A DNA stretch of 36,658 bases from Kiritimatiellia bacterium (GTDB lineage Bacteria; Verrucomicrobiota; Kiritimatiellia; CAIVKH01). This document shows positions 1 to 36,658 of this stretch, piece by piece. The stretch spans positions 1-36,658 of the forward strand of contig JANWZO010000023.1 of the NCBI GenBank assembly GCA_025054615.1, given 5' to 3'. Below the pieces are notes generated by a model. The model searched no databases and was not told where the DNA came from. It saw nothing but the letters and a program-made list of their open reading frames with translations. The stretch's first letter is position 1, and the number at the start of each line of letters is the position of its first letter. The position numbers and the translations under genes are program-made.

Positions 1-1
1 G

Positions 2-124
2 CGGCAGATGCTGCACGCCCAGCGGATTTCGTGGATTGACCCCTCAAGCGGCCGGCGCCGGCACGCCGCGGCGCCCCTACCGCAAGACTTCGCTGCCTTG
101 GCCGCCGCCTTGCGTTTGCTCTGA
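2..124 (+). CDS. C-terminal end of an RluA-family rRNA pseudouridine synthase (partial)
   Basis: An open frame enters from the left edge and ends at TGA 122-124, giving 40 residues. It starts RQMLHAQRISWIDP and continues with APLPQDFAALAAAL. RluA/RluD-type synthases end with the same pattern: a QxLHAxRLxFxHP strand, then a PLPxDM..LL helix. The catalytic Asp region lies outside the window. The family converts uridine to pseudouridine in 23S rRNA or tRNA. The gene is convergent with infA. Which RluA paralogue it is cannot be told from the tail alone. Confidence 0.7.
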   Translation, partial: RQMLHAQRISWIDPSSGRRRHAAAPLPQDFAALAAALRLL

Positions 125-191
125 ACCGGAAAACAAGGTGCCGAATATTTCGGAACGCGGTAAACCGCGCCGCCACTGCGAAAGGCGATCT

Positions 192-419
192 TTAGACCTT
201 GTGGCGAAAAGTGATTCGGCCTTTGGTCAGGTCATACGGCGAAAGTTCGACGCGCACCTTGTCCCCGGCCGTAATTCGAATGAAATGCTTTCGCATTTTC
301 CCCGAGATGTGCGCCAGAATCTCGTGGCCGCTCTCGAGTTTAACGCGATACATCGTGGCCGGAAGCACTTTGGTGACCGTGCCATCCATTTCAATAATGT
401 CTTCTTTGCCGCCCGGCAT
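192..419 (-). CDS. infA: Translation initiation factor IF-1
   Basis: This is a single S1-like OB-fold protein of 75 residues that binds the 30S A site during initiation. Recognisable blocks are [11 protein letters not shown] near the N-terminus, [16 protein letters not shown] in the middle and [17 protein letters not shown] near the end. All match IF-1 and the length is normal (about 72). The ATG at 419 is preferred because [10 protein letters not shown] aligns with the family N-terminus. A TTG at 431 would add four residues but leaves almost no spacing to the GGAGA upstream. It lies 97 bases downstream of the glycosyltransferase gene on the same strand and may share its transcript. Confidence 0.95.
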
Positions 420-516
420 ATGTATTTGCAAATCTCCAAATGTGGATGATTACCGCCTCTGCGTCGCATGCGCAAGGGGTTTCAGATGATTTTCAGACAG
501 CGCAACGCCGCCGATT

Positions 517-1683
517 TCAGAGGTCACCTCGGCGTAGCTCAACCGGCGGGTCATTCAGCTTGGCAAGAAGGATTCGCACAATTTCGCGGGCGGCGTCTGG
601 CTTGCTCAACCGACGCGCAGCCGCGCTCATTGCGGCGAGGCGGATCGGATCGTTCAGCAACTGGTCGATCTTGAAGGCGAGCGTTGTCATCTGGTTGCAT
701 TTGATCGCTGCGCCGGCCTCCAACAAATGGTCGCTGTTTCTTTCCTCCTGACCGGGTATGGGTTGAAGGATAACCATCGGCAGCCCGCAGGCCATGGCCT
801 CAGAAAGAGTCAAGCCGCCCGGTTTGCCGACAAGAATGGTTGCCATCTTCATCCATTCATCGATTTCCCGCGTCATTCCGAGGACCCGCCACTTCAACGT
901 TGGCGTTCGCGTGCGCAACAAGGCAGATTCAAAATGCTCCTTCACGCCCTCGTGGGAGCCGCATACGAGGACGATTTGCGCAGGGGTTTTCAGATAGCTC
1001 AAGGCGCGAACCAGATCGTGGGCCAGATCGTGGGCGATCGCTCCCAGGGAAACGAGCATCAATGGCCGGTCGGGGTCCATCCCATGTTTGGCGCACAGCG
1101 AGATCCGGTCCTTGGGTTCGAGAAAAACCGGATCGATAGGTATTCCGGTCACGGAGATTCGTTCCGGTGGCAATCCAGTCATCGACAAGTGCACGCGCGA
1201 TTCCTCGATCGCGACGAAATAATGGTGAAAATGCCTGGAGAGCCACATCGCGTGGACATCGAGATCTGTGACGACGATCGCGTGCCGCGTTTCGATCCGG
1301 TCGGTGGCGAGAAGGTAAGAAATGATCTCGGCAGGCAAAAAATGGGTACATACGGTAACGTCCGGGCGAAACTTCTGAATTATCCGAACCAGCGGGCGGG
1401 TATTGAGCCGACTCAACATCAGTCGCATCCGCTCTGTTTTCCAGGGCTCGTCCAAGTTGTCGTAAAACCAGCCGATCAGCGTCGGCGCTTTGCGGATAAG
1501 CTGGAAATAAAATTTTGAATAAAATTGCCGAAAGAGTTTGTTCGTGTAGGTGAGTGCGTCAACGTTCAGGATCTCCCGGACGGAAGACTGTTCGCCAAAT
1601 GCCCGCTCGAGCGCGGCCGCGGCTCGCAGATGGCCGCTTCCAGAACTGGCTGAAAGGATTAGGACCCTAAGAGACGGGCTCAT
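517..1683 (-). CDS. MGDG-synthase-like glycosyltransferase (GT28 type)
   Basis: The protein has 388 residues with a GT-B architecture. The N-terminal block VLILSASSGSGHLRAAAALE is the signature of the monogalactosyldiacylglycerol synthase N-terminal domain, also found in UgtP diglucosyldiacylglycerol synthases. The C-terminal half has the GT28 donor-binding run VGKPGGLTLSEAMACGLPM followed by PIPGQEERN. Such enzymes move galactose or glucose from a UDP-sugar to diacylglycerol on the cytoplasmic face of the membrane. No transmembrane segment is seen, as expected for a peripheral enzyme. The start is ATG 1683. It is divergent from mrpA with only 95 bases between them. Donor and acceptor cannot be assigned from sequence alone. 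Confidence 0.85.
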   Translation of the reverse strand: MSPSLRVLILSASSGSGHLRAAAALERAFGEQSSVREILNVDALTYTNKLFRQFYSKFYFQLIRKAPTLIGWFYDNLDEPWKTERMRLMLSRLNTRPLVRIIQKFRPDVTVCTHFLPAEIISYLLATDRIETRHAIVVTDLDVHAMWLSRHFHHYFVAIEESRVHLSMTGLPPERISVTGIPIDPVFLEPKDRISLCAKHGMDPDRPLMLVSLGAIAHDLAHDLVRALSYLKTPAQIVLVCGSHEGVKEHFESALLRTRTPTLKWRVLGMTREIDEWMKMATILVGKPGGLTLSEAMACGLPMVILQPIPGQEERNSDHLLEAGAAIKCNQMTTLAFKIDQLLNDPIRLAAMSAAARRLSKPDAAREIVRILLAKLNDPPVELRRGDL

Positions 1684-1778
1684 AAAAACGCATCATGGCG
1701 TGAACGGATGAAAACTCAAGCGAGAGCGGATGGGTTTCGCTTCACAAACCCCTCAATTTCACTATCGTTGCGCCGCAT

Positions 1779-4067
1779 ATGCTGCTCGTGGTCGCCATCT
1801 TGGGGGTTTCCGCGTTCGCCGCGCCGCTCCTGCTACGCCGCTGCGGCCGCTGGGGCGTTTGGGCGCTCACCGCACTGCCGGCGGCCGGTTTTCTCTATTT
1901 TATCACAAAATGGCCGGCGATACAGAGTGGCACGGCGCTGGTTTCTTCCATCCGGTGGCTCCCGGCTCTCGGCCATGATCTCACGCTTCGCCTCGACGGA
2001 CTTGCCTTGCTGTTTGCGGTGTTGATCTGCGGCATCGGCGCTGTGGTCGTCGCCTATTCCGGAGGATATCTCCGCGGAGACCCGGCCGCGCCACGCTTCT
2101 TTGCCTCGCTCTTTCTGTTTATGGCCTCCATGCTCGGCGTCACGCTCGCCGATGACGTCGTCGCGCTCTTCGTTTTCTGGGAATTGACGAGCTTCAGCTC
2201 CTATCTGCTCATCGGCCACCACCACGAGGAGGAGAAATCCAGAAAGGCGGCGTTGCAGGCCCTCCTGGTGACCGGTCTGGGCGGACTGTTCCTTCTGGCC
2301 GGACTCCTCATGCTGTCTGACATGGCGGGATCCACTACCTTATCGGGCATCCTCGCCTCAGGGCAACTGGCTGATCATCCTTATTTTGATCTGTCGATCG
2401 GGCTTATCCTTGTGGGCGCATTTACGAAATCGGCCCAATTCCCCTTTCACTTCTGGCTGCCCAACGCGATGGCGGCGCCCACGCCCGCGAGCGCTTATCT
2501 CCATTCGTCGACGATGGTTAAAGCGGGGGTTTATCTTCTTGCCCGACTTCGTCCCATCGGTTCGGACTCAGCCCTCTGGGATGCGCTCGTGCCAGCCATC
2601 GGCGCAGCGACCTTGTTGACCGGCGCGCTGCTTGCCTACGGACAGAAAATCCTCAAACGCCTACTTGCCTACACGACGGTCGGCGCCCTCGGCATGATGA
2701 CGATGTTGCTCGGTCTCGACTCACCTACCGCAGGGAAAGCTGCCGTGGCCGTGCTCCTCGCCCATGCGCTCTACAAGGCAGCGCTGTTTCTGACGGCCGG
2801 CATCATAGATCACGAAACCGGAGAAAAGGATGTGGAACGTCTTTCAGGCCTGCGCCGGCAGATGCCGCTGACGGCGGCGGGAGCTGCGCTTGCTGCCGTC
2901 TCCATGATGGGGCTTCCGCCATCCTTCGGTTACATCGCCAAAGAAACGCTTTATGCGGCGGCCGTGAACCCGGTTTTGCTCGTTAGCGCTGTCCTTGGCG
3001 GGGCTTTATTTCTAGTGATTGCCTATTTGACTGGCCTCAAACCGTTTTTGGGGAGAATTCGTCCTACGCCGCATCCGCCCCATGAAGCCGAAGCCGCGAT
3101 GTGGGCCGGTCCAATGATTCTAGGGCTGCTCGGACTGGTCCTCGGCCTTGCGCCCGGATTTACTTCTTCATGGCTTGTCGCGCCGGCGGCCGCCGCCGTG
3201 GTGGGCGAACCGATCGCCGCGAAGCTGACCCTCTGGCATGGGATCTCGCGAGAATTGATCGCGAGCGGCGTCACCCTGTTGTTGGGTTTGATGGCTGTGG
3301 GGATGAGGCGATACGTGTTGTCTCTGCTACCGGCCATCGCTTCGCTGAATGCGCTCGGCCCGGACCGGAGCTATGAGCGGGCATTGAACGGGCTGATGTG
3401 GATGGCAGGCTGGCAGACGCGCCGGCTGCAGTGCGGATCGCTTCAAGTCTACCTGTGGATCACGCTGTCCTTCGTCATCGCGACTACGGGATGGTATTTT
3501 TTGAAACACATCCCTGTTTCAATATTCCACGGCCTGTCTCCGGTCCGGTTCATCGACGCGCTCATTCTCTCGCTGATCATTCTGTCGACGGCGGGAGCCA
3601 TCATGTCCAGGTCCCGCCTTGCCGCCTTCGCCTCTCTTGGCGTGGCCGGCTACGCGATTGCAATCTTCTTTGTGATTTACAGCGCGCCGGACCTTGCAAT
3701 GACGCAACTGGTCGTGGAAACACTCACAGTGATCCTCTTGGTGCTTGCTTTCTACCACCTGCCGCCATTTCGCGTCAGAACGACGGCGCCGGTACGATTG
3801 CTGGAACTGGTCCCCGCCGCGCTTGTCGGGCTGGTCATGTTCGGCCTGACGCTTGCCGCGAACCGGATCCAATATGCGCCGAATATTTCTGGCTTTTTCA
3901 ACGAGCACAGTTGGACCAGCGCCTATGGCAAGAATATCGTCAATGTCATCCTCGTCGATTTCCGCGCGCTTGATACCCTCGGCGAAATCACTGTTCTGGC
4001 CGTTGCGGGTCTCGGCGCATTTGCCCTTCTGAAACTCAAACCGAGCGGGAAAGGAGGCGGACCGTGA
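1779..4067 (+). CDS. mrpA: Mrp Na+/H+ antiporter subunit A
   Basis: This is a 762-residue polytopic membrane protein, the large subunit of the Mrp (Mnh/Sha) cation/proton antiporter. It is related to complex I subunit NuoL. The conserved proton-path residues are visible in [16 protein letters not shown] (Glu), [19 protein letters not shown] (Lys) and [15 protein letters not shown] (Lys). The C-terminal roughly 200 residues correspond to the MbhD- and MbhE-like part that MrpA normally carries. The start ATG 1779 has no convincing Shine-Dalgarno sequence. No in-frame ATG was seen in the short stretch checked just upstream. The stop overlaps the GTG of mrpB (GTGA). It opens a complete seven-gene operon. 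Confidence 0.93.
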
Positions 4068-4483
4068 GTTCACTGATTTTGCGCACGGCCACCCGCTATT
4101 TGGTGCCGCTCCTCCTCCTTTTCTCCATCTATCTCCTGCTGGCGGGCCACAATTATCCTGGCGGCGGATTTGTCGGGGGATTGGCCGCGGCAGCCGGGCT
4201 TTCCCTATATGCGCTCGCATTTGATGTGGCCTCCGCCAAGAGGATGTTGAAAATCAGTCCCACGGGGCTTGCGGGGCTGGGCTTGCTGGTGTCCTCAGCC
4301 AGCGGACTGCCCGCGCTGACCGAGTCCAGACCGTACCTGACCGGTCTGTGGACGGTCCTTCATGCTCCGGGCTTCGAACCGCTCAAGGTGGGGACTCCGA
4401 TTTTGTTCGACCTCGGAGTCTATCTCGTCGTTCTCGGCGTTACGATGTCCATTATCTTTGCTCTCGCCGAGGAGGAGGGCTGA
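4064..4483 (+). CDS. mrpB: Mrp Na+/H+ antiporter subunit B
   Basis: A 139-residue MnhB-domain protein with about four membrane helices. The family hallmark [18 protein letters not shown] lies near residue 30, and [14 protein letters not shown] lies near the end. It starts with GTG at 4064, overlapping the mrpA stop by four bases. An AGGAGG-like site (aaaggaggcgg) sits at good spacing before it. The overlap suggests translational coupling within the antiporter complex, where MrpB is needed for assembly and transport. Confidence 0.93.
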
Positions 4484-4485
4484 TC

Positions 4486-4833
4486 ATGGAAGCGCTCCTT
4501 GCTGCCGTGATCGGAGTGCTGTATGGCGCGGGCGTCTATTTGATGCAGCGCCGAAACATGGTCAAATTTCTCATCGGCCTGGCGCTGTTGAGCCATGGCG
4601 CCAACCTTCTCATCTTTACGGCGGGAGGGCTTACGCGGGGAGCGCCACCCTTGATTCCCGAACATGCGGGCACGCCGACCTCGCCGCACGCCGATCCCCT
4701 CCCCCAAGCGCTCATTCTAACGGCGATCGTCATTAGTTTCGCAGTACTCGCCTTCGCGCTCGTCTTGTTTTTGAGGGCCTATCAGACCACCGGCACGGAC
4801 GATTTGAACGATCTCAGGAGCACGGACACATGA
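4486..4833 (+). CDS. mrpC: Mrp Na+/H+ antiporter subunit C (NuoK-like)
   Basis: A 115-residue, three-helix protein homologous to NuoK. Typical features are [22 protein letters not shown] at the N-terminus, [11 protein letters not shown] in the middle and [17 protein letters not shown] in the last helix. A longer frame extends upstream into mrpB. ATG 4486 is chosen because it gives the normal length of about 113 residues, lies two bases after the mrpB stop and is preceded by GAGGAGGG. The stop overlaps mrpD by ATGA. Confidence 0.93.
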
Positions 4834-6314
4834 TGCTCGCGGCGCCGATCGTTCTCCCGTTGGCTCTTGCAGCCGCGATGCTGCTGTCGCTGCGAGCGGT
4901 CCGGCTTCACCGCATACTGGCGATATTTGGAACCACTCTGCTCACGGTTCTTTCGATCCGTTTGCTGCTTGACGTCCGCACCGGCGGAGTGGTCGCCGTG
5001 CAGATGGGAAACTGGCCGGCGCCCTTTGGCATCACGTTGGCTGCCGACCTGTTCAGCGCCATCATGGTCGTGCTCTCCAGCCTCACCGGTTTCGCCGTCG
5101 TGCTCTTTTCGGTTTTTGCGCCCGAGATGCGTCGCGAGAGCCACGGATACCATCCGCTCGTGATGATCCTGCTGATGGGCGTCAACGGAGCGTTTCTGAC
5201 CGGCGACGCTTTCAATCTGTATGTCTGTTTCGAAATCATGTTGATGGCGTCATTCGTCCTATTGGCCTTGGGCGGCGAACGGCCGCAGATCGAGGGCGGC
5301 GTGAAGTACGTGGCTTTGAATTTCTTCTCCTCGGCTCTCTTTCTCGCCGCTGCAGGACTGCTGTACGGCGCGGTGGGGACGCTCAATATGGCGGATTTGT
5401 CGGTCAAGGTCGCAGCCGCCGAGGACAAGCGCCTTCTTACGGCCATTTCACTGCTGTTCCTTGCCGCATTTGGAATCAAAGCCGCCGTCTTCCCGCTGTT
5501 TTTCTGGCTGCCCGCGTCCTACCACACTCCCGCGCCTGCTGTTTCCGCGCTCTTTGCCGGACTGCTGACCAAGGTGGGTGTCTATTCGATGATCCGTTTT
5601 TTTACGCTTATCTTTCCGCTGGAACCCGATTTCACCCAGCCGCTCGTCCAGTGGATCGCCGCGCTGACCATGGTCACCGGCGTGCTCGGCGCTGCGGCGC
5701 AACATGAATTCAGGCGGATCCTTTCATTCCACATCATCAGCCAGATCGGCTATATGGTGCTGGGTCTCGGCCTGTTCACCCCTCTTGGTCTCGCGGGCTC
5801 TGTTTTTTACATCCTTCACCACATCATCGTGAAAACCAACCTCTTCCTCATCGCGGGTGTTGTTCTCTACGCGAGGGGTACGGGTGAGCTCTCCGAGTTG
5901 GGAGGGCTTTACCGGTCGCGTCCCTTTTTGTCACTTCTTTTTCTGATTCCGGCGATGTCGCTTGCGGGGCTTCCACCCCTTTCCGGCTTCTTCGCGAAAC
6001 TGGCGCTGTTGGTGGCAGGTCTCCGTGTTCAGGCTTGGGCGCTTGTCGCCGCGGCGCTGGCGGTCAGCCTGCTCACGCTGTTCTCCATGACCAAAATCTG
6101 GGGTGAAGCCTTTTGGAAGGCCGAACCCGATCCGTCGAAGAATCACGCCCCTCCGCCCCATCCTGCGCTGATGACGCCCATCGCCCTGCTGGCCGGGGTT
6201 ACCCTGGTCATCGGCTTCTTTGCGGGACCGCTGCTGGAACTCTCCCTGGAAGCCGCCGAACAACTGCTGAATCCTTCGGAATATCTGAACGCGGTGCTCG
6301 GACAAAAGCCATGA
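4830..6314 (+). CDS. mrpD: Mrp Na+/H+ antiporter subunit D (NuoM/N-like)
   Basis: A 494-residue polytopic subunit of the complex I antiporter-like family. Visible signatures are [19 protein letters not shown] (essential Glu), [19 protein letters not shown] (essential Lys), [19 protein letters not shown] and [18 protein letters not shown] near the C-terminal third. It overlaps mrpC and mrpE by four bases each (ATGA), which suggests coupled translation. Length and motifs are normal. Confidence 0.93.
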
Positions 6315-6784
6315 ACAGGCTCTTTTCAAATTTTTTGCTGGCGATGACCTGGGCGGCGATGACAAGTGCGTTCACCCTGCCTAACCTCGTTGTAGGATTC
6401 GCCGTCGGCTATCTGGCGCTGCTGGCCCTCAAACCGATGCTGGGTGATAGCGCGTATTACGCGAAATTCCCCAAAACGATCTGGTTCGTTCTTTATTTCC
6501 TCAAGGAAGTCATCAAATCGAGTCTGCGCGTCGCCTGGGACGTTGTAACGCCTACTCACTATAACAGGCCCGGCATCGTCGCGATCCCGATGAACGCGAA
6601 GACCGACCTCGAAATCATGCTCCTCGCCAACCTGATCTCGCTCACGCCGGGCACCTTGAGTCTCGATGTCTCCCCTGACCGAAAGACGCTTTATATTCAC
6701 GCGATGTTCGCGGAGCGTCCCGATGAAATCCGGCGCGAGATTCGTGATGGGTTGGAGAAGCGTTTATTGGAGCTGTTGAGATGA
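6311..6784 (+). CDS. mrpE: Mrp Na+/H+ antiporter subunit E
   Basis: A 157-residue MnhE-family protein. It has two N-terminal membrane helices followed by a cytoplasmic domain with the conserved run [17 protein letters not shown] and then LYIHAMFAE. The open frame begins much further upstream inside mrpD, but ATG 6311 overlaps the mrpD stop by four bases and gives the normal family length. MrpE is part of the smaller membrane module and promotes high-level antiport. Confidence 0.93.
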
Positions 6785-7056
6785 GCTCGTGGCTTTCCCC
6801 GCTCGCGCAAGCGATGATGGGCCTTTTGTGCCTCGCTATGCTGCTTGCCCTCTACCGTGTCATCCGCGGCCCCTCGCTTGCTGACCGCGCGGTAGCTGTG
6901 GATCTACTGACGACGGTAGCTGTGGGGTTGATTGCCCTCTACGCGATCGATACAGGCCAGCAGGTGTTCCTGTCCGCGGGCATCGCCCTCGCCCTTCTTG
7001 CCTTTTTGGGCACCGTTGCCTTGGCGCTATACATCCGGAGGGGAGGTCCCCCATGA
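6781..7056 (+). CDS. mrpF: Mrp Na+/H+ antiporter subunit F
   Basis: A 91-residue, three-helix MnhF protein. The family core is ALYRVIRGPSLADRAVAVDLL, followed by a helix ending LAFLGTVALALYIRRG. It overlaps both mrpE and mrpG by ATGA. Size and motif match the family closely. Confidence 0.92.
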   Translation: MSSWLSPLAQAMMGLLCLAMLLALYRVIRGPSLADRAVAVDLLTTVAVGLIALYAIDTGQQVFLSAGIALALLAFLGTVALALYIRRGGPP

Positions 7057-7424
7057 AGGACTTGCTTACGGCATTTTTCATGACGGTGGGCAGCGTGTTC
7101 ATGTTCCTCGCCGCTCTCGGCGTGTTCCGAATGCCTGATCTCTATACGCGCATGCATGCTGCGAGCAAGGTGGGAACGGTGGGGGTGATCTGCGTCATGA
7201 TGGCGGTGGCCATTCACTTCGGAGATCTCGGCGTGACCACGCGCGCGCTTTTGATCATTCTTTTCTTCCTAATCACAGCGCCTGTCGCTGCTCACATGAT
7301 CGGGCGCTCTGCGTTCTTTGCCCGGACCCCCATGTGGGAGGGTACGGTGATAAATGAATGGCCGGATCTGACGAAGAGCCCCTCGGAAGGTCCTGACGTC
7401 GGTGGCGAGGCCCCGAGAATCTGA
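7053..7424 (+). CDS. mrpG: Mrp Na+/H+ antiporter subunit G
   Basis: A 123-residue MnhG/PhaG-family protein with three membrane helices. The conserved block LGVFRMPDLYTRMHAASKVGT and the later ITAPVAAHMIGRSAF are diagnostic. The C-terminal 25 residues are polar and vary in the family. It closes the seven-gene operon. No terminator hairpin is visible in the 73 bases before livH, so read-through into the transporter operon is possible. Confidence 0.92.
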   Translation: MKDLLTAFFMTVGSVFMFLAALGVFRMPDLYTRMHAASKVGTVGVICVMMAVAIHFGDLGVTTRALLIILFFLITAPVAAHMIGRSAFFARTPMWEGTVINEWPDLTKSPSEGPDVGGEAPRI

Positions 7425-7497
7425 ACGGGCGCGATGACTCCCCCGCTTTTCCAGCCATTAAAATCAATGTAAAAGACGCTGTTTTGAGAGGCAGGTC

Positions 7498-8463
7498 GTG
7501 ACAGAGGCTCTGATTGCGCTTTTACCCAGCGTCGTGCTCGAGGGATTGCTGCTCGGCTGCGTTTACGCGATGATTGCCCTCGGTTACACGATGGTCTACG
7601 GCGTCCTCGGCCTGATCAACTTCGCGCACGCCGAGGTCTTCATGGTCGGGGCCGTGACGGGCGTCGAGGTCTACCGTTACCTGGGGCCCCATGTCGAAAA
7701 CCCGTACGCTCTAGCGATGATCGCAGTGGCGACGGCCTCTGCTGTATCCGGCGGGCTCGCCGTCGCAATCGAACGGCTCGCTTACCGGCCGCTTCGCAAA
7801 CGGGGCAGCTCGAACCGTCTTGTGCCCTTGATCACCGCCATCGGTGTTTCCTTTTTCCTACAGGATTTGGTTCGCCTCATTGAAGGTTTGTGGCATGGGG
7901 AGTTTTTCATGAATTATCCGGCGGACAGCCGGCTCGAGGCGCTTCATGAGCTGCCGCTCGGAATGTCCATTCAGAATAAATCGATCCTGGTTATTGTGGT
8001 GACGATGGCCATGCTGCTCGGGCTTGACCACCTGGTGCGGCGGACGCGGCTTGGTCGGGCGATCCGTGCAGTGGCTCAGGACGCCCAGACGGCCAGTCTG
8101 ATGGGGATCGATCCGGACCGCATCATCGCCAAGACCTTTCTGATTGGTGGCGCTCTCGGCGGCGCCGCAGGAGTCCTCTTTGGACTCTTATATTCCCAGA
8201 TCAACCCGTTCATCGGGTTTGTCCCCGGCGTCAAGGCGTTCACTGCAGCCGTCCTCGGAGGCATCGGGAACATCTATGGTGCGATGCTGGGCGGACTCGT
8301 CCTGGGTGTTCTTGAAACCATGGGGGCCACTTATTTGCTGTTTATCACCCAAGGGGCGATGGGCAATGAATACAAGGATGTATTCACGTTTTTGATCTTG
8401 GTTCTGCTTCTTCTATTTCGTCCGCAAGGTCTCCTCGGAAAGGTCCAGGGAGAAAAAGTATGA
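7498..8463 (+). CDS. livH: Branched-chain amino-acid ABC transporter permease, LivH type
   Basis: A 321-residue inner-membrane permease of the HAAT family (LIV-I). Visible motifs are LGCVYAMIALGYTMVYGVLGLINFAHAE at the N-terminus, the cytoplasmic coupling helix region GRAIRAVAQDAQTASLMGID, and KAFTAAVLGGIGNIYGAMLGG with LGVLETMGATYL near the C-terminus. Translation starts at GTG 7498 with GAGAGGCAG upstream. The stop overlaps the next gene by ATGA. LivH pairs with LivM to form the membrane channel for leucine, isoleucine, valine or related compounds (urea, amides). Substrate is uncertain because no binding protein gene lies nearby. Confidence 0.9.
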   Translation: MTEALIALLPSVVLEGLLLGCVYAMIALGYTMVYGVLGLINFAHAEVFMVGAVTGVEVYRYLGPHVENPYALAMIAVATASAVSGGLAVAIERLAYRPLRKRGSSNRLVPLITAIGVSFFLQDLVRLIEGLWHGEFFMNYPADSRLEALHELPLGMSIQNKSILVIVVTMAMLLGLDHLVRRTRLGRAIRAVAQDAQTASLMGIDPDRIIAKTFLIGGALGGAAGVLFGLLYSQINPFIGFVPGVKAFTAAVLGGIGNIYGAMLGGLVLGVLETMGATYLLFITQGAMGNEYKDVFTFLILVLLLLFRPQGLLGKVQGEKV

Positions 8464-9659
8464 ATGTCCCGGAGGACTCATCCTTACGCCGAATCGGGCC
8501 ATTCAAGCGTTTGGTCTTCGGAATCGCCATTCTCGCGCTGGCGATCGCTGCCTGCGTTCTCGCAGACCGGATGATGGGATGGCTGTATCCCCGGTTTGCC
8601 CCCGAATCAGGGAGGAAAGTGGTCGAAGCCCTCCTGAATGAAGACGGCCCAGCGGAGGCGGGTTTCTTCGTTTCGCATCCCTACTTGTTTTACACATTTC
8701 GCCCCGGACTGAAGGCGTTCGGCGTGAAACAATTCAATTCCCGCGGCCACCGCGGCCCGGAGATCGCGGAAAGTCCCCCGGCGGGCGTTCTCCGCGTGCT
8801 CTGCATCGGAGGTTCGACCACCGCCTCCTTTCCGTACGTGAGGCGGCCGGAGGATGCATGGCCGGCGCAATTGGAGAAAAAACTCGAGACGCTCACGGGG
8901 CTCTCTGTCGAGGTCATCAATGCAGGGCTCAACGGCGCCAACAGCGCGGATCTGCTCGCTCACTATGTTTTCCGAAATCGGCACCTCGGGGCCCACATCG
9001 TCGTGATGCACCTTGGCGGAAATGATGCAAATGCCCTGTTTTTTGAGGACTATGACCCAGAATACACCCATTACACGCTCGGCTGGCAAACCGGTGCGAT
9101 AGCGGCGCGGCCCCACGAGCGCATCTGGTTGCGCAGCCACACTGTGAAATGGCTCTACGCTCTATGGCTGCAACGTGTGTCGTTGGATCACCAGCTCGGG
9201 CGATCGGACATCACGACCATCGATCCGAGAGATGCCCTTGAACGCGTCCGACAAACCGAACCGGAAGGATTTGAGCGCAATGTCGATTTTCTCCTCAAAT
9301 TGATCCGACTCGATGGCGCCCAGCCGGTAATCTTTCCGTTCGTTTGGGCCCCGGAACCCAAATTTCGCAAAGACCCGTTGTTCGGGCGTTACTTCGATGC
9401 ATTCGCCCTGGCCTTTGAAAAAAACCGCTCGGTGCTCGAGTCGCTGGCCGCTCGACATGGCGCCCTTTGGCTGCCTCTCGATCTGAAACAACTCGATGAA
9501 TCCATGTTCAAGGACTGGTGTCACATGAATGAGGACGGCGAGAGAGTCAAAGCGCGGCATGTCGCCGAAGGCATAAGGGAGCTTGCCATCGAAGTCATGC
9601 GAAAGCGGTCGTTGGCAATCGGCGATTGCCAATCCGCCGTGGGCCTGTACCAACCATGA
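8460..9659 (+). CDS. Membrane-anchored SGNH/GDSL-family hydrolase within the liv operon
   Basis: A 399-residue protein with one N-terminal hydrophobic segment (about residues 17-36), probably anchoring an external domain. All SGNH blocks are present. Block I is CIGGSTTASF with nucleophile Ser119. Block II is NAGLNGANS with Gly157. Block III is GGNDAN with Asn188. Block V is DWCHMNEDG with Asp352 and His355. Such enzymes are esterases or acetyl hydrolases acting on lipids, polysaccharides or peptidoglycan. The gene overlaps livH and livM by four bases on each side, so it is translated as part of the transporter operon. Its substrate is unknown. The location is unusual because livH and livM are normally adjacent. 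Confidence 0.85.
   Translation: MNVPEDSSLRRIGPFKRLVFGIAILALAIAACVLADRMMGWLYPRFAPESGRKVVEALLNEDGPAEAGFFVSHPYLFYTFRPGLKAFGVKQFNSRGHRGPEIAESPPAGVLRVLCIGGSTTASFPYVRRPEDAWPAQLEKKLETLTGLSVEVINAGLNGANSADLLAHYVFRNRHLGAHIVVMHLGGNDANALFFEDYDPEYTHYTLGWQTGAIAARPHERIWLRSHTVKWLYALWLQRVSLDHQLGRSDITTIDPRDALERVRQTEPEGFERNVDFLLKLIRLDGAQPVIFPFVWAPEPKFRKDPLFGRYFDAFALAFEKNRSVLESLAARHGALWLPLDLKQLDESMFKDWCHMNEDGERVKARHVAEGIRELAIEVMRKRSLAIGDCQSAVGLYQP
9612..9632. repeat. Perfect 9-bp inverted repeat just before livM
   Basis: TTGGCAATC (9612-9620) and GATTGCCAA (9624-9632) form a perfect hairpin with a three-base loop. It lies in the last codons of the SGNH hydrolase gene, 23 bases before the livM start. In RNA it could slow ribosomes or modulate livM translation. 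It may also be a short interspersed palindrome that entered the end of the gene. Confidence 0.7.
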
Positions 9660-10954
9660 AAGACCGATTGAAAATTTCCGCCCTGTTGGCGGCGGCGATT
9701 TTCAGCGGAACGGCGCTGGCTTATTCGCCGCGGAATCCATGGGCCCTTCTTTCCGCACTGGGCGTTCTCTTTGCTTGCCTGAGCATGAGAACCCACTTGA
9801 AGGCGCGGTTCGCTGCCGCGCTCGGTCTCCTGCTCATCGCGATTCCCTACGCGGGAATCCAAAACACCTTCCTGTTCGAATTATTCACCCAAATGGGCAT
9901 TTTCGCGGCGATGGCGCTGGGGCTGAACATCGTCGTAGGTATGGCCGGCCTCCTGGATCTGGGTTACGCGGCCTTCTTTGCCATTGGGGCATACACATGG
10001 GCCATTTTCGGATCGGCGCAGGCGTCAAACTTCATGGTGGGTAATTTTCCGCTCCCCGGCTGGCCTTATTTCTACATTTTCTGCGCGCTCGCGGTCGTAG
10101 CTGCCGCTCTGCTGGGAACGCTCATCGGCCTACCAGCTCTCCGCCTTCGTGGCGATTACCTCGCGATTGTGACGCTGGGGCTCGGGCAAACGGTCCGCGT
10201 ACTCGCCAACAATCTCGATCAGCCTGTCAATATCACCAATGGCCCGCAGGGCATCACGCCCATCGAGCGGCCGCCGATCGGATGGATTGAGTCGCTCCTC
10301 AACGCTGCGGGCCTGGAAGGTAGCCCTGCCGTCGGTTATGCGATTTTCTTCTATCTTCTTGTTCTGGCCGTGATCGGGATTGTCGTCCTGGTCAACCTTC
10401 GGCTGGACCGTTCACGATTTGGCCGCGCCTGGGTGGCCATTCGGGAGGATGAGCTTGCCGCGCGAGCCGTCGGCATTTCGCCCACGCGCACCAAGTTGCA
10501 GGCGTTTGCCACCGGTGCCGCGTTTTCCGGCGTGATGGGCGCAATCTTCTCCGCCAAACAACTGTTTGTTAGCCCGGAATCCTTCACGCTCCTGCAATCC
10601 ATCACGATCCTCGCCATGGTCATCCTCGGCGGGATGGGTTCCATTCGCGGGGCGCTGATCGGCGCCATGGCCGTCACGCTGTTGAACATTGAATTGTTGA
10701 AAAGTCTGTCGGAGTTTCTAGTTCGCCTCCGCCAGAGCGGATACGTCCTGAATCTCGGGCTGTTTTCCTTCGATTTTGCTTCGCTCTCCGACCAGGTCGA
10801 GCCTGCGAAATACGAGCGGATGATCTTCGGCGTTATCCTCGTTCTGATGATGATGTTCCGACCCAGCGGCCTTATTCCCGAAACGCGGCATCTTCTGGAA
10901 GAACAGGCCGAGCGGGAAACCGAATCACCGCGGACACCGCCTGGCGCGCCATGA
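9656..10954 (+). CDS. livM: Branched-chain amino-acid ABC transporter permease, LivM type
   Basis: A 432-residue permease partnering LivH. Diagnostic stretches are AAMALGLNIVVGMAGLLDLGYAAFFAIGAY, GLPALRLRGDYLAIVTLGLGQ and GRAWVAIREDELAARAVGI, then FSGVMGAIFSAKQLFVSPESF and VILGGMGSIRGALIGA. The frame opens ten codons upstream, but ATG 9656 overlaps the previous stop (ATGA) and begins with a normal hydrophobic N-terminus. It is longer than E. coli-type cores because of an extra loop near residues 355-385. The stop overlaps livG by ATGA. Confidence 0.9.
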   Translation: MKDRLKISALLAAAIFSGTALAYSPRNPWALLSALGVLFACLSMRTHLKARFAAALGLLLIAIPYAGIQNTFLFELFTQMGIFAAMALGLNIVVGMAGLLDLGYAAFFAIGAYTWAIFGSAQASNFMVGNFPLPGWPYFYIFCALAVVAAALLGTLIGLPALRLRGDYLAIVTLGLGQTVRVLANNLDQPVNITNGPQGITPIERPPIGWIESLLNAAGLEGSPAVGYAIFFYLLVLAVIGIVVLVNLRLDRSRFGRAWVAIREDELAARAVGISPTRTKLQAFATGAAFSGVMGAIFSAKQLFVSPESFTLLQSITILAMVILGGMGSIRGALIGAMAVTLLNIELLKSLSEFLVRLRQSGYVLNLGLFSFDFASLSDQVEPAKYERMIFGVILVLMMMFRPSGLIPETRHLLEEQAERETESPRTPPGAP

Positions 10955-11736
10955 TCCTTTCGGTCGAAAGGGTGACGAAAAGATTCGGCGGCCTTGTCGC
11001 CGTGAATGAGGTTTCGTTCGCTGTCGAGCCTCATGAGATTTTTTCGATCATCGGACCCAACGGGGCAGGCAAGACCACGTTGTTCAATGTGCTAACCGGC
11101 ATGTATCAGCCCGACGGAGGCCGGGTGATGTTTCAAGGCCGTCGCCTCTCTCATCTTGCGCCCGAACGCATCGCGGCTCGCGGTGTTGCCCGGACTTTCC
11201 AGAACATTCGCCTGTTCGGCGCAATGACGGTTTTTGAAAACGTGCTGGTCGGTCAGCACCCCCACATTCATTACACGTATTTGGATGCGCTTTTGCGAAG
11301 TCCCCGTTTCTATCGCGCCGAACGCGAGGCGCGCCGTCGCGCTCAGGAAGTCCTGGAATACATGGGTCTTGCTCACCGCGCCGACGAACTGGCCAGAAAC
11401 CTTCCCTACGGCGAACAGCGGCGTCTGGAAATCGCCCGTGCGCTGGCCCTCAATCCCAAACTCCTTCTCCTCGACGAGCCAGCGGCCGGTATGAACCCCA
11501 CTGAAACGGATGATATCAAACGTCTGATTCAAAAACTTCGCAATGAACTCGGTCTGACAATACTGCTCATTGAGCACCATATGGATGTGGTGATGGGCAT
11601 TTCGGACCGAATCGTCGTGTTGGACTACGGGAAAAAAATCGCGGAAGGCACGCCTGATGAGGTCAGGAGAAGCCCCGCTGTCATTGAGGCTTACCTCGGA
11701 AAGGGCGCGCTGGAGGAATCCATTGAACGGACCTGA
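10951..11736 (+). CDS. livG: Branched-chain amino-acid ABC transporter ATP-binding protein, LivG type
   Basis: A 261-residue ABC ATPase. Walker A is GPNGAGKTT, and the Q-loop region ARTFQNIRLFGAMTVFENVLVG is typical of LivG. The ABC signature is degenerate, LPYGEQRRLEIARAL, as usual in LivG. Walker B is LLLLDEPAAGMNP, and the switch His lies in LLIEHHMDVVM. The C-terminal tail IAEGTPDEVRRSPAVIEAYLG is the LivG/LivF family ending. It overlaps livM by four bases. Confidence 0.93.
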   Translation: MILSVERVTKRFGGLVAVNEVSFAVEPHEIFSIIGPNGAGKTTLFNVLTGMYQPDGGRVMFQGRRLSHLAPERIAARGVARTFQNIRLFGAMTVFENVLVGQHPHIHYTYLDALLRSPRFYRAEREARRRAQEVLEYMGLAHRADELARNLPYGEQRRLEIARALALNPKLLLLDEPAAGMNPTETDDIKRLIQKLRNELGLTILLIEHHMDVVMGISDRIVVLDYGKKIAEGTPDEVRRSPAVIEAYLGKGALEESIERT

Positions 11737-12484
11737 AACCAGGGAAGCATCAGCCCAGATCAATCGGGCGTCGACACTGCTCGAGCTGCGGGATGTCCAC
11801 GCGTTTTACGGGCATATCCATGCGCTTAAGGGTGTATCCCTCGAGGTCCGCGAAGGCGAAATCGTCACCCTGATCGGCTCGAACGGGGCCGGAAAGAGCA
11901 CCTGTTTGCGCTGCATTTCCGGTCTGGTTCACCCCAAATCCGGTTCCATCCGCTTCAAGGGCGCTGAAATTCAGTCCCTGAAACCGCACGCGATCGCCGC
12001 TCTCGGCATTGGCCACTCGCCCGAGGGCCGCCGGATCTTCCCCAAACTGACCGTGGAAGAAAACCTCGATCTGGGCGCCTATCTAGAGAGGGATAAGTCC
12101 GTGATCGCCCGCCGGAAGTCGGAGGTTTTCGAACTCTTCCCCCGCCTCGCCGAGAGGCGCCGGCAGGAGGGAGGCACTCTTTCTGGCGGAGAGCAGCAGA
12201 TGCTGGCCATTGGACGGGCCCTCATGCAGGACCCGGCGCTGCTTCTTCTGGACGAACCGACTCTCGGTCTGGCGCCGGTGCTGGTCGAGTCGCTCTTCGA
12301 GACCCTTCAAACCCTGCACCGCGTGGGCAAAACGATCCTGCTGGTCGAACAAAATGCTTGGCACGCTCTGCGTCTCGCTGAGCGGGCGTATGTTTTGCAA
12401 ACCGGCCGGATCACCCATGCCGGTCCCGCCTCTGAACTTGCCCGTGATCCGGACGTGCGGCGCGCCTACCTCGGGGGACCATGA
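11723..12484 (+). CDS. livF: Branched-chain amino-acid ABC transporter ATP-binding protein, LivF type
   Basis: A 253-residue ABC ATPase. Walker A is GSNGAGKST, the Q-loop region is GIGHSPEGRRIFPKLTVEENL, the signature is LSGGEQQMLAIGRAL, Walker B is LLLLDEPTLGLAP and the switch His is replaced by Asn in VEQNAW, which is normal for LivF. No ATG fits. TTG 11723 is chosen because GGAGGA sits about six bases upstream and the length then matches the family. It overlaps livG by 14 bases and the next gene by ATGA. Confidence 0.88.
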   Translation: MNGPETREASAQINRASTLLELRDVHAFYGHIHALKGVSLEVREGEIVTLIGSNGAGKSTCLRCISGLVHPKSGSIRFKGAEIQSLKPHAIAALGIGHSPEGRRIFPKLTVEENLDLGAYLERDKSVIARRKSEVFELFPRLAERRRQEGGTLSGGEQQMLAIGRALMQDPALLLLDEPTLGLAPVLVESLFETLQTLHRVGKTILLVEQNAWHALRLAERAYVLQTGRITHAGPASELARDPDVRRAYLGGP

Positions 12485-12915
12485 CGGTGGAGATGCGGCG
12501 AACCCGGAGCAAGGGCACACAGTTTTACGCCGCGGCCCGCGGATTTACGTACGTCGAAGTGATGGTTGCACTGGGGATTGTCGCCCTGCTTACCGCTGTG
12601 ATGGTCCAAACACTTTCTACCATCCGGCGGGCCGAAACGTCGCTGGATCAGCTTGAAAGGGCCGCGCATATAGCGAATGAACTCGTCGTCGACTTGTACA
12701 TCCACGGAACGGCATCCAACGTCTTCCGCCGACATGCGGATGACTGGGTTTTCAACGAGCGATTGGAAGAAACGGGCCCCGCGACGAGCCGGTTCAAATG
12801 GATCATTTGGGAGATCGCACCAACCGCTGTCCCATCTGCCGCATGGCGGGTTTGTGTGGCCGCCGAGGCAACGCCACAACTCGCTTACTTCAGATCCACA
12901 TCAACGCCTAGATAA
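12481..12915 (+). CDS. Prepilin-type (GspI-like) pseudopilin, lone gene at the end of the liv operon
   Basis: A 144-residue protein with a type IV prepilin N-terminus. A basic leader of about 20 residues ends in Gly, followed by FTYVEVMVALGIVALLTAV with Glu at position +5 of the mature protein. This is the PilD/GspO cleavage and methylation signature. The mature part is short and mixed, resembling minor pseudopilins such as GspI. No other type II secretion or pilus genes lie in the window. It overlaps livF by four bases, so it is co-translated with the transporter. Its partners are unknown. Confidence 0.7.
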   Translation: MTVEMRRTRSKGTQFYAAARGFTYVEVMVALGIVALLTAVMVQTLSTIRRAETSLDQLERAAHIANELVVDLYIHGTASNVFRRHADDWVFNERLEETGPATSRFKWIIWEIAPTAVPSAAWRVCVAAEATPQLAYFRSTSTPR

Positions 12916-13048
12916 ATGAGTCGTAGGGATCGTTTTCGTGAGAGGCTTCGCACCCGCCAAGGAATCAAAAATTATTGGATGCTAAATTCGACTCTGGTCG
13001 GTCAGATCGCCAACGCTCAACTCTGTCGTAGATAATTCCCCAATTCTT

Positions 13049-13507
13049 TCAGGGGGATACTGTCTCCGGCTCCGCGGGAGCTTCGGGAACCGCCTGTTCG
13101 GCCGAAGGGATCGGCTCGGCCGTTTCCGGCTGCGCGGTATCCGGTCCTGGCATCAGAGTGGTTTGAGGGGCGGGCGGTGTTTCACCCGGCGCAACGGGCT
13201 CTTCTGCCCCCACTGGGGCGATCGGCGGCTGGACCGTTCCAAATCGTTCGTCGATCAATGAACGTTCGGATCGTTGCGTAAAGACCATCCCAAGCAGAGC
13301 AGTATTTGCCAAAAAAATCAGGCCCAACGTCACCGTAATTTTGGTCAGCACGTTCCCCGCGCGCGACCCAAACAAGGTTTCACCCACCCCTGCTCCAAAC
13401 GCCAAGCCGAGGCCTTCACTTTTGGACTTTTGAATCAGGATGACGGCGATTAGCAGAAAACAGGTGACCACCTCTACCAGAATCAGAAGAACTCGCAGAA
13501 TGCCCAT
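13049..13507 (-). CDS. secG: Preprotein translocase subunit SecG
   Basis: A 152-residue protein with two membrane helices. The family region is VVTCFLLIAVILIQKSKSEG, then GLAFGAGVGETLFGSRAGNVLTKIT and the second helix. SecG assists SecYEG-mediated export. The C-terminal 60 or so residues form an acidic tail rich in Pro, Glu and Ala, longer than in E. coli. It is 18 bases downstream of tpiA and last in the glycolytic operon, a linkage seen in many bacteria. Confidence 0.92.
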   Translation of the reverse strand: MGILRVLLILVEVVTCFLLIAVILIQKSKSEGLGLAFGAGVGETLFGSRAGNVLTKITVTLGLIFLANTALLGMVFTQRSERSLIDERFGTVQPPIAPVGAEEPVAPGETPPAPQTTLMPGPDTAQPETAEPIPSAEQAVPEAPAEPETVSP

Positions 13508-13525
13508 GGACTGAACACTACCTCC

Positions 13526-14281
13526 TTACATCGCGCCGCGAACAATTTCAACAAACGAGCGAGCGTCGAGTGAGGCGCCCCCGATCAACCCGCCATCAAT
13601 ATCTGGCTGGCTGAACAGCTCGCGGGCATTCGACGGCTTGACGCTCCCGCCGTACTGAATCCGCACGGAGTTCGCTACGGTTTGATCGGCCATATCACGT
13701 ACCAACCGCCGGATAAACGCATGAACCTCTTGAGCCTGTTGCGGCGTGGCCGTCTTGCCGGTTCCGATGGCCCAAACAGGCTCATACGCTATGATTGTCT
13801 CAACCAGCTCCCGTGGGCTCAAACCGGCCAGGCTGCCGCGCACCTGCCTAGCAACCACCTCCTCGGTCTTTCCCTCCTCGCGTTCCTGCAACGTCTCTCC
13901 CACACAGACAATCGGCTTAAGATTGGCCGCGTGCGCCGCCTTGACCTTCTTGTTGATCATCTCATCCGTTTCGCAGAAATATTGGCGACGCTCACTGTGC
14001 CCTAAAATAACGTAATGGCAATAGAGTTCGCGCAGCATTTCGGCCGAAATTTCCCCGGTGTATGCGCCGTTCCGCTCCCAATGCATGTTCTGGGCGCCCA
14101 GATCGAGGTGGCTTCCGGAGATGGCCTCGCTCACGGCTTTCAGCGCGGTAAAGGGCGGACACAAGATGACATCAACTTCGATGCAGTTGCCCAACTCGCG
14201 CCGGATTGCAGTTGCGAGATCAACCGCCTCGGCCACGGTCTTATTCATTTTCCAATTGCCTGCCACGATGGGCTTTCGCAT
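13526..14281 (-). CDS. tpiA: Triosephosphate isomerase
   Basis: A 251-residue TIM-barrel enzyme that interconverts dihydroxyacetone phosphate and glyceraldehyde 3-phosphate. The N-terminus is KPIVAGNWKMNKT (catalytic Asn and Lys). The catalytic His lies in VILGHSERRQYF and the catalytic Glu in IIAYEPVWAIGTGKTATPQQAQE. The phosphate-binding loop is IQYGGSVKPSNA, followed by DGGLIGGASLD. Length and motifs are standard. The gene is third in gap-pgk-tpiA-secG. Confidence 0.97.
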   Translation of the reverse strand: MRKPIVAGNWKMNKTVAEAVDLATAIRRELGNCIEVDVILCPPFTALKAVSEAISGSHLDLGAQNMHWERNGAYTGEISAEMLRELYCHYVILGHSERRQYFCETDEMINKKVKAAHAANLKPIVCVGETLQEREEGKTEEVVARQVRGSLAGLSPRELVETIIAYEPVWAIGTGKTATPQQAQEVHAFIRRLVRDMADQTVANSVRIQYGGSVKPSNARELFSQPDIDGGLIGGASLDARSFVEIVRGAM

Positions 14282-14328
14282 AAGAGCGAGCTCCGATTCT
14301 GAAAGGACCGGGGTCTGATACCAAATGA

Positions 14329-15588
14329 TTAGGGCTTGTCGGTCAGAGCGACGACGCCCGGAAGGGCTTTGCCTTCCAGAAATTCAAGGCTGGCGCCGCC
14401 GCCAGTGCTAATGTGGCTCATCTTGTCTGCCAAACCGCTCTTGTTGACCGCCGCCACGCTGTCTCCGCCACCGATAATACTCAGGCATGGTGTATTAGCG
14501 ATGGCGCGGGCCACGGCCATTGTTCCGGCCGCAAAAGGTTCCATTTCAAAACAACCCATCGGTCCGTTCCAAACGACAGTTTTCGCGCGGGAGATTTCCC
14601 TGGCGAAGAGGTCCGCCGTCTGGGGTCCGATATCGAGCGCCATCCAGTTTTCCTCGATGCCGCCCTCGCCAACAACTTTCGTTGCGGCGTCCGCGGCAAA
14701 CCGGTCGGCAATCACATGGTCGATCGGGAGCAGCAGCCTGACGCCTTTTGATTCGGCCTGCTTCAAGATATCAGCCGCTAGGGCCACCTTGTCCTCTTCC
14801 ACCAGCGACTTGCCCGTGGGAATTCCCTTGGCCCGATAGAACGTGTAGGCCATCGCCCCACCGATCAGGAGCGAATCGACCTTGTTCAAGAGGTTGGTAA
14901 TGACATTCACCTTGTCGCTGACTTTTGCGCCGCCTAAAATTGCGACAAATGGCCGCTCGGGACTGGCGAGCGCCCGGCCCAGATATCGGACCTCGCGCTC
15001 CATCAGGAATCCGGCAACATTCGTCTTGAAGAATTTGCAGATCACCGCGGTCGACGCGTGAGCGCGGTGCGCCGTGCCAAACGCATCGTTGACATAAAGG
15101 TCGCCGAGCTCGGCAAGCTGTCGGGCAAACTCTTCCTGCTTCTTCTTCATCTCCGCCTTGGCTGCCTTTTTGACCTCTTCGGGAGCGTCATCGGCAACCT
15201 TGACCTTCCCCTCTTCCTCTTTGTGAAAGCGTAGGTTTTCGAGCAGGAGAATCTGCTGCTGTCGATGGAGGGATTCGGCCATGGCTTTCACTTCCGGCCC
15301 CACGCAGTCCGGCGCGAAGAGCACGGGGCGATGCAGCAGTTCGGAAAGATGATCTGCCACGGGTTTCAGGCTGAATTCCGCCTCGTAGCCTTTGCCCTTC
15401 GGACGGCCCAGATGGCTCATCAAGATGACGGACGCCCCGTGGTCCAAGATATATTTGATCGTGGGCAGGGCCGCACGGATCCGCGTGTCATCAACGACGC
15501 GCCCATTTTCGACAGGCACGTTGAAATCCACCCGGACAAGCACCCGCTTGCCTTTCAGATCGACGTCAGCGATCGTAAGCTTATTCAT
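14329..15588 (-). CDS. pgk: Phosphoglycerate kinase
   Basis: A 419-residue two-domain glycolytic kinase that makes ATP from 1,3-bisphosphoglycerate. The N-domain has [16 protein letters not shown] and [17 protein letters not shown]. The nucleotide-domain glycine motif is [18 protein letters not shown], and [19 protein letters not shown] is the ATP-binding loop. An extra Lys/Glu-rich stretch (about residues 126-157) precedes [16 protein letters not shown]. That form resembles the longer Pgk of planctomycete/chlamydia-like and eukaryotic type, a weak hint to lineage. Confidence 0.97.
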
Positions 15589-15640
15589 GGGTCAGGTTCT
15601 CCCGGCTGACCGCGCAAGGCGCAGCAGCAAGCCGCTAGGT

Positions 15641-16732
<1,092 letters not shown>

Positions 16733-16742
16733 TCAAGCTGTG

Positions 16743-16768
16743 TTGCCGGATTGGTTACGTCCGGCCAA
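16743..16768. repeat. Inverted repeat in the gap leader
   Basis: TTGCCGGA (16743-16750) and TCCGGCCAA (16760-16768) form an interrupted inverted repeat, with one unpaired base and a nine-base loop. It lies between the presumed gap promoter and its ribosome site. It could be an operator for a glycolytic regulator or an mRNA hairpin. Confidence 0.4.
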
Positions 16769-16780
16769 ATCAAGACGGCA

Positions 16781-16809
16781 TGTGTAACGCAGGCGATGAT
16801 CCCCGTCAA
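16781..16809 (-). promoter_or_regulatory. Possible sigma70-type promoter of the gap-pgk-tpiA-secG operon
   Basis: On the minus strand TTGACG (16809-16804) is followed after 17 bases by TACACA (16786-16781). The -35 box is good and the -10 box is poor (three of six). It is the best-placed pair upstream of gap, about 70 bases before the start codon. Confidence 0.3.
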
Positions 16810-16899
16810 CCGACATCGAAAAAATCAGGTTTTCCCTTATAGACCTCGCATCTGACCGAATGGAGGGATATACTTTTCATTACTGAAAGGATTGCTGCC

Positions 16900-17658
16900 A
16901 TGAGCATGACCCGACGAGAAGCCATTCGAGCGGCGACCTTTGGCGCGTTAGCTGCGGTTGCCGCATTACGATCACCGAGGGCCGTCGCGCAGACCGACGG
17001 AACACCGTTGGTTCCTCCAGCGCCTCCACCCACGCCTCCGGGACCCTTTTCGCTGGGCCCCCTTCCCTATCCGCCCGAGGCGTTGGAACCCCACATTGAC
17101 GCCATGACCATGTCGATTCACTACGGCAAACATCACGCGGCGTACGTCAACAATTTGAATCGCGCGATTTCTCAATATCCTCACCTTGCCGGTCGCTCCC
17201 TCGAGGATTTGTTGCAAAACCTCGATGAGTTGCCGGATGACATCCGGACGGCCGTGCGGAACAATGGCGGGGGTCACGCAAATCACACGTTGTTCTGGAA
17301 AACCCTTTCGCCATCCGGCGGGGGTCTCCCAGGCGGCGCCCTGATGGAAGCGATCGAATCGCAGTTAGGCGGATTCGAAGCCTTCAAAGACGCGTTGACA
17401 CGAGCGGCGCTTTCCGTGTTCGGCAGCGGGTGGGCCTGGCTCTCGCTCGATTCGGAAAATCGGCTCGTCGTGGAGTCGCTTCCCAACCAGGACAGCCCGC
17501 TGATGTTCGGCCGAAAACCGCTTTTTGGCATCGACGTTTGGGAGCACGCCTATTACCTCAAGTACCAAAATCGACGTGCCGAATATGTCGCCGCGGTTTG
17601 GAATATCGTGAACTGGCCGGCCGTCGAGGCCAACTACACGGAATCACTGTCCAGTTGA
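16900..17658 (+). CDS. sodA: Exported superoxide dismutase, Mn type
   Basis: A 252-residue Fe/Mn superoxide dismutase preceded by an export leader. The first 30 residues contain a twin-Arg pair ([12 protein letters not shown]) and a hydrophobic stretch ending AVAQ, a plausible Tat signal. A proline-rich linker (about residues 38-50) follows. Metal ligands are His74 (SIHYGKHH), His129 ([10 protein letters not shown]), Asp212 and His216 (DVWEHAYY). Gly-Gly-His and NQDSPL (Gln197) favour manganese over iron. The enzyme probably detoxifies superoxide outside the cytoplasm. AAAGGA precedes ATG 16900; MTRRE at 16906 is an alternative start. It is divergent from gap and 10 bases before the SRAP gene. 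Confidence 0.93.
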
Positions 17659-17668
17659 GACGTTCGAC

Positions 17669-18379
17669 GTGTGCGGTCGACTGGTTGTCTCCTCTACTGC
17701 TGAACAATTGGCACAGGCCGTGAGGGCCTCTCGCGTGGAGGGGGAGCAGGCGCCGAGCTACAACGTGTCGCCGACCCAGCCCGTACCGGCGGTTCTCAAC
17801 GAGGATCGTGACATCCTCCGTTGGGTACGGTGGGGACTGATCAAACCAAAGTCGCAAGGAATTTCGCCTGGTGGCGTCCTTTTCAATGCACGGGTCGAAA
17901 CCGTTTTTCAGAAGCCGGCATTTCGTCATGCGGCGCGCGCACGGCGTTGTGTGATTGTAGCCGACGGTTTTTATGAATGGGCGCCCGCTTTGTCAGCAAA
18001 ACGGCAGCCGTGGTTCTTCCGGCAAAAGAGCCGAACTCCGCTGTTGATTGCCGGGCTTTGGGAACGAGAAGCTGAACATTCTGGACCTCATTCAATCGCA
18101 TACTCTTGCACGATTCTCACCACAGAAGCTATCGGGCCCGTTCGACCTATCCACCATCGCATGCCTCTTTTTTTGAGGGAAATGGATCTGGAGGGCTGGC
18201 TCTCCCGTGTCGAGTGGACAAGCAATGAGTGGACCGATTTTTTGGATGAAATTGCTGTACCGGACCTAGAAGCCTATCCGGTAGGCACGCGGGTCAATTC
18301 TACGTCAAATAATGGCCCCGATTTGATTTTGCCGGCAGCGCCGAGTGAGTTCGCCAGTCAGTTGGATCTGTTTGGGTAG
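17669..18379 (+). CDS. SRAP-domain (YedK/HMCES-like) abasic-site crosslink protein
   Basis: A 236-residue SOS-response-associated-peptidase family protein. Family members shield abasic sites in single-stranded DNA through a covalent bond with Cys2. The start MCGRLVV is diagnostic and fixes the start at GTG 17669. Other conserved features are YNVSPTQPVPAV, RWGLIKP, FNARVETV (Asn and Glu of the active site), RRCVIVADGFYEW and the catalytic His in IHHRMPLFL. It follows sodA by 10 bases, so the two probably share a transcript. The combination suggests an oxidative-damage role. Confidence 0.93.
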   Translation: MCGRLVVSSTAEQLAQAVRASRVEGEQAPSYNVSPTQPVPAVLNEDRDILRWVRWGLIKPKSQGISPGGVLFNARVETVFQKPAFRHAARARRCVIVADGFYEWAPALSAKRQPWFFRQKSRTPLLIAGLWEREAEHSGPHSIAYSCTILTTEAIGPVRPIHHRMPLFLREMDLEGWLSRVEWTSNEWTDFLDEIAVPDLEAYPVGTRVNSTSNNGPDLILPAAPSEFASQLDLFG

Positions 18380-18681
18380 GCGCCAGATGCATGAGGCGTG
18401 AAGACTTCAGGGCATGCACCGAAAACAGGCACAGCAGATTATGAATCTTGGGGATCCTACTTCTCATCATCGAACGTTCAACCTGGCAAAATCGGCATCA
18501 CCTGATGCAAAAACCATTCTGGCTGGGGGAAACTGACTTTATCGGATTCCTGTCTTGGTCTTTCTCGCGCGGATTTGTTTTCGGAGAAATCTGAAATGAC
18601 TCTTGCGGGGAGATCCCCTAAAATCCGGCTCTTCTCTTTTGTAACTTAACCGATCCCAGCCTGTAGGCGGATCACATTTCA
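18380..18681. other. Intergenic region, no gene recognised
   Basis: About 300 bases between the SRAP gene and the DUF2079 gene. A weak GCGCC/GGCGT inverted repeat lies just after the SRAP stop. No tRNA-like, riboswitch-like or clear promoter sequence was found, and short frames lack coding character. Confidence 0.5.
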
Positions 18682-20502
18682 ATGGTCGTGCTTTTAGTCC
18701 CATGGTGGAAGCGAGTCTTCACCGGCATCTTGCTTGTCGCGGCCGTCGCATCCCTGGCAGGCACCCTGATCGCTGGATTTTGCGCCTATAGCTGGCAGAG
18801 AAACCGGCTTAGCGATTACGGGATCTACCTCAACATGATGTGGAACACCGCCCACGGGGAGCCATTTCGCTATCTGATCGATGGTTCCTATCTCCGAATT
18901 CATCTGTCCTACACCGTGGGGCTTCTGGGATTTGCATTTCGAATTGTGGATCATCCGATTTTGCTCGTGGTGTTGCAGTGGGCCTGTTCCGCCGTCGGCA
19001 CGCTTATCCTCGTAACAACGGCCCGCAAACTCGGTTTTGAACCGTCTTGGACGGCCGCACTCGCGTTTTTTTATGCGGCCTATCGATTCGTTCAGGCTCT
19101 CCTTGTGCATCAATTTCATGGCGTAGCTCTGTATCTGCTTCTGGTTCCAGCCCTGTATGCGGCGCTGAAATTCCGCTCGAATTGCGCGTGGCCCCTTCTC
19201 GCGCTCACCCTGGGCATCCGGGAAGATGCTTTTTTGGTCATCTTGCCTCTCCTCCTGCATGCCGCGCTGAGGGACCGTCGGCGGGATCGGTGGCTGATGC
19301 TTGCCATGAGCATCCTCTACGGGTTCCTGGCGATCTTCGTGATCTATCCCACGTTGGCCGGTATTTCGATCTTTGAGAAGCGAACTGCGGAAATTCCAAG
19401 TTTAGTTGACCTGGGTGATTATTCCAGGCAAGCCGTCGCCGCTCGTATACGCGCAATCGCACTCGTGGCGACTCCGCTTTTAGTCGCTGGGAAAAGATTT
19501 TTTACAGCGCTCTTTTACCCGTCATTTGCGTTGGCTGTCAGCCTCGCCAGCAAATGGCCATCCCAGTACGGCCTGGGCTCGCATTACGGGGCGTCGGTCG
19601 TCTCTACGATGGCCGTGGGATTGCTCGAAGCTCTTTCGAAAACAAAAAACTCCAGCGATCCGCCAATAAAGTATCGCATCTCCCCATGGTTCCCGCCCCT
19701 ATGGCTCGCGGGGGTGACCATCCTCGTCCACCTCGAAAGCGGGTTTCTTTGGGGCGGAGGCAAAAGCCGCCACTTTTATTACCTTATTAATGAGCGCGCC
19801 ATGTCGATTCTGGCAGCGGCGAAACACATCCCGAAAGATGGCGTACTCATCACCAGCGATGAGCTCGTCGCTTTTTGCGGCAACCGCCGAGACCTGATGG
19901 TGTGGCATATCCCGAGCCGTCCCAAACCTTATGACCATGTCTTTGCCGCCCTAGGCGACCTCCCAAAACTCGACGGCGGTCGTGTCTGGTCCGAACTTCA
20001 GTCCGGAGTCCTTGGCGTTCGTTTTTCCAACGGCCGTTACGCGGTGTTGTCTCGTGGATTCGATACACGCGCGAACCAAGAGGTACTTGAGTTTGCCCGC
20101 CATCGCCTGATCCATGGGTCTGCACGGCACGGCGGAATGGATCTAATGCGCGGCGATCTTCCGGTGCGCTATTGGGAAGGCGATGGTTCCCGAGCGCCCA
20201 TCAATCTCTCGCATGGCCGATTTTGGCGACTGGACCCCGGCGTTTATTCGTTCACGCTCGAGTACGTCGCCGAAACTCCGCGAAGGTCGGTTCGAAAAAC
20301 ATGGGGCTGGTTTAGCCTTCATCTCTTGAATTCTCCGGAGGAACTTGCGCGAGCTGAGATCCCACCTGTGGCCGGGTCTGCCGGCGATTTACAAACGCTG
20401 GATCTTGAGTTCACCAACAGCCAGAGCTGCAATATCGAATTCCGAGTGACAGGTGGGGATGCACCGCTTTGGCTTTATCGAGTGAAATATCATCCCCGAT
20501 AA
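18682..20502 (+). CDS. DUF2079 polytopic membrane protein (GT-C-like)
   Basis: A 606-residue protein with about ten membrane helices in the first 380 residues and a soluble C-terminal part. It matches DUF2079: LSDYGIYLNMMWNTAHGEPF near residue 45, LVVLQWACSAVGTLIL, LLVHQFHGVALYLLLVPALY and LTLGIREDAFLVILPLLL. The family resembles GT-C glycosyltransferases that use lipid-linked sugars, with an Asp in the first external loop; no member's reaction is assigned here. The C-terminal 200 residues include a beta-rich stretch. The gene stands alone, ATG at 18682, followed by a hairpin terminator. Confidence 0.75.
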   Translation: MVVLLVPWWKRVFTGILLVAAVASLAGTLIAGFCAYSWQRNRLSDYGIYLNMMWNTAHGEPFRYLIDGSYLRIHLSYTVGLLGFAFRIVDHPILLVVLQWACSAVGTLILVTTARKLGFEPSWTAALAFFYAAYRFVQALLVHQFHGVALYLLLVPALYAALKFRSNCAWPLLALTLGIREDAFLVILPLLLHAALRDRRRDRWLMLAMSILYGFLAIFVIYPTLAGISIFEKRTAEIPSLVDLGDYSRQAVAARIRAIALVATPLLVAGKRFFTALFYPSFALAVSLASKWPSQYGLGSHYGASVVSTMAVGLLEALSKTKNSSDPPIKYRISPWFPPLWLAGVTILVHLESGFLWGGGKSRHFYYLINERAMSILAAAKHIPKDGVLITSDELVAFCGNRRDLMVWHIPSRPKPYDHVFAALGDLPKLDGGRVWSELQSGVLGVRFSNGRYAVLSRGFDTRANQEVLEFARHRLIHGSARHGGMDLMRGDLPVRYWEGDGSRAPINLSHGRFWRLDPGVYSFTLEYVAETPRRSVRKTWGWFSLHLLNSPEELARAEIPPVAGSAGDLQTLDLEFTNSQSCNIEFRVTGGDAPLWLYRVKYHPR

Positions 20503-20846
20503 TTTATCCGGAGAAAAAACGGATTTGAGCGAGCACAGAACGTCAAAATTTTTTAAAAGGTCGACGTCCGGCTAGGCCGGGATTTTTGTGGGGTGCGGCA
20601 AGCCGGATCATCTCAGTGTTCATGAAGTACGGGGCCGGCTTCAGTCGTTCCATTTGCACGCCTAATCGCGCCTTTAACCGCACTTCTGAAACGTGCGATC
20701 GTTGGGCGAGAGTCGGGATGGACCAATAGTTGGTTAAGCAATGAGGCTTTCGGACAGTCAGCTTCCTCGATCTCACGGTTGCTCGCGGTCGCCGTTCATG
20801 CGAATCAGTGGCCGAGGAAGGGCTGTCAGCCGCGAAATCGAGCATG
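20503..20846. other. Intergenic region with a terminator, no gene recognised
   Basis: The 344 bases between the DUF2079 gene and the convergent rhomboid gene contain the terminator at 20567-20587. A 100-residue minus-strand frame (20543-20845) has unremarkable composition and no recognised domain. It may be chance or a gene remnant, so no gene is called. Confidence 0.5.
20567..20587 (+). terminator. Intrinsic terminator after the DUF2079 gene
   Basis: CCGGC (20568-20572) pairs with GCCGG (20576-20580) around a three-base loop. The hairpin is followed by GATTTTT. It lies 65 bases after the stop codon at 20502. The stem is short, so strength is moderate. Confidence 0.55.
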
Positions 20847-21563
20847 CTAGAATGACCGAGTGGCCATCAGTGCGAATGACAGAGCGGACGCCAGTCCCAA
20901 AAGCGCCGAAAGACCCCCCCAAATCGGGGTGAGCATGTCGCGATATCGCCGTTCTCGCTCCACGAGGAACCCGCATAAGGATCCCGCCAGCAGACCGCCG
21001 AAATGACAACCGTGAGCGGCGCCGACTAACAGCCCGAACAGAAACCCATACGCTGCCCACCTGAGGAAAAAGGCCCGCTGTTCTCGGCCAAACTGACCTC
21101 CGTAAAAATGCCAATAACTAATCCCAAATCCAACAAGGCCGAATAAGCCCCCCGACGCTCCAGCAATCAAATCCGACGCGGGCCCCCTGGCCAGCAATTC
21201 CGCGGCTGCGCCGCCGAGCAGCGACAATAGGTAGGCGACGGAAAAACGCGCTGTGCCAACCTCGGATTCGATCGCCGGCCCCACCTGCGAAAGCGCAATC
21301 ATGTTGAAGGCCAGATGCAGTGCGCCCACGTGGATGAATCCGTAGGTAATCGCGCGCCAGTATTCGCCCTGGAATAACGCAGCAGGGACAAGCGCACCCA
21401 TGCGAAATAGCATGTCGGGCTCCGGGGCAAATAATTGATGCGTCCCAAAGAGCGCCATCGCGACCAGCGTGTTGGCGAGATTCAGGCCCACAAACAAATT
21501 GGCCGCTGGCACTTTTCGCGGGACGAATTGGACCAGGCGTTTCATCGGGTCGAACAAGCGCAT
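20847..21563 (-). CDS. Rhomboid-family intramembrane serine protease
   Basis: A 238-residue protein with six or seven membrane helices. Catalytic Ser137 lies in GASGGLFGL. The partner His is in AHGCHFGGLLAG (His187 by alignment, with His184 also nearby). The conserved His-Asn pair is in ALHLAFNMIALSQVGPAIE (His83, Asn87). Rhomboids cleave membrane proteins within or near the bilayer. The frame opens further upstream inside recR, but ATG 21563 begins four bases after the recR stop and gives the normal size. It ends the dnaX-ybaB-recR cluster. Confidence 0.88.
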   Translation of the reverse strand: MRLFDPMKRLVQFVPRKVPAANLFVGLNLANTLVAMALFGTHQLFAPEPDMLFRMGALVPAALFQGEYWRAITYGFIHVGALHLAFNMIALSQVGPAIESEVGTARFSVAYLLSLLGGAAAELLARGPASDLIAGASGGLFGLVGFGISYWHFYGGQFGREQRAFFLRWAAYGFLFGLLVGAAHGCHFGGLLAGSLCGFLVERERRYRDMLTPIWGGLSALLGLASALSFALMATRSF

Positions 21564-21567
21564 CGAT

Positions 21568-22164
21568 CTACCAAGGTTGGCGAAGTTCCAACGCGCGGGC
21601 CAGCGTGACCGCGTCCATGTAGGCAAGTCCGCTGCCGGCCGGAATTCCACGCGCAGGGCGGGTCACTGCGACGCCCATCGAACGGAGCGTCTCGGTGAGG
21701 TAAGACGCAGTCGCATCGCCCTCTACGTCTGAATTCAGCGCCAGGATGACTTCACGGATTCCCTCTCGACGCACTCGGTCTAAAAGCGCCTCAATTCTGA
21801 GGGATTTTGGGCTCTCGCCTCGCATGGGGGACAACCGGCCCATCAGGGCGTGATACCTGCCCTTGAAGGCCCTCGCCCGCTCCATCAGCAAAATATCGCC
21901 GGGTTCTTCCACGACGCAAAGCACGCCATTTTCCCGACGCGGATCGGAGCAAAGGGCACAGGGATCTTGATCGCGGGCCGTGATGTTTCCGCAAAGACGG
22001 CACGGCGTCAAAGTTTGAACCGCATGATCAAGAGCGCGAAGCAACGCAGCGCCCATCCCGTCTGGATCTCGCAAAAGAGCGAATGCGATCCTTTCCGCGG
22101 AGCGTCGGCCAATTCCGGGCAGGCGGGTGAGCGTCGCAATGAGATGGTCCAGCGCCTCCGCCAC
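21568..22164 (-). CDS. recR: Recombination mediator RecR
   Basis: A 198-residue protein of the RecFOR pathway that helps load RecA at gaps. Domains in order are an HhH motif (LIATLTRLPGIGRRSAERIAF), a four-Cys zinc finger (CRLCGNITARDQDPCALC), a Toprim domain (LCVVEEPGDILLMERARAF, then HALMGRLSPMRG) and a C-terminal Walker-B-like part (VTRPARGIPAGSGLAYMDAVTLARAL). It starts with GTG 22164, six bases after ybaB, in the standard dnaX-ybaB-recR order. Confidence 0.96.
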   Translation of the reverse strand: MAEALDHLIATLTRLPGIGRRSAERIAFALLRDPDGMGAALLRALDHAVQTLTPCRLCGNITARDQDPCALCSDPRRENGVLCVVEEPGDILLMERARAFKGRYHALMGRLSPMRGESPKSLRIEALLDRVRREGIREVILALNSDVEGDATASYLTETLRSMGVAVTRPARGIPAGSGLAYMDAVTLARALELRQPW

Positions 22165-22170
22165 GCGGAT

Positions 22171-22476
22171 CTAAAGGCCAGGAATCTTCAAACCGCCGGT
22201 AATTTTGGCCATTTCCGCGGCCGCTGACTCTCGCGCGGCATTCAGGGCTCCATTCACGGCAGCAAGGATCACGTCCTGCAACATTTCCACATCCGTCGGA
22301 TCGACTGCAGCCGGCGAAATTTCAATTTTCTTGATCGTCATATCGCCGCCGGCGACGGCCGTCACCGATCCCCCACCGGCGGTGAAGGCATATTCCCTGA
22401 CTGCGAGATCCTCCTGCAGCTTCCGAATATTTTCCTGCATCTCAGCGGCTTGTTTCATCAATTTCATGACATTCAT
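22171..22476 (-). CDS. ybaB: YbaB/EbfC family nucleoid-associated protein
   Basis: A 101-residue dimeric DNA-binding protein that coats the nucleoid. The N-terminal helix MNVMKLMKQAAEMQENIRKLQEDL and the strand region EYAFTAGGGSVTAVAGGDM followed by IKKIEISPAAVDPTDVEML are typical. It lies 12 bases after dnaX and 6 before recR, the conserved gene order. Confidence 0.94.
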   Translation of the reverse strand: MNVMKLMKQAAEMQENIRKLQEDLAVREYAFTAGGGSVTAVAGGDMTIKKIEISPAAVDPTDVEMLQDVILAAVNGALNAARESAAAEMAKITGGLKIPGL

Positions 22477-22488
22477 GGATCGTTTCCT

Positions 22489-24252
22489 TTATTCGCGAAT
22501 TTCTGCGATGTCGCCGTTGAAAAGGTCAATGGTCCGGCGAACCGCGGGATTATCCACCAGCTCGAGCCGCGACACGCGAACCGCGGCATCCTGTGACGAC
22601 TGCACGGTCTGCGGTTGCGGCGTGGATGGCGTTTCCACCGGCGGCTCTCCGATCGAAAATTCCACAATCACAGGGCGCCGCAACATCTTCTCGATGGCCT
22701 TCTGAATTTGCGCCTGATTTCGAGGCGTCCGTACCCGTTCACAACTCTCAGAGAACTCCGGATCGAACGAAATCCGCACTCGATTGCCCTGTACGGCCAC
22801 AGGGTGAGCATCCTTCAGCCCGGAGCGAATCGCGGGATTTACGGCTCCCAGTTGATCAAGGAGGGTAGGCCACTTCGCCAACAACAGGCGGAGGGATGCT
22901 TCGTCATCCATTGCATCCGCGCCATATGACGCCGACTTGGATTCCTTGGGCAGCGCCGAAACCCTTTCGGTCTGGCCTGCAGGCGTGGGCCCTATAGAAT
23001 CAGGAGCCGATGCCATGGGCGTTGAATTGTTTGTCGGGGGCGTTTCGGACGGCGAACGAGGCGCCGAGACTGTGGAACCCTCGGCTTCCGACCCGCTCGA
23101 TTCGAGGGCGACCAGGACATCCTCCAAGGAAACTGAGGAGGCGGTTCGCGCGGCACGAACGAGGGCGAGTTCGAGCAACGTGCGTCGCGACAATGAGTAA
23201 CGCATCTGGGCCTGAACTTCCACCAGAATGTCGCCGATCCTCGATAGCCGTGCGAGGTCCAGGCGAGACGCCTGGGCACGCATCAGGTCCAGCCGAGAAC
23301 TTTCGCCCGCGGCCTCCGACTCGCCCAACAGTCGGCCTGTACAAGAAACCACCATCAGGTCACGAATGTAGTCGAGCAACTCAACCGATACGCGCATCAA
23401 ATCCTTCCCCGCCGCGTCCATCTCCGCGATCAGCCTGAAAATACCCGCGGCATCGCCGGAAAGGACTGCGTCCACCAAATTTTGCATCTGCGCCCATGAG
23501 ACCAGTCCAAATACGGATAACACATCCGACTCACGGATCGTATTCCCACAAAAGGAGATCAACTGGTCCAAAACGGATTCCGCGTCTCGCAACCCCCCTT
23601 CCGCGCCGCGCGCGATGGCGAGAGCAGCGTCCGGCTCTAGATCTACCCCCTCCGCCTTCGCAATCTTCTCAAGGGTCTGCGAAATCGCGGAGACCGGGAT
23701 CCTTCGCAGGTCGAACCGCTGGCATCGGGAAAGAATCGTCGGGGGGATTTTCTGGGGCTCGGTGGTGGCGAAAACGAATTTCACATGCGGAGGCGGCTCC
23801 TCCAAGGTCTTTAGCAACGCATTGAACGACGAGATCGATAGCATATGGACCTCGTCGACAATGAAGACCCTGTAGCGCACATGCGCAGGCCGAAATCCGA
23901 TATTATCGAGGATGATCTCGCGAACGCGGTCGACCTGCGTGTTGGAAGCCGCGTCGAATTCCAGGACGTCGAGGCAGCGCCCCTCCGAAATCGAAAGGCA
24001 GGCCTCGCACCGGTTACACGGTTCCGCAGTCGGCCCCTTCTCACAATTGATCGCCTTTGCGTAAATGCGGGCAAGGGTGGTTTTGCCCACGCCGCGCGGC
24101 CCGACAAATAGATAGGCGTTCGCCAGGCGTCCTGAACGGACCGCATTGGCAAGCGTCCGCGTCACATGCTCTTGCGCGACCACCTCTTCGAAGCGCTGCG
24201 GCCGATACTTGCGGGCTAGTGTTACGTGATGGGTCGTCTGCGGTTCGGGCAC
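22489..24252 (-). CDS. dnaX: DNA polymerase III subunits gamma and tau
   Basis: A 587-residue AAA+ clamp-loader subunit. It begins RKYRPQRFEEVVAQEHVTRTL. Walker A is VGPRGVGKTTLARIYAKA, the zinc module is CEKGPTAEPCNRCEAC, and Walker B is VFIVDEVHMLS. Sensor 1 and the SRC motif are in ATTEPQKIPPTILSRCQRFD. The C-terminal part from about residue 360 is a low-complexity linker plus a tau-like domain. No A-rich slippery site was noticed for a shorter gamma form. The start is GTG 24252. The SRP RNA gene lies 73 bases upstream on the same strand. Confidence 0.96.
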   Translation of the reverse strand: MPEPQTTHHVTLARKYRPQRFEEVVAQEHVTRTLANAVRSGRLANAYLFVGPRGVGKTTLARIYAKAINCEKGPTAEPCNRCEACLSISEGRCLDVLEFDAASNTQVDRVREIILDNIGFRPAHVRYRVFIVDEVHMLSISSFNALLKTLEEPPPHVKFVFATTEPQKIPPTILSRCQRFDLRRIPVSAISQTLEKIAKAEGVDLEPDAALAIARGAEGGLRDAESVLDQLISFCGNTIRESDVLSVFGLVSWAQMQNLVDAVLSGDAAGIFRLIAEMDAAGKDLMRVSVELLDYIRDLMVVSCTGRLLGESEAAGESSRLDLMRAQASRLDLARLSRIGDILVEVQAQMRYSLSRRTLLELALVRAARTASSVSLEDVLVALESSGSEAEGSTVSAPRSPSETPPTNNSTPMASAPDSIGPTPAGQTERVSALPKESKSASYGADAMDDEASLRLLLAKWPTLLDQLGAVNPAIRSGLKDAHPVAVQGNRVRISFDPEFSESCERVRTPRNQAQIQKAIEKMLRRPVIVEFSIGEPPVETPSTPQPQTVQSSQDAAVRVSRLELVDNPAVRRTIDLFNGDIAEIRE

Positions 24253-24325
24253 GGCAATCTCACCTCAAACAGGTCTCAACTCTGGAACGGGAAACAGCGC
24301 GCGCCGCTGCCCCGCCTTTCGCCTG

Positions 24326-24419
<94 letters not shown>

Positions 24420-24581
24420 GCGAAGCGATCGTGAGGTGCGCTCGCGCGCCTTCCTGAACTTCACGACCGTACCCCGGGTCACCCCAACAGGCAAGCTCGC
24501 AAAAGCTGACCCTCTTCGATGAATTCGTTGAACGTAGGCGCATGTGTAGTGTCATATAATCATCAGAGCTAGAGGCCTTCG

Positions 24582-24947
24582 TTGAAATCCGTTCAGTGGA
24601 TTATTATCGCGATTTACACGGCTGGTCTGGCGGCAGCCGCCCCCGTGCGTTGGGTCGATTTGCCCGTGAAAAATCTTTGTTGTTGCGAGAACTCTTCCAA
24701 AGATGCAGGGGGTTGTTGCTGTCAGGATAATACTTCTTCCAGTCGAGATTTAGGAGATTCAACCTGCGCGGGGTCTGCGTGCTCTTGCAAGTCAATGCCA
24801 GCGGGATCTACGGCGGCCATTTTACCTCCTCAGGGCGAAGCGCCCGAAATAGGCGCCCCATCCCATTCGGTCTTCCCATCCGACGCCTCGGCGCAATCGC
24901 GAACGGATGGCCCACTGGCTCCTCCGCCAATTCGCCCGCTGACCTGA
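24582..24947 (+). CDS. Secreted Cys-rich small protein, function unknown
   Basis: A 121-residue protein starting at TTG 24582 with TAGAGG about six bases upstream. The first 20 residues (KSVQWIIIAIYTAGLAAAA) form a signal peptide. The mature part has nine Cys within about 45 residues, arranged as CCC, CCC, then C, C and CxC. A Pro/Ser-rich tail without Cys follows. A TATAAT box lies at 24555-24560 but with poor -35 spacing. I do not recognise a family. The Cys clusters and the neighbour at 25019 suggest metal binding or disulfide structure outside the cytoplasm. It is divergent from the SRP RNA. Confidence 0.6.
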   Translation: MKSVQWIIIAIYTAGLAAAAPVRWVDLPVKNLCCCENSSKDAGGCCCQDNTSSSRDLGDSTCAGSACSCKSMPAGSTAAILPPQGEAPEIGAPSHSVFPSDASAQSRTDGPLAPPPIRPLT

Positions 24948-24962
24948 CACAAGTAGTTGTAC

Positions 24963-24979
24963 CGGGTTTCAACCCGTTT
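24963..24979 (+). terminator. Weak hairpin between the two Cys-rich genes
   Basis: CGGGT and ACCCG flank a TTCA loop and are followed by TTT. It lies 16 bases after the first Cys-rich gene and could act as a partial terminator or processing site that separates expression of the two genes. Confidence 0.3.
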
Positions 24980-25018
24980 ACGTGTCCAAACAGAAAACGA
25001 CCCGAATCGGAGGATTCC

Positions 25019-25219
25019 ATGAAATTCATTTTGATGATGCTGTTGAACATGGGGGTTGTTCTTCAGGGGGCATTTGCAGCAGGCTCGGACGCAGAGTCGA
25101 CAGATGACGCGGCGCGAAAGCCGGCATTGTGCATCTGTTGCAAGTGCGACCCGTGCTCCTGCGAACCTTGCGCTTGCTGCAAGTGCAGCGGCGAATGCAA
25201 CTGCCCGAAGAAGGGCTGA
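25019..25219 (+). CDS. Secreted metallothionein-like Cys-rich peptide
   Basis: A 66-residue protein. ATG 25019 is chosen over a longer upstream frame because CGGAGG sits just before it and because it gives a clean signal peptide (KFILMMLLNMGVVLQGAFA, cleavage after AFA). The mature peptide is about 46 residues. Its last third has 12 Cys in about 25 residues, in CxC, CC and CxxC spacings with Lys, Asp and Glu between them. It contains no His or aromatic residue. The composition is like metallothioneins, which bind Zn, Cd or Cu(I) through thiolates, but those are normally cytoplasmic. No family match can be claimed. It is followed by a very strong terminator. Confidence 0.7.
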   Translation: MKFILMMLLNMGVVLQGAFAAGSDAESTDDAARKPALCICCKCDPCSCEPCACCKCSGECNCPKKG

Positions 25220-25235
25220 TTCACCAACCCCGATC

Positions 25236-25276
25236 GATCCGCCCGGCGCCCAGCCGCCGGGCGGATCTTTCTTTTT
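25236..25276 (+). terminator. Strong intrinsic terminator of the Cys-rich gene pair
   Basis: A perfect 13-bp stem (25236-25248 with 25255-25267, GATCCGCCCGGCG and its complement) surrounds a six-base loop. It is followed by TTTCTTTTT. It lies 17 bases after the stop codon at 25219 and is the clearest terminator in the window. Confidence 0.92.
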
Positions 25277-25415
25277 GCCGCACGACGAAGGGCTGATGAT
25301 CCTATTTTTCGATCCGCTACAGCCTTTGCTGCCGGCGCCCAATTTGAACCTTCGCAGTTTCTGTAATCAGGGAAGTGTAATCGATGTAGGAAGACCTTTG
25401 CAGAGTTGACTTAAA

Positions 25416-25444
25416 TTTTCAGTTTTGCAAAAATTAGTTATAAT
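25416..25444 (+). promoter_or_regulatory. Sigma70-type promoter upstream of the exonuclease gene
   Basis: A consensus -10 box TATAAT (25439-25444) has TTTTCA 17 bases upstream. The surroundings are unusually AT-rich for this window. The expected transcript starts near 25451, about 60 bases before the GTG at 25511. A TTGACT at 25406 is better as a -35 box but too far away. Confidence 0.55.
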
Positions 25445-25510
25445 TTCATATGATCCAACTACTTGCAATTGCTACTACCAACTCAAAATTCCATGTGGTA
25501 AATTGATGGC

Positions 25511-26179
25511 GTGCGTGGCGCTTTCGAGCAACTTCTGCTACCGCTCGGTTCGATTGCGGGTCCGAGACATTCGGGCTCAGAGGGGATCATCTCCATCACC
25601 CGAGATGCGCTAAATTCACTGCCCATCATCAGCTTCAAGGGACGGATTCATCTCGTGGATTCGGATGCCGCACTCGAGTCGGCCATTCGCTCGATCAGTC
25701 GATCGAAAATACTGGGGTTCGATACTGAAACCAAACCCGTTTTCAAGGTCGGCGTTTCCCACCCGCCTGCTTTGGTGCAACTTGCGGACGAAGGGGAAGC
25801 TTGGATCTTTCAGCTCAAAAAGTTGAAGGTCCTAGCGCCTCTCTTTGAACTTTTAAGCGACACTTCCATTATCAAAGCGGGTATCGCCTTGGCTGACGAC
25901 CTGAAAAAGTTGCGAGAACTGCACCCTTTCCAGCCGGGCGGCTTCGCTGAAATCGGCGATCTAGCGAAAAAGCTGGGCTTCAAGCAAACGGGACTCCGCT
26001 CTCTCGCCGGCCTCGTCCTCGGCGTTCGAGTTTCCAAACGGGAACAGCGCTCCAACTGGGCGAGACATCGATTGAAGCCCTCCCAGGTGTCGTATGCAGC
26101 GACCGACGCCTGGATCAGCAGGGAATTGTATATCGCCCTCCAAAAGCGACTGAACGGGGATTTGGCGTGCACGAGCTAA
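25511..26179 (+). CDS. DEDDy 3'-5' exonuclease domain protein (RNase D/WRN-like)
   Basis: A 222-residue protein consisting of one exonuclease domain with no HRDC domain, so shorter than RNase D. Catalytic residues are Asp71 and Glu73 in GFDTETKPVFKVG, an Asp at 129/130 in KAGIALADDLKKL, and Asp199 with Tyr195 in SYAATDAWISRELY. Family members degrade RNA or DNA 3' ends with two metal ions. GTG 25511 is the only usual start codon before the domain, but homologs tend to begin near residue 27, so the true N-terminus is uncertain. The gene is monocistronic and has its own promoter. Confidence 0.85.
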   Translation: MRGAFEQLLLPLGSIAGPRHSGSEGIISITRDALNSLPIISFKGRIHLVDSDAALESAIRSISRSKILGFDTETKPVFKVGVSHPPALVQLADEGEAWIFQLKKLKVLAPLFELLSDTSIIKAGIALADDLKKLRELHPFQPGGFAEIGDLAKKLGFKQTGLRSLAGLVLGVRVSKREQRSNWARHRLKPSQVSYAATDAWISRELYIALQKRLNGDLACTS

Positions 26180-26290
26180 AAAGAACCTCCGCATTATTCG
26201 TAAATGCCTGTAGAGATCCTTTTTCCCGAGCCTAATCCGGTTGATTTAGTATAACAATTAGCCAGATGGGAAATAGTGCGACCCGGCTGA

Positions 26291-27259
26291 TCAGTGTGCT
26301 CGGCAAGATTCGTATAGCATTCCATTGCGCGCGGCACGTCGGATTCGGTCCATGAGTGCGCGACCGATCCCCCTTGATGAAACGGCCTGGCAATAGATCA
26401 CCTTTGCGCCAGCTCTTTCGCTCGCTCGAAAAAATTCGAATACATGGCGAGCGTAGTCGTCGATATCCCGGCAGCCCTTCACCAGTCGTCCCCCTTTCGG
26501 AGGGGATCCGATCCCAATCCATGCCTCGCTATCGGACAATTGTTTCGGGATGCGTGTGCGAATTCTAACGGGAATCGATGGCGCATAATGGCGATGTTTC
26601 AGGCCCGGGCTTCGGCCGCGTGCCTTGTCTCGCGCATTCGCAAGCCGAATATGGGGAACAACCGACCGAAGCGACTCAACGGGAATCGCTCCCGACCGCA
26701 GCACTACGGGTCTCCGGCCCGTGCAGTCGACGACGGTGGATTCGAGTCCAACTTGTGAAGGAGCCCCTTTCAAAATGCAGTCGACTCGTCCGTCCAGATC
26801 CTCGCGAACGGCCTGCCATGTTGTGGGGCTGGGCCGGCCCGAACGGTTTGCCGAAGGCGCCGCGACGGGCGTTCGAGCGGCGCGCAAAAAGGCCAGCGCT
26901 TGCGGATGCGAGGGGAATCGGACACCGACGGTTTCAAGACCCGCCGTCACAGCGTAAGGAACGGCCGGATGGCGCGGCAGAATTACCGTCAGCGGACCCG
27001 GCCAAAATGCATCCATCAATCGGTTTGCGTGTTCTGGAATCGATGCGGCGACGCGATCGAGCTGCGAGCGGCTCGAAATGTGGACAATCAGAGGATTGTC
27101 GGCCGGCCTTCCTTTGGCGGTAAAAATTTTCCCCACCGCGGATGGATTGAAAACATCCGCACCCAGCCCGTAAACGGTTTCCGTAGGAAACGCAACGAGC
27201 CCTCCGTCCCGCAAGATTCGGGCGGCCACATTCGGGCTCATGGTGTAACGTGTTTTCAA
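26291..27259 (-). CDS. L-threonylcarbamoyladenylate synthase (Sua5 type)
   Basis: A 322-residue protein making threonylcarbamoyl-AMP for t6A37 modification of tRNA. The YrdC domain shows GGLVAFPTETVYGLGADVFN, KIFTAKGRPADNPLIVHI, FWPGPLTVILPRH, GVRFPSHPQALAFL and PVAAPSANRSGRPSPTT. A linker SPGLKHRHYAP leads to the Sua5 C-terminal domain, so it is the long form rather than TsaC. Start is TTG 27259 (KTRYTMSPN resembles the KTK start of homologs); ATG 27241 is the alternative. It is divergent from the phosphopantetheinyl transferase. Confidence 0.94.
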   Translation of the reverse strand: MKTRYTMSPNVAARILRDGGLVAFPTETVYGLGADVFNPSAVGKIFTAKGRPADNPLIVHISSRSQLDRVAASIPEHANRLMDAFWPGPLTVILPRHPAVPYAVTAGLETVGVRFPSHPQALAFLRAARTPVAAPSANRSGRPSPTTWQAVREDLDGRVDCILKGAPSQVGLESTVVDCTGRRPVVLRSGAIPVESLRSVVPHIRLANARDKARGRSPGLKHRHYAPSIPVRIRTRIPKQLSDSEAWIGIGSPPKGGRLVKGCRDIDDYARHVFEFFRASERAGAKVIYCQAVSSRGIGRALMDRIRRAARNGMLYESCRAH

Positions 27260-27322
27260 TCGGCGATGATCTCTGGATCAACTAGTGAGCATGATATCAT
27301 TTGAACCAGTCCCATGCGATCC

Positions 27323-27347
27323 GTTCCGGTGGGAGCGGAACCTTTTT
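27323..27347 (+). terminator. Terminator-like hairpin in the leader of the phosphopantetheinyl transferase gene
   Basis: GTTCCG (27323-27328) and CGGAAC (27336-27341) form a perfect 6-bp stem with a seven-base loop. CTTTTT follows at once. It lies 44 bases upstream of the preferred start at 27391, so it could attenuate transcription of that gene. No plus-strand gene reads toward it from nearby. Confidence 0.5.
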
Positions 27348-27390
27348 CAGATATCCAGAAATTTTTATGATGCAGGGAGTTTCTCATGTC

Positions 27391-28143
27391 ATGAATCCGT
27401 TGCTGTTGCCTGTGGGTTCTGACGAAGTCGTTTGTTACTACGCGCCTTTTGAAGACCTTTCAGGGGTTAAGGCCATTTTGGGCGCAACGCTGACACCGGG
27501 TGAACAGCTTCGTAAAATGCGGTATCGAGAGGGATCCGCCTCAGCCCGATTCGAGTTTTGCCGAGGGGCGCTCCGCGTCATTCTCGCACGGCATTTGGGG
27601 CTTTTGCCGAATGAGTTTGAAATCATCGCAAACGAACATGGAAAACCTATGTTGAAGCATGAGAGGGGCCGTGAGCTGCATTTCTCACTCTCCCACTCAC
27701 GCTCCCACTTCGCGATCGCCCTCGCCCATAGGCCAATCGGCGTCGATGTTGAGGATACAGGACGCGAAGTTGACTGGATGTCCGTCGCCCGCCGTTTTTT
27801 CTCCGAGGATGAACACCGCGCTCTGGCAGGGCTGTCGGATGACATCGCCCGCCGTTTGTTTTTCCGCTGGTGGACCGCAAAAGAGGCTGTCGTCAAGGCC
27901 GAAGGCTTCAGTCTTGCCGGACGCATCGCGTCCCTCGATCTGAGCAGGTGGATTGAGGACTCGCCCTTTGACGTGCAAGGCAATTCCTCTGTCTTGCGTG
28001 TCTGGTCTCATGACAACGGCGGGGCGATTTTCGCGTTGTCCGCGCCGAAAAATCTGGTGCCGAGGTTTAACTACGCCGGTTTGTTGATTTGCGAGCTGGC
28101 CCGCCAGTTCAGCATCCGCGCGGAATGTCACAGGAACGTATGA
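27391..28143 (+). CDS. Sfp-type 4'-phosphopantetheinyl transferase
   Basis: A 250-residue enzyme that moves phosphopantetheine from CoA to a Ser of carrier proteins. The two metal/CoA signatures are IGVDVEDTGREVDW and FFRWWTAKEAVVKAEG, with LHFSLSHSRSHFAIAL (the SLSH block) before them. The size is that of Sfp/AcpT two-repeat enzymes. The frame is open back to TTG 27301, but ATG 27391 is preferred because AGGGAG lies about 11 bases upstream and homology begins there; ATGs at 27367 and 27370 are alternatives. No polyketide, peptide synthetase or carrier protein gene lies nearby, so its target is unknown. Confidence 0.9.
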   Translation: MNPLLLPVGSDEVVCYYAPFEDLSGVKAILGATLTPGEQLRKMRYREGSASARFEFCRGALRVILARHLGLLPNEFEIIANEHGKPMLKHERGRELHFSLSHSRSHFAIALAHRPIGVDVEDTGREVDWMSVARRFFSEDEHRALAGLSDDIARRLFFRWWTAKEAVVKAEGFSLAGRIASLDLSRWIEDSPFDVQGNSSVLRVWSHDNGGAIFALSAPKNLVPRFNYAGLLICELARQFSIRAECHRNV

Positions 28144-28187
28144 TGGCCCTCCGCTCATCCCCCTTACACCCCTGACACGAGTGATTG

Positions 28188-29156
28188 ATGCACGATCTAC
28201 TATGGGCATTGATCCGCGCCGGGCTTGTTATTGCCGCAGGCTTGTTCCTTCTGTGGCTGTTCCTGGCCCAGCCGACATGGCAGCGCGCCCCGCGAAGCTC
28301 GCAACAGGTTGATCCCGGGCGCCTGCGCGCGCACGTTGAATTTTTGTCAAGCGCCTGTCATCCCCGTTCCTGGCGACACGTACAAAACCTTGCCGCCGCG
28401 GCGGATTACATAGAATCCACCTTTGAGTCCATCGGTCTGCCGGTCATCCGGCAAGCTGTCGTCGTCGGGGGCGTTTCATACAAGAATATCATCGCGAAGC
28501 ACCGGCCGGATTCCGGTCCCCGGCTTGTCGTGGGCGCCCACTACGACTCGTGGGAGGACACGCCGGGTGCGGATGACAACGCGAGCGGAGTTGCGGTGCT
28601 TCTCGAGGTCGCGCGCCTGACCGCCCAAAACCGCGCAACGACCCACGTGGAATTCGTAGCCTACACCCTGGAAGAGCCGCCGTTTTTCCGGACCGACCAG
28701 ATGGGCAGCGTGGTGCATGCTGCAGCGCTCGAGACCGACCGAATCCCGACACGCGGCGCGATCGTGTTGGAAATGGTCGGTTACTTTCTCGACGAGCCCG
28801 GATCGCAACTATTTCCATTGCCGCTCCTGCGGCTGTTCTACCCATCACGGGGAAACTTTATTGCGGTCGTGGGCCATTGGACCCATGGCACATGGGTAAA
28901 AGCCGTCAAATCGAGAATGCGTGGCGCGACCGACCTGCCTGTCTATTCCATTCGAGCGCCTTCATGGATTCCCGGAATTGACATGTCTGACCACCGCAGC
29001 TACTGGCCCCACGGCATACCGGCCGTCATGATCACGGACACAGCGTTTTACCGCAATTTTGCCTACCACACCCGCCAGGACACGGCTGAGCGCCTTGATT
29101 ATTCGAAAATGGCCGATGTGGCTCGCGCGGTGTTTTCGGTCATCCAGAACCTATGA
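28188..29156 (+). CDS. Membrane-anchored M28-family zinc peptidase
   Basis: A 322-residue protein with one N-terminal membrane segment (about residues 6-27) and an external M28 aminopeptidase domain. Metal ligands and catalytic residues are visible: GAHYDSW (His, Asp), TPGADDNASGVAVLLE (Asp), YTLEEPPFF (catalytic Glu and ligand Glu), GIDMSDHRSYW (Asp) and FAYHTRQDTAERLD (His). Such enzymes trim N-terminal amino acids or act as carboxypeptidases. ATG 28188 is preferred to the adjacent TTG. It lies 44 bases after the phosphopantetheinyl transferase gene and may share its transcript. Confidence 0.9.
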   Translation: MHDLLWALIRAGLVIAAGLFLLWLFLAQPTWQRAPRSSQQVDPGRLRAHVEFLSSACHPRSWRHVQNLAAAADYIESTFESIGLPVIRQAVVVGGVSYKNIIAKHRPDSGPRLVVGAHYDSWEDTPGADDNASGVAVLLEVARLTAQNRATTHVEFVAYTLEEPPFFRTDQMGSVVHAAALETDRIPTRGAIVLEMVGYFLDEPGSQLFPLPLLRLFYPSRGNFIAVVGHWTHGTWVKAVKSRMRGATDLPVYSIRAPSWIPGIDMSDHRSYWPHGIPAVMITDTAFYRNFAYHTRQDTAERLDYSKMADVARAVFSVIQNL

Positions 29157-29172
29157 CGGCTCGTTGGAGCCG
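29157..29172. repeat. Hairpin directly after the M28 peptidase gene
   Basis: CGGCTC and GAGCCG form a perfect 6-bp stem with a GTTG loop, starting right after the stop codon. There is no T-run on either strand, so it is a weak or Rho-assisted terminator at best, between two convergent genes. Confidence 0.45.
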
Positions 29173-29199
29173 GTGTCAGCCGTGAATTGGCGGATTGGG

Positions 29200-30699
29200 T
29201 CAGCGGCGCCGTCCACGCTCGACGACCTGCAGAAATCTCTCGTAAGCATCATCCCATGGATCGGGATCAGACGGCTCCCACGATCGGGACTCCACCGAGG
29301 CGCGAACGAGGTCCCGCGCGACTGATCGGTCGCGGATCCCCTCTTCGGCCATCCACTGGACGAGTGCGTTGCCCATCGCGGTGGCCTCGATGGGTCCGGC
29401 GATCACTGGCCGCCGGAGCGCGTCCGCGGCAAATTGGTTGAGCACTGTTTGGTGAACGCCTCCGCCCACCACATGAAGAGCAGGATAGTGTCGGCCGGTC
29501 AATTTTTCGAGCTGAGAGAAAACCTCCCGGTAGCGAAGCGCCAGGCTTTCAAAAATGATGCGCGAGAACGCGCCCGGCGATTCCGGCACAGATTGCCCCG
29601 TGCGGCGGCAGTAGTCCGCGATCCGCTTCGGCATGTCGCCAGGCGATGCAAAATCCGGGTGGTCCGGATCGATGAATGCGGTGAACGGCTTTTCCGCAAG
29701 CGCCATGGCGCGCAGTTCGTCGAAGGAGTATTCCTGGCCGTTCTGCTGCCAGATGCGACGGCACTCCTGAATGAGCCACATGCCGCAGATGTTCTTCAGC
29801 AGACGGATCGTGCCCCCAATCCCGCCCTCATTCGTGAAGCCGAACTCGTAGCTGTCATCCGTGATGACCGGCTGGTCGGCCTCGACGCCCATCAGCGACC
29901 ATGTTCCGGAACTCAGATAAACGAAATCCCTGCCTTCGGCAGGAACGGCTGCCACGGCCGAGGCCGTGTCATGGCTGGCCGTGGCAATCACCTTGATGCC
30001 CTTGAGGCCGGTCTCTTCCACGACATCGGGGTGGAGCGGCCCCAGAGGAGTGCCGGGTTGGACCAGTGTTCGGAAGAGACGGCGGTTCAGGCCAATTGCA
30101 TCCAACAGAGGACGCGACCAACGTCGAGCCCGAGCGTCCAAAAGCTGGCTCGTGCTGGCAATCGTGTATTCGTTCGCCGCTTCACCGGTGAGCCAGAAAT
30201 TGATCAGGTCCGGCGTGAACAAAAGCCGATCGGCTGCTTCGAGCGCGGGCGATTTTGCCTTCACTTCTGAGGCCAACTGCAGCAACGTGTTGAAAAACAT
30301 GAACTGGATGCCGGTGATTTCATAAATCCGCCTCAGCGGCATCTTCCGGCCGACCCAGGCCAACATCCCGTTCGTCCTCGAATCCCGGTACTGGTAGGGA
30401 ATGCCCAGCAAGTCCCCTCGCCGGTCGATCAGCCCGTAATCGACGCCCCACGAATCGACACCCGCACTCACAATCCTCGAACCATACTGCCGCGCCGCCT
30501 TTGCCAGCCCGGCTTTGATTTCCGCAAAAAGCCCCACCGTATTCCAGTGGTAATGCCCGTTGATGCGATGACCGCCGTTGGCAAATCGATGAACTTCTTC
30601 GACAATCACCTTTCGGCCGCCGATCTCAACAGCCATCACGCGCCCGTTCGAGGCGCCAAGATCAATCGCCAGGAATATGTTGCGTTTTGCCGCTGCCAT
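29200..30699 (-). CDS. rhaB: Rhamnulokinase-like FGGY carbohydrate kinase
   Basis: A 499-residue FGGY kinase. The N-terminal phosphate loop is FLAIDLGASNGRVMAVEI. VSAGVDSWGVDYGLIDRRGDLLG and PYQYRDSRTNGML closely match rhamnulokinases. ATASHDTASAVAAVP and FVYLSSGTWSLMGVE are the central ATP-domain signatures, and LHVVGGGVHQTVLNQFAADAL is the C-terminal adenosine site. The enzyme phosphorylates L-rhamnulose or a similar ketose at C1. It is downstream of and co-directional with the DeoR regulator (83 bases apart). The rhamnose isomerase and aldolase genes are not in the window, so the substrate could be a related ketose. Confidence 0.87.
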   Translation of the reverse strand: MAAAKRNIFLAIDLGASNGRVMAVEIGGRKVIVEEVHRFANGGHRINGHYHWNTVGLFAEIKAGLAKAARQYGSRIVSAGVDSWGVDYGLIDRRGDLLGIPYQYRDSRTNGMLAWVGRKMPLRRIYEITGIQFMFFNTLLQLASEVKAKSPALEAADRLLFTPDLINFWLTGEAANEYTIASTSQLLDARARRWSRPLLDAIGLNRRLFRTLVQPGTPLGPLHPDVVEETGLKGIKVIATASHDTASAVAAVPAEGRDFVYLSSGTWSLMGVEADQPVITDDSYEFGFTNEGGIGGTIRLLKNICGMWLIQECRRIWQQNGQEYSFDELRAMALAEKPFTAFIDPDHPDFASPGDMPKRIADYCRRTGQSVPESPGAFSRIIFESLALRYREVFSQLEKLTGRHYPALHVVGGGVHQTVLNQFAADALRRPVIAGPIEATAMGNALVQWMAEEGIRDRSVARDLVRASVESRSWEPSDPDPWDDAYERFLQVVERGRRR

Positions 30700-30782
30700 G
30701 ACCTGTACTCCGGATTAACAAGCCGCCCGGGCCGAGATACGCGAATTATTAGCCCAGCACACCGCCTAAGCTCAATCGTCTT

Positions 30783-31586
30783 TTACGAACCCACCTCTGC
30801 CACCATCAGACGAATCCCTGCCCCCTGCAACGCCTGCAACCACCTCCCGTCCGTGCCGCTGTCCACGATCACCCGGTCGAAGTCGTTTGGACCTGCGATG
30901 AACGACAGCGCCCGTTTGCCGAGCTTGCTGCCATCGACCATCAGGACCCGTTCATCGGCGATTTCCATCATCGTGCGCCGGATCACTGCCTGCTCCTCGT
31001 TTGCGTCAAATGCCCCTCGTGCAGGATCAAATGCGCGGCACGACATGAACAACCAGCGCGCGTGAAACCTGCGAAGCGCTGCCAGCGATTCAGATCCCAC
31101 GAAGGACATGGTCACAGCAGCCAACGTTCCGCCGGGTGAAATCACGCGAATCTGATCGCGTTCACTCAGAGCCAAGGCACTTGCCAGCGAATGGGTGATG
31201 ACTGTGAGCGGAACATTCGGCAGGCGCCTCGCCAGAAACCAAGCCGTCGAACTGGCATCCAAAAGGATCGTGTCTCCCGGTTCCACGAGGCGGGCCGCCT
31301 CTCGCGCGATGGCCTCCTTCTGCGGCACGTTGGCAAGTTCGCGTAGGCCGTGCGGAACGTCCTTCACGTCGGCGAGTACCGCACCGCCATGGCTGCGCAC
31401 AACGCGCCCCTCCTGTTCCAATTTGTCTAGGTCGCGCCGGATCGTCTCCTCGGTGACGCGGAAGGCCTCGGCCAATTCGGTCACCCGAACACTGCCGCGC
31501 TCCGACAATAGATTCAGAATTTCGCGTTGCCGTTCGATCGCCAACAGGGGCCGACGGGTTGTTTCCCTGACATCGGGCTGAATCAT
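30783..31586 (-). CDS. DeoR-family transcriptional regulator of the sugar locus
   Basis: A 267-residue repressor-type regulator. The N-terminal winged HTH is ERQREILNLLSERGSVRVTE followed by LAEAFRVTEETIRRDLDKLE and VVRSHGGAV. The C-terminal sugar-phosphate-sensing domain has DTILLDASSTAWFLARRL, VITHSLASA and MVDGSKLGKRALSFIAG. The frame extends 27 codons upstream, but ATG 31586 is preferred because GGAAAAGAACAG precedes it and homology starts here. It is divergent from the PHP operon across a 94-base AT-rich region and probably controls both arms in response to a sugar phosphate. Confidence 0.92.
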   Translation of the reverse strand: MIQPDVRETTRRPLLAIERQREILNLLSERGSVRVTELAEAFRVTEETIRRDLDKLEQEGRVVRSHGGAVLADVKDVPHGLRELANVPQKEAIAREAARLVEPGDTILLDASSTAWFLARRLPNVPLTVITHSLASALALSERDQIRVISPGGTLAAVTMSFVGSESLAALRRFHARWLFMSCRAFDPARGAFDANEEQAVIRRTMMEIADERVLMVDGSKLGKRALSFIAGPNDFDRVIVDSGTDGRWLQALQGAGIRLMVAEVGS

Positions 31587-31609
31587 ATTCTGTTCTTTTC
31601 CGATTCGAT

Positions 31610-31649
31610 AAATTTTTATCTTGATATCAAAAATTTTTCCACATATACA
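31610..31649 (+). promoter_or_regulatory. Promoter of the PHP operon overlapping a palindromic operator candidate
   Basis: TTGATA (31621-31626) and TATACA (31644-31649) are separated by exactly 17 bases, a good sigma70-type promoter about 30 bases before the start at 31681. The -35 box is inside the perfect palindrome TTGATATCAA (31621-31630), which is flanked by AAATTTTT and AAAAATTT. A regulator bound there would block RNA polymerase. The adjacent DeoR protein is the obvious candidate. Confidence 0.6.
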
Positions 31650-31680
31650 AAAAAAATCAAACATCAAATTGTGATCCGCT

Positions 31681-33021
31681 ATGCAGACTCAAATGAGCGA
31701 CTGGGAATACGGACTCGATCTACTGGACCCTGCCGCGCGCAAACAGGCCCTGTTGCGACTGGAACAGTCCGCCGCATCCATCTGCGATTCGTCTCCCCCC
31801 GCATTCCAACCGGGCAATATGCACGCCCACACGTTCCACTCGTTCAATTCCTACGGCTATTCGCCGGCCAGAATCGCACTCCTTGCCAAGCGATTCGGCA
31901 TGGAGGTGGCCGGGATTGTTGATTTCGACACGCTTGACGGAGCGGATGAATTCCATGAGGTCGGGCGGGCGCTCAACCTGCGGACGGTGGTCAGTCTGGA
32001 GACCCGGGTGTTCGTTCCGGAATTTTCAACGCGCGTCATCAACTCGCCGGGCGAGCCCGGGGTCGCGTACCAAATGGCGTGCGGGTTTGTCCGGCGGCCG
32101 GAGCCGATGCGGCTCGCCGCATTCCTCAGGGATTTGAAAGAACGATCCGCGCGACGCAACCGCGCCGCCCTCTCGCGCGTGAACGAATTCCTCAGCCCAT
32201 TGCAAATCGATTATGAGCGCGACGTGCTTCCGTTGACCCCTTCCGGCAACGCAACCGAACGCCACATGGTCCTCGCATTCGCCCGGCGCGCCGCGGAAAT
32301 TTTTTCCGGCTCCGACCTGGCGGCCTTTTGGACATCCAAACTGGGAACGCCCGTGTCTGAGACCGATCTGCCGGATTCCCCTGCCCTGCTCAACCTCATT
32401 CGTTCTCGCACGTTGAAGCAGGGCGGGCCCGGGTACGTCGTTCCCACGACAGACTCCTTCCCGCCACTGGCCGAATTCAATGCCTGGGCGGTGCGCAGCG
32501 GGGCCATTCCCACGGTCGCCTGGCTCGACGGCAGCTCGCCGGGGGAACAAGCCATGGACGAATACATGGCTCTCAATGAATCGACCGGAGCCAGCGCATT
32601 GAACATTATTCCCGACCGCAACTTCACCCCCGGCGTGCGCGACGACCGACTTCGACGGCTCTACGAGGTTATCGATCTCGCCGTGTCCCGGCACTGGATC
32701 GTGATCGCCGGCACCGAGCTGAATAGCTATGGCCAGCGATTCGTGGATCGATTTGATTCGGAGGAACTGCGCCCGCTCGTGGAGGTTTTCCAGAAGGGCG
32801 CACGGATTCTCTACGCCCATACGGCGCTCAAGCGGTGGGCGGGCCTCGGCTTCCTCGGGCCGTGGGCGGATCGGCACTTGCCCCGCCGCGAAGATCGCCT
32901 TTCGTGGTTTGCCGATATGGGACGCTTGCTTACTCCCGCAAATGAGCACAAACTTGGAAATGTAGGGCCTGCGGATAGCCCGGAAGAAATTCAGAGGCGG
33001 ATACGAATTGTTTTTCCATAG
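31681..33021 (+). CDS. PHP-domain protein of the sugar locus (atypical)
   Basis: A 446-residue protein. The PHP motif I is GNMHAHTFHSFNSYGYSP (His48, His50). Motif II reads AGIVDFDTLDG, with Phe82 where most PHP domains have His. SLETRVFVPEF gives a conserved Glu107, and AGTELNSYG near residue 343 resembles the last PHP motif. PHP enzymes are metal-dependent phosphoesterases. The region between residues 130 and 275 is a helical insertion. ATG 31681 or 31693 could be the start; neither has a strong ribosome site. It is the first gene of an operon with two dehydrogenases, so a sugar-phosphate phosphatase or hydrolase role is possible but unproven. Confidence 0.75.
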   Translation: MQTQMSDWEYGLDLLDPAARKQALLRLEQSAASICDSSPPAFQPGNMHAHTFHSFNSYGYSPARIALLAKRFGMEVAGIVDFDTLDGADEFHEVGRALNLRTVVSLETRVFVPEFSTRVINSPGEPGVAYQMACGFVRRPEPMRLAAFLRDLKERSARRNRAALSRVNEFLSPLQIDYERDVLPLTPSGNATERHMVLAFARRAAEIFSGSDLAAFWTSKLGTPVSETDLPDSPALLNLIRSRTLKQGGPGYVVPTTDSFPPLAEFNAWAVRSGAIPTVAWLDGSSPGEQAMDEYMALNESTGASALNIIPDRNFTPGVRDDRLRRLYEVIDLAVSRHWIVIAGTELNSYGQRFVDRFDSEELRPLVEVFQKGARILYAHTALKRWAGLGFLGPWADRHLPRREDRLSWFADMGRLLTPANEHKLGNVGPADSPEEIQRRIRIVFP

Positions 33022-33074
33022 AATGGAAGCCGTCGGGACCCGTTTTTACAGAGCATGGAAATTTGAGGTGACCC

Positions 33075-34634
33075 ATGATCCTGCCTGATCGTCAACGCGC
33101 CGTTCAACTGGTCGGCCCCGACCAACTCGTCCTCAACCCGGACAAGCCGGTGCCCCGCCCAGGACCCCACCAGATTCTGGCAAAGGTCGAAGTCACCGGC
33201 CTGTGCTTTTCTGACCTCAAACTGCTCAAGCAGTTCAGCGCACATCCGCGCAAATCCGATGTCGTCACGACCCTGCAGCCGGAAACTCTCCGCGAGATCC
33301 CCAGTTATGTCCCGAACGAGGCGCCCACCGTCCCCGGCCATGAGACCGTGGTGCGGATCGTTGCGGTGGGGGACCAAGTGCGAACCGTCAAGCCTGGCGA
33401 CCGCCGGCTGGTGCAGACGGACTACCGCTGGCTCCGCACGGCCGAATCCTGCGCGGCCTTTGGCTACAACTTCGAGGGCGCGCTGCAGGAATACGTGCTG
33501 ATGGATGAGCGGGTCATCACGTCGCCGGAGGGCGAGTCCATGCTGCTCCCGGCGTCCGAGCACCTGTCAGCTTCGGCAATTGCGCTGGTGGAGCCGTGGG
33601 CCTGCGTTGAGGACTCATACGTCGTTCGCGAGCGGCAGGGCCGAAAGCCGGGCGGTCGGTCGGCGACAATTGATTCGGCGCGGACCACGCGTGTCGATGT
33701 GGAATCCTACGAGGACGGCTCGCTGGACGATGTTGTCTTTCTCGGAGCCAACGCCGACCTGCTCGAGGCGCTTTTCCCGAAGATCGCCAAAAACGGCCTT
33801 TTGAACATCGTCCAGCGCGGCGAAACCTTCGGCCGGCCCGTCGTCACGCCGGTGGGCCGAATCCACTACGGCGGCGTGCGGATCATCGGCACACGAGGCG
33901 CCAATCCTGAGGAAGGCTACGCCGCAATCCCAGCCACCGCGGAAATCCGGCCGGGAGACCGCATCTTGATCGTTGGCGCAGGCGGCCCCATGGGCACAAT
34001 GCACGTGATTCGCAACATTTGCCAGGGCGTACCCGGAATCACTGTTGTGGGGACCGACATGAGCGATGAACGCCTGACACAGCTCCGCGCGCTGGCGGCG
34101 CCGCTCGCGGCGGAACGCGGCGTAGGGTTCGAAGCGAGGCATGCAAAGAATGATCCGCCGGATGGCCCCTTCGATTACATCGCCCTTATGGCGCCGGTTC
34201 CGGCCCTCGTGGCGCAGGCCGTCGATCAGGCGGCACGGCGCGCGATTATCAACATATTCGCCGGCATTCCGGCTTCGGTATCACATCCGATCAATTTGGA
34301 TCGGTACGTCGAACAGCAGGCCTACTTCATCGGCACGAGCGGAAGCACTCTTGAAGACATGCGCATCGTGCTGAAAAAAGTAACTGACGGGTCGCTCGAC
34401 ACCAACCTTTCAGTCGCTGCAGTTAGCGGGCTCGAGGGCGCGATCGACGGAATTCGAGCCGTTGAAAAGCAGTCGATCGCCGGCAAAATCATCGTCTATC
34501 CCTCCTGCCGAGGGCTTCCGCTGACCCCCCTGTCCGAGTTGCACCGCCGATTTCCCGATGTCGCGGCCCATCTGCGGGACGGGGCGTGGACGCGTGAAGC
34601 GGAAGCGGCGCTGCTGGCCCATTTCCAAGGTTGA
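33075..34634 (+). CDS. Zinc-dependent sugar-phosphate dehydrogenase, SorE/YggP-like, with an internal insertion
   Basis: A 519-residue medium-chain dehydrogenase. The catalytic zinc site is intact: Cys44 (GLCFSD), His89-Glu90 (VPGHET) and Glu173 (LVEPWACV). The structural-zinc four-Cys lobe is absent. The NAD loop is ILIVGAGGPMGTMHVIRN (residue 297 on), and INIFAG with FIGTSGSTLEDM follow. These resemble L-sorbose-1-phosphate reductase SorE and E. coli YggP, which are about 410-425 residues. The extra 100 residues (about 195-295) sit just before the glycine motif and look like a second copy of the half-Rossmann unit. GAGGTGA precedes ATG 33075. It is in an operon with the PHP and SDR genes. 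Confidence 0.82.
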   Translation: MILPDRQRAVQLVGPDQLVLNPDKPVPRPGPHQILAKVEVTGLCFSDLKLLKQFSAHPRKSDVVTTLQPETLREIPSYVPNEAPTVPGHETVVRIVAVGDQVRTVKPGDRRLVQTDYRWLRTAESCAAFGYNFEGALQEYVLMDERVITSPEGESMLLPASEHLSASAIALVEPWACVEDSYVVRERQGRKPGGRSATIDSARTTRVDVESYEDGSLDDVVFLGANADLLEALFPKIAKNGLLNIVQRGETFGRPVVTPVGRIHYGGVRIIGTRGANPEEGYAAIPATAEIRPGDRILIVGAGGPMGTMHVIRNICQGVPGITVVGTDMSDERLTQLRALAAPLAAERGVGFEARHAKNDPPDGPFDYIALMAPVPALVAQAVDQAARRAIINIFAGIPASVSHPINLDRYVEQQAYFIGTSGSTLEDMRIVLKKVTDGSLDTNLSVAAVSGLEGAIDGIRAVEKQSIAGKIIVYPSCRGLPLTPLSELHRRFPDVAAHLRDGAWTREAEAALLAHFQG

Positions 34635-34648
34635 CCGGAGGTGATCCC

Positions 34649-35458
<810 letters not shown>

Positions 35459-35565
35459 GCCCCGGACCTATTGGCGCGCAGCCGGCGGAACCAGCCTTTC
35501 CTTGCAGCGATCTGCAGCGCCACCCACCCCTGAAGACCATCCGCAGGCCTTGTGGTGTGGATGAT

Positions 35566-36507
35566 ATGAGATCGCTCAACGCTTATCTCGCGCTCCTGCG
35601 TCCGGGATCCTGGATCAAGAATGTCTTTATTGCGCCCGGTGTTCTCCTGGCTGTTTACTTCGGTGAAGTTTCCGACTCCCGACACCTCGCTCCGGCGGCG
35701 ATTTTGGCCTTTGTCTGCGCCTGCCTGACCGCATCGAGCAATTACGTCATCAACCAGATCTTCGACGCCGAAGGTGATTCGCATCACCCGGACAAGCGAT
35801 ACCGCCCTCTGCCCTCGGGTAGGATTGCCCGCGGCCGAGCCTGGGTCCTGTGGGCAGCTTTAGGGATGGCGGGCCTTTCCCTTGCCGCGCAGCTCGGACG
35901 CAGCGTTTTCGCCTCTTGCGCGTTGCTCTGGCTCATGGGCCTTGCCTACAACGTTCCGCCGGTCCGCTTGAAAGATCTTCCGTACGTCGACGCGCTCGCT
36001 GAGTCCATCAACAATCCCATCCGGTTGGCGATCGGATGGTATGCGTTCGGGGCCTCCCGACCGCCGACGTTGTCTGCGCTCCTCTCGTCCTGGATGCTCG
36101 GCGCATTCCTGATGACCTCCAAGCGAATCGCCGAATTCCGCCGTCTAGGAAATCCAGCGGCGGAGGCCTATAGAAAGTCATTCCGGTGGTATAGCGAACC
36201 TCGGCTGTTAGTGAGCGCCGTTGTTTATGCCGCCCTGTTCGGGATGTTCGCCGGAGTATTTATTTCGCGGTATCGGATGGAGCTGGTTCTGGGCATGCCT
36301 TTTGTGGGCCTCGCGATGGCGGCTTACTTCCGCAGCGCCTTTCAACCCAACAGCCCTGCCATGAATCCCGAGAAAATCTGGTCTTCGCCGAGCATTCTAG
36401 TCACGTCGTCGATCGCCTTCGTCATCTGTGCGATTCTTCTCTTTCTCGACGTGCCCGAAATCGCGGAGACCTTTGCGCCACAGTTTCCGCTGCGGGCCAT
36501 TCCATGA
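35566..36507 (+). CDS. UbiA-family prenyltransferase (DPPR-synthase-like)
   Basis: A 313-residue protein with eight or nine membrane helices. The first Asp-rich motif is NYVINQIFDAEGDSHHPDKR (Asn59, Asp67, Asp71) followed by RPLPSGRI. The start LRPGSWIKNVFIAPG matches decaprenyl-phosphate phosphoribosyltransferase-like members of the family (RPxQWxKN). The second loop is DLPYVDALAESINNPIRLAIGW, where Asp and Glu would bind the second metal. These enzymes join a polyprenyl phosphate to a sugar phosphate or aromatic acceptor. ATG 35566 is preferred; the frame is open far upstream into the SDR gene. It is 107 bases after the SDR gene and may be transcribed with it. Confidence 0.82.
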   Translation: MRSLNAYLALLRPGSWIKNVFIAPGVLLAVYFGEVSDSRHLAPAAILAFVCACLTASSNYVINQIFDAEGDSHHPDKRYRPLPSGRIARGRAWVLWAALGMAGLSLAAQLGRSVFASCALLWLMGLAYNVPPVRLKDLPYVDALAESINNPIRLAIGWYAFGASRPPTLSALLSSWMLGAFLMTSKRIAEFRRLGNPAAEAYRKSFRWYSEPRLLVSAVVYAALFGMFAGVFISRYRMELVLGMPFVGLAMAAYFRSAFQPNSPAMNPEKIWSSPSILVTSSIAFVICAILLFLDVPEIAETFAPQFPLRAIP

Positions 36508-36553
36508 CGCAACACATTATTCGCCGAACCGGGCCTCTTCTGTTCAGAGTGGT

Positions 36554-36586
36554 GGGGGGGGCGCGCGCCCCCGCGCGCCCCCCCAC
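36554..36586. repeat. Pure G/C palindrome near the right end
   Basis: A run of eight G followed by CGCGCG (36554-36567) pairs with CGCGCG followed by seven C (36572-36584) around a CCCC loop. At least 13 consecutive base pairs are G-C. No T-run follows on either strand. It separates the UbiA gene from a truncated MscS-like frame. Confidence 0.85.
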
Positions 36587-36658
36587 GCCCAGGCCGGCCA
36601 GAATGGACGTCAGCGGCTTGTCCGTCAAAATTTGCGCGATTTGCAGAAGGGTGAGCAC
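36578..36658 (-). pseudogene. Truncated MscS-like mechanosensitive channel fragment (runs off the right end)
   Basis: The minus strand reads LTLLQIAQILTDKPLTSILA and then GLGVGG, which fits the pore-helix approach of MscS-family channels (typically LLAGLGVGGLAxALAAQDT). After the second Gly the frame enters the G/C palindrome, becomes low-complexity and never recovers the channel sequence. The 5' part of the gene would lie beyond the window. Either the gene is broken here or the palindrome marks an assembly join. Confidence 0.45.

Follow-up and report, generated by a model that had tools for sequence, protein, structure and literature searches.

The window, by which we mean the whole 36,658-nt stretch analysed (a contig of a Kiritimatiellia bacterium), contains a compact unit of two small genes, ORF1 and ORF2, followed by an intrinsic terminator (Table 1). 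The initial annotation of this DNA, made from its letters alone, had described two consecutive genes with signal peptides, and both the sequence and the homologues described below confirm that the two adjacent proteins start with export-signal-like N-termini; the 13-bp terminator said to close the unit is likewise present. The unit is flanked on the minus strand by the divergent dnaX and small SRP RNA genes, the latter (window 24322-24420, minus strand) lying just upstream of dnaX and adjoining the promoter region of the unit, and downstream by a gene encoding a 3'-5' exonuclease. No metal-related genes were found among these neighbours in the window.

Table 1. Features of the two-gene unit (positions in the window).
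Feature	Position	Strand	Basis or remark
Two-gene unit: ORF1, ORF2, terminator (~690 nt with terminator)	24582-25267	+	
TATAAT, possible -10 element, 21 nt 5' of the ORF1 start	24555-24560	+	Consensus match only; no good -35
AGAGG, probable ribosome-binding site of ORF1, 6 nt upstream of TTG	24571-24575	+	Sequence
ORF1, TTG start, 121 aa; proposed leader peptide, CutF/CruR-like and metal-sensing	24582-24947	+	Homologues; dN/dS
ORF1 signal-peptide-like region, residues 1-20	24582-24641	+	By inspection
ORF1 Cys cluster CCC...CCC...C....C.C, residues 33-69	24678-24788	+	Sequence
ORF1 C-terminal motif RTDGPLAPPPI; proposed ribosome-stalling motif	24900-24932	+	Conserved in homologues
TCCTCCG in the PPP codons; complement of CGGAGGA in the Shine-Dalgarno region of ORF2	24920-24926	+	Alone not significant, p = 0.23
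Small intergenic hairpin CGGGT(TTCA)ACCCG	24963-24976	+	Stability not above that of shuffled sequence, z = 0.08 (not significant)
CGGAGG, Shine-Dalgarno of ORF2, 5 nt upstream of ATG	25008-25013	+	Sequence
ORF2, 66 aa, ATG start; predicted exported metallothionein-like protein	25019-25219	+	Sequence, homologues
ORF2 signal peptide MKFILMMLLNMGVVLQGAFA; cleavage predicted before AGSD	25019-25078	+	By inspection; homologue N-termini
ORF2 12-Cys core CICCKCDPCSCEPCACCKCSGECNC	25130-25204	+	Two repeats of CxCCxCxxCxCxx; second repeat +1 residue
Intrinsic terminator closing the unit	25236-25267	+	13-bp stem, 11 G-C pairs, T-rich tail TTTCTTTTTG

The N-terminus of ORF1 is hydrophobic and followed, as judged by eye, by AAAA-P. 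The two CCC clusters noted previously are located at residues 33-35 and 45-47, and single cysteines follow at positions 62, 67 and 69. A conserved Pro-rich C-terminal tail had been missed; in the window, the last proline of its PPP stands 47 residues from the last Cys pair and 5 residues from the C-terminus. In ORF2, our recount agrees with the 12 Cys reported earlier, all within the 25 residues 38-62, and with a mature chain of ~46 residues if cleavage occurs, as it appears by eye, after residue 20. ORF2 matched no Pfam, NCBIfam or PDB profile, metallothionein models and structures included, and the earlier statement that no family was recognised holds at the Pfam/NCBIfam level. ORF1, searched against the same three collections, likewise gave no usable match.

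Relatives of ORF2 were sought in three ways: 388 genomes of the phylum were scanned for the pattern of Cys codons, the class was searched with a profile, and a further profile search used ORF1. As the initial annotation had proposed that homologues be sought by their Cys spacing, it is worth stating that the pattern is kept in other genomes: window-type ORF2s were found in G036, G010, G448, G027, G014, G449, G404, G402 and G169 (the G448 sequence, L109, belongs to an uncultured Verrucomicrobia MAG). The window-type pair is present in nine genomes with a constant gene order and a gap of 40-95 nt. Directly 5' of each ORF2, except that of G402, lies an ORF1 homologue (106-129 aa), represented in G404 by its tail only, at a contig end. 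Eight Cys of the ORF2 core are invariant across the nine aligned sequences, and a signal-like N-terminus is present in all nine. In genus g6, purifying selection acts on both genes: dN/dS among three congeners ranges from 0.08 to 0.13 for ORF2 and from 0.33 to 0.47 for ORF1. Since gene order, Cys spacing and the two signal sequences are all kept in the homologues, and since dN/dS is low, the two-gene pattern goes beyond chance. The pair is missing from the seven relatives searched in the window's own family; its distribution is therefore patchy.

The ORF2 core of G402 (L236, G402:C3; reverse strand, ~2600-2780 of the reversed locus) has neither an ORF1 nor an evident signal peptide and adjoins a mntP-like gene on the opposite strand; we read it as a decayed or mis-assembled copy. 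In G036 and G448 of genus g6, an exported small protein, CPVM...YVCCGGC, is encoded directly 5' of ORF1 (L046:6531-6809, L109:5873-6151); it resembles a heavy-metal-binding domain of the TRASH/YHS type, with no Pfam match above cut-off. Several candidate relatives were discarded: the only second location suggested for ORF2 in the window's own genome (C15) lacks the Cys pattern and matches by chance, most matches of the genome-wide Cys-pattern scan are CTG-type repeats, and 27-aa ORFs of marine viral contigs (L267, L281, L299 and L315) that share the metallothionein-like spacing of Cys are artefacts, being read in another frame of a conserved gene.

The tails of the ORF1 homologues, among others SRTDRPAVPPPI, ERTDPPLLRPPI, SRTERPPVPPPI and NRNEPPQTPPPI, share the consensus R-T-D-x-P-x-x-[P/R]-P-P-I, whose end lies 2-5 residues short of the stop codon in every homologue read. 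The profile searches with ORF1 also led to a second family of Verrucomicrobiota, f47, in which 28 ORF1 loci were read, with tails RSDRPPVPPPRA or close variants. In all 28, a different short exported peptide is encoded 56-96 nt downstream; it is 40-43 aa long in 27 loci and was read as 62 aa in one after a shifted end. These peptides (e.g., MKYLLMIIAALALLGTAQATSTAADCCGGGACCFPGSPCCAQ) have the pattern DCCGGGxCC...CC, i.e., three CC pairs with Gly spacers, and resemble the window ORF2 only in the signal peptide. The unit therefore has a constant part, ORF1, and a variable one, the exported Cys-rich effector. When their profiles are compared, the two ORF1 groups align at the tail (93%, E 3e-7; first set with G169 and without G172). 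An Arg occupies position -9, counted back from the last Pro of the PP, in 11 of 11 ORF1s of the first set and 28 of 28 of f47 (39 read, G172 being in both sets). The distance from Cys to PP is 43-49 residues in the window-type set and 39-46 in f47, i.e., 39-49 overall, with values of 47 for G448 and the partial G404 taken from the aligned Cys (the automatic rule gave 55 and 18).

These properties recall two known leader proteins. CutF of Rhodobacter capsulatus contains C69xxxC73 and ends with PEPEGPPPRL, with 43 residues from C73 to P116 (PMC8456105); CruR of Bordetella pertussis contains C90-C93 and RAPP at 139-142, with 49 residues from C93 to P142 (PMC9426467). The Cys-to-PP distances of the ORF1s, counted in the same way, bracket both values; they are close to those of CutF and CruR, yet vary by more than two residues. 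Like CutF, the product of the first gene of cutFOG (118 aa versus 121 aa for the window ORF1), ORF1 combines an N-terminus resembling a Sec signal peptide, a Cys motif and a Pro-rich tail and heads a short operon; the product encoded downstream of CutF is exported, as is predicted for ORF2, and the f47 ORF1s end with PPPR and a few residues, as CutF ends with PPPRL. The CutF-like sequences of PMC9973294 were filtered for fewer than 150 aa, a PP within 15 residues of the C-terminus and a cleavable Sec signal peptide, and ORF1 falls within this set by length and PP position. Nevertheless, the CutF motif CxxxC differs from that of the window ORF1, and CutF governs a multicopper oxidase and a chaperone, whereas a metallothionein-like gene lies downstream of ORF1.

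CruR (DUF2946, PF11162), an exported leader too, likewise combines a Cys motif with a PP arrest motif at the C-terminus, but its RAPP is replaced here by LAPPPI in the window and by LRPPI or VPPPR elsewhere, and its target is a TonB-dependent transporter, which it represses through Rho. Eight window-type ORF1s, including that of the window, gave no match to DUF2946. The f47 ORF1s share a weak full-length similarity with this family: 12 of 19 match it below the cut-off (best E 8.8e-4), and one scores 15.2 bits against a gathering cut-off of 23.7 bits. Its sequence features most likely mark ORF1 as an upstream regulator of the CutF/CruR type, which would sense metal during its own synthesis, and not as the equivalent of ORF2 in a pair of Cys-rich proteins, as initially described.

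Alternatively, the two proteins could be structural partners, with no stalling involved: ORF1 would be an exported metal chaperone that contacts another protein through its Pro-rich tail, with ORF2 as its cargo or storage partner. Both proteins have signal peptides and many Cys, the gene order is conserved, and CutF itself was first proposed to be a chaperone by the authors of PMC8456105; however, later work found cis regulation for both CutF and CruR (PMC9973294, PMC9426467, PMC12992588). The pattern of conservation also argues against a partnership: the linker between the Cys cluster and the tail is poorly conserved in the 11 ORF1s, whereas the tail (with its Arg at -9 and PP invariant) and its spacing from the Cys are kept, and ORF1 evolves faster than ORF2. 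We thus regard structural partnership as rather unlikely.

We favour, with moderate confidence, the view that the unit is a metal-responsive leader and effector operon, in which a stalling leader of the CutF/CruR type, ORF1, precedes an exported metal sink, ORF2. With a Cys-to-PP distance of this length, the Cys motif would have just emerged from the ribosome tunnel by the time the PP is at the peptidyl-transferase centre. We infer that a ribosome reaching the RTDxPxxPPPI tail of ORF1, a short Sec-exported leader, would have the Cys cluster, 43-49 residues back, just out of the exit tunnel. Binding of metal, most likely Cu(I), to these Cys, together with export of the chain, would alter the duration of the stall, and a stall on the last ORF1 codons would raise the expression of ORF2 from the same short transcript. 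Exported ORF2 would then fold around the metal via the 12 Cys of its two CxCCxCxxCxC repeats and act as an extracytoplasmic thiolate sink that buffers the metal. Against this view stand the neighbours of the unit in the window, none of them a metal gene, the absence of the pair from family relatives and, for the window ORF1, the missing RAPP and DUF2946 match; the SD predictions for the window and f47 given below also weigh against it. By analogy, this metal is probably copper, since most Cys-type leaders are linked to copper (PMC9973294); it may also be Zn, Cd or Ag. The window's genome encodes heme-copper oxidases, so that its organism needs copper, and its only HMA-domain match is a small lipoprotein-like protein.

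CutF and CruR act in opposite directions: with CutF, copper turns the downstream gene on through a stem-loop that masks the Shine-Dalgarno (SD) sequence (PMC9973294), whereas CruR, whose arrest has been observed in vitro (PMC12992588), turns its own downstream gene off through Rho (PMC9426467). The masking stem-loop of CutF was demonstrated experimentally, whereas no masking is predicted in the window, where the predicted pairing of the SD is low, at 0.19, and ORF1 takes no part in it. Strong masking by ORF1 codons is predicted in one genus only (G036, G448 and G010; 0.81-0.86), and the complementarity of the tail codons to the SD is marginal in the window-type set (P 0.03). In f47, this complementarity is 5.46 versus 4.29 under synonymous recoding, a statistic that ignores relatedness, and modelling ribosome occupancy, i.e., removing the ORF1 part, leaves the SD as before (0.78 versus 0.77). 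The f47 loci also contain a covarying hairpin, GGCTCG...CGAG, between ORF1 and ORF2 (intergenic regions of L371-L385 and L388-L400), located ~25 nt 5' of the AACAGGAGG SD and ahead of an A-rich stretch. In this hairpin, 90.8% of cells are paired and 27 cells are changed on both sides, versus 7.0 +/- 3.9 in shuffles and only 1-5 when the arms are slid. As it is followed by the A-rich stretch and the SD, with no T-run, it is not an intrinsic terminator.

The same leader could instead operate a Rho-dependent switch as in CruR, the stalled ribosome blocking Rho until metal releases the stall and the unit is turned off. This would agree with the lack of any sign of SD masking in the window and with the base composition at the 3' end of ORF1, where C outnumbers G over the final 180 nt in each of the nine genes. 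However, Pro codons by themselves enrich for C, a short gap of 71 nt separates the ORF1 stop from the ORF2 start in the window, versus 162 in cruR, and a metal sink turned off in the presence of metal would make little sense. We consider this variant improbable. Metal would be expected to induce a metal sink, which makes the direction of CutF likelier than that of CruR.

Bacterial metallothioneins are few and mostly regarded as cytosolic, since free thiols oxidise outside the membrane. ORF2 is short and Cys-dense with CxC and CC clusters, as is required of a metallothionein, and its repeat is conserved. It shares its very small size, Cys density and CxC and CC motifs with SmtA, MymT and PmtA, but differs from them by its export signal and by matching no family model or solved structure. 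Metallothioneins are drawn among the cytosolic copper binders in a review of copper (PMC7558416), and PmtA was reported on the cell surface (PMC11237414). Csp1, which is Cys-rich and exported like ORF2, provides a precedent for an exported Cu(I)-thiolate store (PMC7558416). Whereas Csp1 is a Tat-exported tetramer of four-helix bundles, ORF2, with ~46 mature residues, clustered Cys, no twin-arginine motif and no PDB profile match, has no similarity to it. The exported metal trap suggested by the initial annotation is supported for ORF2 by the conserved signal sequence, the 12-Cys repeat and an upstream leader that resembles copper-responsive ones; ORF1 is most likely not a second trap. Nothing was found in favour of the antimicrobial or disulfide-rich peptide that it had also suggested, and a secreted disulfide peptide with an antimicrobial, signalling or redox role is hardly probable: an oxidising envelope would favour disulfides and terminal oxidases are encoded in the genome, but the CxC and CC motifs, hydrophilic spacers and absence of other conserved residues better fit metal-thiolate clusters, and the f47 counterpart has only three CC pairs with Gly spacers.

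More broadly, and tentatively, Verrucomicrobiota may possess a distinct class of extracytoplasmic metallothioneins with at least two Cys architectures, each turned on by a metal-sensing, translation-arresting leader of its own. Leaders of this type and metallothioneins as such are already known. In the literature searched, which was mostly outside subscription journals, we found neither their combination nor the export of such a metallothionein-like effector, its two forms or an occurrence in this phylum; nor did any paper describe an exported metallothionein governed by a CutF-like leader. If correct, the proposed operon would join nascent-chain metal sensing to a thiol metal sink outside the cytoplasm, a link new to that literature, and show control of the CutF/CruR type in Verrucomicrobiota and over a new kind of output. 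A conserved exported form under a co-translational metal sensor would point to timing such that the protein meets metal at once, and a unit of this compactness would be easy to test as a metal-responsive switch.

ORF1-type genes also occur in another context. In G411, such a gene heads an operon encoding a lipoprotein and a MacB/FtsX ABC transporter instead, as expected of a portable leader. Other exported Cys-cluster proteins of Verrucomicrobiota (L205:1438-1866, L211:1354-1776 and L212:1501-1863) end with hydrophobic tails (KAHVCFLI, QRFLI) and not with PP, and possibly form another leader family; that of L212 is encoded directly after a permease gene.
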